Source: Neobacillus sp. FSL H8-0543 (lineage in GTDB: Bacteria > Bacillota > Bacilli > Bacillales > Cytobacillaceae). From it: DNA of 64,000 nt. The notes beneath the pieces are model-generated. The model had not been told where the DNA came from. It did not search any database and was given only the letters and a program-made list of their open reading frames with translations. The stretch lies in contig NZ_CP151943.1 in the NCBI RefSeq assembly GCF_038592905.1, forward strand, positions 4,104,501 to 4,168,500, given 5' to 3'. This document shows, piece by piece, positions 1 through 64,000 of the stretch (position 1 is the first letter of the stretch; each line of letters starts with the position of its first letter). The position numbers and the translations under genes are program-made.

Positions 1-354
1 AAACGACTTGGTGTAAGTGATTTGGGTGGAGGCTATGTCTTAACGGGCGGAACCGCTAATATGCAAGGTGTATTAGAGCTTGCACAGCTAATCTTCCAAA
101 GTCCAGTTCGCAAGGCAGTTCCAAATTATATTGGAGTAAGAGATCCTCAATTTACTACTGCCGTTGGTTTAATAAAATACGCCTACAAGAATTCTAGATT
201 GCCAGGTGGTACAAGCGTTGGTGCAGCAGCCATCTCAGAGCCAATCGAAAAGAAAGTACCTAAACAGCAGCAACCAAAAGCAAAAACAGAAAAGCATCCG
301 GAAGATAAGATGTCATCAAAAGTAAAAAAATTCCTTGGTCTCTTTTTCGAGTAG
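1..354 (+). CDS. ftsA: FtsA, cell division actin homologue (3' part only)
   Basis: This is the last 117 codons of FtsA; the gene enters the window already open in frame 1, so the start lies upstream. FtsA is an actin-fold ATPase that anchors FtsZ filaments to the membrane. Visible are the nucleotide-binding motif GGGYVLTGGTANM (about residues 9-21 of the fragment), a low-complexity Lys/Gln/Pro linker, and a C-terminal amphipathic segment ending KKFLGLFFE, which is the membrane-targeting helix typical of the family. ftsZ follows after 42 nt, as in nearly all Firmicutes. The call is secure, although the N-terminal two thirds are absent. Confidence 0.95.
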   Translation, partial: KRLGVSDLGGGYVLTGGTANMQGVLELAQLIFQSPVRKAVPNYIGVRDPQFTTAVGLIKYAYKNSRLPGGTSVGAAAISEPIEKKVPKQQQPKAKTEKHPEDKMSSKVKKFLGLFFE

Positions 355-396
355 AAAAATACGAAAAGGAATATCAAAGAATTAGGAGGATTTGTA

Positions 397-1536
397 ATGT
401 TAGAGTTTGATACAAATTTAGATTCTCTTGCAACTATAAAGGTTATTGGGGTTGGCGGCGGCGGGAACAACGCTGTAAATCGAATGATTGAACACGGTGT
501 TCAGGGTGTAGAATTTATCGCAGTAAATACCGATGCTCAAGCTCTTAATCTTTCAAAAGCAGAAGTGAAAATGCAAATTGGCGCAAAACTTACTAGAGGA
601 CTTGGTGCAGGAGCAAACCCGGAAGTAGGCAAGAAAGCGGCTGAAGAGAGTAAAGAACAGCTAGAAGATGCTTTGCGCGGGGCTGATATGGTATTTGTTA
701 CTGCTGGTATGGGCGGAGGGACAGGTACTGGTGCGGCGCCGGTTATTGCTCAAATCGCCCGTGATTTAGGTGCATTGACTGTTGGTGTTGTTACACGGCC
801 ATTTACATTTGAAGGAAAAAAACGCTCTAACCAAGCATCAGGCGGAATCGGCTCGATGAAAGAGGCGGTAGATACTTTAATAGTAATTCCGAATGATCGT
901 CTTCTTGAAATCGTTGATAAAAGCACTCCAATGCTTGAAGCCTTCCGCGAAGCGGATAACGTACTTCGCCAAGGGGTTCAGGGTATCTCAGATTTAATAG
1001 CTACTCCTGGTCTGATTAACTTGGATTTTGCTGATGTGAAAACAATTATGTCAAATAAAGGTTCTGCATTAATGGGAATCGGTGTTGCAGCAGGTGAAAA
1101 TCGTGCTACTGAAGCAGCGAAGAAGGCAATAAATTCTCCGCTCCTAGAAACCTCTATTGATGGTGCACAGGGAGTACTGATGAATATCACAGGCGGTTCA
1201 AACTTGAGCTTATATGAAGTTCAAGAAGCCGCTGATATTGTTGCAACTGCTTCTGACCAAGAAGTAAACATGATCTTTGGTTCTGTCATTAATGAAAATC
1301 TTAAAGATGAAATCATTGTAACGGTTATCGCTACTGGATTTAACGAGGAAGTCTTACAGCCAAAAGTCACCCGTCCTTCTTTTGGACAAGCAAAACCACA
1401 AATCAATAGTGGGAAAAGAGAGCAGAAACGCGAGGAAGTTGCACCACAAGAACCAGTACGGGCTAATAATAATGTTTCCCAAGAGGAAACATTGGATATC
1501 CCTACATTCTTGCGCAACCGTAATCGCCGCAGATAG
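397..1536 (+). CDS. ftsZ: FtsZ, tubulin-like cell division GTPase
   Basis: FtsZ polymerises with GTP into the Z ring that organises septum synthesis. The 379-aa length is normal for Bacillus. The N-terminal nucleotide-binding region carries GVGGGGNN, and the tubulin signature [11 protein letters not shown] lies near residues 105-115. The T7 loop region reads [12 protein letters not shown] variable Gln/Lys/Glu-rich linker leads to the C-terminal peptide [14 protein letters not shown], which binds FtsA and SepF. An AGGAGG ribosome site lies about 8 nt before the ATG. The gene is the last of its transcription unit and ends at a strong hairpin. SepF (8766) and DivIVA (10371), encoded nearby, act on the same ring. 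Confidence 0.99.
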
Positions 1537-1541
1537 TAACG

Positions 1542-1590
1542 AAAGCAGAAAAGGCATGGTCCAAAGGGACCATGCCTTTTCTGCTTTTTC
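1542..1590 (+). terminator. Rho-independent terminator after ftsZ
   Basis: A perfect 21-bp stem (1542-1562 with 1567-1587) encloses a 4-nt AAAG loop, and its 3' arm ends in T residues. It separates the division genes from the sporulation sigma cluster. Confidence 0.93.
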
Positions 1591-1601
1591 GTCAGGTGTA
1601 T

Positions 1602-1704
1602 TTCGACATAAATTTATTAGACAAAATACGTTGTTAATAGTGGAAATCTCTGTTTTTTTGTTTACAGAAAGTGACACACTTCAGCCCAGTATGTAGGTTA
1701 TACT
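1602..1704 (+). promoter_or_regulatory. spoIIG promoter with Spo0A box
   Basis: A GTGACA -35 (1671-1676) and a TATACT -10 (1699-1704) are separated by exactly 22 bp. This is the aberrant spacing known for the Spo0A-activated sigma-A promoter of B. subtilis spoIIG. A perfect 0A box in reverse orientation, TTCGACA, lies at 1602-1608, with a one-mismatch copy TTAGACA at 1617-1623. Activation by Spo0A~P is inferred from the B. subtilis system; the boxes and spacing are read directly from the sequence. Confidence 0.8.
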
Positions 1705-1801
1705 TTTCCGTAAACAGAATAGTAGAATGATAAGAATTATACGTCTTTCAATTATCAATAAGAGTAATAAATAACGGGAGGACATTAAGGGGGAAGTGAG
1801 C

Positions 1802-2740
1802 TTGACTGTTTATTTAGATATAATTTGGGCTCTTAACCTATTATTTGATAGCCTTCTCCTTTATTTAACAGCCATTTTTTTAAAGAGGCAAATACGGATT
1901 TGGAGGTTATTAACTGGAGGCTTTATTGGATCCTTAATTATTCTTTTGTCGTTTACCCCACTGCACTCGTATTCGGACCATCCGATTTCAAAACTGCTAG
2001 TCTCGGTAGTTATGGTTCTAATAACGTTTGGTTACAAGAGATTTGTTTTTTTTATCAAAGCGCTAATGACCCTATACCTTTCTACCTTTTTAATTGGAGG
2101 GGCATTAATTGGAGTTCATTATTTTATTCAATTCGATTCGCAATTAAACACTAAAGTATTATTGTCGAATGTTTCGGGGTTCGGAGATCCTATCAGTTGG
2201 CTATTCGTTTTATTAGGCTTTCCCGTTGCCTGGCATTTCTCAAGGAAAAATATTGAAGATATGGAAATGACCAAAATTCAATTTGACCAGATTGTACATG
2301 TTACATTAAAAATTAATGGTGAAACGATTGTTTGTAAAGGTTTGGTTGATAGCGGGAATCAACTCTATGATCCCTTGTCTAAGCTTCCGGTCATGTTTGT
2401 CTCAATCAAAAATCAATTGGAAGAAATGACAGAGCCGATAAAAAAAATGGCGGTTGACTCCGAATCGTTAATTATGGGTGATGAAGAGTTTCCTATAGAA
2501 TGGCAAAATAGGCTTAGAATTGTCCCTTTTAAAGTGGTTGGACAGGAGCATCAGCTCATTGTTGCAGTAAAACCGGATTCCATTTTGATTGAAAACAAAG
2601 GGGAGCAATATTTATGTGAGAAGGGACTTGTCTCGTTTACAATACAGCAGCTTTCAGCCGATGATTCCTTTCAATGCATTGTTCATCCGAAAATGCTTAC
2701 TGGACAAAAGCAGCATGGAGAAACGGTGAAAGTAAGTTAA
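1802..2740 (+). CDS. spoIIGA: SpoIIGA, pro-sigma-E processing aspartic protease
   Basis: SpoIIGA is the septal membrane protease that removes the pro-sequence of sigma-E in the mother cell after a forespore signal. The N-terminal half holds about five hydrophobic membrane segments, and the cytosolic C-terminal half carries the retropepsin-like motif LVDSGNQLYDP with the catalytic Asp. The length of 312 aa fits the family. I chose the TTG at 1802 because AAGGGGG (1787-1793) is 8 nt upstream, whereas the in-frame GTG at 1796 would sit only 2 nt from it. The resulting N-terminus MTVYLDIIW aligns with the known protein. sigE follows 45 nt downstream, as in the spoIIG operon. Confidence 0.96.
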   Translation: MTVYLDIIWALNLLFDSLLLYLTAIFLKRQIRIWRLLTGGFIGSLIILLSFTPLHSYSDHPISKLLVSVVMVLITFGYKRFVFFIKALMTLYLSTFLIGGALIGVHYFIQFDSQLNTKVLLSNVSGFGDPISWLFVLLGFPVAWHFSRKNIEDMEMTKIQFDQIVHVTLKINGETIVCKGLVDSGNQLYDPLSKLPVMFVSIKNQLEEMTEPIKKMAVDSESLIMGDEEFPIEWQNRLRIVPFKVVGQEHQLIVAVKPDSILIENKGEQYLCEKGLVSFTIQQLSADDSFQCIVHPKMLTGQKQHGETVKVS

Positions 2741-2785
2741 TAATACTATACTCGCAAAAATCATATTTTAGAAGGAGGAACTTGC

Positions 2786-3505
2786 GTGAAAAAATGGAGA
2801 TTTCGCTTATCCTATTACTGGTATAAAATACTAATAAAATTGGGACTAAAAACAGATGAGGTTTATTATATAGGAGGCAGCGAAGCCCTACCTCCACCGC
2901 TAAGCAAGGATGAGGAAGCTTTATTGTTAGATAAGCTGCCTGGCGGGGATAAAGCAGCAAGGTCGATTTTAATTGAGCGTAACTTAAGACTGGTTGTCTA
3001 TATTGCCAGGAAATTCGAAAATACAGGCATTAATATTGAGGATCTAATCAGTATTGGGACAATTGGTCTAATCAAAGCTGTTAATACATTTAATCCTGAG
3101 AAAAAAATTAAACTTGCTACATACGCTTCAAGATGTATTGAAAATGAAATTCTAATGTATTTAAGGAGAAACAATAAAATTCGCTCTGAAGTATCTTTTG
3201 ATGAACCCCTGAATATCGATTGGGATGGCAATGAATTATTATTATCTGATGTATTAGGAACCGATGACGATATCATTACGAAAGACCTTGAAGCAAATGT
3301 AGACAGGAAGTTGTTGACGAAGGCATTGCACCAGTTATCGGACAGGGAAAAGCAAATTATGGAGCTTCGATTTGGTCTAACAAATGGAGAAGAAAAAACG
3401 CAAAAAGATGTGGCGGATATGCTTGGCATTTCCCAGTCGTATATTTCCCGATTGGAAAAAAGGATTATTAAAAGGTTAAGAAAAGAATTTAACAAAATGG
3501 TGTAA
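2786..3505 (+). CDS. sigE: RNA polymerase sigma-E, early mother-cell sporulation factor (pro-form)
   Basis: Sigma-E directs early mother-cell transcription during sporulation. The 239-aa product starts with a basic, hydrophobic pro-sequence of about 27 residues ([20 protein letters not shown]) that tethers it to the membrane until SpoIIGA cuts it. Region 2 ([16 protein letters not shown] through the -10 recognition part ending in RRNNK) and region 4 (a helix-turn-helix near [13 protein letters not shown]) are complete. The start is GTG, preceded by GAAGGAGG at about 9-nt spacing. It is the second gene of the spoIIG operon. The sequence is very close to B. subtilis sigma-E over its whole length. 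Confidence 0.99.
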
Positions 3506-3592
3506 AAAAAGAAAATTTTTCTATCTTTAGGACCTTAGAACCTCAAGACTTTAATCTGTTTTTCGACAAATCCCATTGCTCTCTTTAGGAAA

Positions 3593-3628
3593 GCATATGT
3601 GCATATTTTTCCTGCTCAAGGAAATACT
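3593..3628 (+). promoter_or_regulatory. Candidate sigma-F/sigma-G-type promoter of sigG
   Basis: GCATA occurs at 3593-3597 and again at 3601-3605. From the second, 14 nt lead to GGAAATACT (3620-3628), which fits the sigma-F -10 pattern GGNNANANT exactly. Forespore-specific sigG transcription by sigma-F is established in B. subtilis. The match is by eye and the spacer is 1-2 nt shorter than usual. Confidence 0.55.
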
Positions 3629-3667
3629 GTTTTTTGTACAGCAACTCCTATGAGGAGGGAAAAGGGA

Positions 3668-4447
3668 TTGACTCGAAATAAAGTTGAAATTTGCGGCGTT
3701 GATACATCAAAACTTCCTGTATTAAAGAATGAGGAAATGAGAATTCTCTTCAGGCAAATGCAAGAAGGCGATATTACAGCACGAGAAAAGCTCGTCAACG
3801 GAAATTTACGACTCGTTCTAAGTGTGATACAGCGGTTTAACAACCGAGGCGAGTTTGTTGATGACCTGTTTCAGGTTGGCTGTATCGGACTTATGAAATC
3901 GATTGATAACTTTGATTTAGGTCAAAACGTAAAGTTTTCCACCTATGCCGTACCGATGATAATTGGCGAAATTCGTAGGTACTTACGTGATAATAATCCG
4001 ATTCGTGTTTCGAGGTCCTTAAGAGATATCGCTTATAAGGCACTTCAGGTGAGGGAGCGCTTAATGAGTGAAACATCGCGGGAACCAACAGCTGAAGAGA
4101 TTGCAAAGGTATTAGAAGTTCCACATGAAGAAATAGTTTTTGCTTTAGATGCTATTCAAGATCCAGTTTCCCTATTTGAACCGATCTACAATGACGGGGG
4201 TGACCCCATATTCGTCGTGGATCAGTTAAGCGATGAGAAAAGTAAGGATATACACTGGATTGAGGAAATTGCCTTAAAAGAAGGTATGCGTCGCTTAAAC
4301 GATCGCGAAAAGTTAATATTAAGAAAACGTTTCTTCCAAGGTAAAACTCAAATGGAAGTTGCCGATGAAATTGGTATTTCACAAGCACAGGTTTCACGTC
4401 TTGAAAAAGCGGCAATTAAACAAATGAATAAGAATATCCAAAGCTAA
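3668..4447 (+). CDS. sigG: RNA polymerase sigma-G, late forespore sporulation factor
   Basis: Sigma-G drives late forespore genes such as small acid-soluble proteins and germination proteins. The N-terminal anti-sigma-binding segment (RNKVEICGVDTSKLPVL) is followed by region 2 (NLRLVLSVIQRFNNRG), region 3 and region 4 (GISQAQVSRLEKAAIKQM). I place the start at the TTG at 3668, with GAGGAGGG 8 nt upstream; this gives 259 aa and the known MTRNKVEICG-type N-terminus. An upstream GTG at 3599 would add 23 unsupported residues and run through the candidate promoter. Rare TTG initiation may hold expression down. It is separated from sigE by 162 nt and has its own signals. Confidence 0.97.
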   Translation: MTRNKVEICGVDTSKLPVLKNEEMRILFRQMQEGDITAREKLVNGNLRLVLSVIQRFNNRGEFVDDLFQVGCIGLMKSIDNFDLGQNVKFSTYAVPMIIGEIRRYLRDNNPIRVSRSLRDIAYKALQVRERLMSETSREPTAEEIAKVLEVPHEEIVFALDAIQDPVSLFEPIYNDGGDPIFVVDQLSDEKSKDIHWIEEIALKEGMRRLNDREKLILRKRFFQGKTQMEVADEIGISQAQVSRLEKAAIKQMNKNIQS

Positions 4448-4510
4448 AGCTGCCAAAAGAGGGAACTGCAAAAACAAATATTAATTAGAAAAATACAATT
4501 TCAAGGAAAT

Positions 4511-4554
4511 AAAAAAAGGGTGAGCAATTATTAAAAGTTGCTCACTCTTTTTTT
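4511..4554 (+). terminator. Terminator after sigG
   Basis: A 17-bp stem with one G:T pair (4511-4527 with 4538-4554) closes over a 10-nt loop and ends in a T tract. It closes the sporulation sigma cluster. Confidence 0.9.
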
Positions 4555-4616
4555 GCTCTTTTTTTGGCTGTGTTAAATAAGTCAGTTGATTTCGTTTAAG
4601 TAATCATCGAAAGTGA

Positions 4617-4754
4617 AATAAGCGGAGATTTTCCGGTTATTTGCAAAAAGGAGCTCGTTTCGTGGAATATAAGGGGAGATTATCCGGTTATGCTATGTAA
4701 AATCCCCCATCTTAATGTTTTTTATATAAATAGGCGGAATCTCTCCGTCTATTT
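4617..4754. repeat. Cluster of three 25-27-bp imperfect palindromic repeats
   Basis: Three related units lie at about 4617-4642, 4668-4691 and 4728-4754. Each has the form A/T-rich end, GCGGA or a variant, a short AT centre, TCCG, A/T-rich end. A fourth copy lies at 6415-6441 beyond the IS; copies three and four agree at about 24 of 27 positions. The intervals of roughly 51 and 60 nt and the degenerate units argue against CRISPR. I do not recognise a named family. Confidence 0.7.
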
Positions 4755-4801
4755 CTTACGATTAGTCAAGTGTATTTTAGTTAATTCATTTATGTTTTTT
4801 T

Positions 4802-4847
4802 ATTTAGATGTATTTGGGAGGGGTACCCCTCCCAAATACATCTAAAT
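4802..4847. repeat. 46-bp perfect palindrome
   Basis: Two 23-nt arms meet at GGGGTACCCC with no spacer and no mismatch; the centre lies between 4824 and 4825. T runs flank it on both sides on the plus strand. It could act as a plus-strand terminator (TTTTT follows at 4847), or it may be a mobile or REP-like remnant beside the IS110 element. Confidence 0.85.
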
Positions 4848-4921
4848 TTTTCCATAACGAAAAGACCTCACGATATTCTTTTTTTCGAAAGGTCAGTGTG
4901 CTATAGTGAATATAAACTTGG

Positions 4922-6145
4922 CTACGATTTCTGAGCTGGTAGTGCGGACTCATAATCGTAAAGTATGCCGTGTGTCAGTAACTGAAACATCACTTTCAGA
5001 AACTTATTGATACACGCCACAATCGCGACCTTATGAGGCTTTCTCTGAGGTTGCGTTTTTAATTTGTAATAATAGTCTACTAAATGATTAGGTTTTCCTT
5101 TTGCCATAAGCATCGTACAAATCATAAAAAATAAAATCTTCCGTAGCTTCTTATTTCCTCGTTTATTAATACGATCACGGTATTGTGTATTGCCAGATTG
5201 ATAGCGCATAATATCGATGCCAACGTAAGCGTTCAGTTGTTTCGCGTTTTTAAATCGGCGAATATCACCTAGTTCGCCAATAAGTCTGCATGCTGTTGTA
5301 TCACCAATCCCTGGAAAGGAGCGTAATACGGTATATTCCTTTCTTCCTTCAGACATCATAACCATCTGTTTCACAAGCTGGTCTTTCTTTTCCATTAAAT
5401 CCGCAATACGTCGGGCATAATCGCCTACTTGATTACAACGAATATCCGTTGGTTCAATGGCAGGATATGAATTTTTCGCAGCTTCTAATAACACGATGGC
5501 TTTTTTCTCTGCACGTTCTAGTGAAAGATTTTTACGTGTATTACTTTTTAAACGATTTTTAATAATTGTCTTTGACTGAGCTAATAAAAGTGCTGGATGT
5601 GGATACAATTGCACAAAATTTAAAAATAGCGCTGAACTCGGTGTAATAAGTCGTTCCAACTCTGGAAATGAAAGATGTAAAATGGCATGCATACGATTGC
5701 GTAAAAGAATAAGTTCTTCTTCAATCTCGTCATAATAACGAGTAATCGCCCGCATCTGTTCATAATATTCATTCTGCACATACGTCGTTTCACGTTCTAA
5801 TTTAAAGTGGGTTTTCGCTAACTCATGGGCATCGCTAATATCGGTTTTGTTTCGACGCATTGAAGCCATTTGTAGGTTCGCTTCAAGCGGGTTCATGCGA
5901 CAGTATGTATGTCCGTGATCCCGTAGAAACTTTTCAACTGATTTTGAATAGACACCCGTCGCCTCAAATACGATTTCAGGGGCTTGTCCATCAAGAGCCG
6001 TTATTTCCTTAATACGAAGGTGTAGCTGCTCAAAATCAATGCGTGTATGATACAATTCCCCTTCAAATTCACATTGTCTATAGCCATCATAAATGGCAAT
6101 GGTACTTTTCCCTTTACTGACATCAAGAGAGATGACATGTTTCAT
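4922..6145 (-). CDS. IS110-family transposase (DEDD recombinase)
   Basis: This enzyme catalyses excision and insertion of the element, in this family guided by a bridge RNA. The 407-aa protein has an N-terminal RuvC-like DEDD domain: D8 (SLDVSKG), E61 (VFEATGVYS), D102 and D105 (NKTDISDAHELA). A central helical stretch of about residues 115-260 is followed by the C-terminal Transposase_20 domain (SFPGIGDTTACRLIGELGD, about 276-294) with a candidate catalytic Ser317 in MRYQSGNTQYRDR. The frame is intact with all key residues present, so the copy may be active. A ribosome site AAAGGAG lies upstream of the ATG. It is a single gene on the reverse strand between sigG and ylmC. Confidence 0.95.
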   Translation of the reverse strand: MKHVISLDVSKGKSTIAIYDGYRQCEFEGELYHTRIDFEQLHLRIKEITALDGQAPEIVFEATGVYSKSVEKFLRDHGHTYCRMNPLEANLQMASMRRNKTDISDAHELAKTHFKLERETTYVQNEYYEQMRAITRYYDEIEEELILLRNRMHAILHLSFPELERLITPSSALFLNFVQLYPHPALLLAQSKTIIKNRLKSNTRKNLSLERAEKKAIVLLEAAKNSYPAIEPTDIRCNQVGDYARRIADLMEKKDQLVKQMVMMSEGRKEYTVLRSFPGIGDTTACRLIGELGDIRRFKNAKQLNAYVGIDIMRYQSGNTQYRDRINKRGNKKLRKILFFMICTMLMAKGKPNHLVDYYYKLKTQPQRKPHKVAIVACINKFLKVMFQLLTHGILYDYESALPAQKS

Positions 6146-6173
6146 ATAAATATTCTCCTTTTATAACCAATCA

Positions 6174-6329
6174 TAGAAGTCTTCACAGTGCCTTATCGAT
6201 TCCATTTTCTTATACACGATCTCTAAGACCCAACATACTAAACTGATTCAAACAAGGGTGTGAAGTTGGCCTGTTTAAATACGGACTCTTACATGGTCCT
6301 ATAGACGGATCGACCTTCCTTCACTTCTA
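6174..6329 (-). ncRNA. Candidate bridge RNA in the IS110 5' non-coding end
   Basis: On the reverse strand, ahead of the transposase, the region is closed by complementary heptamers (6323-6329 with 6174-6180). It contains a hairpin with a GGAC/GTCC stem (about 6271-6303) and a larger stem-loop with a CCAAC/GTTGG stem (6265-6269 with 6230-6234). The 3' strand of the larger loop holds a decamer (6232-6241 on the plus strand) whose exact reverse complement lies at the element's outer end, 6380-6389. Bridge RNAs in IS110 leaders are established knowledge; this particular assignment is inference from position and complementarity. Confidence 0.45.
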
Positions 6330-6333
6330 CTAT

Positions 6334-6376
6334 AAAAAAATAGTAGCACAAACCATGGCCTTGGTTTGTGCTACTA
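6334..6376 (-). terminator. Reverse-strand terminator at the outer edge of the IS
   Basis: A perfect 15-bp stem (6341-6355 with 6362-6376) has a 6-nt loop. On the reverse strand it is followed by seven T (complement of 6334-6340), giving a rho-independent shape. It lies upstream of the candidate bridge RNA and would block outside transcription from reaching the transposase, a common IS design. Confidence 0.7.
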
Positions 6377-6414
6377 ATGTTAGTATGTTTATACAATTTT
6401 TAATGCTTTTTACC

Positions 6415-6441
6415 AAATAAGCGGAATTTCTCTGTCTATTT
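6415..6441. repeat. Fourth copy of the GCGGA short palindromic repeat
   Basis: This unit is nearly identical (about 24/27) to the copy at 4728-4754 on the far side of the IS110 element. It shows that the short-repeat cluster extends on both flanks of the insertion. Confidence 0.65.
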
Positions 6442-6534
6442 AGATTCTTAAAATTAAAAAAATTAACAATAACCTTTAACATAGCCATTTTTTTAAGATG
6501 TGTAGAGATAAGTGCATTATTTAATTAATAACTC

Positions 6535-6666
6535 TGTTGATTTGCGCGGAAGGCACGCAGACTCCTGCGGGAGTACGGGGCTGGGGAGACCCCACAGGCG
6601 CTTCAGCGCCGAGGAGGCTCCCCGGCACGCCCGCGGAAAGCGAAGTGCATGGAGTACAAATCAACA
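6535..6666 (+). repeat. GC-rich dispersed intergenic repeat, full-length copy 1
   Basis: The 132-bp element has perfect 10-bp terminal inverted repeats (TGTTGATTTG / CAAATCAACA) and several internal hairpins: ACTCC/GGAGT, GGCGC/GCGCC, and GGGGAG with CTCCCC. It is strikingly GC-rich against AT-rich flanks. Related copies lie at 29716-29911 (opposite orientation, interrupted) and 35027-35081 (internally deleted). I recall similar elements scattered in Bacillaceae genomes. An apparent 63-codon ORF across it is an artefact of composition. Confidence 0.85.
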
Positions 6667-6845
6667 AACATGTTTCAAAGACCTTAAATCAATGCCGTTA
6701 TAATTTATTAACGTAGTGAATTATTAAAGTTATTGGATTATATAAGAGGCTGTCCTAAAAGGCAGCTTTATTTTTTCTGATTAAGATAAAATCCCAAGTT
6801 AAGACATATATTTTCTATAGCATAGAAAAGTGGGAGTGAGAGAGT

Positions 6846-7115
6846 ATGGTAAAAATTTCTGAATTTCAAATAAAGGATGTTGTTAATGTTTCTGACGGCA
6901 AAAGGCTGGGGAATATTGGAGATATCGAAATAAATTTAACTACAGGAAAGATTGATGCAGTCGTAATTACTGGTGCAGGAAAAGTTCTAGGTTTTTTTGG
7001 AAGGGAGGAAGATATTGTTATCCCATGGAAAAATATTATTAAAATTGGTCAAGATGTAATTCTTGTAAGGTACAAAGGATTTGAGGAAAGAGTAACGGAG
7101 GAAATTGAAGGGTAA
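6846..7115 (+). CDS. ylmC: YlmC/YmxH family sporulation protein, PRC-barrel type
   Basis: This small 89-aa protein has a single PRC-barrel-like domain (KDVVNVSDGKRLGNIGDIEI, then GKVLGFFGREEDIVIPW), the same length and pattern as B. subtilis YlmC. It belongs to a set conserved in endospore formers; the biochemical function is unknown. GTGGGAGTGAG upstream gives a usable ribosome site for the ATG. An inverted repeat follows, so it is probably transcribed alone. In B. subtilis it also sits between the sigG region and ylmD, so its place is conserved even though an IS and repeats have entered just upstream. Confidence 0.88.
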   Translation: MVKISEFQIKDVVNVSDGKRLGNIGDIEINLTTGKIDAVVITGAGKVLGFFGREEDIVIPWKNIIKIGQDVILVRYKGFEERVTEEIEG

Positions 7116-7199
7116 ATGTACTAGAGTGCGATGACCATTTTACCTATTCATGGTAAACTAGAATAAGAAAATATAACCTGACTCATTGGTACTAACACG

Positions 7200-7227
7200 A
7201 AATAGGAAAGGATTACCTTTCCTATTT
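7200..7227. repeat. 12-bp inverted repeat between ylmC and ylmD
   Basis: The arms AAATAGGAAAGG (7200-7211) and CCTTTCCTATTT (7216-7227) have a 4-nt loop. No T tract follows, so termination would be weak; it could be a stability hairpin for the ylmC mRNA. Confidence 0.5.
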
Positions 7228-7256
7228 GTAAAAAAGAAGATAAAAGAGGGTTGGAA

Positions 7257-8099
7257 ATGGAACCGTTTGTATTAAATAATCGGACATTTTTTTCGATTGA
7301 AAGCTGGGGAAAATTATTTCCAAGGCTTGTTGCTGGAATAAGTACAAAAAATGGTGGTGACAGCAAAGGGGACTTCGAAACACTAAACCTTGGATTCCAT
7401 GTTGGCGACGTAAAAGATACGGTTTGCTCTAACAGGAACACGCTTTCTAAACATCTTCAATTTCCACTTGACCACTGGGTCGGTGCTGAACAGACCCATG
7501 ATATTGTTATTAGAAAAGTCACAAGATCTGATAGAGGCAAAGGTTCAAATTCTTACTCAAATGCCTTTAAAGGTACAGATGGTTTTTATACGAAAGAAGA
7601 GGGAATCCTGTTAACCCTTTGTTATGCAGATTGTGTCCCACTATATTTTATTTCACCAAAGCTGGGAATGATTGGTGCTGCTCATGCTGGATGGAAAGGG
7701 ACTGTCAACGAAATTGCAAGGCATATGGTAGAGGCGTGGAGCTGCGAGGGCGTTGAAGCGGATAGTATTTTTGTAGCGATTGGCCCTTCTATCTGTGATA
7801 AATGTTATATTGTTAATGATTATGTGATAAACTTCGTAGAAAATACACTAGTAGATGCCGATAAAAAACCCTATAATTTAGTAGGTGATGGTCAATATAC
7901 ATTGGACCTGCGTGAATTGAATAAATTGATCTTGATGAAGGCGGGAGTACCAGAAGGAAATATCCTAACCACTAGTCTTTGTACTAGCTGTGACGACAAC
8001 GAGTTTTTTTCACACCGCCGTGATAAAGGAAAAACAGGAAGAATGTTAAGCTATATAGGCTGGAAGGAGACCGCAGGTGAAGGTAGCAGAAAATCTTAA
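7257..8099 (+). CDS. ylmD: YlmD, YfiH/laccase-domain family (purine nucleoside phosphorylase-like)
   Basis: This 280-aa member of the YfiH/Cu-oxidase_4 family has homologues described as multicopper polyphenol oxidase-like and as purine nucleoside phosphorylase/adenosine deaminase. Conserved metal-site motifs are visible: [24 protein letters not shown] and [23 protein letters not shown] use the ATG at 7257, which is 6 nt after AGAGGG; the in-frame TTG at 7251 abuts that site. It overlaps ylmE by 23 nt, so translation is probably coupled. It heads the ylmD-ylmE-sepF-ylmG-ylmH run found next to the division genes across Firmicutes. Confidence 0.9.
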
Positions 8100-8769
8100 A
8101 CTTATTAATCAACAAATCAAAAATGCCTGTTCTATGGTAAATCGGGCTCCTGAAGAAGTGAAACTAGTTGCTGTAACCAAATATGTTTCCATCGAAAGAG
8201 CCTGTGAAGCTCTCGAGGCAGGCATAACCGATTTAGGCGAAAACCGTGATGAAGGCTTAATAGCAAAATGGGAAGTATTAGCGGACAAGCCCATCTGGCA
8301 TTTTATAGGAACGCTCCAAACACGCAAGGTTAAGAATATTATTGATAAGGTTGAATATATCCATTCTTTAGACCGTTTAAGCCTTGCTGAAGAAATAAAT
8401 AAACGGGCTGACAGAAAAGTGAAATGTCTAGTCCAAGTTAATGCAGCAGGGGAAGAGTCCAAGCATGGATTAGCTCCTGAAGAAGTGATTGAATTCATCA
8501 AAAATCTTCGCCCATTTGGAAATATTATAATTGCTGGATTAATGACAATGGCCCCATTAACGGATGATCAAAAGCTACTTCGGGCTTGCTTTCGAAAGTT
8601 AGCTGACCTTCGCAATCAAATCAGAGAATTACAGCTTGATTTTGCCCCATGTACAGAACTTTCAATGGGGATGTCTAATGATTTTGATATTGCGATTGAA
8701 GAAGGTGCCACAATAATTAGAATAGGTACCGCACTTGTGGGTGAGGAAGGTTTGGAGGGAAAGACATGA
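8077..8769 (+). CDS. ylmE: YlmE, PLP homeostasis protein (YggS/PROSC family)
   Basis: This is a single-domain, fold-type III PLP-binding protein of 230 aa involved in vitamin B6 and amino-acid homeostasis. It has no known catalytic activity. The PLP lysine is K35 in [31 protein letters not shown] and [16 protein letters not shown] are family hallmarks. The start is GTG at 8077, with AAGGAG 7 nt before it, inside the end of ylmD. The stop overlaps the sepF start by 4 nt. It lies in the conserved cluster with sepF, which is common in Gram-positives. Confidence 0.95.
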
Positions 8770-9206
8770 AAATTAAATCAAAATTAAAAACATTTTTCTT
8801 TTTAGATGATGAATATGATGAGAATAATGAGGAGATTTATGAAAAGGCAGAACCGCTAAGGCCTCAGAAACAACCTGCAAAAGTACAAAATGTTGTAAGC
8901 CTTCAGAGTGTACAGAAATCATCATCATCAAAAGTAATTTTGGTTGAAGCGAAATCATATGCCGAGGCACAAGATATTACTGATGATTTAAAAAACAAAC
9001 GAGCCGTGGTTGTGAATTTGCAACGCTTAAGCTATGAAGAAGGAAGACAAATTGTTGATTTTTTAAGTGGGGCAGTGTATGCATTAGGTGGAGATATTCA
9101 AAAAATTGGCTCAAGTATCTTTTTATGCACCCCTGACAATGTTGAAATTTCCGGGAATATTTCTGAATTAGTACAGGATCAAGAATTTCAAGATACGAGG
9201 TGGTAA
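8766..9206 (+). CDS. sepF: SepF, FtsZ-binding division protein
   Basis: SepF bundles FtsZ filaments into rings and anchors them to the membrane. The 146-aa protein begins with an amphipathic membrane helix ([13 protein letters not shown]), followed by an acidic linker. The DUF552 core runs from about residue 55 to the end, with [33 protein letters not shown] and [12 protein letters not shown]. It overlaps ylmE by ATGA, so the two are translationally coupled. The partner FtsZ is encoded 7 kb upstream. Length and order are the same as in B. subtilis. Confidence 0.97.
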
Positions 9207-9212
9207 GAGGGA

Positions 9213-9476
9213 ATGGATATCATTTTTGATTTTTTGATTAGTTTAATTAATATCTATAAGTGGATGATGATTATTTATATTTTAATGTCATGGTTTCCGA
9301 ATATGAGAGAATCACAAATTGGTTCTGTACTTGCAAGGGCATGTGAACCATTCTTAGAACCGTTCAGACGTGTTATTCCGCCTATTGGTATGATGGACCT
9401 ATCTCCATTGGCAGCATTTTTCGTCTTGTCCTTTGCCCCTGCAGGCTTAAGGGTATTGCAGGGTTTGATTTCTTAA
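9213..9476 (+). CDS. ylmG: YlmG, YggT family membrane protein
   Basis: This 87-aa integral membrane protein has two hydrophobic segments, about residues 3-25 and 65-86, separated by a conserved loop (SWFPNMRESQIG, EPFLEPFRRVIPPIGMMDLSP). Homologues affect cell division or chloroplast nucleoid distribution, but the molecular role is not settled. It begins 6 nt after sepF and shares its transcript. It is a standard neighbour of sepF in Firmicutes and cyanobacteria. Confidence 0.93.
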   Translation: MDIIFDFLISLINIYKWMMIIYILMSWFPNMRESQIGSVLARACEPFLEPFRRVIPPIGMMDLSPLAAFFVLSFAPAGLRVLQGLIS

Positions 9477-9514
9477 ATAAACATTAAGACTTGTAAAAGC
9501 TTAAGGAGTTAATT

Positions 9515-10288
9515 ATGAACATCTATCAGCATTTCCGCCCAGAAGAGCGGGAATTTATTGACCAAGTATTGAATTGGAAGGACTATGTTGATACAGCCTA
9601 TACTCCTAAACTCACCGATTTCTTAGATCCAAGGGAACAGCATATATTGAAAACGATAATCGGTGAAAATGGAACTATAAAATATCAATTCTTTGGAGGA
9701 CTCTCTGAAACCGAAAGAAAAAGAGCATTGATTATGCCAGAATATTTTAGCCCGACTTTGGAGGATTTTCAGATCACTCTTTTTGAAATAAACTATCCTA
9801 CAAAATTTGTTACAATTGAACACCCTAAAGTTTTAGGGACTTTGATGTCCTTAGGCTTGAAACGAGGCAAATTTGGCGACATCTTAATAAAGGGTGAAAG
9901 AATTCAATTCCTTGTATCGAGGGAAATAAATGATTATATAAAAAATAATCTCGAATCAATTGGCAGAGCAACCATTCAGTTAAAAGAAGCAAGACTAGAA
10001 GAGGCAATCATTCCAGAAAATTCTTGGGTTGATCAGAGTGTTACGGTTTCCTCATTAAGATTGGACACCGTTATTTCTGGGATACATAATTTATCACGGC
10101 AGAAGTCTTTAAATTTCATCCAACAGGGGCTTGTTAAGATAAACTGGACCTTAACTGAAAACCCATCCTTTGAATGTTATGATGGGGACCTATTGTCTGT
10201 CCGCGGTTATGGCAGGGTGAAAATTTTGTCAATTGAAGGAAAGACAAAAAAAGAAAAATGGCGTATTATTGTTGGTAAGCAGAAATAA
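9515..10288 (+). CDS. ylmH: YlmH, S4-domain RNA-binding protein
   Basis: This 257-aa protein has an N-terminal YlmH-specific domain and a C-terminal S4 RNA-binding domain (about residues 180-245; LRLDTVISGIHNLSRQKS, GLVKINW, GDLLSVRGYGRVKI). In B. subtilis YlmH has been linked to ribosome-associated quality control, binding nascent-chain-tRNA on 60S subunits. That would connect it with rqcH in this same window. AAGGAG lies about 10 nt before the ATG. The stop is 82 nt before divIVA. Confidence 0.92.
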   Translation: MNIYQHFRPEEREFIDQVLNWKDYVDTAYTPKLTDFLDPREQHILKTIIGENGTIKYQFFGGLSETERKRALIMPEYFSPTLEDFQITLFEINYPTKFVTIEHPKVLGTLMSLGLKRGKFGDILIKGERIQFLVSREINDYIKNNLESIGRATIQLKEARLEEAIIPENSWVDQSVTVSSLRLDTVISGIHNLSRQKSLNFIQQGLVKINWTLTENPSFECYDGDLLSVRGYGRVKILSIEGKTKKEKWRIIVGKQK

Positions 10289-10370
10289 TTTAGATAACGA
10301 GAAGGATTCTAGAAAACTTTGTCGAATATTAGCTTTATACATACGAAGAGAGATTGTTGGAGGTGGCACC

Positions 10371-10886
10371 ATGCCGTTAACGCCGTTAGATATTCACAAT
10401 AAAGAATTTAATAAAGGTTTTAGAGGTTACGATGAGGATGAAGTAAATGAATTTCTTGATCAAGTAATAAAAGATTATGAATTAGTGCTTCGTGAAAAGA
10501 AAGAAGTGGAAGAGCGCCTAACTGATATGAAGGAGCGTCTTGGACATTTTGTAAATATTGAAGAAACACTAAATAAATCGATTGTGATTGCTCAAGAAGC
10601 TGGTGAAGAGGTAAAGCGTAATGCTCAGAGAGAAGCAAAACTAATTGTTAAGGAAGCAGAAAAAAATGCTGACCGAATTATCAATGAATCTTTATCTAAA
10701 GCGAGAAAGATTGCTATGGAAATTGAGGACTTAAAGAAACAATCCAAAGTTTTCAGAACACGATTCAAAATGTTGATTGAAGCTCAGCTGGATATGATTA
10801 AAACAGATGATTGGGATCATTTATTAGAATATGAAATCGATGCAGAGGAACTAAAAATACATCAAGAAGAAGATTCATTAACTTGA
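10371..10886 (+). CDS. divIVA: DivIVA, polar and septal curvature-sensing protein
   Basis: DivIVA marks negatively curved membrane, recruits the Min system and anchors chromosome origins at the poles in sporulation. The 171-aa product has the N-terminal lipid-binding domain with F17 and R18 (NKGFRGYDEDEVNEFLDQV), followed by long coiled coils to the C-terminus. I start at the ATG at 10371 behind GGAGGTGG; a longer frame opening at 10233 lies inside ylmH and is unsupported. It is the last gene before the ileS leader. Confidence 0.97.
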   Translation: MPLTPLDIHNKEFNKGFRGYDEDEVNEFLDQVIKDYELVLREKKEVEERLTDMKERLGHFVNIEETLNKSIVIAQEAGEEVKRNAQREAKLIVKEAEKNADRIINESLSKARKIAMEIEDLKKQSKVFRTRFKMLIEAQLDMIKTDDWDHLLEYEIDAEELKIHQEEDSLT

Positions 10887-10974
10887 CGAATTGGTATTAT
10901 TTCGCATATAATTTTTTAAATGAATAAATAGAATGCTTTTTGACAATGAAAGGGACAGTACAATTTTTTCTTAT

Positions 10975-11205
10975 GCTTTTTTAAGCGAGTCGGGGACGGT
11001 GGAAGCCTGGTAAAAGTGGAAGGATTGGAAAATCACCCTTGAGTCCCAGGCTGAATCTCTTTTTATAGAGTCTAGGTTATGGCGTGTTATTCACGTTACG
11101 AATCTTCAAGAGGATTGTACTTATGTACAATAATCAGGGTGGTACCGCGGGAATAAACCTTCTCGTCCCTATTTTTAGGGATGAGTTGGTTTTTTTTATT
11201 TGTCA
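10975..11205 (+). promoter_or_regulatory. T-box riboswitch upstream of ileS
   Basis: The T-box core AGGGTGGTACCGCG is at 11136-11149. A terminator hairpin follows (CTCGTCCCT / AGGGATGAG, about 11163-11186) with a T tract, leading to ileS. Stem I starts near AAGCGAG (10983). A candidate specifier ATC (Ile) is at 11032-11034, within GAAAATCACC. Uncharged tRNA-Ile would stabilise the antiterminator. Core and terminator are clear; the specifier choice is by eye. An ORF drawn across this leader is not a gene. Confidence 0.92.
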
Positions 11206-11247
11206 ATTGGCTATTCTGTATATGAAGAGTGATCAGGAGGAAAAGAG

Positions 11248-14019
11248 ATGGAATATAAAGATACGTTATTAATGCCGAAAACGGAATTTCCGATGCGCGG
11301 CAATCTACCGCAAAGAGAGCCTGAGATTCAGGCTAACTGGAAAGAATGGAATATTTATCAAAAAGTACAGGAGCGGACAAAGGGACGTCCAATGTTTGTC
11401 CTGCATGATGGTCCCCCATATGCTAACGGTGATATTCACATTGGACACGCGCTCAATAAAGTTTTAAAAGATTTTATTGTACGTTATAAATCAATGAGCG
11501 GCTTCCATGCACCATATGTTCCAGGCTGGGATACACATGGTCTTCCGATTGAGCAAGCCTTAACGAATAAGGGTGTAAAAAGAAAAGAAATGACCGTCGC
11601 TGAGTTCCGCCAGCTTTGCACCAAGTATGCTCTAGAGCAAATTGATAATCAGCGTGAGCAATTTAAACGGATTGGGGTTCGCGGCGATTGGGAGAATCCA
11701 TATATCACGCTTAAGCCAGAATATGAAGCACAACAAATCAAAGTTTTTGGTGATATGGCTAAGAAGGGTTATATTTATAAAGGTCTAAAACCTGTATACT
11801 GGTCTCCTTCAAGTGAGTCTGCTTTAGCCGAAGCGGAGATTGAATACCAGGATAAAAAGTCTGCGTCGATTTATGTGGGCTTCAAGGTGAAAGAAGGTAA
11901 AGGTGTTCTAGATAATGATACACAAATTATCATCTGGACGACTACACCGTGGACAATTCCAGCTAATTTAGGCATTTCCGTTCATCCAGATTTAAACTAT
12001 GTCGTTGTTTCTGCGAATGGAAGTAAATACTTAGTTGCTGAAGCTCTTTTAGAAGCGGTTTCCAAGGAAATCGGCTGGGAAGAAGTTGCTGTTGTTCAAA
12101 AGCTAAAAGGAATGGAATTAGAAAATATTGTTGCAGCACATCCATTATATAAGCGTGATTCTCTAGTTATGTTAGGGGAACATGTAACAACCGATGCTGG
12201 TACTGGCTGCGTTCATACGGCTCCTGGCCATGGGGAGGATGACTTCCATGTCGGTCAAAAATACGGTTTAGACGTATTGTGTCCTGTCGATGATAAAGGT
12301 GTTATGACAAGTGAAGCACCAGGTTTTGAAGGGTTATTTTATGATACAGCTAACAAACCAATTACCCAAGCATTGGAAGAAGCCGGTGCCCTGCTAAAGA
12401 TGTCGTTTATTACGCACTCCTATCCGCATGACTGGAGAACAAAGAAGCCTGTTATCTTCCGTGCAACCGCACAGTGGTTCGCATCGATTAAAGACTTCCG
12501 GAACGATTTGCTAGATGCTGTTAAAGAAACAAAATGGATCCCAGCATGGGGGGAAACTCGTTTATTTAATATGGTTCGTGATCGCGGCGACTGGTGTATC
12601 TCCCGTCAACGTGTATGGGGAGTTCCAATTCCAGTTTTCTATGCTGAAAGCGGTGTGGAAATTATTACCGATGAAACAATTGAACATGTGTCAAACTTAT
12701 TCCGTCAGTTTGGATCAAATATTTGGTTTGAGCGTGAGGCGAAGGATTTACTTCCTGAAGGGTTCACTCATCCAGGAAGTCCAAATGGCACCTTTACAAA
12801 AGAAACAGACATTATGGATGTTTGGTTCGATTCTGGGTCATCCCATCAAGCAGTTCTGTTAGAAAGAGATGACTTAGTTCGACCAGCAGATTTATATTTA
12901 GAAGGCTCTGACCAATATCGAGGCTGGTTTAATTCTTCATTATCCACATCTGTGGCTGTTACCGGTGAAGCACCATATAAGGGCGTGTTAAGCCACGGCT
13001 TTGTCTTGGATGGTGAAGGGAAAAAGATGAGTAAATCATTAGGAAATGTCGTAATCCCTGAGAAGGTCATGAAACAATTAGGTGCTGATATTTTGCGGCT
13101 TTGGGTTGCTTCTGTTGATTATCAGGCAGATGTTCGTGTTTCCGATCCGATTCTAAAGCAAGTGGCAGAGGTTTATCGGAAAATTCGTAATACCTTCCGC
13201 TTCTTGTTGGGAAACTTAGCAGATTTTAATCCTGCTAATGACTTGGTTGCTTATGAAAATCTTCGTGAAGTAGATCAATTTATGCTTGTGAAATTGAATA
13301 AATTAATTAAATCTGCACGAGTTTCCTATGATAATTATGAGTTTGCCGGAATTTATCACGCGGTTAATAATTTCTGTACGCTGGATTTAAGTTCATTTTA
13401 TCTTGATTTTGCAAAGGATGTCCTTTATATTGAGGCATCTGACAATCAGGAACGACGTGCAATCCAAACGGTTTTATATCAATCGTTAGTAGCTTTAACG
13501 AAGATTGTTTCACCAATTCTTTCACATACTGCTGATGAGGTATGGAAATTTATTCCTTCAGTTGAGGAAGAGAGTGTCCAATTAACCGACCTTCCAGAGT
13601 ATCAAGAGCTTGCAAATTCTCAGATGTTAGAAGAAAAATGGACTTCATTTATGAAGCTTCGAAACGATGTGTTAAAAGCGCTGGAAGAAGCACGTAATGA
13701 AAAGGTTATCGGAAAATCGTTAACAGCTAAAGTAACTTTATATGTGAACGAAGAAACGAAAACACTATTGGATTCTATTCAAGAGAACGTGAAGCAGTTG
13801 TTTATCATTTCAGCCTTTGAAGTGGCAGGAACGTATGACCAAGCACCTGAAAATGCGCTTAAGTTAGATACGGCTGCGATTGTTGTGACAAAAGCCGATG
13901 GTGAAACCTGTGAAAGATGTTGGGTTGTTACACCTGAAGTTGGAAAAGATTCTGATCATCCAACACTGTGCCCTCGTTGTGCCGAAGTAGTAAAAGAAAA
14001 CTATGCACATTTAGCTTAA
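11248..14019 (+). CDS. ileS: Isoleucyl-tRNA synthetase
   Basis: IleS charges tRNA-Ile and hydrolyses mischarged Val-tRNA-Ile. The class I signatures are present: the HIGH motif ([11 protein letters not shown], about residues 65-75) and KMSKS ([10 protein letters not shown], near 595). The large editing domain lies between them ([30 protein letters not shown]). The C-terminus carries a zinc site, CERCW then CPRC. The length of 923 aa is the usual bacterial type-1 form. GGAGG lies about 10 nt before the ATG. Expression is governed by the T-box leader immediately upstream, and a strong terminator follows. Confidence 0.99.
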
Positions 14020-14020
14020 T

Positions 14021-14058
14021 AAAAATAGCCCCATGCCATTGCACGGGGCTATTTTTTT
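14021..14058 (+). terminator. Terminator after ileS
   Basis: A 12-bp stem (AAAAATAGCCCC, 14021-14032, with its complement at 14045-14056) is followed by T residues. Confidence 0.93.
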
Positions 14059-14166
14059 CCGATTTTATCCTTCTCCGTTAATTGTTGTTTTGGTTGTCAA
14101 TTGTTTTTCCGTGTTAGAAAAACGTTGATGTACACAATAAGACAAATGAGAAACGGGGGTAACATT

Positions 14167-14463
14167 ATGGATAAGGTACAGAAACAACTATTTTTGGAAC
14201 TCCGTCAAACACAATTAGAAATCCTATATTCTTTAAAAAATAAGCGCAAGGACGAATGGATAACATCTATTTTAGAGGCAGAACTGGCTGACATTAACGT
14301 AGCAATCGAAAAGCTTGAAAATGGCAGCTATGGTCAATGTGAAACATCTGGGGAACTTCTTTCAGACGATTTGCTCAAAAATATGCCAACGATAAAGTCT
14401 GCGAGGGATTCGGAAAACTTGGACCTCTTTTACCGAAAGCCAATCGACTCCTCTTTTTTCTAG
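14167..14463 (+). CDS. ylyA: YlyA, DksA/TraR-like sporulation-associated protein
   Basis: This is a 98-aa protein at the ylyA locus (between ileS and lspA). Its coiled-coil N-terminal half and ENGSYGQCE turn resemble DksA/TraR family proteins, which bind the RNA polymerase secondary channel. The four-Cys zinc finger expected in the family is lost: only one Cys remains (residue 59, in GQCETSGELL). It therefore probably folds without zinc. I start at the ATG at 14167, preceded by GGGGG; the longer frame from 14101 has no support. In B. subtilis the locus is tied to the late sporulation/germination programme, as I recall. Confidence 0.78.
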   Translation: MDKVQKQLFLELRQTQLEILYSLKNKRKDEWITSILEAELADINVAIEKLENGSYGQCETSGELLSDDLLKNMPTIKSARDSENLDLFYRKPIDSSFF

Positions 14464-14557
14464 GCTCTTTTCTCAAACTTTGTTGATACTTATAAATAAT
14501 TTCTTTAGAGAATAGAGCTTGCAAACTTTATTCAAAGTGCTATTTAGCTGTATAACC

Positions 14558-14583
14558 GTAAAAACCGGCTTTTGGGTTTTTAC
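14558..14583. repeat. Stem-loop downstream of ylyA
   Basis: Arms GTAAAAACC (14558-14566) and GGTTTTTAC (14575-14583) enclose an 8-nt loop. There is no long T run. It may be a weak terminator in the 230-nt ylyA-lspA gap. Confidence 0.45.
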
Positions 14584-14621
14584 AATAATCTTTACGAAAA
14601 GAGCATTTTTCTAAGGTTACA

Positions 14622-14651
14622 TTGCCGTTATGCTTAATATTGTGCTAAAAT
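14622..14651 (+). promoter_or_regulatory. Sigma-A-type promoter of lspA
   Basis: TTGCCG (14622-14627), an 18-bp spacer, then TAAAAT (14646-14651), with an extended -10 TGC just before it. Transcription would start about 35 nt before the GTG of lspA. Confidence 0.55.
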
Positions 14652-14693
14652 GCTAAGGATAGTAAAGTCTCTTGCTGATGGAGGTATTTCTTA

Positions 14694-15188
14694 GTGTTTT
14701 ATTATTATTTAATTGCAATTTTTATTATTTTGTTTGACCAGGTTACGAAGTGGCTTATCGTCAGCAGAATGCATTTAGGCGAAAGTATTCCTATTATCAA
14801 TGATATTCTTTATATTACTTCTCACCGCAATAAAGGAGCCGCATGGGGAATTTTACAAGGACAAATGTGGTTTTTTTATGCGATTACTGTCGTTGTTATC
14901 ATTGGTATTATTTATTACATTCAAAGAGAAGCAAAAGGAAAATGGCTGCTGGGAGTTTCACTTGCCTTCATGCTTGGAGGTGCCATTGGCAACTTTATTG
15001 ATCGGGTAATACGTAAGGAAGTTGTCGATTTTATTCATACGTATATTTTTAATTATAATTTTCCAGTATTTAATATTGCAGATTCGGCTTTAGTCATCGG
15101 GGTAGTGTTATTAATGATTCAAATGATAAAAGAAGAAAGAGCAACAAAGGAGCTAGCTAATGGAGAAAATGGAACACACCATTCTTGA
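14694..15188 (+). CDS. lspA: Lipoprotein signal peptidase (signal peptidase II)
   Basis: LspA cleaves the signal peptide of diacylglyceryl-prolipoproteins in the membrane. The 164-aa protein has four hydrophobic spans. The catalytic aspartates are D103 (GNFIDR) and D130 (FNIADSA), with conserved FDQVTKW and NKGAAWG. The start is GTG at 14694, with GGAGG 9 nt upstream. The end overlaps rluD by 29 nt; lspA-rluD pairing is conserved in many bacteria. The C-terminal tail after KEERATKEL is unconserved. Confidence 0.97.
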
Positions 15189-16071
15189 GGATCAAAAAGG
15201 TGACCGCATTGATAAAATTATTTCGACTTTAGATGAGGAATGGTCAAGAACACAAGTCCAGCAATGGATTAAAGATGGAGACATCCTTGTAAACGGGCAA
15301 AAGGTAAAAACAAACTATAAGTGTGCTTTAAATGATCAAATTGAAATTATCATTCCTGATCCAGAAGAGCTCGATGCGATTCCAGAAGAGATGGATTTAG
15401 ATATTTATTTTGAAGATAAAGATGTTCTTGTAGTTAATAAACCGAGTGGCATGGTTGTTCATCCAGCCCCAGGGCATTTGACAGGTACGTTAGTAAATGG
15501 CTTAATGGCTCACTGTAAGGACTTATCAGGTATCAATGGTGTATTACGGCCCGGTATCGTTCATCGTATTGATAAGGATACCTCAGGCTTGTTAATGGTC
15601 GCTAAAAATGATATGGCCCATGAAAAGCTCGTTAATCAATTGGTGGCTAAATCAGTTACCAGGAAGTATCGAGCAATTGTGCATGGGGTTATCACACATG
15701 ATGCGGGAACGATCGATGCTCCGCTTGGAAGGGATCCGAAGAATCGCCAAGCGATGACCGTTGTTGATAATGGCAAAAATGCTGTTACCCATTTTAATGT
15801 AATTGAACGGTTTAAGGATTTCACCTTTGTAGAATGTCAATTAGAAACCGGAAGAACACACCAAATTCGCGTGCATATGAAATACATTGGCTACCCGCTT
15901 GCAGGCGATCCCAAATACGGTCCGAAAAAAACATTAGATTTTGATGGACAGGCCTTGCATGCAGGGGTTCTAGGATTTGACCATCCGCGGACAAATGAGT
16001 ATATTGAATTTGAAGCTCCTCTTCCGGAAAATTTTCAACAATTGCTTGAGCAATTGCGAAATAATCATTGA
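15160..16071 (+). CDS. rluD: Pseudouridine synthase, RluD family (YlyB)
   Basis: This enzyme isomerises uridines in 23S rRNA, probably helix 69 as for RluD; the exact target is inferred from the family. The 303-aa protein has an N-terminal S4 domain (about residues 12-75; [19 protein letters not shown]) and the synthase domain with catalytic D138 in [30 protein letters not shown] is the C-terminal signature. AAGGAG lies 7 nt before the ATG, inside lspA. A promoter for the pyr operon overlaps its stop codon. Confidence 0.94.
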
Positions 16072-16097
16072 CAGATGGGTTAGTTGTAAAGTAAGAT
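16068..16097 (+). promoter_or_regulatory. Sigma-A-type promoter of the pyr operon
   Basis: TTGACA (16068-16073) overlaps the rluD stop. An 18-bp spacer leads to TAAGAT (16092-16097). It lies just upstream of the first PyrR-binding element, the position expected for the pyr leader. Confidence 0.7.
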
Positions 16098-16124
16098 AAC
16101 AACAGTTGAATATGCCTTTAAAAC

Positions 16125-16793
<669 letters not shown>

Positions 16794-16814
16794 ATAACAA
16801 CCCTTTTTAAATGC

Positions 16815-16910
16815 AGTCCCGTGAGGCTGTCAAAGGGGAAATCGCCTTCAGTATACATCTGTCGGAATTCCTATACCCCTTTGTGCCTACATGGTCAAAG
16901 GATTTTTTTT
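16815..16910 (+). promoter_or_regulatory. PyrR attenuator 2 (pyrR-pyrP gap)
   Basis: The PyrR-binding core AGTCCCGTGAGGCT is at 16815-16828. The terminator stem is CCTTTG(T)GCC / GGTCAAAGG (16878-16901), followed by a T tract. Confidence 0.94.
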
Positions 16911-16955
16911 TGAAAACAAACACAAAATAATAAAGATATTACTGGAGGAGAAAAA

Positions 16956-18266
16956 ATGAACAATAAACCTATCTTAGACGTAGCAGAGATCCCAAATCCA
17001 GTCCAATGGCTGACACTAAGCTTACAGCACTTATTCGCGATGTTCGGTGCGACGATCCTCGTTCCATACTTAGTAGGATTAAGTCCTGCCATTGCCTTAA
17101 TCACAAGCGGGCTTGGAACATTAGCGTTTCTTCTCATTACAAAATTTCAGGTTCCTGCATACCTAGGCTCATCCTTTGCCTTTATTGTACCAGTGATAGC
17201 GGCAAAAGAAGCTGGGGGTCCAGGGGCGGCAATGGTTGGCGCTTTCCTGGCAGGGCTTGTATATGGAATTGTAGCCCTTATCATTAGTAGGGCAGGACAT
17301 AGATGGATTATGAAATTACTGCCGCCAATTGTAGTTGGTCCAGTTATCATTGTAATCGGCTTAGCCCTTTCTGGAACGGCCGTTGATATGGCAATGAATA
17401 ATTCTGCAGGAGAGTACAGCATGCTCCACTTTTCAGTCGCACTCGTAACCTTAGCAGCGACAATTATCTTCTCAATATATGCCAAAGGAATGTTAAGTAT
17501 TATCCCAATATTAGCCGGGATTGTGATCGGATATATCTACGCATTATTCGTCGGAATTGTCGATTTTCAACCAGTACTGGATGCAAAATGGTTTGAAATG
17601 CCCGAGTTTATCATTCCGTTTGTAAGCTATGAGGTAAAAGTGACATGGGACATTGTCGCTCTAATGGTTCCAGTTGCCGTTGTTACCCTTTCTGAACATA
17701 TTGGGCACCAGCTTGTGCTTAGTAAAGTCGTTGGACGTGATTATATTAAAGAACCAGGTTTACATCGCTCGATTCTAGGTGATGGCATGGCTACAATGAT
17801 TTCTGCCCTAATTGGCGGTCCGCCAAAGACGACGTACGGAGAAAATATCGGTGTATTAGCTATCACGAGAGTTTACAGTGTCTATGTAATCGCAGGAGCC
17901 GCAGTACTGGCAACGATCTTTGGGTTTATTGGAAAAATGACTGCATTAATTGGAACAATCCCAACACCTGTTATGGGAGGGGTATCAATTCTGCTCTTTG
18001 GAATCATTGCATCTTCTGGCCTAAGAATGCTAGTTGACAGCAAAATTGATTTCGCCGATAAACGCAACCTTGTTATTTCATCTGTTATCCTTGTCGTTGG
18101 AATCGGTGGCGCAGTTGTCAAATTGGCTAACAATTTCCAAATTGAAGGAATGGCCTTAGCGGCAATACTTGGTGTATTGTTAAACCTCATTCTTCCAGGA
18201 GCGCAACCAGTAGATGAAAATATGTTTGAAGAAACTGCTGTGAATGATAAACAGAATATAGCATAA
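16956..18266 (+). CDS. pyrP: Uracil permease
   Basis: PyrP imports uracil by proton symport for salvage. The 436-aa NCS2/nucleobase-cation-symport-2 protein has about 12-14 hydrophobic segments. Conserved parts are the N-terminal QHLFAMFGATILVPYL, the SEHIGHQL segment near residue 246 and GGPPKTTYGENIGV near 287. GGAGGAG lies about 7 nt before the ATG. It stands between the second and third PyrR attenuators, so uptake and de novo synthesis are switched together by UMP level. Confidence 0.97.
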   Translation: MNNKPILDVAEIPNPVQWLTLSLQHLFAMFGATILVPYLVGLSPAIALITSGLGTLAFLLITKFQVPAYLGSSFAFIVPVIAAKEAGGPGAAMVGAFLAGLVYGIVALIISRAGHRWIMKLLPPIVVGPVIIVIGLALSGTAVDMAMNNSAGEYSMLHFSVALVTLAATIIFSIYAKGMLSIIPILAGIVIGYIYALFVGIVDFQPVLDAKWFEMPEFIIPFVSYEVKVTWDIVALMVPVAVVTLSEHIGHQLVLSKVVGRDYIKEPGLHRSILGDGMATMISALIGGPPKTTYGENIGVLAITRVYSVYVIAGAAVLATIFGFIGKMTALIGTIPTPVMGGVSILLFGIIASSGLRMLVDSKIDFADKRNLVISSVILVVGIGGAVVKLANNFQIEGMALAAILGVLLNLILPGAQPVDENMFEETAVNDKQNIA

Positions 18267-18283
18267 AGATTACCTTTTAAAGA

Positions 18284-18385
18284 AGTCCAGAGAGGCTTAT
18301 AAGGGTGTAATAGTAAGTGCCATTAGAAAATAATGGTCTTAGTATAGATTTATACACCCTGGTCAATTGATCAGGGTTATTTTTA
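18284..18385 (+). promoter_or_regulatory. PyrR attenuator 3 (pyrP-pyrB gap)
   Basis: The PyrR-binding core AGTCCAGAGAGGCT is at 18284-18297. The terminator is the near-palindrome ACCCTGGTC / GATCAGGGT (18356-18377), followed by TATTTTTA. Confidence 0.94.
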
Positions 18386-18410
18386 TACAAAAAATGAAGG
18401 GTGGCAGAAC

Positions 18411-19355
18411 ATGTTAAATCACTTATTAACCACGAATGAATTAAAAGTGGAAGAGGTTTATCAAATCTTAGCTGATGCACAAAGTTTTGCTGATGGTATG
18501 AAATGGCGTCCGGAAGGTCAGATGTATGCTGCTAACTTGTTTTTCGAAGCAAGTACAAGAACTAAATGCAGCTTTGAGGTTGCAGAGAGAAGAGTTGGTA
18601 TGGGTGTCATTCCATTTGAAGTTCAAACCTCGAGTGTTCAAAAGGGAGAGACGCTATACGATACCGTTAAAACGCTAGAATCCATCGGGGTAAATGCAAT
18701 CGTCATTCGTCACGGGCAGGACCGTTATTTTGACGAACTGGTAGGGAAAGTGAATGTACCGATTATTAATGGCGGTGATGGATGCGGCCATCATCCAACA
18801 CAATCACTGCTTGACCTGTTAACGATCCATCAGGAGTTCGGGAAATTTGCTGGTCTGAAAATCGCCATTATTGGTGACATCAGTCATAGCAGAGTGGCGC
18901 GTTCCAATGCTGATTTATTAACAAGGCTGGGGGCAGAAGTAATCTTTTCTGGACCAGCTGAATGGTTTGATATTAATAGTCTAAGTTCATCAAGATTTAC
19001 ACCAATTGATGATGCAGTTGAGGAAGCTGATGTTGTGATGCTCCTTCGTGTTCAACACGAACGACATCAAAAGAAGGGTAGCTACTCTGCTGCAGAGTAC
19101 CATCAACAATTTGGTCTTACATTGAAAAGGGAAAAGCAAATGAAAGAGAAAAGTATTATAATGCATCCTGCTCCGATAAATCGAAACGTTGAGATAGCTG
19201 ATAGCCTAGTAGAATGCGAACGTTCTAGAATATTTAAGCAAATGGAAAATGGTGTATATGTAAGAATGGCGGTCTTAAAGCGATCCATCGAAAATATTGA
19301 AGGAGGAACGATATATGAAAATACTAATTCAAAATTCAAAGTACATAGCAGCTAA
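18411..19355 (+). CDS. pyrB: Aspartate carbamoyltransferase catalytic subunit
   Basis: PyrB condenses carbamoyl phosphate and aspartate into carbamoyl aspartate, the committed pyrimidine step. The 314-aa protein has the carbamoyl-phosphate loop [11 protein letters not shown] (about residues 45-55), [11 protein letters not shown] and [10 protein letters not shown]. No PyrI regulatory gene is nearby, as expected for Bacillus, whose enzyme is a catalytic trimer without allosteric chains. GGGTGG precedes the ATG. The 3' end overlaps the pyrC start by 41 nt. Confidence 0.97.
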
Positions 19356-20601
19356 TGGAGAAATAGATCAGTCTGATATTTTAATAGAAAACGGAAGGAT
19401 AGTAAAAATTGAAAAGCAAATTAAAGACATTGTAGATAGAAAAGTGGATGCTACTGGGTTGCTTGTTTCACCAGGGTTTATTGATTTGCATGTTCATCTA
19501 CGCGAACCTGGTGGTGAGAAAAAAGAAACGATTGCTACAGGTACCCTAGCCGCTGCTAGAGGAGGATTCACAACCTTGGCTGCGATGCCAAACACAAGGC
19601 CGGTTCCAGATTCAGAGGCTCAAATGAATTGGTTGCAAAAAAGAATTCAAGAAACTGCAAAGGTACGCGTTTTACCGTATGCCTCGATCACGATTCGAGA
19701 GCTGGGGCAGGAGTTAACAGATTTCGAGTCATTAAAAAAGGCAGGTGCATTCGCATTTACTGATGACGGAGTAGGGATTCAATCTGCGAATATGATGCTT
19801 GAAGCCATGAATAAAGCTGCAGCTGCAAATATGGCGATTGTTGCTCATTGTGAGGAGAACACGCTGATAAATAAAGGATGTGTACATGAAGGAACTTTTT
19901 CAGAAAAAAATGGTTTAAACGGAATTCCTTCAGTATGTGAGTCTGTACAGATTGCTAGGGACGTACTGCTTGCAGAGGCTACAGGCTGCCATTATCATGT
20001 TTGTCACATAAGTACAAAAGAGTCCGTAAGGGTGGTAAGAGATGCAAAACGAGCGGGTATCCATGTTACTGCAGAAGTAACACCACATCATTTATTATTA
20101 ACAGAAGACGATATTCCAAATCTTGATACAAATTATAAAATGAATCCCCCATTACGTGCGGTTGCTGATAGAGATGCATTAATAGCAGGACTAATGGATG
20201 GAACGATTGATTTTATCGCAACCGACCATGCCCCACATACACTTGAAGAAAAAAGTGAGGGAATGAATTTAGCACCATTTGGCATTGTAGGGCTAGAAAC
20301 GGCTTTCCCCCTTCTATATACTCATTTTGTTTTAACAAAAATTCTAACAGTCGAAGAACTAATTGGATATTTCACGATTAAGCCAGCAGAGTCCTTTAAG
20401 CTTCCATATGGGAAAATAGTTACCGGTGCACCAGCAGACATTGTCCTTTTAAATCTGAATGAAGAGCGTATGATCGATCCAGAGGAATTTCTATCTAAAG
20501 GTAAAAGTACACCGTTTAAAGGCTGGAAATGTAAAGGATGGCCAGAGATGACCATTTCAGAAGGTCAGATAGTTTGGGAAAAAGGATGTGTAAAAGTATG
20601 A
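19315..20601 (+). CDS. pyrC: Dihydroorotase (class I)
   Basis: PyrC cyclises carbamoyl aspartate to dihydroorotate. The 428-aa zinc amidohydrolase has the metal motif [12 protein letters not shown] (about 59-70), then [13 protein letters not shown] and the catalytic TDHAPHT. I start at the ATG at 19315 because AAGGAGG lies 8 nt before it and [11 protein letters not shown] matches the family; the upstream frame from 19297 runs through that ribosome site. The ORF overlaps pyrB and shares ATGA with carA, so the run is tightly coupled. Confidence 0.97.
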
Positions 20602-21704
20602 AGGCGCAGCTCGTTTTAGAAGATGGAACAATTTTTATTGGAGACGGGTTTGGATCGCATATGGATACTATGGGGGAAGTTGTTTTTAATACTGGAATGA
20701 CAGGTTACCAGGAAATTCTCTCGGATCCATCCTACTGTGGACAAATTGTCATGCTAACCTACCCGTTAATCGGAAATTATGGAATTAACCGTGATGATTT
20801 TGAATCAATTAATCCTGCCGTAAAGGGCTTTATTGTAAAAGAGGTAACAGATTTCCCATCCAATTGGAGGAGTGAAATTACAATCGATGAATATTTTAAA
20901 ATGAAGAAAATTCCTGGGATTTCAGGGATTGATACACGTAAATTAACAAGAATCATCCGCCAATATGGGACATTAAAAGGAACCATTTGCAGTATTGAAA
21001 ATGATCCGAGAGAAGTAGTAAGCAAATTAAGGCAAGCAAAACTTCCGATTGATCAAGTCAGGAGAGTTTCAACAAAAAATGCTTACCCTAGCCCAGGGCG
21101 GGGGAAAAGAATTGTTCTCGTTGATTTTGGAATGAAGCACGGAATTTTACGTGAATTAAATAAGCGTGGGTGTGACGTCATCGTTGTGCCTTATCATACA
21201 ACTGCTGATGAAATTCTTCAGCTGCGACCAGATGGGATTATGCTCTCGAATGGACCTGGAGATCCGAAAAATGTTCCTGAAGGAATACACATGATAAAAG
21301 AGGTGTTGGGCAAGGTACCGATTTTTGGAATTTGCCTCGGACACCAATTATTTGCCCTCGCTTGCGGTGCGAATACTGCCAAAATGAAGTTCGGACATAG
21401 AGGATCCAACCATCCAGTAAAGGATTTATCTACAGGTAAGATTTCAATAACAGCCCAAAACCATGGTTTTACTGTCGAGGAAAAGTCAATAGAAAATACG
21501 AGGCTAACAATTACACATTCTGCCTTGAATGATGGGACAATTGAAGGGCTGAGGCATTTAGATTACCCAGCATTTACAGTGCAGTATCATCCTGAAGCAT
21601 CACCGGGTCCTGAAGATACAAACGGTCTATTTGATCAATTTCTTGTCATGATTGAGTACGGAAATAAGGAGGTAACGACAATATGCCAAAACGTTCAGAT
21701 ATAA
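20598..21704 (+). CDS. carA: Carbamoyl-phosphate synthase small subunit, pyrimidine-specific
   Basis: This is the glutaminase subunit (PyrAA), which supplies ammonia to CarB. The 368-aa protein has an N-terminal CPSase small-chain domain and a C-terminal class I amidotransferase. The nucleophile Cys is in [16 protein letters not shown] (about residues 234-249), and the His-Glu pair is in [14 protein letters not shown]. The start at 20598 overlaps the pyrC stop by 4 nt and gives [13 protein letters not shown], the family N-terminus. Its location in the pyr operon marks it as the pyrimidine rather than the arginine isozyme. Confidence 0.97.
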
Positions 21705-24700
21705 ATTCTATTTTAGTTATCGGTTCAGGTCCGATTGTCATCGGTCAGGCTGCCGAGTTTGACTACGCCGGTACTCAGGCATGCATGGCTCTAAAAGAAG
21801 AAGGCTATCGTGTTATTCTCATAAATTCGAACCCAGCAACAATTATGACTGATACGGAGATAGCTGATGCGGTATATATCGAGCCATTAACAACCGAATT
21901 TATTAGCAGAATCATTCGCAAGGAGCGTCCAGATGCACTCTTAGCTACTCTTGGCGGGCAAACTGGTCTGAATCTTGCTGTTGAATTAGCCAATTCTGGA
22001 ATTTTAGAGGAGTGCGAGGTTGAAATTCTCGGAACGAGGCTTTCGGCGATCAAGCAAGCCGAAGACCGTGAATTATTCCGTAACTTAATGAACGAGTTAG
22101 GGGAACCAGTACCTGATAGTGTAATTGTTCATCAAATGGAAGAGGCCCATAACTTTGTTGAAAAGGTGGGATTCCCAGTGATTGTCCGTCCTGCCTATAC
22201 ACTTGGAGGAACAGGCGGAGGCATTTGTCACAATCATAAAGAACTGGAAGAAATCGTCACATCAGGTCTGAAGAGCAGTCCGGTTCATCAATGCTTGCTT
22301 GAAAAAAGTATCGCAGGCTTTAAGGAAATTGAATACGAAGTCATGCGTGATTCGAATGATAACGCGATTGTCGTTTGTAATATGGAAAACATTGACCCGG
22401 TTGGTATTCATACAGGGGACTCGATCGTTGTTGCTCCTAGTCAGACATTAAGTGATCGTGAATATCACCTGCTTAGAAATGTTTCGCTGAAAATTATTCG
22501 TTCCTTAGGGATTGAGGGAGGCTGTAATGTGCAGCTTGCCCTTGATCCTGATAGCTATAACTACTATATCATCGAAGTAAACCCAAGGGTAAGTCGATCC
22601 TCGGCCCTTGCTTCAAAAGCAACTGGTTATCCAATTGCCAAACTTGCAGCTAAGATTGCTGTCGGTTTAACACTAGACGAAATGCTTAATCCGGTAACCG
22701 GAAAGTCCTATGCATGCTTTGAACCAGCCCTCGATTATATTGTCACTAAAATACCGCGGTGGCCATTCGATAAATTTGAATCAGGCAACCGCTCACTTGG
22801 AACGCAAATGAAGGCAACGGGTGAAGTTATGGCAATTGGCCGGACATTTGAGGAATCATTACTTAAAGCAATACGTTCACTAGATAATGGAAGCTATCAT
22901 TTCCAATTAAATACAGCATCTGAAATAGATGATGAGCTGCTCGAGAAGCGTATTAGAAAAGCTGGGGATGAGCGTCTGTTCTACATAGCAGAGAGCTTAA
23001 AGCGCGGAGTTAGTATTAAAATGATCCATGAATGGAGCAATATCGATTTGTTTTTCCTGAAAAAGATGGAAGGGATCATTGAACTTGAGACAAGACTAAC
23101 GGATACTCCTTTTACAACGGAAAATTTAAAAGAAGCGAAACAAAAAGGCTTTACCGATAAGAAGATTGCTGAATTATGGAAGAGTACAGAAAACGATATC
23201 TACCAATGGCGTCATGAAATGGGCATTGTCCCGGTATATAAAATGGTAGATACGTGTGCAGCTGAGTTTGAATCTGAAACACCTTATTTCTATGGCACAT
23301 ATGAGGAAGAAAATGAGTCAGTTGTCACTGCCAGGCAAAGTGTCATCGTTCTTGGTTCAGGTCCAATTCGCATTGGCCAGGGCATTGAATTTGATTATGC
23401 AACTGTCCATTGTGTAAAAGCAATTAAAGAGGCAGGCTATGAAGCGATTATCATTAACAACAATCCAGAAACAGTTTCTACTGACTTCAGCATTTCCGAT
23501 AAGTTATACTTTGAACCGCTAACGATCGAAGACGTCATGCATATTGTCGAGTTGGAAAATCCGCTAGGAGTTGTGGTTCAATTTGGCGGGCAAACAGCGA
23601 TTAACCTAGCTTCCCAGCTTGTTGAAAATGGAGTAAAAATATTAGGAACAAGTTTAGAGGACTTAGACAGAGCAGAGAATAGGGATAAATTTGAACATTC
23701 ACTTGTGCAATTAAACATTCCTCAGCCCGTTGGTAAAACAGCATTATCGGTTGAAGAAGCCCTTATTATAGCTGATGAAATTGGCTATCCTGTCTTAATT
23801 CGCCCTTCCTATGTCCTTGGAGGCAGGGCAATGGAAATAGTTTATCATGAAAATGAACTGCTTCGTTACATGAAAAATGCCGTGAAAATTAACCCTGAGC
23901 ATCCAGTCTTAATCGATTGTTATTTAACCGGAAAAGAAATCGAAGTAGATGCCATCTCTGATGGTAAGAATGTCCTCATTCCTGGAATAATGGAGCATAT
24001 CGAACGAGCAGGGGTCCATTCAGGTGATTCGATTGCTGTCTATCCGCCGCAAACATTATCTGCTGAAATGAAGAAGAAGCTAGCCGAATACACAGAAAGG
24101 TTAGCATTAGGTTTGAATATTGTAGGCTTGTTAAATATTCAATATGTCATTTCAGACAACCAGATCTATGTCCTTGAGGTCAACCCAAGGTCGAGCAGGA
24201 CCGTACCATTTTTGAGTAAAATTACGAATATCCCGATGGCTAAAATTGCAACGAAAGCTATTTTAGGAGTTTCATTGCTGGATCAAGGATATCGTTCAGG
24301 ACTAATTGCTGAAAAGAATGAGGTCTTCGTAAAAGTACCGGTATTTTCATTCGCAAAGCTGAAAAGTGTTGATATCACGCTTGGACCAGAAATGAAGTCA
24401 ACCGGAGAGGTTATGGGGAAGGATACTACACTTGAAAAGGCTCTGTATAAAGGATTGATTGCTTCGGGTATGAACATCCAAAAGTTTGGAACAGTCTTAT
24501 TCACGGTAGCAGATAAAGATAAAGAAGAGGCACTACAGTTGGCGAAGCGATTTGCCGGGAACGGTTACCGATTAATGGCAACAAGTGGTACAGCTTCCGT
24601 TTTATCATCTGCCGGACTTGCAGTTAAGGTTGTCAGCAAAATTGGCTCAGAAGGAACAACTTTACTAGATATCATCCAGCATGGCAAAGCCCAGTTCATT

Positions 24701-24885
24701 ATTAATACATTGACAAAAGGCAAGCAGCCAGAAAGTGATGGATTTAGAATTCGCCGTGAGGCTGTTGAAAATGGAGTCCCATGTTTAACTTCTCTAGACA
24801 CAGCTGATGCTATTCTAAGGGTAATTGAATCAATGAACTTTTCAGCAGAGGCACTTGTACCAGAGTCTAAGGAGGTCGTCTTTGT

Positions 24886-24889
<4 letters not shown>
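21683..24889 (+). CDS. carB: Carbamoyl-phosphate synthase large subunit, pyrimidine-specific
   Basis: CarB (PyrAB) makes carbamoyl phosphate from bicarbonate, ammonia and two ATP. The 1068-aa chain shows the expected internal duplication: [20 protein letters not shown] at the N-terminus and [20 protein letters not shown] near residue 555, each followed by an ATP-grasp domain ([40 protein letters not shown]). The C-terminal MGS-like regulatory domain (ATSGTASVL, about 930 on) is where UMP and PRPP act in B. subtilis. GGAGG lies before the ATG, and the gene overlaps carA by 22 nt. Confidence 0.98.
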
Positions 24890-27281
<2,392 letters not shown>

Positions 27282-27285
<4 letters not shown>

Positions 27286-27914
27286 AACATATGATTGCTG
27301 AAAAACTACTAGAAATTAATGCAGTGGAATTGAAACCGAATGAGCCATTTACATGGACATCAGGATTACGCTCACCTATTTATTGTGATAATCGTCTTAC
27401 CCTATCCTATCCAGCAGTTAGAAGAGAAATTGCAAAGGGTTTACAAATGCTTATACTTGAAAATTTCCCTGAGGCGGAAATTATCGCTGGAACCGCAACA
27501 GCTGGAATTCCACATGCGGCCTGGGTCAGTGAGCTTTTGGATTTACCAATGTGTTATGTTCGTTCAAAGCCTAAAGGTCACGGAAAAGGAAATCAGATTG
27601 AGGGCAGAGTCGAAGCGGGAAAAAAAGTAGTGGTTGTCGAGGATTTAATTTCCACAGGTGGAAGTGTGATTACAGCGGTTCAAGCACTACGGGAAGCTGG
27701 CTGTGACGTGTTAGGTGTTGTATCCATCTTTACATACGGGCTGAAGAAGGGTGAATTAGTGCTTAAAGAAGCTGGGATTAAAAGTGCGTCACTAACTAAT
27801 TTTACAGCTTTAGTAGAGGCGGCGAATGCTAAAGGAGACATCAGCAGTGAGGAGCAAGAAAGCCTGCTGTCATGGAGCAACGATCCAACCGAATGGAGCA
27901 AACAATACGTTTAG
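27282..27914 (+). CDS. pyrE: Orotate phosphoribosyltransferase
   Basis: PyrE joins orotate and PRPP to OMP. The 210-aa protein has the PRPP-binding signature [17 protein letters not shown] (about residues 117-133), [16 protein letters not shown] near the N-terminus and the mobile-loop segment [11 protein letters not shown]. The start at 27282 overlaps pyrF by 4 nt. It is the last gene of the pyr operon; a bidirectional terminator shared with the convergent rqcH follows at once. Confidence 0.97.
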
Positions 27915-27920
27915 CTTAAA

Positions 27921-27953
27921 TTAAAAAGTTCCCGGAAACCGGGAACTTTTTAA
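27921..27953. terminator. Bidirectional terminator between pyrE and rqcH
   Basis: A perfect 15-bp stem (27921-27935 with 27939-27953) has a 3-nt loop and A/T-rich outer arms that give T runs on both strands. It ends the pyr operon and the convergent rqcH. Confidence 0.93.
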
Positions 27954-29662
27954 TTTTTCTTTAATTGTAAAACCATTTCTTCATCAGGAGTAACATAAAC
28001 AGTTTGCTGATTGTCATAAATCACAAATCCTGGTTTTGCCCCATTAGGCTTCTTCACGAAGCGAACCTTGGTAAAATCAACGGGCACAGAGCTTGAATTT
28101 CTTGCTTTACTAAAATATGCCGCTAGCATCGCTGCTTCTCGAATGGTCTCCTCCGTTGGTTCTTTACTGCGTATGACAACATGTGAACCAGGAATATCCT
28201 TTGTATGGAGCCAAATTTCGTCCCTTGCAGCAAGCTTATTCGTCAAATAGTCGTTTTGTCTATTATTTTTCCCAACAATAATATCAATCCCGTCTGAGGA
28301 ATGGAAATGATCGAGCACAGGCTTGGCGGTATTTAACTTTTTGGCATTTCGTTTTTGGCGGCCTCGGATATACTTGCCTTCAATTAACTCTTCGCGAATC
28401 TCTTGGAGATCCTTCGGTGACGCCGTTTGTACCTGCTGCAAGAGATTTTCGAAATACGCAACCTCGGCACTGGCAAGTTCAATTTGTTCCATAACAACAA
28501 TTACAGCAGTTTTGGCTTTCTGGTACTTAGAAAAATACCTTTGCGCATTTTCTGAGGGTGTCCTGCGCGGATTCAGTGAAATGATCACGGTACCTTCTAA
28601 TTCATCATAATAATCAAGGACTTCTATTTCTTTCATCCCTTTTTTTACAGCATATAGATTAGCAGTAAGCAGTTCCCCGAAGCGCTGAAATTGATCTGCC
28701 TTCTCTGCCTCTATGAGAGTATCCTGCAATTTTTCAATCTTCTTTTCATTTTTTTCCTTTTCATTGATAATTAATCTCTCAATGTCATTTCCTTGCTGCT
28801 TTACACGGTCACGCTCTGCTTTCCCAAAATAATAACGATCGAGCATTTCGCTCAAAGAATTGAAGGTTTTACTATCGCCGATTACATGTCCAAGTGGGAA
28901 AAGGTAATATGTATCCTTCCCGCCTGCAGACATGATTGCGGGGGATAAATCACCTGTCCTGATTCTATTTATAAGGGTCATGAATGTATTTGGTACTGTC
29001 GTTCGATTGGCAAGACCGCTTTGAAAAATAACTTCCTTCGCGAATAACGGAGAGGTTCCTGCAAAGTGTTCAACAATCTGACGATCCAGCTTACCGCTAT
29101 TAAAATCAAGCGATGTTAAAACATCTCCTTCAACTGCCTGGAAAGGATTTTGTTTATTTTGTGCTGGAGGAAAGACGTAAGGCTGTCCCGGCTGGATTGC
29201 ACGAAAGCTGTTCACTGCAAATGAAACATGCTTAATACTATCAAGGATGAGATTGCGTGTCTTATCAACAATTACGATATTACTATGCCTTCCCATGATC
29301 TCAATAATTAACTGTTTATAGCTAATATCGCCAATTTCATTACGTCCTTTAATTTCAAAAATAATCATCCGATCATTTTCAACTTGGTATAAATCCTCGA
29401 GTATGTATCCTTCGATATGTTTTCGGAGTAGCATACAAAACATTGGCGGTTCGCTTGGATTTTCATATGATTCTTTGGTTAACTGTACCCTTGCGTAGCT
29501 GGGGTGTGCCGATAATAGGAGCTTTTGGTTTAATCCGTTTGCACGGATGGTTAAGATTACTTCATTTTTATAGGGCTGGTGAACTTTGTTTATTCTCCCG
29601 CCTTTTAAGGCAAGAGACAGTTCATTAACCATTGCTTTTGTAAATAAACCATCAAATGACAT
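27950..29662 (-). CDS. rqcH: RqcH, NFACT-family ribosome quality control factor
   Basis: RqcH binds obstructed 60S subunits with peptidyl-tRNA and recruits tRNA-Ala to add C-terminal alanine tails for degradation. The 570-aa NFACT protein has an N-terminal NFACT-N domain with D97-R98 (VENDRMI), the pair shown to matter for tailing in B. subtilis. HhH and coiled-coil parts follow (about 280-430), then NFACT-R ([18 protein letters not shown]). It was earlier called FbpA, fibronectin-binding protein. I take the second ATG, 29662, because AAAGGA sits 8 nt before it. It lies alone on the reverse strand, opposite the pyr operon. Confidence 0.95.
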
Positions 29663-29715
29663 GAAAAACATCCTTTACTACATTCATATATATATTAATT
29701 TGCTCTTATAAATGG

Positions 29716-29911
29716 CTGTTGATTTCCGCTCCAGGCACTTCGCTTTCCGCGGGCGTGCCAGGGAGCCTCCTCGGCGCTGCAGCGCCTGTGGGGTCTCCCA
29801 GCCCCGTACTCCCGCAGGATATTGAATAGGCTTCCTTGAATATGCACCGCACGAAGGAAATGCGGTAGCATTTTCGAGGAGTCCTTCGTGCCTTACGCTC
29901 CAATCAACAGA
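29716..29911 (-). repeat. GC-rich dispersed repeat, copy 2, interrupted by about 61 bp
   Basis: This is the same element as at 6535-6666 in opposite orientation, with GTTGATT and AATCAAC ends. Between CGCAGGA (ends about 29819) and the right part (from about 29881) lies an extra AT-richer segment that contains an ACCGCA/TGCGGT hairpin and is bordered by AGGA on both sides. The segment also carries CACGAAGGA, the reverse complement of TCCTTCGTG just outside it. The remainder of the gap up to 30096 shows no gene. Confidence 0.8.
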
Positions 29912-30096
29912 GTTAAAATAACAATAACCTTTAACAGAGCAATTATTATATCCTATAAATTTATTTTCTGTCTTATTTTACCCCAAATAGTGAACGAATT
30001 GAAGTTTCTCTTAATCATAGCATTTTTTTGGACAAGGCTGAATATGCTTTCTTTAGAGCTAGTCTGAATCAATAAAGGGGGAAGTGAGATGGTCGG

Positions 30097-32775
30097 ATGA
30101 AATTCCATGAGATGGAGATAAAACAAGTTGAAAAGGCCTTAGATACCGACTTTTCGTCTGGATTATCACAGGAAGCAGTAAATAATCGGATTGCCAAGCA
30201 CGGCTATAACGAATTGGAAGAAGGAGAAAAGCAATCTGCTTTGCTCTTATTTTTTAGCCAATTTAAAGACTTTATGGTTCTCGTACTACTCGCAGCAACA
30301 TTAGTTTCGGGGTTGCTGGGAGAATATATTGATGCAATCGCCATCATTGCTATTGTCATAATTAATGGTTTTCTTGGATTCTTTCAAGAAAGAAAAGCAG
30401 AGAAATCGCTTCAGGCATTAAAAGAGTTATCAGCTCCTCAAGTTTCCGTCTTGAGGGATGGATTGTGGATTAAAATCCCCTCCAAAGAAATTGTTGCTGG
30501 TGATATTATTAAATTTTCTAGTGGCGATCGGATTGGCGCCGATGTCCGAATTATTGAAGTGCGAAGTTTAGAAATAGAAGAGTCTGCGCTAACGGGTGAG
30601 TCTGTCCCCGTTTCAAAGCATATAAATGGTTTGCAAACACCAAATCCCGGAATTGGTGATATGGAAAACATTGCATTCATGGGCACGATGGTTTCAAGAG
30701 GGAGTGGGATAGGAGTTGTCATTGCCACTGGAATGAAAACCGCTATGGGCCAAATTGCCGATTTACTCCAAAGGGCCCAGACACAAGATACTCCTTTACA
30801 AAGACGGTTAGAACAATTAGGAAAAATCTTAATAACAGTTGCCTTGCTATTAACCGTACTTGTTGTCGTGGTGGGGGTTTTACAAGGAAATGATCTTTAT
30901 ACAATGTTCTTAGCGGGTGTATCACTCGCGGTTGCTGCGATTCCAGAAGGATTACCAGCAATTGTAACAGTTGCTTTATCACTTGGTGTTCAAAAAATGA
31001 TCAAGCAAAATGCAATCGTAAGGAAACTTCCTGCTGTTGAGACACTAGGCTGTGCATCAGTCATTTGTTCCGACAAAACAGGAACATTGACACAAAATAA
31101 AATGACCGTTACCCATTTATGGAGCGGTGGAAATACTTGGACTGTTGATGGTGTAGGGTACCAGCCGCGTGGCGACTTTTACCTGAATAGAGCCCTTGTT
31201 CAGCCAAAGAACGAAAAGGCATTGCAGCAGATGCTAATTTTCGGAATGATTTGTAATCACTCAGATCTGGTCGTAAAAGATGACGATATTATTCTAGATG
31301 GAGATCCGACAGAAGGCGCACTCCTTGTAAGTGCAATGAAAGCAGGTTTTGACCGCACCAACCTATTAAATGAATTCACAATCATCAATGAATTCCCATT
31401 TGATTCAGTAAGAAAAATGATGAGCATGCATGTGAAAGATAAAATGGGCAGGCATTTTATTGTGACAAAGGGTGCTCCTGATGTCATTTTGGGAAAAAGT
31501 GAATCGATTCTTTGGGATGGAAAAACCCAGTTTTTAAGTGATAAAGTGCAAAATAATGTTCAGAATGCTATTAATGAACTTGCTTCACAGGCCCTTCGGA
31601 CGATTGCGATAGCTTTTAAGCCGGTGCAAGCAAATACTGTTATTTTAAGTGAACAGGAAGCAGAGAAAAAGCTTACCTTTATCGGTGTTCAGGGAATGAT
31701 TGACCCGCCTAGACCTGAAGTGAAAGACGCGGTTAAAGAATGTAAGGAAGCGGGAATTAAAACGGTCATGATTACAGGTGATCATGTGATTACAGCAAAG
31801 GCAATTGCAGCTCAACTGGGGATATTAACAAAGAAAAGCAAGGTGCTTGATGGGAATGCCCTTTCTGTCATGTCAGTAGATGAACTAGAAAATATTGTGG
31901 ATGATGTTTCTGTATTTGCTAGAGTCTCACCGGAACATAAATTAAAAATTGTCAAAGCGTTGCAAAATAGAGGCCATATTGTTGCCATGACAGGTGATGG
32001 AGTAAACGATGCACCAGCAATAAAGACAGCTGATATTGGAGTGGCAATGGGTATAACTGGAACAGATGTTGCAAAAGAGGCTTCATCCCTTGTACTGCTG
32101 GACGATAATTTTGCGACAATCAAGGCTGCGATTAAAGAAGGTCGTAATATATATGAAAATATTCGTAAATTTGTCCGCTATCTGCTTGCATCGAACGTTG
32201 GTGAAATATTGGTGATGCTTTTTGCTATGCTATTAGCCCTTCCTCTGCCCTTAGTCCCGATTCAAATTCTATGGGTGAATTTAGTAACGGATGGATTGCC
32301 TGCGATGGCTCTCGGACTTGACCGGCCTGAGGAAGATGTGATGAAACGCAAGCCTCGCAGTCCAAATGAAGGAATATTTGCTCGCGGTTTAGGTTGGAAA
32401 GTAATTTCTAGAGGCTTCCTCATTGGATTAGTAACACTGGTCGCCTTCATTATTGTTTATCATAGAGATACTGATAATCTGCAGTATGCGCAAACAATCG
32501 CATTTGCAACACTTGTCTTGGCGCAGCTTATTCATGTTTTCGATTGCCGCAGTGAAAAATCAGTTTTGTCACGTAATCCATTTGGGAATCCCTACCTTGT
32601 GTGGGCAGTCATTTCATCTCTTGTATTGATGCTGGTTGTTATTTACTATGCACCATTACAGCCAATCTTTCATACCACTGCTATATTAGCAAATGACTGG
32701 TTGCTGATTATTGGACTTTCGTCAATTCCAACTTTTTTACTAGCCGGATCATTTTTGTTAAGAAAAACAAAATAA
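30097..32775 (+). CDS. yloB: Calcium-transporting P-type ATPase (PMR1/SERCA type, YloB)
   Basis: This ATPase exports Ca2+ at the expense of ATP; the B. subtilis homologue YloB is a spore-stage Ca2+ pump. The 892-aa protein has a cation N domain, actuator motif LTGESVPV, the phosphorylation site CSDKTGTLTQNK (D326), the M4 helix AAIPEGLPAIV, hinge GDGVNDAPAIK and ten predicted membrane spans. The start MKFHEM matches the family, but AAGGGGG lies 15 nt away. That site is better placed for a three-codon ORF (30089-30100) whose stop overlaps this ATG, so start by termination-reinitiation is possible. Confidence 0.95.
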   Translation: MKFHEMEIKQVEKALDTDFSSGLSQEAVNNRIAKHGYNELEEGEKQSALLLFFSQFKDFMVLVLLAATLVSGLLGEYIDAIAIIAIVIINGFLGFFQERKAEKSLQALKELSAPQVSVLRDGLWIKIPSKEIVAGDIIKFSSGDRIGADVRIIEVRSLEIEESALTGESVPVSKHINGLQTPNPGIGDMENIAFMGTMVSRGSGIGVVIATGMKTAMGQIADLLQRAQTQDTPLQRRLEQLGKILITVALLLTVLVVVVGVLQGNDLYTMFLAGVSLAVAAIPEGLPAIVTVALSLGVQKMIKQNAIVRKLPAVETLGCASVICSDKTGTLTQNKMTVTHLWSGGNTWTVDGVGYQPRGDFYLNRALVQPKNEKALQQMLIFGMICNHSDLVVKDDDIILDGDPTEGALLVSAMKAGFDRTNLLNEFTIINEFPFDSVRKMMSMHVKDKMGRHFIVTKGAPDVILGKSESILWDGKTQFLSDKVQNNVQNAINELASQALRTIAIAFKPVQANTVILSEQEAEKKLTFIGVQGMIDPPRPEVKDAVKECKEAGIKTVMITGDHVITAKAIAAQLGILTKKSKVLDGNALSVMSVDELENIVDDVSVFARVSPEHKLKIVKALQNRGHIVAMTGDGVNDAPAIKTADIGVAMGITGTDVAKEASSLVLLDDNFATIKAAIKEGRNIYENIRKFVRYLLASNVGEILVMLFAMLLALPLPLVPIQILWVNLVTDGLPAMALGLDRPEEDVMKRKPRSPNEGIFARGLGWKVISRGFLIGLVTLVAFIIVYHRDTDNLQYAQTIAFATLVLAQLIHVFDCRSEKSVLSRNPFGNPYLVWAVISSLVLMLVVIYYAPLQPIFHTTAILANDWLLIIGLSSIPTFLLAGSFLLRKTK

Positions 32776-32790
32776 AGTATGTTATAATCC

Positions 32791-32822
32791 AAAAGGTAAT
32801 AGGGTTTACTCTATTACCTTTT
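32791..32822 (+). terminator. Probable terminator after yloB
   Basis: A 12-bp perfect stem (AAAAGGTAATAG, 32791-32802, with its complement at 32811-32822) ends in four T. It stands between yloB and yicC. Confidence 0.7.
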
Positions 32823-32898
32823 GGCAGTTTTAGAATAATATTATTATCCTATACATATTTAAGAAAGCTGAGCTCTTTTTCGTGGATTGGATGTGTAA

Positions 32899-33777
32899 AT
32901 GATGGTTATTAGTATGACAGGATTTGGAAGAAGTAGGGTGGAGTCAGTAGCCTTTTCAGTGAATGTTGAAGTGAAAACGGTCAACCATCGTTTTTGTGAA
33001 GTGAATATTCGGATGCCAAGACAGCTATTAAAGCTTGAAGATAAAATAAAGAAAAAAATAAATCAGCAGCTGCGCCGCGGCAGGGTAGAAGTCTTCATAA
33101 CAATTGAAGGAGAAGGAAGGATTACTCGCAAAGTCCGCGTCGATTGGAAGCTTATTGAAGAATATCATCTGTTCATCGAGCAAGCGCGCAAAAAATATAA
33201 TATTGAAGGGAAAGTAACACTTCAGGATTTACTTAATCGGAGCGAATTTATACATATTGAAGAAAGCGATGACGGTAATGAAGAGCTTGAAAGCTTAATC
33301 TTGACGGCAACTGAGAAAGCTGTGCTGCTTCTAAAACAAATGCGAATGGCTGAAGGAGAAGAATTAAAAAAGGATTTACTCACTTCTATTTTGCAAGTCG
33401 AAATAAATATTAATGAACTTCAAAAATATGCTCCCCAAGTTGTTTCTTCGTATAAAGAACGATTACAAAAGAGGATGCAAGAGTTTGTTAATGGTCAAAT
33501 TGATGAATCAAAGATTTTAACAGAAGTTGCTATATTTGCAGATAAAGTCGATATTAATGAAGAAATAACTAGGTTGAAGAGTCATATTCAGCAATTTTTA
33601 AAGACAATCGAAGAGCAAGAACCTGTCGGTCGGAAGCTTGATTTTCTCATCCAGGAGATGAACAGAGAAACAAATACGATTGGTTCAAAAGCAAATGATT
33701 CGAATATTGCTAAAAAAGTTGTCGATATAAAAAGTTTGCTGGAAAAATTGAAGGAACAGGTTCAAAATATTGAATAG
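32899..33777 (+). CDS. yloC: YicC family endoribonuclease (YloC)
   Basis: This 292-aa member of the YicC/YloC family has homologues that are endoribonucleases affecting small-RNA and mRNA turnover. Visible are the N-terminal signature SMTGFGRSRVE and NHRFCEVNIRMPRQL. Central coiled-coil helices lead to the DUF1732 C-terminal block EPVGRKLDFLIQEMNRETNTIGSKAND, which holds the conserved acidic residues. The ribosome site is weak (GGATG), and MMVISMTGFG could start at either Met. It heads the yicC-remA-gmk-rpoZ run conserved in Bacillus. Confidence 0.93.
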   Translation: MMVISMTGFGRSRVESVAFSVNVEVKTVNHRFCEVNIRMPRQLLKLEDKIKKKINQQLRRGRVEVFITIEGEGRITRKVRVDWKLIEEYHLFIEQARKKYNIEGKVTLQDLLNRSEFIHIEESDDGNEELESLILTATEKAVLLLKQMRMAEGEELKKDLLTSILQVEININELQKYAPQVVSSYKERLQKRMQEFVNGQIDESKILTEVAIFADKVDINEEITRLKSHIQQFLKTIEEQEPVGRKLDFLIQEMNRETNTIGSKANDSNIAKKVVDIKSLLEKLKEQVQNIE

Positions 33778-33836
33778 ACGGTTTAGAATAGCTTCTGCAA
33801 GGTAAAAATATATTATTGATGATTGGATGATAACAA

Positions 33837-34097
33837 GTGATAAAATTAATTAATATCGGATTTGGAAATATCGTATCTGCCAATCGGATTATTTCAATTG
33901 TTAGCCCTGAATCTGCTCCAATAAAAAGGATTATTCAAGATGCACGAGATCGAGGATCATTAATTGATGCAACTTACGGCAGAAGAACAAGGGCTGTAAT
34001 TGTCATGGATAGTGACCATGTCATTTTATCGGCTGTTCAACCAGAAACAGTTGCTAATCGATTATCTGATCATGATGAAATTATTGATGAAGGGTAG
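33837..34097 (+). CDS. remA: RemA, biofilm matrix regulator
   Basis: RemA is a DNA-binding protein that forms oligomeric rings and activates matrix (eps, tapA) and osmoprotection genes in B. subtilis. The 86-aa product is highly conserved: [40 protein letters not shown] and [15 protein letters not shown]. The start is GTG at 33837 with a weak ribosome site; no better start exists in frame. It lies 59 nt after yicC and 11 nt before gmk. Confidence 0.95.
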
Positions 34098-34105
34098 GAT
34101 ATTAG

Positions 34106-34723
<618 letters not shown>

Positions 34724-34724
34724 A

Positions 34725-34934
34725 ATGTTGTATCCTTCTATAGATTCATTGCTTAATAAAATTGATTCAAAATACTCGCTTGTTTCCGTTGCAGCAAAAC
34801 GTGCCCGTTCAATGCAACAAAGCCGTGATGAAAGATTACCGAAGTATGTTTCATACAAATTTGTAGGGAAAGCTCTTGAAGAAATCTACAGTGGAGAGCT
34901 AACATATCGAATCGCCAAGAAATCTGCTGAATAA
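34725..34934 (+). CDS. rpoZ: RNA polymerase omega subunit
   Basis: Omega assists assembly and stability of beta'. The 69-aa product has the conserved core [13 protein letters not shown] and the C-terminal half [16 protein letters not shown] start at the ATG at 34725, after GGAGG at 8-nt spacing; the longer frame from 34683 lies inside gmk. A terminator follows, ending the gmk transcript. Confidence 0.96.
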
Positions 34935-34971
34935 CATTAAGGATCAATCTTAAATAGAAAAGTATTTAATG

Positions 34972-35006
34972 AAAGGCCTGACAACACCAGTGTGTCAGCC
35001 TTTTTA
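34972..35006 (+). terminator. Terminator after rpoZ
   Basis: The stem AAAGGCCTGACA with TGTCAGCCTTT (34972-34983 and 34993-35003, one bulge) is followed by T residues. Confidence 0.85.
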
Positions 35007-35026
35007 TTTTTCTTAGCAAAATTCAG

Positions 35027-35081
35027 TGTTGATGGAGCGGACTGCCCGCGGAAAGTGAAGTGCCTGGAGCTCCAATCAACA
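35027..35081 (+). repeat. GC-rich dispersed repeat, copy 3, internally deleted
   Basis: The 55-bp segment keeps both ends of the 6535-6666 element: TGTTGAT-GGAGCGGA at the left and CTGCCCGCGGAAAG...CCAATCAACA at the right. The whole central hairpin region is missing. Confidence 0.75.
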
Positions 35082-35199
35082 GGCAAGTAAACCTTTATGA
35101 AAAGTTTTTGTAGAAAAACGGCTGAAAAAGGTGAAAAATCGGTAGTAGTCTAGCATAATAAAAGAATAAGTACGAGACTGAAGTGGGGGTATGATGACA

Positions 35200-36417
35200 A
35201 TGAAAAAAAGAATATTATTATGTGTAACAGGTGGAATCGCTGTATACAAAGCAGCGGCCTTAACCAGTAAACTAGTTCAGGCTGGATTTGAAGTGAAGGT
35301 TATTATGAGTGACGCTGCAGCAAAATTTGTTTCCCCGTTAACCTTTCAGGCATTGTCCCGCAATGAAGTTTACATAGATACGTTTGAAGAAAAAAATCCT
35401 AATGTAATTGCACACATTGATCTTGCTGATTGGCCAGATCTTATTGTCGTTGCGCCAGCGACAGCAAATACAATTGCTAAACTAGCAAACGGAATAGCTG
35501 ATAACATGATTACAACAACATTATTGGCAGCGACAGCTCCCGTTTGGATTGCACCGGCAATGAATGTTCATATGTATGATCATCCAGCAGTGAAAAAGAA
35601 TATATCGATCTTAGCCGGATATGGTTATCAATTTATCGAACCGAGTGAAGGGTACCTTGCATGCGGGTATATTGGCAAAGGTCGACTAGAGGAGCCAGAG
35701 AAAATCGTCCAGTTAATCAATGACCGCTTCTTACAGAAAGATATTTTAAAGCTTAAAGGGAAAACGGTAGTTATTACTGCGGGCCCAACGAGAGAAAAAA
35801 TCGACCCTGTTCGGTTTATCTCAAATCATTCCACAGGCAAAATGGGATATGCCCTTGCAGAAGCTGCAAAAAAAGAAGGGGCAAAGGTCGTGTTAATATC
35901 TGGACCTGTTAATCTAACCGCGCCATCTGGTTTACAATTAGTTAAGGTAGAGAGTGCAGAAGACATGTATCTAGAGGTTTTTAAATACGCAGATGCTGCT
36001 GATGTCGTCATTAAAACAGCTGCGGTTGCTGATTACCGTCCAAAAATAACCTATGACTATAAAATGAAGAAGCAGACCGGGAATGCCATTCTTGAACTTG
36101 AACGAACGAAAGATATATTGCTTGAATTAGGAAAAATGAAGAAAAATCATGTGCTTGTTGGCTTTGCAGCTGAGACAGACAATGTTGAAGAATACGCAAA
36201 GAAAAAGTTACAGGCTAAAAACACCGATATGATTGTTGCCAATAATGTAACTGCTGAAGGAGCGGGCTTTGGATCAGATACCAATATCGTTACGATTTAT
36301 AAACGTGTTGGGCCAAAAATTGAGCTTCCATTGCTGTCTAAAAGGGAAGTTGCCCAAAGAATAATTGATGAAATAGCAGTGTCGCTGAAGGATTTGGAAC
36401 CAAATGAAGATCGCTAG
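35200..36417 (+). CDS. coaBC: CoaBC, phosphopantothenoylcysteine synthetase/decarboxylase
   Basis: This bifunctional coenzyme A enzyme adds cysteine to phosphopantothenate and then decarboxylates the product. The N-terminal flavoprotein decarboxylase half (about residues 1-185) has GGIAVYKAAALT, PAMNVHMYDHP and the active-site Cys in ACGYIGKGR. The C-terminal synthetase half has VITAGPTREKIDPVRFISNHS and AAVADYRP. I choose the ATG at 35200 (405 aa), 10 nt from GGGGG; ATGs at 35191 and 35194 lie too close to it. It overlaps priA by 14 nt. Confidence 0.96.
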   Translation: MKKRILLCVTGGIAVYKAAALTSKLVQAGFEVKVIMSDAAAKFVSPLTFQALSRNEVYIDTFEEKNPNVIAHIDLADWPDLIVVAPATANTIAKLANGIADNMITTTLLAATAPVWIAPAMNVHMYDHPAVKKNISILAGYGYQFIEPSEGYLACGYIGKGRLEEPEKIVQLINDRFLQKDILKLKGKTVVITAGPTREKIDPVRFISNHSTGKMGYALAEAAKKEGAKVVLISGPVNLTAPSGLQLVKVESAEDMYLEVFKYADAADVVIKTAAVADYRPKITYDYKMKKQTGNAILELERTKDILLELGKMKKNHVLVGFAAETDNVEEYAKKKLQAKNTDMIVANNVTAEGAGFGSDTNIVTIYKRVGPKIELPLLSKREVAQRIIDEIAVSLKDLEPNEDR

Positions 36418-38815
36418 CGTAATTGTTGATGTACCAGCTAAACATACAGACAAGACGTTTGACTATCTGATTCCTGAAGAGTGGACGGATACGATTCAGC
36501 CAGGGATGAGAGTGATTGTCCCATTTGGACCTAGAAAGATTCAAGGTTTTATTACCGGGATTAAGTCAGAATCTGCTTTTGAAAAACTTCGTGAGATTAT
36601 TGAACCAATGGACCTTGAGCCAGTCCTTAATAAGGAACAACTAAAGCTAGCTGCTTGGTTGACTGATACGACACTCTGTTTTAAAATTTTTGCTCTTCAG
36701 GTTATGCTTCCAGCAGCATTGAAAGCGAAATACGATAAGAAAGTCAAACTTGCTCAAGGAATAAATAAAGAGAATTTACCGGTAAAGCTACATGAATTTT
36801 TCAAAAACGAACAATTTTTTTCATGGGAGGATGCTTTAAAGAATGGGTTAGTTCCTATCCTCCAACGAGAAGCGGCTAAAGGTCATCTTGAGATTATTTA
36901 TGAAGTAAAGGAAAGACTCAAAAAAAAGTATATAAAATTTGTTCAACCCCTTGTAGCAGAAGCAGAATTGGAAGTTGTGATAAATAAACTACCCAAAAGA
37001 GCAGAAAAACAGAAGGAAGTATTAAGTTATTTTGTTCAACATCCTGATGCGGTTGAAATGAGAATACTATTAAAAGACTTAAATATTTCTGCCGCTACAG
37101 TAAAAGCTCTAGTTGAAAAAAGACTATTAACGGAACAGGATCAGGAGGTTTACCGAGACCCCTATCAAAATAGAGTGTTTGAACGTACGTTGCCATTACC
37201 ATTAACGAATGATCAGCAAACAGTTATCAAACCAATTTTAAATACAATTGAAAATAACCTTCATGAGGTATTCCTGCTTTATGGGGTAACAGGAAGCGGC
37301 AAGACAGAAATTTATCTGCAATCGATTCAAGAGGTTATTGAAAAGGGACAGGAAGCGATTGTTCTAGTTCCTGAAATTGCCCTTACACCGCAGATGGTAA
37401 ATCGTTTTAAAGGCAGATTTGGAAACCTGGTGGCTGTTTTACACAGTGGGCTTTCAGCGGGTGAAAAATATGATGAATGGAGAAAGATTCAACGCAATGA
37501 GGTTAGTGTTGTTGTAGGAGCACGATCAGCGATTTTTGCTCCGTTTGAAAATCTTGGAATTATCATCATTGATGAAGAACATGAAACAAGCTATAAGCAA
37601 GAAGATATGCCGAGGTACCATGCAAGGGATGTTGCCATCGAACGAGCTAAAAATTATAACTGTCCTGTTGTACTCGGCAGTGCAACCCCATCGCTTGAAT
37701 CATTTGCCAGGGCTCAAAAAAGCGTCTATCAGATACTGACTCTTCCAAGGCGAATGAACCAGCAGGCACTTCCAGCGGTTGAAATTATCGATATGCGTGA
37801 AGAGCTACGTGATGGAAATCGTTCCATGTTTTCTAGAAAGCTTTTTGAAATGCTTAAAGGAAGAATCGAGAGAAAAGAGCAGACAGTCTTATTTTTAAAT
37901 AAACGTGGTCACTCTTCGTTCGTCATGTGTAGGGATTGCGGCTATGTCATGAATTGTCCTAATTGTGATATTTCCTTAACCTACCACCGTGTAAATGAAC
38001 AAATGAAGTGTCATTATTGCAGTTTTGAAGCACCTGTTCCCAAAAGTTGTCCAGAATGTAATAGTGAATATATCCGTTATTTTGGAACGGGAACGCAAAA
38101 GGTAGAGGATGAACTGGGTAAGATCCTTCCTGAGGCAAGGATCATTCGTATGGATGTAGATACAACCGGCAGAAAGGGTTCGCATGAAAGACTATTAAAG
38201 GATTTTCAAGATGGAAAGGCAGATATACTTTTAGGGACGCAAATGATAGCGAAAGGTCTTGATTTTCCAAATATCACGCTAGTGGGAGTTCTCTCTGCAG
38301 ATACCATGCTCCATTTACCTGATTTCCGTTCTTCTGAGAAAACCTTTCAGCTGTTAACCCAGGTGAGCGGCAGAGCAGGGCGCCACGAATTACCGGGAGA
38401 GGTCGTCATCCAAACCTATACTCCTGAGCATTACAGTATAGAACTGGCCGGAAAACAAGATTTTGACCGCTTTTACCATAGAGAAATGATGGCTCGGAAA
38501 ATGCATAGTTATCCGCCGTTTTATTATTTATCCTTAATTACTGTTAGCCACGAGGAGTTAATAACTGTAATTTCTGCAACTGAGAAAATTGCAGCCTTTG
38601 TTCGTTCACGTATTTCTAACCGTGCTGTAGTCCTTGGACCATCAGCATCGCCTATTCCGCGAATTAACAATAGATATCGCTATCAATGTTTAATCAAATA
38701 TAAGCGTGAACCAGAGCTATACCCAACGTTAAAGACCATACTAGATCAATACCAGCCAAATGCAAAAAGCGGATTGCTGGTATCCATCGACGTTAACCCC
38801 TTTATTTTAATGTAA
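36404..38815 (+). CDS. priA: PriA, primosomal replication restart helicase
   Basis: PriA reloads the replisome at stalled forks as a 3'-5' helicase. The 803-aa protein has an N-terminal 3'BD, Walker A LYGVTGSGKTEIYL (about residue 293 on) and a DEEH box (IIIIDEEHETSYKQED). The Cys-rich zinc region is CRDCGYVMNCPNC followed by CHYC and CPEC, and the helicase motif VSGRAGR comes after it. It starts inside coaBC and so is probably translationally coupled. Order and length match Bacillus. Confidence 0.98.
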   Translation: MKIASVIVDVPAKHTDKTFDYLIPEEWTDTIQPGMRVIVPFGPRKIQGFITGIKSESAFEKLREIIEPMDLEPVLNKEQLKLAAWLTDTTLCFKIFALQVMLPAALKAKYDKKVKLAQGINKENLPVKLHEFFKNEQFFSWEDALKNGLVPILQREAAKGHLEIIYEVKERLKKKYIKFVQPLVAEAELEVVINKLPKRAEKQKEVLSYFVQHPDAVEMRILLKDLNISAATVKALVEKRLLTEQDQEVYRDPYQNRVFERTLPLPLTNDQQTVIKPILNTIENNLHEVFLLYGVTGSGKTEIYLQSIQEVIEKGQEAIVLVPEIALTPQMVNRFKGRFGNLVAVLHSGLSAGEKYDEWRKIQRNEVSVVVGARSAIFAPFENLGIIIIDEEHETSYKQEDMPRYHARDVAIERAKNYNCPVVLGSATPSLESFARAQKSVYQILTLPRRMNQQALPAVEIIDMREELRDGNRSMFSRKLFEMLKGRIERKEQTVLFLNKRGHSSFVMCRDCGYVMNCPNCDISLTYHRVNEQMKCHYCSFEAPVPKSCPECNSEYIRYFGTGTQKVEDELGKILPEARIIRMDVDTTGRKGSHERLLKDFQDGKADILLGTQMIAKGLDFPNITLVGVLSADTMLHLPDFRSSEKTFQLLTQVSGRAGRHELPGEVVIQTYTPEHYSIELAGKQDFDRFYHREMMARKMHSYPPFYYLSLITVSHEELITVISATEKIAAFVRSRISNRAVVLGPSASPIPRINNRYRYQCLIKYKREPELYPTLKTILDQYQPNAKSGLLVSIDVNPFILM

Positions 38816-38950
38816 AATACCTAAATATCGCGGTAATAAAGGTTATGATCATGGTTTTTGGGCGAAAATGATAGCAATAAATTTGATGAAATTAGTTGAA
38901 AGAAAGAGCATTACTTTTTTACTGAAAAAAGCATAAATGGAGGAACAGTT

Positions 38951-39436
38951 TTGGCAATAAAAAAGATTATTACTTACCCGGCAGAAGTTCTCGAAAAACA
39001 GTGTAAGCCGGTTCAGAAGTTTGACAAAAAGCTTGGGAAATTGCTCGATGATATGTATGATACGATGATTGAACATGATGGTGTTGGACTAGCAGCACCT
39101 CAAATCGGACTTGAAGAGAGAATTGCTATTGTCGATATCGATAATGAATTAGGGACCATTGAAATGATTAATCCAAGAATAATTGAGACCTCTGGAGAAC
39201 AAAATGGCCCAGAAGGATGCTTAAGTTTTCCTGACCTTTTTGGAGAGGTCACAAGACCTAATTATGTGAAGATTGAGGCCTTCGACCGAAAAGGAAGAAA
39301 GTATATACTTGAAGCAGAGGAATTCCTAGCAAGGGCAATTCAACACGAAATAGACCATTTAGACGGGATATTATTCACAACAAAGGTAACCCGCTATCTC
39401 GAGGTAGATGAGTTAAAAGGAGTAGAAAGTGAATGA
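38951..39436 (+). CDS. def: Peptide deformylase
   Basis: Def removes the N-formyl group from new proteins. The 161-aa metalloenzyme has all three motifs: [10 protein letters not shown] (about 42-51), EGCLSF with the metal Cys, and QHEIDHLDG with the two His and catalytic Glu. The start is TTG at 38951, 7 nt after GGAGG, giving [15 protein letters not shown]; a TTG start at this position is consistent with the family N-terminus. It overlaps fmt by 4 nt, the classic def-fmt pair. Confidence 0.97.
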
Positions 39437-40377
39437 CCAAAGTTATTTTTATGGGTACACCTGATTTTTCAGTAAAAGTGCTTCAAAAGATTATAAATGA
39501 CGGTTATGAAGTGATTGGTGTTGTAACCCAGCCAGACCGTCCAGTGGGAAGAAAAAGAGTATTAACTCCTCCCCCTGTAAAGGCAGAAGCAATGAAACAC
39601 GGAATTCCTGTCTATCAGCCTGAGAAAATACGTCAGCAAGAAGAATACGAAAAGATTATCAGCTTAGAACCGGACTTAATTATTACAGCAGCATTTGGGC
39701 AAATCTTACCGAAGGAATTGTTAGATGCCCCGGCACACGGCTGTATTAACGTCCATGCCTCTCTCCTTCCTGAACTCCGCGGGGGTGCACCTATTCATTA
39801 TGCAATCATCCAAGGAAAGAAGAAAACAGGAATTACGATTATGTACATGGTTGAAAAATTAGATGCTGGAGACATTTTAACACAGGTTGAAGTTCCTATC
39901 ACTGAGGATGACAATGTCGGTACACTGCATAATAAGCTAAGCGAGGCAGGAGCGACTTTGCTTTCAGAAACACTGCCCCGTTTACTTGATGGGCAGATCA
40001 CACCCATTCCCCAAAATAATGATGATGCAACCTTTGCTTTTAATATAAAGCGTGAGCAGGAGAAGATTGATTGGTCAAAGTCTGGGGAAGAAATCTATAA
40101 CCATGTCCGCGGTTTAAATCCCTGGCCGGTTGCTTTTACACTGCTTGATGGACAGGTATTAAAAGTTTGGAAGACTGAAAAGGTATCTGGGATAACGAGG
40201 CAAGAGCCAGGTACTATCTTAAAAAGTGAAACGGATGGAATAACAGTAAGTACTGGAAACGAAACATCAATAATGATTACAGAGCTGCAGCCAGCTGGGA
40301 AAACAAGAATGAAGAGTGACGTATTCTTCAGGGGAGCCGGTTCGAAACTAATAATAGGCAGCAAATTAGGAGAATAA
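39433..40377 (+). CDS. fmt: Methionyl-tRNA formyltransferase
   Basis: Fmt formylates initiator Met-tRNA using 10-formyl-THF. The 314-aa protein has FMGTPDFSV at the N-terminus, the folate and catalytic loop [21 protein letters not shown] (about residues 105-125; Asn-His in NVHASLLP) and the C-terminal OB-like domain ([10 protein letters not shown]). It overlaps def and lies 4 nt before rsmB, in the conserved priA-def-fmt-rsmB run. Confidence 0.97.
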
Positions 40378-40381
40378 TGAT

Positions 40382-41731
40382 ATGACTTCAACTAGGAAAA
40401 ATGTGCGTGAAACGGCAATGGATCTTCTCACTGCTATTGAAAAAAACCAATCATACAGTAATTTGCTGTTAAACAAAACGATTGAAAAAAACCAGCTGCC
40501 CCAAAAGGATATTGGTTTATTAACAGAACTAACATACGGGACCCTGCAGCGAAGAATGGCACTTGATTTCTTTTTACAGCCGTTTATTAAATCGAATAAA
40601 AAATTAGAAAATTGGGTTCTTCATTTATTGAGATTAACCCTTTATCAGATGGTTTATCTTGATAAAATTCCAGATAGAGCGGCTATTTTTGAAGCAGTTG
40701 AGATTGCAAAAAAACGCGGCCACAAAGGAATTTCCGGTATGGTAAATGGTGTGTTAAGAAGTATACAGCGACAGGGTTTACCGTCATTGGCTGAAGTGGC
40801 TGACTCCATTGAAAGGCTGTCGATTGAAACAAGCCACCCAAAATGGCTTGTTGAAAGATGGGTAAATCAGTTTGGTTTTGAAAAAACAAAGGAAATGTGC
40901 GAAGTGAACCTAACTGTTCCTATGCAAACAGCAAGAGTAAATAGAACAAAAACAACAAGAGCTGATTGTATCAGTCTGCTTATTGATGAGGGATATCAAA
41001 TCGAGGAAAGCTCGGTTATTCCTGATTCAATTAGAGCATTAAAAGGGAATCTGGCCTCCTCTAAGGCCTTTAAGGATGGTTTGCTTTCTATCCAAGATGA
41101 GAGCTCGATGCTTGCTGCCTACGCACTCGGGGCTAAGGAAGATGAAATCGTTCTTGATGCTTGTGCAGCACCAGGAGGAAAAAGTACACATATAGCTGAA
41201 CGCATGGGGAATTCGGGGGAAGTGGTTTCTCTTGATCTTCATGAACACAAAGTTAAACTAATCAATGATAATTCTAAGCGCTTAGGTTTGGATAATATTA
41301 AAACAATCGTAATGGATTCCAGACAAGTAGGGGAACACTTTGAAGAAGAGTCCTTTGATCGGGTGCTGCTTGATGCACCATGCACAGGACTCGGCGTAAT
41401 GAGAAGAAAGCCTGACATGAAATATACAAAAAAAGAACAGGATATATTCCAGTTAAGTAGTATTCAGCAAAATCTGCTAAAATCTGTATCCGCTTTAGTG
41501 AAAAAAGGTGGCGTTCTTGTCTATAGTACGTGTACAGTAGATAAAGAGGAAAATGAAAATACAGTCAAGGTGTTTTTGGAGAATAACCCTCACTTTGAAG
41601 AGGATGATACATTCAAGAATCGTATGCCTGAAGCAATTCAACCATTGATTACAGGTGGTTTTTTACAAATTTTCCCTCAAGACTTTGGGTCTGACGGATT
41701 CTTTATTGCATGCTTAAGAAAGAAGGTGTAA
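40382..41731 (+). CDS. rsmB: RsmB, 16S rRNA m5C methyltransferase
   Basis: RsmB methylates C967 (E. coli numbering) of 16S rRNA with SAM. The 449-aa protein has an N-terminal NusB-like RNA-binding domain (about 1-130) and a Fmu/NOL1 methyltransferase domain with the SAM site DACAAPGGKSTHIAERM, DAPCTGLGVMRRKPD and the catalytic Cys in YSTCTVDKEENE. GGAG lies just before the ATG. In B. subtilis the gene is called yloM. Confidence 0.96.
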   Translation: MTSTRKNVRETAMDLLTAIEKNQSYSNLLLNKTIEKNQLPQKDIGLLTELTYGTLQRRMALDFFLQPFIKSNKKLENWVLHLLRLTLYQMVYLDKIPDRAAIFEAVEIAKKRGHKGISGMVNGVLRSIQRQGLPSLAEVADSIERLSIETSHPKWLVERWVNQFGFEKTKEMCEVNLTVPMQTARVNRTKTTRADCISLLIDEGYQIEESSVIPDSIRALKGNLASSKAFKDGLLSIQDESSMLAAYALGAKEDEIVLDACAAPGGKSTHIAERMGNSGEVVSLDLHEHKVKLINDNSKRLGLDNIKTIVMDSRQVGEHFEEESFDRVLLDAPCTGLGVMRRKPDMKYTKKEQDIFQLSSIQQNLLKSVSALVKKGGVLVYSTCTVDKEENENTVKVFLENNPHFEEDDTFKNRMPEAIQPLITGGFLQIFPQDFGSDGFFIACLRKKV

Positions 41732-41734
41732 CAG

Positions 41735-42826
41735 GTGGATCAATTAAACACAACTGAGAAGAAAACAACATTGGAAACAAATAAAACTTCTATTTATTCC
41801 CTAGAGCTCCACATGTTAAAGGAATGGCTGACAGAGAATGGTGAAAAACCCTTCCGTGCCGAGCAAATATTTGAATGGCTTTATAAAAAAAGGGTGACTT
41901 CAATTGAAGACATGAGCAATTTATCAAAGGGATTGCGCGATAAACTTTCAGCGAACTTCGAAATTACTACACTAAAAACAGCAATTAAACAGACTTCCGC
42001 AGATGGAACCACGAAGTTCCTTTTTGAACTTCATGATGGTTATTCCATTGAAACTGTCCTGATGCGTCACGATTATGGCAATTCCGTTTGTGTAACAACT
42101 CAGGTTGGCTGCAGAATTGGATGTACATTTTGTGCCTCTACATTAGGAGGATTAAAGCGTCATTTAGAAGCAGGGGAAATCGTTGCTCAAGTAGTGACTG
42201 TCCAACAGGAGCTTGATGCAACAGACGAGCGGGTAGCCTCTGTTGTAATAATGGGGATTGGTGAACCATTTGATAATTATGACAATATGATGTCATTCTT
42301 AAAAATCATTAATCATGATAAAGGACTTACAATTGGAGCAAGGCATATAACCGTTTCTACGAGTGGGATTGTACCGAAAATATATCAATTTGCTGATGAG
42401 AATATGCAAATAAATTTTGCTATTTCCCTTCATGCCCCGAATACTGAATTAAGGTCAAGACTAATGCCGATTAACAAGGCTTATAAACTGGATGACTTAA
42501 TGAAATCGGTAAGGTACTATATTGATAAGACTGGTCGCCGGATTAGTTTTGAATACGGTCTTTTTGGTGGTGTAAATGATTCGGTAGAACATGCGGAAGA
42601 GTTGGCAGGGTTGTTAAAGGGTCTAAAATGCCATGTGAATCTTATTCCTGTTAATTATGTTCCAGAAAGAGATTATGTACGTACACCAAGAGATAAGATT
42701 TTTGCTTTTGAGAAAATATTGAAAAATCGTGGTATAAATGTAACTATTCGCCGGGAGCAGGGGTCTGACATTGATGCAGCATGTGGACAACTTCGTGCAA
42801 AGGAGCGAAAAGAGGAGACGAGGTGA
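41735..42826 (+). CDS. rlmN: RlmN, dual-specificity 23S rRNA/tRNA m2A methyltransferase
   Basis: RlmN is a radical SAM enzyme that methylates C2 of A2503 in 23S rRNA and of A37 in tRNA. The 363-aa protein shows the cluster motif [10 protein letters not shown] (about residues 126-135), [11 protein letters not shown] and the C-terminal Cys in [11 protein letters not shown] needed for resolution of the intermediate. The start is GTG at 41735, 3 nt after rsmB, with GAAGGTG upstream. The stop overlaps prpC by GTGA. Confidence 0.96.
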
Positions 42827-43593
42827 CAAAAGTGAAGGCTGTATGTAGAACGGATAGAGGCAGAATCCGACAGAATAATGAAGATAGTGTTGGAACTTTT
42901 GTAAATAGAGACGGACATCGCCTTTCCATTGTAGCTGATGGAATGGGCGGCCACCGTGCAGGTGATGTCGCGAGTAAAATGACATTGGCCCATTTACAGG
43001 AAATGTGGGAGAAATCTGAAGGAATTAATACAGCTGATCAGGCAGAAGCATGGCTGAAGGCTCATATTTTACAGGTCAATAAGTTATTATTTGATCATTC
43101 AAATAACAACATGGAATGTGAAGGGATGGGGACTACAATTGAAGCAGTTATTGCGACCAATCAGTTTTCAACCATTGCTCATGTCGGAGACAGTCGTTGC
43201 TATATCTTAAACGATATCGGGTTTCAGCAATTGACAGAAGACCATACGCTAGTAAATGAATTAGTCCGCACCGGACAAATTTCAAAAGAAGATGCAGAGC
43301 ATCACCCAAGGAAAAATGTCATCCTGCGCGCGTTAGGAACAGAACAAGATATAAAAATTGATATTAAAACAATTATGTTTGAAGAAGGAGATTTTCTTCT
43401 TCTATGCTCTGATGGTTTGTCAAATAAGGTAAATGAGAACGAAATGGTTTCGATCCTTCAAAATGATGAATCGCTTGAACAAAAAGCCTCCACACTTATT
43501 AATCTTGCTAATGAAAATGGCGGAGAAGATAATATCACCCTTATCATATTAGAGTTCGATGCGGAAATTGAATTAGGTGATGAGAAATGTTAA
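42823..43593 (+). CDS. prpC: PrpC, PP2C-type Ser/Thr protein phosphatase
   Basis: PrpC dephosphorylates targets of PrkC. The 256-aa PPM enzyme carries the metal-binding motifs [37 protein letters not shown] and GGEDNIT. I start at the GTG at 42823: AGGAG is 5 nt upstream and the start overlaps the rlmN stop by 4 nt. The frame extending back to 42781 lies within rlmN. It overlaps prkC by 7 nt; the phosphatase-kinase pair is conserved across Firmicutes. Confidence 0.96.
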
Positions 43594-45572
43594 TTGGAAA
43601 AAGATTAAGCGGTCGCTATAAAATACTGGAAATGATTGGCGGAGGTGGCATGGCGAATGTCTATCTTGCTCATGATATCATCCTTGACCGTGACGTTGCT
43701 GTTAAAATGCTTCGTCTGGATTTTGCAAATGATGATGAATTTATCCGGAGGTTTCACAGGGAAGCTCAATCTGCAACAAGTCTGGCACATCCAAATATTG
43801 TTAGTATTTATGATGTAGGAGAAGAAAGTGAACTTTACTACATTGTAATGGAATATGTTGAAGGTCAAACGTTAAAACAATACATACAACAAAATTCACC
43901 TATAAGGGTGGAAGACTCTGTAAGGATTATGAGACAGTTGACATCTGCAATCTCTCATGCCCATCAAAATCATATTATCCATCGTGATATAAAGCCACAT
44001 AATATTCTGGTTGACCGTGTTGGCGATGTGAAAATAACTGACTTTGGAATTGCAATGGCCCTTAGTGCAACAAGTATTACGCAAACCAATTCCGTGTTAG
44101 GATCTGTCCACTATTTATCACCGGAGCAGGCTCGCGGAGGGATGGCGAATCGGAAGTCTGATATTTATTCATTAGGAATTGTCATGTTTGAACTTTTGAC
44201 AGGAAGACTACCGTTTTCAGGTGAATCCGCAGTTTCGATTGCTTTAAAGCACCTCCAATCTGAAACACCGTCTGTTAGAAGATGGAATCCGAATATTCCA
44301 CAAAGTGTCGAAAATATCGTTTTAAAAGCAACGGCAAAGGACTCCTTTCATCGTTATAGCAGTGTTGAAGAAATGGAAGAAGATTTAAGGACTGCTTTAG
44401 ACTCGGAAAGAATACATGAACAAAAATTTGTTATTCCAATTGATAATGAAGCAACAAAAGCAATACCCGTAATAACGGATGACCGTCCCCTTCAAAACCA
44501 TGGTGAAACGTTAGTTCATAGTCAAGATAATAAAGATATTGGAAATGGGAAAAAAACAACGAAAAAGGGCAATAAAGGTAATAAACAGAAAAAAAGAAAA
44601 AAATGGCCTATTATTTTAATTTCTACTTTCATAATTTTGACATTATTAACGATTTTCACATTTACAATATTACCTGGATTGCTGACCGCAAAAGACGTAG
44701 AAATCCCAGATGTTAGTGGAATGGAATTGGATGAGGCCATTTCTAAGCTTGAATCTGAAGGTTTTCAGATTGGCAAAGAAATTGAATTAAGTGATGAAAA
44801 AATGGAAGAAGGCAAGGTTATTAAAACAGATCCTGAAAGCGGCAGTACCGTAAAAGAAAATTCTACTTCACCCATTAACATTTACGTTAGTTTGGGCAAG
44901 GAAAAATATGAACTTTCTGATTATGTTGGACGGAACTACAATACTGTTGCCCAGTTTTTGGATAATAAAAAGTTTAAGGATATTAAAATAGATGAGGTTT
45001 TCGATGATAGTGAACCAGGAACGATACTTAGTCAAGATCCTGAGGGCGGTCAAAAGGTAGTACCTGAAGAGACTGTGTTAGAGTTAGAGATAAGTAAAGG
45101 GCCAGAGGCGATAATCTTAAAGGACTTAACACAATATAGTTTAAAGGGAGCACAGGAGTATGCAGATTCTGTTGGTCTGTCTCTAGCATCGGAAGAAAAA
45201 TATAATGATCTGGTTCCTGCTGGAAATATCATTTCTCAATCACCTAAACCTGATACTAAAATGAAAAAAGGTGATAAGGTCTCGGTGGTAATATCTAAAG
45301 GGAAAGAAGAAAAACCGCCAAAACCTGTTACCAAGGAAATTTCAATTAAATACGAGCCAACGGAACCTGGTCAAGAACAGATGGTTCTCATTTATATTGA
45401 GGATATGAATCATCCTAATATGACCGTACCAGCCGATACATTTCCGATTATTTCCGATCAAAAGTATCCGATTGAATTACTCATTCCATTCGGAGGAAAA
45501 GCTAAATATATGGTTTTTCTTGATACGAGAGTAATTGCAGAAGAGACAATCTATTATCCCGAAACAGAATAA
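43587..45572 (+). CDS. prkC: PrkC, PASTA-domain Ser/Thr protein kinase
   Basis: PrkC is a membrane kinase that senses muropeptides and peptidoglycan and triggers spore germination in B. subtilis. The 661-aa protein has a Hanks-type kinase domain (about 10-270): GGGGMANVY, K40 in VAVKML, HRDIKPHN, TDFGIA and an activation loop SATSITQTNSV. A Lys-rich juxtamembrane stretch is followed by one membrane span (about 340-362) and three PASTA repeats (about 369-440, 441-508, 509-578). A C-terminal Ig-like part with PTEPGQEQMVLIYIED completes the chain. It is transcribed with prpC. Confidence 0.98.
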   Translation: MLIGKRLSGRYKILEMIGGGGMANVYLAHDIILDRDVAVKMLRLDFANDDEFIRRFHREAQSATSLAHPNIVSIYDVGEESELYYIVMEYVEGQTLKQYIQQNSPIRVEDSVRIMRQLTSAISHAHQNHIIHRDIKPHNILVDRVGDVKITDFGIAMALSATSITQTNSVLGSVHYLSPEQARGGMANRKSDIYSLGIVMFELLTGRLPFSGESAVSIALKHLQSETPSVRRWNPNIPQSVENIVLKATAKDSFHRYSSVEEMEEDLRTALDSERIHEQKFVIPIDNEATKAIPVITDDRPLQNHGETLVHSQDNKDIGNGKKTTKKGNKGNKQKKRKKWPIILISTFIILTLLTIFTFTILPGLLTAKDVEIPDVSGMELDEAISKLESEGFQIGKEIELSDEKMEEGKVIKTDPESGSTVKENSTSPINIYVSLGKEKYELSDYVGRNYNTVAQFLDNKKFKDIKIDEVFDDSEPGTILSQDPEGGQKVVPEETVLELEISKGPEAIILKDLTQYSLKGAQEYADSVGLSLASEEKYNDLVPAGNIISQSPKPDTKMKKGDKVSVVISKGKEEKPPKPVTKEISIKYEPTEPGQEQMVLIYIEDMNHPNMTVPADTFPIISDQKYPIELLIPFGGKAKYMVFLDTRVIAEETIYYPETE

Positions 45573-45613
45573 GGTAAGATAATCTTAATGAAAAATGGGC
45601 AAGGAGTGTGGCT

Positions 45614-46495
45614 ATGCCTGAAGGGAAAATTGTTAAAGCGTTAAGCGGTTTTTATTATGTGATTTCTAATGGCGAATTGACTCAGTGTCGCGGGAGGGGT
45701 ATTTTTCGCAAGAATAAAATCACCCCACTTGTTGGCGACGAAGTCGTTTTTCAAGCTGAAAATGAACGTGAAGGTTATATATTGGAAGTGAAGGATAGAA
45801 AAAATGAACTAGTTCGACCTCCAATCGCTAATGTTGATCAAGCTATTCTTGTCTTTTCGGCGGTAGAACCAGATTTTAGTACGACTTTGTTAGATCGTTT
45901 CCTAGTCCTGGTGGAATTTAATCGTATAAGTCCGCTTATTTGTATTACCAAAATAGATTTAACTGATGAAAAGCAAATGAAGGCAGTGGTAGAATATGCA
46001 GACCAATACAAAGAAATCGGTTATGATGTCCTTCTTACCTCATCTGAAACAGAAACGGGGATTGAGGCGTTAAGTCCGCATATCGAAAATAAAATCTCTG
46101 TGTTTGCTGGTCAATCTGGTGTCGGTAAGTCATCACTATTAAATGTTTTACGTCCAGACTTAGATATAAAAACGGATCATATATCCTCTCATTTAGGTAG
46201 AGGAAAGCATACAACCCGTCATGTTGAATTAATTACAGTTGGAAATGGCCTAATTGCTGATACACCAGGGTTTAGTTCTTTAGAATTCACGGATATTGAA
46301 GCAGAAGATTTACCATTTTGCTTTCCTGAAATAGCGAAGGAAGGTGAAAATTGTAAATTTCGTGCTTGTTTACATATTAGTGAACCAAAATGTGCGGTGA
46401 AAGCAGCAGTTGAATCTAAAGTAATTCCTGACTATCGCTATAAGCATTACGTTGATTTCTTACAGGAAATAAAAGAGAGAAAGCCGAGGTATTAA
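45614..46495 (+). CDS. rsgA: RsgA, ribosome small subunit-dependent GTPase (CpgA)
   Basis: RsgA checks 30S maturation; the Bacillus homologue CpgA (YloQ) also affects cell shape and is a PrkC substrate. The 293-aa protein is a circularly permuted GTPase: N-terminal OB fold, then G4 (TKIDL), G1 ([12 protein letters not shown]), G3 (DTPGFSS), and a zinc end with [15 protein letters not shown] start at the ATG at 45614, 7 nt after AAGGAG, because the in-frame GTG at 45608 abuts that site. It follows prkC, as in B. subtilis. Confidence 0.96.
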
Positions 46496-46497
46496 TA

Positions 46498-47142
46498 ATG
46501 GTGAAGATTGCACCGTCCATACTATCAGCGGATTTTGCAAAACTGGGAGAAGAGATTAAAGCAGTTGAACAGGGTGGAGCGGATTACATTCATATTGATG
46601 TAATGGATGGCCACTTCGTTCCAAACATTACAATTGGACCTCTAATTGTTGAGGCGGTTCGTCCGATAACTACACTTCCGCTCGATGTGCACCTTATGAT
46701 CGAAAACCCTGATCAATTTATTGAAGCGTTTGCTAAAGCGGGAGCGAATTATATAACCGTGCACGTTGAAGCATGCCGTCATCTCCATAGAACGATTCAG
46801 CTTATTAAATCATTCGGAATTAAAGCAGGTGTAGTGTTAAATCCAGCCACACCTGTAGATACAATCCAGCATATTCTAGGTGATATCGATATGGTATTGT
46901 TAATGTCGGTCAATCCAGGGTTTGGCGGGCAGAAGTTTATCCCTGAAGTCCTTCCGAAAATAAAGAAGGTAAGGGAAGTGGCTGCAGAAAAAGGATTAAC
47001 AATTGAAATTGAAATTGATGGCGGTGTTAATCCAGAAACCGCTAAATTATGTATAGAAGCAGGTGCAAATGTTCTCGTGGCAGGCTCTGCTATATACAAT
47101 GAAGAGGATTACACGAAAGCAATATCGTCAATAAGAGGATAA
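46498..47142 (+). CDS. rpe: Ribulose-phosphate 3-epimerase
   Basis: Rpe interconverts ribulose-5-P and xylulose-5-P in the pentose phosphate path. The 214-aa TIM barrel has [14 protein letters not shown], the metal/catalytic pair [33 protein letters not shown] and [12 protein letters not shown]. It begins 2 nt after rsgA, giving the conserved rsgA-rpe-thiN order. A hairpin follows the stop. Confidence 0.98.
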
Positions 47143-47149
47143 AAGCTTA

Positions 47150-47178
47150 AAAAGGCCGGCGTTATTAGCTGGCCTTTT
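47150..47178 (+). terminator. Hairpin after rpe
   Basis: AAAAGGCC (47150-47157) pairs with GGCCTTTT (47171-47178), with an inner GC/GC extension. The T tail is short, so it may only partly stop transcription into thiN. Confidence 0.65.
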
Positions 47179-47201
47179 GCATATAGAAAAGAGGTACTTT
47201 T

Positions 47202-47849
47202 ATGATTATTAATATAATGGCAGGAGGTCCGGAAGAACTTCTGCCTAACTTAAATAAATATAATGGGAAAAATGTATTTTGGGTAGGTGTAGACCGCGGG
47301 GTTCACAATCTATTAAAAGCAAATATTAAACCAATGATTGCTTTCGGAGATTTTGATTCGGTCACGGAAGAGGAATTTACTGAGATTGAATCAAAGGTAA
47401 ATGAAATGAAACTATATAAACCAGAAAAAGATGAGACTGATTTGGAGCTTGCTTTAAATTGGGCAGTCGAACAAGAACCTGATTCCATTCGGATATTTGG
47501 TGCCACCGGCGGCAGAATCGATCATTTATTTGCCAATGTTCAATTATTGGTCAATCCAATAATTGAGGGGAAATCAATACCAATCATTTTGATTGATTGT
47601 CAAAATATCGTATTTGTCAAAGGTTCAGGAAGCTATAAAATAGAAAAAATGTCAGATAAAAAATATATATCATTTATTCCTGTTACCTTTAATATCAAGG
47701 ATCTCACCCTTCAGGGCTTTAAATACCCGTTGAAGAATCGTCATATTTCTATTGGCTCCACATTATGTATTAGTAATGAACTTATTAGTGATTATGGTAC
47801 TTTTTCATTTTCCGAAGGCATATTATTAGTGATAAGAAGTGATGATTAA
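47202..47849 (+). CDS. thiN: Thiamine diphosphokinase
   Basis: ThiN (YloS) converts thiamine to thiamine pyrophosphate. The 215-aa protein has the N-terminal catalytic motifs GVDRGV, AFGDFDSVTEEE and EKDETDLELAL, then GATGGRIDHLFANVQLL, and a C-terminal thiamine-binding beta domain. AAAGAGG lies about 9 nt before the ATG. No TPP riboswitch is seen upstream, in keeping with a salvage enzyme. Confidence 0.95.
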   Translation: MIINIMAGGPEELLPNLNKYNGKNVFWVGVDRGVHNLLKANIKPMIAFGDFDSVTEEEFTEIESKVNEMKLYKPEKDETDLELALNWAVEQEPDSIRIFGATGGRIDHLFANVQLLVNPIIEGKSIPIILIDCQNIVFVKGSGSYKIEKMSDKKYISFIPVTFNIKDLTLQGFKYPLKNRHISIGSTLCISNELISDYGTFSFSEGILLVIRSDD

Positions 47850-47947
47850 TAGGCATTATAAAAGTGGTACTAATTTCGTTCGTAGGAATAAAATAGTAAG
47901 GGCGTACGAGAGAAGTTTAGATGTGTGAGATGGTGAGGAGGGACATT

Positions 47948-48031
47948 ATGAAATTTTATACGATTAAACTGCCGAAGTTCTTAGGCGGACTTGTCCGAGC
48001 GATGATTGGTGCATTTAAAAAGAATGATTAG
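47948..48031 (+). CDS. spoVM: SpoVM, spore coat localisation peptide
   Basis: SpoVM is a 27-residue amphipathic peptide that recognises the positively curved forespore membrane, recruits SpoIVA and interacts with FtsH. It reads MKFYTIKLPKFLGGLVRAMI and ends GAFKKND. Pro9, important for its unusual insertion, is kept, and the peptide is one residue longer than the 26-aa B. subtilis form. GAGGAGGG lies 6-7 nt before the ATG. It was found by reading the thiN-rpmB gap. Expression would be sigma-E dependent by analogy; I could not pick out a convincing promoter. Confidence 0.96.
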   Translation: MKFYTIKLPKFLGGLVRAMIGAFKKND

Positions 48032-48079
48032 AAAAGAAGAGCCTGGATGCACGCGTTTCTAAAAAAGTTCAAAACCGTT

Positions 48080-48108
48080 TTAGCACCTATTTAATTAGGT
48101 GCTTTTTA
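48080..48108 (+). terminator. Terminator after spoVM
   Basis: The stem AGCACCTA / TAGGTGCT (48082-48089 with 48096-48103) has a 6-nt loop and is followed by T5. Confidence 0.85.
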
Positions 48109-48142
48109 TTTAATCAAATTTGGGAAGAATAGATATATAGAA

Positions 48143-48166
48143 AGAGCACCCTAAATTAGGATGCTC
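48143..48166 (-). terminator. Hairpin downstream of rpmB
   Basis: GAGCACCCTA pairs with TAGGATGCTC (48143-48166) around a 4-nt AAAT loop. On the reverse strand it follows the rpmB stop but has only a broken T run (TTTCT). Confidence 0.6.
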
Positions 48167-48174
48167 GCACATTT

Positions 48175-48363
48175 TTAAACGCGTTCTACTTTACCGGATT
48201 TTAATGCTCTTGCAGAAACCCAAACACGCTTAGGCTTTCCATCAACAAGAATACGTACTTTTTGTAGGTTAGCACCCCATGTACGCTTGTTAGCGTTCAT
48301 AGCGTGTGAACGTGCATTACCAGATGTTGTTTTTCTTCCAGTTACAACACATTTACGTGGCAT
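48175..48363 (-). CDS. rpmB: 50S ribosomal protein L28
   Basis: L28 is a component of the large ribosomal subunit. The 62-aa product has [20 protein letters not shown] and [19 protein letters not shown]. The first Cys is kept, but the second zinc Cys pair of C+ forms is absent. I start at the ATG complementary to 48361-48363, with GGAGGG upstream; an earlier in-frame start would add residues over that site. It is the second reverse-strand housekeeping gene of the window, in the same inverted position as in B. subtilis. Confidence 0.97.
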
Positions 48364-48430
48364 AATGATTCCCTCCTTATTACCAAAAGCTTTATACAGC
48401 ATTTCCGTTATTGTCTAAAGATACTTTAAT

Positions 48431-48459
48431 AATTTATCATACAACCCATTTGAATGCAA
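48431..48459 (-). promoter_or_regulatory. Sigma-A-type promoter of rpmB
   Basis: On the reverse strand, TTGCAT (complement of 48454-48459) and TAAATT (complement of 48431-48436) are 17 bp apart, about 65 nt before the rpmB start. Confidence 0.6.
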
Positions 48460-48491
48460 TAGTGTTTAATAAACCCTTCAAGAAAAATACC

Positions 48492-48583
48492 TTGACATGC
48501 ATTTTATTTTGATTCAGTTTATAATAAGTACCAAGTATGACTTTCAAAATACACTTGACTATAGTAAAATGTTTTTAGTCAAG
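48492..48583 (+). promoter_or_regulatory. Promoter and possible operator region of yloU-fakA
   Basis: TTGACA (48492-48497) and TATAAT (48520-48525) are present but 22 bp apart. Directly after the -10 is AAGTACCAAGTATGA (48526-48540), which resembles the FapR operator core seen at 52911. A perfect 8-bp inverted repeat (CTTGACTA 48554-48561, TAGTCAAG 48576-48583) lies before the ribosome site. Regulation is inferred. Confidence 0.4.
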
Positions 48584-48611
48584 GAGCAATTTCCATAAGG
48601 GGGAACGATTC

Positions 48612-48974
48612 ATGTCCATTGAATTAAAAACCAAGTACGGACAAATTGATATTTCAAATGAAGTAATCGCCACCATCGCTGGAGGAGCCGCGATCGATTG
48701 TTATGGGATCGTCGGTATGGCTTCAAAGAATCAAATTAAAGACGGTCTTACGGAGATTTTACGTAAAGAAAATTTTACTCGCGGTGTTATTGTTCGCCAG
48801 GAGAATGAAGAAGTACATATTGATATGTATATTATTGTTAGCTATGGAACGAAAATTTCCGAGATTGCCCACAATGTGCAATCAATGGTTAAATACACAC
48901 TCGATAAGACCGTTGGACTTGCCGTTGACTCGGTAAATATTTACGTTCAGGGAGTTCGTGTGACGAACCCGTAA
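48612..48974 (+). CDS. yloU: YloU, Asp23/Gls24 family envelope stress protein
   Basis: This 120-aa Asp23-family protein (KTKYGQIDISNEVIATIAGGAA, YGIVGMASKNQIKDG, INIYVQGVRV-type end) has homologues linked to cell-envelope and alkaline stress. It is almost invariably next to fakA in Firmicutes, but its role in fatty-acid use is not defined. AAGGGGG lies about 8 nt before the ATG. It heads the transcript and is divergent from rpmB. Confidence 0.93.
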   Translation: MSIELKTKYGQIDISNEVIATIAGGAAIDCYGIVGMASKNQIKDGLTEILRKENFTRGVIVRQENEEVHIDMYIIVSYGTKISEIAHNVQSMVKYTLDKTVGLAVDSVNIYVQGVRVTNP

Positions 48975-49009
48975 GTTCGTGAACGAACCTCAAGTTAGGA
49001 GGAAAGTTT

Positions 49010-50686
49010 GTGTCAATAACAGCATTAGATGGAAAACGTTTTGCTGAGATGGTGGTTCAAGGTGCGAATCATTTAGGTGCCAATGCAAAAATGGTAGATG
49101 CATTAAACGTTTTTCCTGTGCCCGATGGTGATACTGGAACCAATATGAATTTATCTATGACCTCAGGGGCAAAGGAAGTAAGAAATAATGTTCAGGAACA
49201 TATTGGAAAAGTAGGGATTGCCCTTTCAAAAGGCTTACTAATGGGGGCACGTGGAAATTCGGGAGTAATCCTTTCTCAGTTATTCCGCGGGTTTTCAAAA
49301 GCAGTAGAAACCAAAGCAACAATTTCAGGTAAAGAATTTGCTGCTGCCCTTGAGTCAGGTGTTGAAACGGCTTATAAAGCAGTAATGAAACCTGTTGAAG
49401 GAACAATTTTAACAGTAGCAAAGGATTCTGCAAAAAGGGGAGTGCAGGCTTCCCAAAAATCAAATGATATTATTGTAATTATGGAAGAAGTCTTAAAAGA
49501 AGCCAGGGCATCACTTAAACGTACTCCTGATCTGCTGCCAGTTCTTAAGGAAGTTGGAGTTGTTGATAGCGGTGGGCAAGGCTTAGTCTTTGTATATGAA
49601 GGTTTTCTCGCAGTGTTAAAGGGAGAAAAGCTTCCAGAAACTCCAGAACTTCTATCTATGGATGACCTGGTAAGTACGGAGCATCACAAAAGTGTTCAAA
49701 GTCATATGAATACTGAGGATATCGTTTTTGGTTATTGTACAGAATTTATGGTGAGACTCGAAAGTGATAAAACCGCAAAGCATCCGTTTAAAGAGGAAGT
49801 TTTCCGAAACGACCTTAGTAAGCTTGGCGATTCTTTGCTTGTCATCGCTGATGAAGAGGTTGTTAAGGTTCATATTCATTCAGAACAACCAGGAGATTGC
49901 TTGAGCTACGGACAGCGCTATGGCAACTTAATCAATATGAAAATTGAAAACATGCGCTTGCAGCACACAAATATCGTTGGAGAAACTAGCGCTTTAGTAT
50001 CAACCGCTCCGGCGCCTTCGAAGGAACAGCAAGAATACGGGATTGTTACTGTTTCTATGGGTTCAGGCATTGCCGAACTATTCAAGAGTATTGGCGCTCA
50101 TGCTGTCATTGAAGGCGGACAAACAATGAATCCTAGTACGGAGGATATCGTAAAAGCGGTCAAAGAAGTAAATGCTAAAAAGGTATTTATTTTGCCTAAT
50201 AATAAGAATATTATTATGGCGGCAGAGCAGGCTGCAGACGTTTCAGAAGAGGAAATATACGTAATTCCATCTAAAACAGTTCCACAAGGTCTTACAGCTC
50301 TTTTAGCCTTTAATCCAAGCGGAGATGTAAATTCTAACCTTGGGACTATGAAAGAGGCGCTCCAGCATGTCAAAACAGGACAAATTACCTTTGCCGTCCG
50401 TGATACTCAAATCGATGGTTTAGAGATTGAAAAAGACGACTTCATGGGAATTGCTGAAGGGAAAATTGTTGTAAAAAACAAGGACAAAGGAAAAGTAGCA
50501 GAGGAGCTTCTTTCACAGATGTTGGATGATGATTCCGAAATCTTAACCATCATTTATGGTGAAGATGTGAATGAATCCGAAGTAAATTCGCTCGTTCAAT
50601 TTGTTGAGGATCATTTTGGTGATGTTGAAGTAGAGCTTCATAACGGAAAACAACCATTATATTCTTTTATCTTTGCAATAGAATGA
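49010..50686 (+). CDS. fakA: FakA, fatty acid kinase ATP-binding subunit (YloV)
   Basis: FakA phosphorylates fatty acids held by FakB to acyl phosphates for PlsX/PlsY, or for reuse. The 558-aa protein has an N-terminal DhaL-like kinase domain (about 8-200) with NVFPVPDGDTGTNMNLSM and GARGNSGVILSQ, a middle domain, and a C-terminal DegV-like domain. The start is GTG at 49010, after AGGAGG. No fakB is nearby. PlsX, which makes or uses the same acyl phosphate, lies 3 kb downstream. A terminator follows. Confidence 0.95.
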   Translation: MSITALDGKRFAEMVVQGANHLGANAKMVDALNVFPVPDGDTGTNMNLSMTSGAKEVRNNVQEHIGKVGIALSKGLLMGARGNSGVILSQLFRGFSKAVETKATISGKEFAAALESGVETAYKAVMKPVEGTILTVAKDSAKRGVQASQKSNDIIVIMEEVLKEARASLKRTPDLLPVLKEVGVVDSGGQGLVFVYEGFLAVLKGEKLPETPELLSMDDLVSTEHHKSVQSHMNTEDIVFGYCTEFMVRLESDKTAKHPFKEEVFRNDLSKLGDSLLVIADEEVVKVHIHSEQPGDCLSYGQRYGNLINMKIENMRLQHTNIVGETSALVSTAPAPSKEQQEYGIVTVSMGSGIAELFKSIGAHAVIEGGQTMNPSTEDIVKAVKEVNAKKVFILPNNKNIIMAAEQAADVSEEEIYVIPSKTVPQGLTALLAFNPSGDVNSNLGTMKEALQHVKTGQITFAVRDTQIDGLEIEKDDFMGIAEGKIVVKNKDKGKVAEELLSQMLDDDSEILTIIYGEDVNESEVNSLVQFVEDHFGDVEVELHNGKQPLYSFIFAIE

Positions 50687-50696
50687 ATGCTAAAAT

Positions 50697-50720
50697 AGAA
50701 GGGGCAACCCTTCTTTTTTT
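50697..50720 (+). terminator. Terminator after fakA
   Basis: AGAAGGG (50697-50703) and CCCTTCT (50708-50714) pair over a GCAA tetraloop, and six further T follow. Confidence 0.92.
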
Positions 50721-50773
50721 ATGTGGATAAATTGGTTGACATGTAACAGTTATTGTTCGAGGGGGAAGGAATA

Positions 50774-52831
50774 GTGTTGCGTAGTGTAGCAGAACTTAAA
50801 CAATCTGTTTCAGTGTTAAAAGGGATAGGTGAAGAAACAGCTGAGAGTTTAGCGGAAATGAAAATCTTTACGGTCGAAGATTTATTGGAGTATTTCCCCT
50901 ATCGTTATGAAGATTATTCGCTTAGAGATCTAGCGGAAGTAAAGCATGAAGAGAAAATAACGGTGGAAGGAAAGGTTCATAGTGAGCCCTCACTAGCATA
51001 CTATGGCCGTAAGAAATCTAAGTTAACATTTAGAATGTTTATCGGACAATACTTAATCAAAGTAGTATTTTTTAACCAGCCATATTTGAAAAATAAACTT
51101 ATTATGAATGAAACAATAACTGTTACAGGAAAATGGGATGCCCATCGGCAGACGATAACTGCCACTGAAATGCAGACGGGGAATAATACAAAGATAAAGG
51201 ATTTTGAACCTGTATATTCTCTAAAAGGAAAAATAACGACAAAAGGGATGCGGAAATTTATTAGTATTGCCTTTGGGCAATATGGTCAAGCCTTAGAAGA
51301 AAATTTGCCGACATCACTAGTGAAAAAATACCGTTTGCTAAATCGGCAAGACGCAATAAGAGCTATGCATTTTCCTCAAGATCCGGAAGCAGTCAAGCAG
51401 GCTAGACGTCGTATTGTTTATGAAGAATTTTTATTATTTCAATTGAAAATTCAGGCACTAAGGAAGTTTGAACGAGAACATTCCCCTGGTATTGAACAAA
51501 TCTATCACCAAACCAAGGTGCAAGAATTTATTCAAGGCTTACCATTCCCATTAACAGGAGCCCAAAATCGCGTCGTCACTGAAATCTTAAATGACCTAAA
51601 ATCACCGCTTCGAATGAACCGGCTCTTACAGGGGGATGTTGGATCAGGGAAAACAGCCGTAGCTGCAATTGGTTTATACGCCAGTGTAACAGCGGGGTTT
51701 CAGGGTGCATTGATGGTTCCAACTGAAATTCTAGCAGAACAGCACTTTGAGTCAATGAAGGCCTTATTTGAGCCGTTTAATGTTCGCTGTGAGCTGTTAA
51801 CTAGCTCGGTTAAGGGCAAGAAAAGAAGAGAGATTCTTCAAGAATTAGCGGATGGTCATGTTGATATATTAATAGGGACGCATGCTCTCATTCAAGATGA
51901 GGTAACCTTTAAGAGATTAGGGTTTGTTATTACGGATGAACAGCATCGCTTCGGTGTTGAACAGCGGCGAGTGCTAAGGGAAAAAGGAGATAATCCAGAT
52001 GTCCTTTTTATGACTGCTACTCCGATTCCAAGAACGCTAGCGATTACTGTCTTTGGTGAGATGGATGTATCAATTATTGATGAAATGCCTGCAGGCAGAA
52101 AGGCGATTGAGACATACTGGGCGAAGCCTGAAATGCTTGAAAGGGTACTACATTTTGTTGAGAAAGAATTGGTCAAAGGTCATCAGGCGTATGTTATATG
52201 CCCATTAATTGAGGAATCGGACAAGCTAGATGTCCAAAATGCGCTTGATGTTTACACAACTTTAAGCCACTACTACCATAATCGCTTTAAGGCAGGATTA
52301 ATGCATGGACGGCTAAGCTCTGAAGAAAAGGATTCAGTAATGAAGCAGTTTAGCAGCAATGAAGTTCAAGTACTCGTTTCAACGACAGTAGTAGAGGTAG
52401 GAGTGAATGTTCCGAATGCTACAATAATGGTTATTTACGATGCGGAGAGATTTGGACTATCACAGCTGCATCAGCTTCGCGGCCGTGTAGGAAGAGGCAG
52501 TGAACAGTCGTATTGCATCCTCCTTGCAAATCCGAAATCTGAGGTTGGTCAGGAACGAATGAGAATTATGACCGAAACAAACGATGGGTTTGTTTTGAGT
52601 GAAAAGGATCTCGAGCTCCGCGGGCCAGGTGATTTTTTCGGGAAAAAACAAAGCGGTATACCGGAGTTTAAGGTTGCTGACATGGTTCATGATTATCGAA
52701 CCCTTGAAACAGCTAGAAATGATGCTGCACTTATGATCCAGTCGAAGGTATTCTGGTCAGCGCCGGAATATAAATATTTAAGAAATCAACTTGAGGAAAC
52801 GGGTGTATTGGAAGGCGAAAAACTCGATTAG
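50774..52831 (+). CDS. recG: RecG, branched-DNA helicase
   Basis: RecG reverses stalled forks and resolves recombination intermediates. The 685-aa protein has an N-terminal wedge OB domain (EGKVHSEPSLAYYGRKKSK), helicase motif I QGDVGSGKTAVAA (about residues 288-300), DEQHRFG, FMTATPIPRTLA, and GRVGRGSEQSYC. I propose the GTG at 50774, 8 nt after GGGGG; a TTG at 50777 is possible, and the longer frame from 50753 covers the ribosome site. fakA is the direct upstream neighbour: sdaAB and sdaAA, found here in B. subtilis, are absent. Confidence 0.95.
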   Translation: MLRSVAELKQSVSVLKGIGEETAESLAEMKIFTVEDLLEYFPYRYEDYSLRDLAEVKHEEKITVEGKVHSEPSLAYYGRKKSKLTFRMFIGQYLIKVVFFNQPYLKNKLIMNETITVTGKWDAHRQTITATEMQTGNNTKIKDFEPVYSLKGKITTKGMRKFISIAFGQYGQALEENLPTSLVKKYRLLNRQDAIRAMHFPQDPEAVKQARRRIVYEEFLLFQLKIQALRKFEREHSPGIEQIYHQTKVQEFIQGLPFPLTGAQNRVVTEILNDLKSPLRMNRLLQGDVGSGKTAVAAIGLYASVTAGFQGALMVPTEILAEQHFESMKALFEPFNVRCELLTSSVKGKKRREILQELADGHVDILIGTHALIQDEVTFKRLGFVITDEQHRFGVEQRRVLREKGDNPDVLFMTATPIPRTLAITVFGEMDVSIIDEMPAGRKAIETYWAKPEMLERVLHFVEKELVKGHQAYVICPLIEESDKLDVQNALDVYTTLSHYYHNRFKAGLMHGRLSSEEKDSVMKQFSSNEVQVLVSTTVVEVGVNVPNATIMVIYDAERFGLSQLHQLRGRVGRGSEQSYCILLANPKSEVGQERMRIMTETNDGFVLSEKDLELRGPGDFFGKKQSGIPEFKVADMVHDYRTLETARNDAALMIQSKVFWSAPEYKYLRNQLEETGVLEGEKLD

Positions 52832-52877
52832 TTTTTCCAAAGTATGAGGTGCAGATTGTAGAATGATAAATTTATTC

Positions 52878-52929
52878 TTGCAATCTGCAATTTCTAATTT
52901 TATACTACTATTAGTACCTAGTCATAATA
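52878..52929 (+). promoter_or_regulatory. fapR promoter with FapR operator
   Basis: TTGCAA (52878-52883), a 17-bp spacer, then TATACT (52901-52906) form a good sigma-A promoter. The FapR-type operator TTAGTACCTAGTCATAA (52911-52927) follows immediately, covering the expected start site. Binding by FapR would block the promoter; malonyl-CoA relieves it in B. subtilis. Confidence 0.88.
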
Positions 52930-52949
52930 TCTCGGACGGTGTGTTAAAA

Positions 52950-53531
52950 ATGAGAAAAACTAAAAAAGAACGACAACAGTTGTTATCAATAACAATTAGA
53001 GAAAATCCATTTATTACAGACGAAGACCTTGCAGATAAGTTCCAAGTGAGTGTGCAAACTATTCGTCTTGATCGTTTAGAACTATCAATTCCTGAATTGC
53101 GTGAACGGATTAAATATGTGGCTGAGAAACAATTTGATGAAGTACGTTCTCTGCCAATTGAAGAGGTAATAGGGGAAATCATTGATATTGAATTAGATCA
53201 CAGTGCGATATCAATCTTCGAAGTGAAAGAAGAACATGTTTTTAAAAGGAACAAGATTGCACGAGGTCATCATGTTTTCGCACAGGCAAATTCACTGGCA
53301 GTCGCGGTGATTAATGACGAACTTGCTTTAACTGCAAAAGCTAACATAAAATTTAAGCGCTCGGTTAAACAAGGTGAACGGGTAATTGCCAAAGCAAAGG
53401 TTTTAAAAATTGATGATGGAATTGGCCGGACAATTGTTGAAGTAACTAGCTTTGTAAACCATGAACATGTTTTTACAGGCGAATTTGAAATGTACCGCTC
53501 AGAAAAATCATTAAAGGATGAGACTAGATGA
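52950..53531 (+). CDS. fapR: FapR, malonyl-CoA-responsive repressor of lipid synthesis
   Basis: FapR represses fatty-acid and phospholipid genes until malonyl-CoA binds. The 193-aa protein has an N-terminal DeoR-like helix-turn-helix ([32 protein letters not shown] region) and a C-terminal hot-dog effector domain ([18 protein letters not shown]). I start at the ATG at 52950 because [12 protein letters not shown] matches the family; a frame opening at 52863 runs through the promoter and operator. It is the first gene of fapR-plsX-fabD-fabG and autoregulated by the operator upstream. Confidence 0.97.
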
Positions 53532-54532
53532 AAATAGCTATCGATGCAATGGGTGGCGACCATGCTCCAAAAGAAATCGTTATTGGTGCAATGAAGGCTG
53601 TAGCAACATTTCCAGATATACATATCACCCTTGTTGGGGATGAAACAGAGATAAAAAAGTACTTAACAAACGAAGAGAGAATTAGCATCCTCCATACAAC
53701 CGAGGTCATACTCGGGACGGATGAGCCAGTAAGGGCCGTCCGCCGAAAAAAAACTGCTTCAATGGTTCTTGCGGCACAGCAAGTAGCAGATGGCACAGCC
53801 GATGCCTGTATTTCTGCAGGGAATACGGGTGCTTTAATGGCGTCAGGACTATTTGTAGTGGGAAGAATTGAAGGGATCGACCGTCCTGCACTTTCACCAA
53901 CATTACCAACCATTGGCGGAGAAGGTTTTCTTCTACTGGATGTTGGCGCAAATGTGGATGCTAAGCCTGAACATCTACTTCAATATGCAATTATGGGCTC
54001 TATATACTGGGAGAAGGTTAGAGGAGTCTCTAAGCCGAGAGTCGGACTTTTAAATATTGGGACAGAAGAAAAAAAGGGAAATGAACTAACGAAACAGTCA
54101 TTTGAACTTTTAAAAAATGCAAATATAAACTTTGTTGGGAATGTTGAGGCCCGGGACTTACTTGATGGTGTGGCTGATGTTGTCGTCACAGATGGATTTA
54201 CAGGTAATATGGTGTTGAAAACCATTGAAGGAACGGCACTTTCAATGTTTAAAATGTTGAAAAGTGCGTTAATGAGCAGTCTGAAAAGTAAATTGGCTGC
54301 ATCGGTCCTAAAGCCTGAATTTAGTACGCTTAAAAATACAATGGATTACTCAGAGTATGGCGGAGCAGGATTATTTGGCTTAAAAGCTCCAGTGATTAAG
54401 GCGCACGGTTCTTCCAATGGGCAATCCATTTTTAGTGCCATTCGGCAAACACGCGAGATGGTTGAAAAAGATGTGGTTGGTCTAATCACAATGTCAATTG
54501 CTGAATCAAACAAGTTTAATAAAGATAGTTAA
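53528..54532 (+). CDS. plsX: PlsX, phosphate acyltransferase
   Basis: PlsX converts acyl-ACP to acyl phosphate, the acyl donor for PlsY. The 334-aa protein has the N-terminal [44 protein letters not shown] and the C-terminal [15 protein letters not shown]. It overlaps fapR by 4 nt. It links the fatty-acid operon to phospholipid synthesis and to the FakA product encoded upstream. Confidence 0.97.
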
Positions 54533-54545
54533 GAAGGAGGCTAAT

Positions 54546-55493
54546 ATGGGTAAAATAGCATTTGTCTTTCCCGGACAGGGCTCACAAGTAGTTGGGATGG
54601 GGAAACTGCTTGCCGAGCAATATCCTGAGGTACTGGCATATTTTACAAAGGCGGATGAGACGCTTTCTAATGAGCTGAGCAAACTTATTTTTGAAGGCCC
54701 GCAAAATGAACTAACCTTAACGGTTAATACACAGCCAGCCCTTTTAACAACGTGTATCGCGATATTAGAACTATTTAAAAAAGCGGGTATTGAAGCTGAT
54801 TTTCTAGCGGGACATAGCTTAGGTGAATATACAGCGCTTGTTGCCAGCGGAGCACTTACCTTTGAAGAAGGAGTACACGCTGTCAGGAAACGCGGTGAGT
54901 TTATGGAGCGTGCGGTTCCTAATGGTGAAGGTTCGATGGCAGCAATACTAGGTCTTGACCGGGAACGTCTTTCTGCAGTTACAAAAGAAGTGACGGAAAC
55001 AGGATTCCCGGTATCGCTGGCTAATTTGAATTGTCCTGGTCAAATTGTAATTTCTGGATCAAGAAAAGGTGTCGAGCAAGCTTCAGAACGAGCTAAGGCA
55101 GCTGGTGCGAAAAGAGCGATTCCACTTGAAGTAAGCGGACCCTTTCATTCTTCATTAATGAAACCTGCAGCTGATGAATTACAGGAGGTTTTGGACAGAC
55201 TCGAAATGAAGGATGCAGCCACTCCCGTAATTGCCAACGTTTCAGCACAACCAATGAGGGTGGCTTCTGAAATAAAGAAAAACCTTCTTGAACAGCTGTA
55301 CTCACCTGTATTGTGGGAGGATTCAATCGTGCAAATGATTGAATTAGGAGTCGATACATTTATTGAGATTGGTCCTGGGAAGGTGCTTTCAGGATTAATA
55401 AAAAAAATAAATCGTACAGTTAAAATCTATTCAGTTTCTGATGAAGAAAGCTTTCAAGCAATGGTTGAAGCATTAAAGGAGGAACAACGATGA
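54546..55493 (+). CDS. fabD: Malonyl-CoA:ACP transacylase
   Basis: FabD moves malonyl from CoA to ACP. The 315-aa enzyme has [14 protein letters not shown] at the N-terminus and the catalytic Ser in [16 protein letters not shown] (about residue 89), the Gln-Arg pair region and the His in [11 protein letters not shown] start at the ATG at 54546, 5 nt after AAGGAGG; the longer frame from 54498 lies inside plsX. It shares ATGA with fabG. Confidence 0.97.
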
Positions 55494-56233
55494 CTTTGGA
55501 AGGGAAAATGGCTCTAGTTACTGGTGCATCAAGAGGTATCGGACGAGAAATTGCCCTAGAACTTGCTAGACAGGGAGCAAATGTTGCTGTTAATTATGCT
55601 GGAAGTGAAGCAAAAGCCAATGAAGTGGTGGATGAAATAAAAGCCCTCGGAAGGGAAGCATTTGCGATTAAATGTGATGTTTCCAAAGCTGAGGAAGTAA
55701 CTACAATGGTTAAGGAAACAGTTGAACGTTTCGGGAAATTAGATATACTTGTGAATAATGCAGGCGTAACCAAGGATAATTTATTAATGAGAATGAAAGA
55801 AGAAGAATGGGACGATGTTATTAATATTAATCTTAAAGGTGTATTCCTTTGTACAAAAGCTGTTACTAGGCAAATGATGAAACAGCGTGTTGGTCGTATT
55901 ATTAACATCACCTCAGTTGTTGGAGTAAGTGGAAATCCTGGTCAAGCAAACTATGTGTCAGCCAAAGCAGGTGTCATTGGTTTAACCAAAACAACAGCCA
56001 AAGAGCTTGCTACTCGTAATATTACCGTTAATGCCATTGCTCCAGGTTTTATTTCGACAGATATGACGGATAAATTATCTGATGATGTCAAAACAGAGAT
56101 GTTGAAACAAATACCTTTAGCACGTTTAGGAGAGCCCAAGGATATTGCTAAGATGACCGCTTTCTTGGTATCCGATGACGCATCATACATTACGGGACAA
56201 ACACTTCACGTTAACGGTGGTATGGTAATGTAA
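55490..56233 (+). CDS. fabG: 3-oxoacyl-ACP reductase
   Basis: FabG reduces beta-ketoacyl-ACP with NADPH. This 247-aa short-chain dehydrogenase has the cofactor motif [11 protein letters not shown] (about 12-22), NNAG, and the Ser-Tyr-Lys triad ([16 protein letters not shown] with Tyr and Lys). It overlaps fabD by 4 nt. It ends the fapR-plsX-fabD-fabG set, and acpP follows after 69 nt. Confidence 0.97.
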
Positions 56234-56302
56234 CTTTTTTATAATGTCTGTGTATTATTTTTTTGATATACTCTATAATAGCTTGAGGGGAGGTGAACAG
56301 GC

Positions 56303-56536
56303 ATGGCAGAGGTTTTAGAACGTGTTACAAAAATCATCGTTGACCGTCTTGGTGTAGATGAGTCACAAGTGAAGCTTGAAGCTTCATTTAAAGATGATCT
56401 TGGCGCTGATTCCCTAGACGTAGTTGAACTAGTAATGGAATTAGAAGATGAATTCGATATGGAAATTTCTGATGATGATGCAGAAAAAATCGGCACGGTT
56501 GGTGATGCTGTTACTTACATAAATAGCAAGGCATAA
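56303..56536 (+). CDS. acpP: Acyl carrier protein
   Basis: AcpP carries growing acyl chains on 4'-phosphopantetheine. The 77-aa acidic protein has the attachment Ser37 in [22 protein letters not shown] lies about 8 nt before the ATG. A TATAAT (56274-56279) with no clear -35 lies 24 nt upstream, so it may have its own promoter besides readthrough from fabG. Two terminators follow. Confidence 0.98.
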
Positions 56537-56552
56537 TCGTTGGATTTCTTCA

Positions 56553-56578
56553 AAAGCTCCGTTTTCAAACGGAGCTTT
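56553..56578 (+). terminator. Terminator 1 after acpP
   Basis: A perfect 12-bp stem (AAAGCTCCGTTT with its complement, 56553-56564 and 56567-56578) has a 2-nt spacer and is followed by a broken T run. Confidence 0.88.
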
Positions 56579-56592
56579 CTTCTGTATTATAG

Positions 56593-56624
56593 AACTTGGC
56601 AGTCCAAAAAAAACTGCCAGGTTT
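56593..56624 (+). terminator. Terminator 2 after acpP
   Basis: AACTTGGCAGT (56593-56603) pairs with ACTGCCAGGTT (56613-56623, one G:U) and is followed by TTTCTTT. It is the second of a tandem pair. Confidence 0.75.
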
Positions 56625-56695
56625 CTTTGTGTTTTGAACGCTACTTTATTAAACTAGGTATGAAATTGTAAAATAATTGCAAGGTGGAGACTTTT

Positions 56696-57439
56696 ATGCG
56701 CAAAAATGGCAAGGAACGAGAAATGAACAATCGCGCAAAGGAAAATCAATTTAAGGATTTTCAAACAAAGATCGGTATTCATTTTGAAAATGAGAAGTTA
56801 TTAAAACAAGCTTTTACTCATTCATCCTATGTGAATGAGCATCGCAGAAAGCCTTATGAAGATAATGAAAGGCTTGAATTTTTAGGAGATGCTGTCCTTG
56901 AACTTACTGTTTCTCAATTCCTTTTTAAAAAATACCCAATGATGAGTGAAGGTGAATTGACAAAGCTCCGAGCAGCCATTGTTTGTGAGCCTTCACTTGT
57001 AACATTTGCCAATGAACTTAATTTTGGCAGCTTAATTTTATTGGGAAAAGGAGAAGAAATGACAGGAGGAAGGGAGCGCCCAGCGTTGCTTGCAGATGTG
57101 TTTGAAGCATTCATTGGTGCACTCTACTTAGATAAGGGACTTGATATAGTTATTGGATATCTTGAAAGAATAGTCTTTCCTAAAATAAATGAAGGTGCTT
57201 TTTCTCATGTGATGGATTATAAGAGTCAGTTACAGGAATTAATACAGAGGGATGGGATAGGTGTGATTGAATACCGTGTCCTCCTTGAAAAGGGACCTGC
57301 CCATAATAAGGAATTCGTTTCGAGAGTTTCACTCAATGGTGAAGAGATTGGGATTGGATCCGGAAAGTCAAAAAAAGAAGCAGAACAGCGTGCCGCCCAA
57401 ATGGCTCTTGACGTATTAAAAAATAAAACAACTAAGTAA
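56696..57439 (+). CDS. rnc: Ribonuclease III
   Basis: Rnc cuts double-stranded RNA, including rRNA precursors. The 247-aa protein has the RNase III domain with [16 protein letters not shown] (about residues 58-73; the catalytic acidic residues) and [13 protein letters not shown], and a C-terminal dsRNA-binding domain ([32 protein letters not shown]). I start at the ATG at 56696 after AAGGTGGAG; a GTG at 56684 lies inside that site. It is followed by smc and ftsY, the conserved rnc-smc-ftsY order. Confidence 0.97.
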
Positions 57440-57488
57440 AACTTGAAGATGCTCAGGAAGATTCTTGCCAGCTAGGGAGGATAAAGAA

Positions 57489-60400
57489 ATGTATTTAAAA
57501 CGGTTGGACATTATTGGGTTTAAATCTTTTGCTGAACGCATTGGAGTCGATTTTGTCCCGGGAGTAACGGCTGTTGTTGGTCCAAATGGCAGCGGAAAAA
57601 GCAATATAACAGATGCAATCCGCTGGGTATTAGGGGAACAATCAGCTAAATCACTGCGAGGCTCCAAAATGGAAGATATCATTTTTGGCGGAAGTGATAC
57701 AAGGAAACCTCAAAACTATGCTGAGGTTACGCTAACTCTCGATAATAATGATCAGGGACTAGCAATTGATTACAATGAAGTAAGTGTAACAAGGAGAGTC
57801 TCACGCTCAGGAGATAGTGATTTTTTAATAAATAAACAACCATGCAGACTTAAAGATATTGTTGATTTGTTTATGGATTCAGGCCTTGGAAGAGAAGCAT
57901 TTTCTATCATTAGCCAGGGGAAAGTTGAAGAGATTCTAAATAGTAAAGCAGAGGATCGCCGGACGATTTTTGAGGAAGCGGCTGGGGTTTTAAAATATAA
58001 AAACCGTAAAAAAAAGGCTGAAGCAAAACTAACAGAAACACAGGAAAATCTAAATCGTGTCAATGATATTTTGCATGAGTTAGGAAGCCAAGTGGAACCG
58101 CTAAAAATTCAGGCATCTATGGCCAAGGACTATTTAGAGAAAAAAGAGGAACTTGAAAAAATTGAAGTTGCCTTAACTGTACATGATATCGAAGACCTCC
58201 ATCAAAAGTGGGAAAGTTTATCTAAACAGCTTGTGGAGCATCAACAAGAAGAAGTTAAGCTTTCTACCAAGTTGCAGGTAAAGGAAGCAAAGATTGAGGA
58301 GACAAGGGATCGTATTTTCGCTCTAGATGAATCAATCACAGACTTGCAAAATGTTCTCTTGCAGGCTACGGAAGAGCTGGAAAAGCTCGAGGGTAGGAAG
58401 GAAGTTCTAAAGGAACGTAAAAAAAATTCTTCACAAAATAAGGAACAGCTTAAAAAAAGCATTACAGAATACAGTGAAAAGGTTAGCCTGCTTAAGAAAA
58501 ATAAAGAATCTCAAGCAGATCATGTTAAAACACTAATTGAACAAGTAAATACACTAAAGATCCAATTAAAAGAAAAGCAGGAAAAACTTGCGCTATTCAC
58601 AGAAAATATCGAGGAAAAAATAGAATCATTAAAAAGTGAGTATATCGAACTTCTTAATGAACAAGCTGGAGCCAAAAATGAACTGAGATTTATTGACCAA
58701 CAGCTTGAACAGCAAGAACGCAGAAATATTCGTCTGGATTCAGAAAACAATAAGTTTATTCAAGAAAGACAATCAGCGAATACAAAAAAGCTTCAAATCC
58801 AATCTGCATTAGAAGAAATCCAAAAGCAATTGTCAATCCAGGTTGTAAGCTATAGGGAACAACAGCGTAAGCTAGAAACGCTGAAAAATAATTATCAAAA
58901 ACAAGAAAAAAACTTATATCAAGCCTATCAAATTCTCCAACAGGCAAAGTCGAGAAAAGAAATGCTAGAAGAATTGCAAGAGGATTACTCTGGATTTTTC
59001 CAAGGAGTAAAGGAAGTGCTGAAGGCACGAGGGAATAAGCTTCAGGGCATTGAAGGGGCTGTAGCGGAGCTAGTTACTGTGCCTAAGGAGTATGAAACAG
59101 CGATAGAGACGGCATTTGGCGGAGCCTTGCAGTATGTTGTTACAGAAAATGAGGGAAACGCAAGAGCTGCTATTCAATTTTTGAAACAAAATTCCTTTGG
59201 CCGAGCTACATTTTTACCTTTAACGGTTATTAAAGGGAGAGCATTATCCTCCTCGCAGCTAACCGCCATTCAAAACCACCCTTCTTTGATTGGAACAGCC
59301 GTTAGTTTAGTGAAGTTTGAGCAAAAATATGCTGAAATCATGAATAACCTTTTAGGCAATGTAGTTATTACGAAAGACCTAAAGGGTGCAAATGAATTAG
59401 CAAAGTTCCTTCAATATCGGTGCAGGCTCGTAACCCTTGACGGTGATGTCGTTAATCCAGGCGGGTCAATGACAGGTGGGGTGGTCAAACAAAAAACGAC
59501 TTCTTTGTTAACCAGAAAAGGAGAACTAGAAGATTTAAAAGAAAAACTTGCTGTCATGGATGGTAAAATTGCTAGTTCAGAATCACTTGTCAAAAAATAT
59601 AAAGCTGAGGTTCAAACAAATGAACAACAGCTGGAAACATTGCGAATAAATGGGGAGCAAGGACGAGGGAAAGAGCAATCATTGAAAGGTGATCTCCGTG
59701 AGGCAGAGTTTGAAGAGAAGAATATTAATGAACGGCTAGCGATTTATGATCGGGAAAAAGACCAGTTTGCGGACGAACTTGCTTCCCTAACAGATCGGAA
59801 AAAGGAACTCATTACAGCGGTTGATGATTACAAAGTTAAAATAGTACTGCTTGATTCGCAAATAAATAAACTCGCAGAGCAAAAAACTCAAGATATATCA
59901 TCCAAAGACATCCTAACGAAAGAAATAAATGAGTTAAAAGTAGAATTTGCTGAAAAAAATGTCCAATACACAAATACAAAGGAACGATATGAGCAAATTC
60001 AAGAAGATTTAGCAGAGAGTGAACAAAAGCTTTCCCTTTATACCGAGGATCTTGAACTGTTAACTTCGGAAATGTCTAATAGCACGTCAGGGGAAGAACA
60101 ATTGGATACTGCGGCTAAAAGAAAGCAGCAGGATAAAGAAGAAACGATACAGCTAATTTCGTTAAGGAGAAAAGAACGTTTTGAGTTGCAATCTGAACTT
60201 GAAGATGCAGAAGCAGAAGCGAAGGAAATCAAACGACTCCATCGGGGAATGGTTGTTGTTTTAAAGGATGAAGAGGTCAAAATCAATCGTTTAGATGTTG
60301 AGCTTGAAAACAGGCTAACCCAACTTAGAGAAGAATATTTGCTGTCATTTGAAGGTGCGAAGGAACAGTATCCATTAATGATTCCAATCGAAGAAGCCAG

Positions 60401-61058
60401 GAAAAAGGTAAAATTAATTAAACTGGCGATTGAAGAATTGGGTAATGTAAACATTGGCGCAATTGAAGAATATGAGAGAGTCTCTGAAAGGTATGAATTT
60501 TTGAATGAACAAAAAACTGACCTTCAGGAGGCAAAGGATACACTATTTCAGGTAATTGACGAAATGGATATTGAAATGACAAAAAGGTTTGAACAAACCT
60601 TTAATGGGATTCGCCTGCATTTTGAACCAGTATTCCAAGCATTATTTGGCGGCGGAAGAGCTGATTTAAAACTAACAAATCCTGCGGATTTATTAAATAC
60701 CGGGGTTGAGATTGTCGCGCAGCCGCCTGGAAAGAAACTCCAAAATCTGGGGTTATTATCTGGGGGAGAGCGAGCGCTAACTGCAATCGCCCTATTGTTT
60801 TCGATACTAAAGGTACGCCCAGTACCATTTTGTATCCTTGATGAGGTTGAGGCAGCATTGGATGAAGCAAATGTTTTCCGTTTCAGTCAATATCTAAAAA
60901 GATTTAGTTTAGAAACACAGTTTATTGTTATTACCCACAGAAAAGGGACAATGGAAGAAGCAGATGTACTCTATGGTGTTACGATGCAGGAATCTGGTGT
61001 CTCGAAACTAGTTTCTGTCCGGCTTGAGGATTCAAGGGAGCTTGTGGAACTTAAATAA
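57489..61058 (+). CDS. smc: SMC, chromosome condensation and segregation ATPase
   Basis: SMC forms the condensin ring with ScpA/ScpB. The 1189-aa protein has Walker A GPNGSGKSNITDAIRWVLGE near the N-terminus, long coiled coils (about 170-500 and 680-1020), a central hinge (GIEGAVAELVTVPKEYETAI through VNPGGSMTGG), the ABC signature LLSGGERALTAIALLFS and Walker B FCILDEVEAALDE. I start at the ATG at 57489, with AGGGAGG 10 nt upstream and MYLKRLDIIGFKSFA as N-terminus. A frame from 57465 includes the ribosome site. Confidence 0.98.
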   Translation: MYLKRLDIIGFKSFAERIGVDFVPGVTAVVGPNGSGKSNITDAIRWVLGEQSAKSLRGSKMEDIIFGGSDTRKPQNYAEVTLTLDNNDQGLAIDYNEVSVTRRVSRSGDSDFLINKQPCRLKDIVDLFMDSGLGREAFSIISQGKVEEILNSKAEDRRTIFEEAAGVLKYKNRKKKAEAKLTETQENLNRVNDILHELGSQVEPLKIQASMAKDYLEKKEELEKIEVALTVHDIEDLHQKWESLSKQLVEHQQEEVKLSTKLQVKEAKIEETRDRIFALDESITDLQNVLLQATEELEKLEGRKEVLKERKKNSSQNKEQLKKSITEYSEKVSLLKKNKESQADHVKTLIEQVNTLKIQLKEKQEKLALFTENIEEKIESLKSEYIELLNEQAGAKNELRFIDQQLEQQERRNIRLDSENNKFIQERQSANTKKLQIQSALEEIQKQLSIQVVSYREQQRKLETLKNNYQKQEKNLYQAYQILQQAKSRKEMLEELQEDYSGFFQGVKEVLKARGNKLQGIEGAVAELVTVPKEYETAIETAFGGALQYVVTENEGNARAAIQFLKQNSFGRATFLPLTVIKGRALSSSQLTAIQNHPSLIGTAVSLVKFEQKYAEIMNNLLGNVVITKDLKGANELAKFLQYRCRLVTLDGDVVNPGGSMTGGVVKQKTTSLLTRKGELEDLKEKLAVMDGKIASSESLVKKYKAEVQTNEQQLETLRINGEQGRGKEQSLKGDLREAEFEEKNINERLAIYDREKDQFADELASLTDRKKELITAVDDYKVKIVLLDSQINKLAEQKTQDISSKDILTKEINELKVEFAEKNVQYTNTKERYEQIQEDLAESEQKLSLYTEDLELLTSEMSNSTSGEEQLDTAAKRKQQDKEETIQLISLRRKERFELQSELEDAEAEAKEIKRLHRGMVVVLKDEEVKINRLDVELENRLTQLREEYLLSFEGAKEQYPLMIPIEEARKKVKLIKLAIEELGNVNIGAIEEYERVSERYEFLNEQKTDLQEAKDTLFQVIDEMDIEMTKRFEQTFNGIRLHFEPVFQALFGGGRADLKLTNPADLLNTGVEIVAQPPGKKLQNLGLLSGGERALTAIALLFSILKVRPVPFCILDEVEAALDEANVFRFSQYLKRFSLETQFIVITHRKGTMEEADVLYGVTMQESGVSKLVSVRLEDSRELVELK

Positions 61059-61072
61059 AGGAAGTGAAAAAA

Positions 61073-62059
61073 ATGAGTTTTTTTAAAAAATTGAAAGAAA
61101 AAATTACAAAACAAACGGATACTGTAACAGAGAAATTTAAAGAAGGTCTTACCAAAACAAGAAATAACTTTTCTGGAAAAGTGAACGATCTTGTTGCCAG
61201 ATATAGAAAAGTTGATGAAGACTTCTTCGAGGAATTAGAAGAAATATTAATACAAGCAGATGTAGGTTTCGATACGGTTATGCAATTAATTGACGAGTTA
61301 AAAATGGAAGTAAAGCGCCGAAATATCCAGGACCCCCAAGAGGTACAAGATGTTATTTCTGAGAAACTTGTTGATATTTACAATGCAGGTGAAGACCAGT
61401 CAACGAAATTGAATATCCAAGAAGATAGTCTGACAGTTATATTATTTGTTGGAGTGAATGGGGTTGGTAAAACAACAACTATCGGGAAGCTCGGTCATAA
61501 GTTTAAGAGCGAAGGAAAATCTGTCCTCTTAGCTGCAGGTGATACGTTCCGCGCAGGTGCGATTGAACAGCTTGAGGTCTGGGGTGAAAGAGTTGGTGTG
61601 GATGTCATCAAGCAGGCTGAAGGATCTGACCCAGCAGCCGTTATGTATGATGCCGTTCAAGCGGCTAAATCGAGAAAAGTGGATATTTTAATTTGTGATA
61701 CTGCTGGTCGCTTACAAAATAAGGTAAACTTAATGAAAGAGCTTGAAAAGGTAAAGCGTGTGATTGAACGCGAAGTCCCTGGTGCACCGCATGAAGTCCT
61801 CCTTGTCCTTGATGCAACAACTGGACAAAATGCGCTTATTCAGGCAAAAACATTTAAAGAAGCAACGAATGTGAGCGGAATTGTCCTTTCAAAATTAGAC
61901 GGAACAGCAAAAGGCGGGATTGTCCTTGCTATTCGGAATGAATTGAAAATACCAGTGAAATTCGTCGGACTTGGGGAAAAAATGGATGACCTCCAGGAAT
62001 TCAATGCGGAACAGTATGTTTATGGATTATTTGCCAACGAGGTAGATAAATCGCTCTAA
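61073..62059 (+). CDS. ftsY: FtsY, signal recognition particle receptor
   Basis: FtsY docks SRP-ribosome complexes at the membrane. The 328-aa protein has a short basic N-terminal A region (MSFFKKLKEKITKQ), as in Gram-positives, then the N and G domains: GVNGVGKTTTIGKL (G1, about 127-140), DTAGRLQNKVNLM (G3), SKLDGTAKGG (G4). I start at the ATG at 61073, 8 nt after AAAGGAAG; a GTG at 61064 overlaps that site. The partner Ffh is encoded 433 nt further on. Confidence 0.98.
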   Translation: MSFFKKLKEKITKQTDTVTEKFKEGLTKTRNNFSGKVNDLVARYRKVDEDFFEELEEILIQADVGFDTVMQLIDELKMEVKRRNIQDPQEVQDVISEKLVDIYNAGEDQSTKLNIQEDSLTVILFVGVNGVGKTTTIGKLGHKFKSEGKSVLLAAGDTFRAGAIEQLEVWGERVGVDVIKQAEGSDPAAVMYDAVQAAKSRKVDILICDTAGRLQNKVNLMKELEKVKRVIEREVPGAPHEVLLVLDATTGQNALIQAKTFKEATNVSGIVLSKLDGTAKGGIVLAIRNELKIPVKFVGLGEKMDDLQEFNAEQYVYGLFANEVDKSL

Positions 62060-62078
62060 ATGATGTAAAGATATTTTC

Positions 62079-62107
62079 TTGACAGACTGGACAGGACTGT
62101 GTAAACT
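62079..62107 (+). promoter_or_regulatory. Sigma-A-type promoter of ylxM-ffh
   Basis: A perfect TTGACA (62079-62084), a 17-bp spacer and TAAACT (62102-62107) lie about 40 nt before ylxM. Confidence 0.82.
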
Positions 62108-62146
62108 ACATTTGTAAAGGCTTTTCACTTAACAAGGAGTGGTAGC

Positions 62147-62479
62147 ATGCTTGAAAAGACGACGCGAATGAATTATCTCTATGATTTTTACCATTCGTTG
62201 TTAACACCTAAGCAACAAAGCTATATGTCTCTCTATTATTTAGATGATTACTCACTTGGAGAAATTGCAGAAGAGTATGATGTAAGCCGTCAAGCAGTTT
62301 ATGATAACATAAAGCGGACGGGTGCAATGCTTGAAGAGTATGAAGAAAAGCTATTATTATTCGGTAAATTTATCGAGCGCAGCAATCTTTTAAGGCATTT
62401 GAAAGAATTGATCAACGAAGATCACCCTTCTAAGCAGGCAATGTTAGAAGCTGTTGCCGAGCTTGAGAATTTAGATTAG
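62147..62479 (+). CDS. ylxM: YlxM, UPF0122 helix-turn-helix protein of the SRP pathway
   Basis: This 110-aa protein has a sigma-70 region-4-like helix-turn-helix ([20 protein letters not shown], then VYDNIKRT). The streptococcal homologue modulates SRP GTPase activity. AAGGAG lies before the ATG. It lies 12 nt before ffh on the same transcript, an arrangement found throughout Firmicutes that supports a function with Ffh and FtsY rather than as a general transcription factor. Confidence 0.93.
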
Positions 62480-62491
62480 GAGGCGGCATGA

Positions 62492-63844
62492 ATGGCATTT
62501 GAAGGATTAGCCGACCGACTGCAGAATACGATTCAAAAAATCCGCGGAAAAGGTAAGGTTTCAGAAGCGGATATAAAAGAAATGATGCGTGAAGTACGCC
62601 TTGCTCTATTAGAGGCAGATGTTAACTTTAAGGTTGTCAAAGACTTCGTTAAAAAGGTCAGTGAACGTGCGATTGGCCAAGACGTCTTAAAAAGCTTAAC
62701 CCCAGGACAACAGGTTATTAAAATCGTTAACGAGGAACTAACCGAGTTGATGGGTGGAGAGCAAAGTAAAATAGCCGTATCGAATCGTCCGCCAACCGTC
62801 ATTATGATGGTCGGACTACAAGGTGCAGGGAAAACCACAACTTCAGGGAAGCTTGCCAACCTGCTTCGTAAAAAGTATAACCGTAAACCAATGCTTGTTG
62901 CTGCAGATATTTACCGGCCAGCTGCAATAAAGCAGCTCGAAACGCTTGGAAAACAACTAGATATACCTGTCTTTTCTCTGGGTGACCAAATAAGTCCGGT
63001 TGAAATTGCTAAGCAAGCCATCGTGAAGGCAAAAGAAGAACATCATGATTATGTACTCATTGATACTGCTGGACGCCTTCATGTTGATGAAACACTAATG
63101 GGCGAGCTCAAGGACATCAAAGAACTTACGAAACCTGATGAAATCTTCTTGGTTGTCGATGCGATGACAGGGCAGGATGCCGTCAATGTAGCTCAAAGTT
63201 TTAATGAACAACTTGGTTTGACTGGAGTTGTATTAACAAAGCTTGATGGAGACACACGAGGCGGGGCCGCACTGTCGATACGTGCCGTAACACAAACACC
63301 AATAAAGTTTGTTGGCTTAGGCGAGAAACTGGATGCATTGGAGCCGTTTTATCCTGAGCGAATGGCGTCCAGGATACTTGGCATGGGTGATGTGCTTACG
63401 CTTATTGAAAAAGCACAGTCAAATGTTGATGAAGAAAAAGCTAAAGAGCTTGAACAGAAAATGCGTACAGCAACGTTTACGCTTGATGATTTCCTGGAAC
63501 AACTTGGTCAGGTTCGGAATTTAGGACCACTTGATGAATTATTAAAAATGATGCCGGGTGCAAATAAAATCAAAGGCCTAAATAATATGCAAGTTGATGA
63601 GAAACAAATTGCGCATGTTGAGGCTGTAATCAGAGCGATGACCAAGGAAGAAAAAAATCATCCTGAAATCTTGAATTCAAACCGAAAGAGACGGATTGCC
63701 AAAGGAAGCGGACGAACTGTCCCCGAAGTAAACCGTTTATTAAAACAGTTTGAAGATATGAAAAAGATGATGAAACAAATGACAGGCATGCAGCAAAAAG
63801 GCAAGAAAAAAGGCGGATTTAAATTTCCGTTTAAGGGATTTTAG
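62492..63844 (+). CDS. ffh: Ffh, signal recognition particle GTPase
   Basis: Ffh binds signal sequences and 4.5S/6S-like SRP RNA. The 450-aa protein has the NG domain (GLQGAGKTTTSGKL about 107-120; DTAGRLHVDE; TKLDGDTRGG) and a C-terminal M domain (about 295-435) with the RNA-binding SNRKRRIAKGSG and a Met-rich tail (MKKMMKQMTGMQQ). GGAGG precedes the ATG. rpsP follows, as in B. subtilis. Confidence 0.98.
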   Translation: MAFEGLADRLQNTIQKIRGKGKVSEADIKEMMREVRLALLEADVNFKVVKDFVKKVSERAIGQDVLKSLTPGQQVIKIVNEELTELMGGEQSKIAVSNRPPTVIMMVGLQGAGKTTTSGKLANLLRKKYNRKPMLVAADIYRPAAIKQLETLGKQLDIPVFSLGDQISPVEIAKQAIVKAKEEHHDYVLIDTAGRLHVDETLMGELKDIKELTKPDEIFLVVDAMTGQDAVNVAQSFNEQLGLTGVVLTKLDGDTRGGAALSIRAVTQTPIKFVGLGEKLDALEPFYPERMASRILGMGDVLTLIEKAQSNVDEEKAKELEQKMRTATFTLDDFLEQLGQVRNLGPLDELLKMMPGANKIKGLNNMQVDEKQIAHVEAVIRAMTKEEKNHPEILNSNRKRRIAKGSGRTVPEVNRLLKQFEDMKKMMKQMTGMQQKGKKKGGFKFPFKGF

Positions 63845-63848
63845 AAAC

Positions 63849-63900
63849 GAAAAGCGCCGGCGCTGGAGCTAGACAAGCCTGGTTTTAACCTGTCTGAAAT
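63849..63900 (+). repeat. Partial Bacillaceae-type GC-rich repeat after ffh
   Basis: A 12-bp perfect palindrome AGCGCCGGCGCT (63853-63864) is followed by TGGAGCTAGACA and a hairpin with AGACA/TGTCT ends (63871-63875 with 63891-63895). The GC-rich start, beginning 5 nt after the ffh stop, contrasts with the AT-rich surroundings. I recall similar short elements between Bacillus genes; the family assignment is tentative. Confidence 0.5.
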
Positions 63901-63929
63901 TGGTAATAATAACTGTAAAGAAAAAACAC

Positions 63930-63958
63930 TTTACAAATGATTTAAGAATTGATAATAT
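63930..63958 (+). promoter_or_regulatory. Sigma-A-type promoter of rpsP
   Basis: TTTACA (63930-63935), a 17-bp spacer and TAATAT (63953-63958) lie about 40 nt before the ATG at the window end. Confidence 0.6.
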
Positions 63959-63997
63959 ACTATCTTGTGTGAAACTATTCGGAGGTGCTTATTTAAA

Positions 63998-64000
63998 ATG
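63998..64000 (+). CDS. rpsP: Probable start codon of rpsP (30S ribosomal protein S16), rest outside the window
   Basis: Only the ATG is inside the window. The strong ribosome site CGGAGGTG lies about 11 nt upstream and a promoter precedes it. In B. subtilis rpsP directly follows ffh, so the name rests on conserved order alone; no coding sequence is visible. Confidence 0.5.

Follow-up and report, generated by a model that had tools for sequence, protein, structure and literature searches.

The window analyzed here, a 64,000-nt stretch of the genome of Neobacillus sp. FSL H8-0543, carries an IS110-type element of ∼1,634 bp on the minus strand (positions 4755–6388). The element encodes a DEDD recombinase of 407 aa (4922–6145, minus strand) that matches PF01548 (4.9e-19), PF02371 (4.1e-24), and NF033542 (211 bits, cut-off 140), as well as the protein chains of IS621 and ISCro4. 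It thus has the DEDD N-terminal domain and the Transposase_20 domain of the IS110 family in the broad sense. Residues D8, E61, D102, D105, S317, and G318, which we take to be the catalytic residues, are invariant across 12 homologues. Two weak matches, in recombinase residues 138–260 and 240–381, were also recorded, one to Nop (21.9 bits, below the cut-off of 25.4) and one to the TIGR-Tas endonuclease (47.2 bits, cut-off 100); both agree with the link between IS110 and Nop described in the part of PMC12045711 available to us.

The ends of the element were set by copy comparison and by uninterrupted target sites. Across the three genomic copies, the sequence is the same from 4755 (CTTACGATTAG...) to 6387 (...GTTAGTATG) and continues with a common TTT, beyond which the copies diverge. 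Locus L004 is the same repeat without an insertion and reads CCGTCTATTTAGGCTATTTTTAATGC across the site, and six more loci also have the repeat uninterrupted, as CCGTCTAT-TT-AGGCTATTTTTAATGC on the plus strand. The core that flanks the element is TT (AA on the minus strand), at 4753–4754 and 6389–6390; which T of 6388–6390 is the core was assigned from relatives and is therefore the probable choice. A preliminary description of this DNA had placed the far end at 4905, with TATA as the core and GTGAA as the left donor guide. The strings themselves are in place (TATA at 4902–4905 and 6390–6393, GTGAA at 4906–4910), but 4905 lies inside the element because the three copies and the uninterrupted repeat of L004 place the end at 4755. 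Among the three copies, TATA at 6390 is found only in that of the window, the other two having TAGG and TAAG, and its pairing with the TATA/GTGAA at 4902–4910 is coincidental.

The left-end terminus, ACATACTAAC (6379–6388, minus strand), would be the right donor half, and the right-end terminus, TTGACTAATCGTAAG (4755–4769, minus strand), assigned from copies and relatives, would be the left donor half; the latter contains a −35 hexamer, TTGACT, at 4764–4769. The noncoding region upstream of the gene is 243 nt (6146–6388) versus 167 nt downstream (4755–4921). A perfect palindrome of 46 nt lies within the right end (4802–4847), and a palindrome of different sequence lies at the matching position in L028, L030, and L031. 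By eye, a 6-bp ATTAGT is present in both ends of the window copy and absent from relatives such as those ending AGAGGTAAG. The target belongs to a repeat, of which the 12-mer TAAATAGACGGA has 21 exact occurrences in the genome and six times forms a pair with a spacing of 51 nt. Allowing at most one mismatch gave 80 places versus 58 for the reversed pattern, and because of this background only the 21 exact places are taken, as an indication.

Two homologue searches supplied the relatives that, with the window element, are referred to as clade A. The first was positive in 23 of 200 genomes (own genome included), with 30 loci kept, and the second, in GTDB species genomes, contributed 80 loci out of 250 confirmed, giving 110 loci in all, some of which are one place found twice. 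Three pairs of loci (L025/L068, L033/L105, and L037/L111) have matching flanks, each linking a locus of the window's genus to one from a named Neobacillus, in line with the host being Neobacillus. The left end was located in 99 of the 110 by a motif search with three errors allowed and reads AACATACTAA in 96 of these (exceptions L059, L062, and L129); right ends mostly read TTGACTnnnnGTA(A/G)G-AA. The 99 leaders comprise 64 distinct sequences, 63 of which were aligned.

The leader contains a predicted bridge RNA with two loop arms (6172–6333, minus strand). It matches the covariance model R1, of which the window sequence is itself a row, with 168.2 bits (E 6.3e-36). In alignment A2, which holds 58 leaders, 29 consensus pairs were obtained, 13 of them with pair-keeping changes on both sides, in keeping with the earlier suggestion that the leader looks like a bridge RNA. 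For example, in the hairpin GGACC...GAGTCC that separates the two target guides (6283–6299, minus strand; A2 pairs 40–43/54–57), one pair changes from C-G to U-A in 27 of the 58 leaders. The CCAAC/GTTGG stem that had been proposed to enclose the loop (6230–6234 with 6265–6269) fared less well, as all of its pairs form in 25 of 58 leaders (239 of 290 cells) and it is missing from the consensus fold; GTTGG is kept in 56 leaders and CCAAC in 15. Folding of the single sequence 6146–6331, also proposed earlier, was no better than shuffles (z −0.29), and a search of 4500–7000 against Rfam gave seven matches, every one under the gathering score. A search with R1 recovered exactly the three copies of the own genome, and 24 of the 120 genomes searched, own included, had matches. 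Four R1 matches (G160:C22, G013:C41, G015:C5:235765, and G120:C14) have no recombinase match at 1e-60 and might represent copies that are decayed or gene-less.

Between the GGTCG stem and the GGACC hairpin, the target loop has a 5′ strand that is usually 11 nt long and whose sequence is the reverse complement of the right flank adjoining the core. In the window element, the predicted right target guide TCCGTCTAT (6301–6309, minus strand) pairs at 9 of 9 positions with the right target half (4744–4752, TCCGTCTAT on the plus strand). Scoring left out 30 of the 110 loci, which lacked a left end or leader, lacked a right end, or had a short or masked right flank; the remaining 80 loci represent 74 distinct insertions, and L054, which has a shortened loop, was left unscored. 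With G-U counted as a pair and the best of three registers taken, the mean for the 73 insertions was 8.1 of 9, with 8–9 of 9 in 58 and 9 of 9 in 43. When one insertion was taken for each of 42 distinct guides, the mean was 8.05 versus 5.81 ± 0.16 after permutation (maximum of 6.33 in 5000), a result that is not a probability because the guides are related, many of them having AGCCTCT in common. Fifteen insertions fell below 8 of 9 (L036, L037, L042, L051, L052, L056, L070, L074, L077, L078, L092, L101, L113, L115, and L118). By eye, allowing a 2-base slip in the A run makes L037, L092, L113, and L118 exact, which is not the case for the other weak rows; the right end of L070 came from a 3-mismatch match and is probably false.

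The predicted left target guide (TATTTAAACA, 6272–6281, minus strand) is found on the 3′ strand of the target loop. The left target flank of the window insertion (6391–6400, plus strand) was assigned from sequence and copy comparison. Compared with the left flank reading into the core, 32 distinct guides gave 99 matches at positions 4–8 versus 55.2 ± 5.3 (0/5000), with the left flank cut by a contig end in five loci. The opposite, IS621-like assignment gave no signal in clade A, neither for the 5′ strand against the left target (2.79 versus 2.99 ± 0.12 permuted) nor for the 3′ strand against the right target (3.47 versus 3.41 ± 0.10 permuted). At the level of sequence, both target guides co-vary with the target across homologues, and clade A offers a well-sampled natural guide-target code with 42 distinct right guides.

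For the donor loop, the preliminary description had pointed to a decamer (AACATACTAA, 6232–6241) with its exact reverse complement TTAGTATGTT at 6380–6389 and had read it as a donor guide for the leader-side end. The match exceeds chance, as dinucleotide shuffling of the leader produced a leader/edge match of at least 10 nt in 20 of 2000 cases when the edge was 30 nt and in 10 of 2000 when it was 14 nt. The decamer falls within the predicted right donor guide TTTAGTATGTT (6232–6242, minus strand), on the 5′ strand of the donor loop, which in homologues is TTTAGTATGTT or TTTnAGTATGTT, the reverse complement of the left end. Paired changes support this assignment in L062 (end AACAGACTAA, RNA TTAGTCTGTT) and L129 (end AACATATTAA, RNA TTAATATGTT), and unpaired changes run counter to it in L059 (end altered, RNA the same) and L101 (RNA altered, end the same). 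On the 3′ strand there is TAAGAAA or a close variant of it, oriented as in the right end. TAAGAAA within TAAGAAAA (6205–6212, minus strand), which is located 3′ of the right donor guide and matches GTAAGAAA at the true right end, is the likelier left donor guide; here one paired change, GTAGGAA with AGGAAA, is common to one subclade (L041, L042, L043, L051, and L052). Because the donor guides are nearly fixed, the evidence for them is thinner than that for the target guides. GTAAGA in the target-loop hairpin was also considered as the left donor guide and was rejected, since that loop varies between relatives.

As assigned from these comparisons, both loops of clade A present the right guide and then the left guide, in an RNA that is located upstream of the gene. 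The target loop, the target repeat, and this reversed order had been missed in the preliminary description. In the parts of the sources available to us, IS621 has a left guide followed by a right guide in both loops and a CT core (PMC11208160, PMC11208158), the ISEc21 seekRNA has the bottom-strand match first (PMC11187229), and the tested IS1111 seekRNAs are located downstream and have the top-strand (right) match first (PMC11187229). The window element resembles IS621 in its DEDD recombinase, an RNA in the left end, a target loop followed by a donor loop, repeats as targets, longer 5′-strand and shorter 3′-strand guides, and a promoter at the joined ends, which is a prediction here; it differs in guide order and in its TT/AA core. 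Likewise, ISEc21 has an upstream noncoding region and a circle-junction promoter (again predicted here) and the opposite guide order. With the IS1111 group, the window element has in common that the right match precedes the left, whereas the RNA of that group lies downstream, its transposase is 330–350 aa, and its subterminal inverted repeats are 7–17 bp, compared with an upstream RNA, 407 aa, and 6 bp by eye (PMC11187229; PMC11208160). The element therefore combines the longer upstream noncoding region of the IS110 group with the right-first order of the IS1111 group. We found no description of a right-first order with an upstream RNA in the searched literature, whose figures or supplements could draw a flipped order for another element, and the words "reversed," "flipped," and "swapped" do not occur in the text of PMC11208160.

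Order controls were run with the same definitions. ISEc21 (L133) gave left at 101 and right at 127, the published order, although this control is imperfect: its left guide CACAGCGA matches CATAGCGA at 7 of 8 positions, and an exact search for at least 6 nt in that record found no left match. An IS1111-type element (L160, 341 aa, 12-bp inverted repeat) gave right at 96 and left at 120, also as published and less cleanly, as a second right-target 8-mer occurs at 187, on the other side.

A further comparison is provided by clade B (L135 and L137–L159), from the same genus, whose recombinase is about 30% identical to that of the window and whose upstream leader has the left-first order. All pieces were obtained from 18 of 24 loci (one without a right end, four without a left end, and one masked). 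In 16 distinct rows, the 5′ strand scored 7.38 against the left target versus 6.07 ± 0.30 permuted (0/5000), and no signal was seen for this strand against the right target (3.31 versus 3.28). Model R1, which was built from clade A alone, matched 5 of 5 submitted clade B leaders along its full 162 positions (E 9.4e-6 to 8.8e-4) as well as the L. plantarum locus L134 (E 1.9e-8); no match was found in four clade C loci or in seven other loci tested. The full-length match in clade B, together with the opposite guide orders, implies that homologous loop strands face opposite DNA sides. In the RNA frame, the donor junctions look alike by eye (GTTAGTATG-TT-CTTAC in clade A and ATTAGCTGG-TT-CGTAA in clade B). 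A tree joined clade A with L134 at 99/99 and these with clade B at 99/99, with long branches elsewhere, and a smaller tree gave the same two joins at 85/90 and 97/96. The target guides of L134 are right-first, with AAGAAGTTT present in the leader and the right flank as a 9-nt inverted repeat and, by eye, the left guide CCTTAAAAC as in the left flank.

In clade C (L216–L219, L222, and L223–L252), too, the leader is upstream and the target guides are right-first. From its 35 loci, three were missed, three were repeats, and four had no parsed loop. The 5′ strand scored 6.08 against the right target versus 5.69 ± 0.10 permuted (1/1000, 25 rows), the 3′ strand 6.65 against the left target versus 6.13 ± 0.12 (0/1000, 20 rows), and the 5′ strand showed a small excess against the left target (4.30 versus 4.10 ± 0.06, 3/1000). 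Its position in the tree, near the IS1111-type rows, is weak (69/88).

We consider it highly probable that the leader encodes a bridge RNA with right-first guides in both loops, expressed from a circle-junction promoter and directing an RNA-guided exchange. The element would excise as a circle, and its joined ends would create a promoter, TTGACT-N17-TAACAT, that drives the leader. In the sequence, this promoter exists only once the ends are joined: the −10-like TAACAT (6377–6382, minus strand) lies 17 nt from TTGACT when the ends of the presumed circle are joined with AAA, in agreement with the reports on ISEc21 and IS621 (PMC11187229; PMC11208160, PMC11208158, in the parts available to us). 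The leader would then fold into the bridge RNA, in which one internal loop would pair with the target repeat on both strands next to the AA core and the second would pair with the two element ends. The two duplexes would be exchanged at the core by the DEDD recombinase. The ends, the target, the conserved RNA fold, and the co-variation of both target guides are documented at the level of sequence, as is a noncoding RNA with target guides and, on thinner evidence, donor guides of the kind expected in the IS110 family; transcription, binding, and strand exchange are presumed by analogy with IS621. Weighing against this explanation are the 15 of 73 weak insertions, the relatedness of the guides, the two donor rows each way, and the imperfect order controls. 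Also against it, a terminator-like hairpin followed by a T run (6341–6376, minus strand), in a region conserved across the 63 aligned leaders, separates the bridge RNA from the presumed start at the junction promoter. The 3′ arm of this hairpin, CTACTAT, could alternatively pair with ATAGTAG (6327–6333, minus strand) at the 5′ end of the bridge RNA.

That same hairpin, and a single-sequence fold no better than shuffles, could suggest that the leader is merely a regulatory or terminator structure and that the complementarities are chance or codon-free repeats. We regard this as scarcely credible, since the guides track the target over 42 distinct guides, which strongly disfavors it, and paired changes occur in both loop arms. 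It is also very unlikely that the RNA is an ordinary IS621-type bridge RNA, left then right, with the reversed order an artefact of strand or naming. The upstream leader and the two loops are indeed like those of IS621, yet the same definitions agree with the published guide order of ISEc21 and, though less cleanly, with that of the IS1111 type in L160, they return left-first in clade B, and clade A gives no signal when scored as left-first.

A less improbable, though still doubtful, alternative is that the order goes back to an IS1111-like ancestor in which the RNA gene moved to an upstream position. The right-first order is that of IS1111 (PMC11187229, in the part available to us), a short subterminal ATTAGT is present in both ends of the window copy, and clade C lies near the IS1111-type rows, weakly. 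Against this, clade A is joined at 99/99 to clade B, which is left-first and has a homologous RNA in the same position, and the window recombinase is 407 aa versus the 330–350 aa given there for IS1111. The simplest account is instead an inversion of the cassette, because the geometry in the RNA frame is that of IS621, with a long 5′-strand guide, a shorter 3′-strand guide, and the core at the guide 3′ end. The RNA-recombinase cassette would have been inverted between the ends relative to IS621 and sister clade B, or the donor junction inverted in the circle, leaving the reaction unchanged. The inversion is a proposal, and the likeness of the donor junctions in the RNA frame was judged by eye.

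Guide order is probably independent of the position of the RNA gene, the cassette having been turned round between the ends in sister clades A and B, while the RNA, the enzyme, and the RNA-frame donor junction (TTAGnnnG-TT-CnTA, by eye) stayed alike. If this is true, IS110-type machines are reversible cassettes with at least three natural arrangements (upstream/left-first, upstream/right-first, and downstream/right-first), which suggests that one RNA-guided machine can carry elements of this kind in either orientation. In the part of PMC11187229 available to us, the IS110 and IS1111 groups are set apart by both RNA position and guide order, and the mechanics of target selection may differ between them. 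An upstream RNA with the other order, beside a usual-order sister clade with a homologous RNA, separates position from order and makes the question of target selection testable in paired natural systems. In practice, a guide finder that presumes left-then-right would mis-assign targets in clade A, which is present in many genera of Bacilli.

Several observations on related elements and their targets were made along the way. Multi-copy IS110-type groups with a longer noncoding region downstream were found at L196–L215, L220, and L221 (genomes G130, G005, G122, and G128), with open frames of 394–461 aa and a downstream noncoding region of 386 nt in L196 and about 524 nt in L201. There are seven such groups, two each in G130, G005, and G122 (both of the latter reaching contig ends) and one in G128, with copies that have repeat flanks in common. 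Hairpins are enriched at clade A insertions, 19 of 67 of which start in a perfect inverted repeat no shorter than 8 nt versus 34 of 1333 control positions, and the insertions appear to prefer the 5′ foot of hairpins (right-target flanks). A general rule that the targets are terminators was rejected, as hairpins are a minority and a looser terminator test gave 13 of 67 versus 32 of 334. Finally, L102, L104, L109, and L112 are inserted at CCCGCGGA-AA and appear to use a GC-rich repeat, and a GC-rich repeat that resembles their target, GCCCGCGGAAAGCGAAG, adjoins the window element at 6601–6650.
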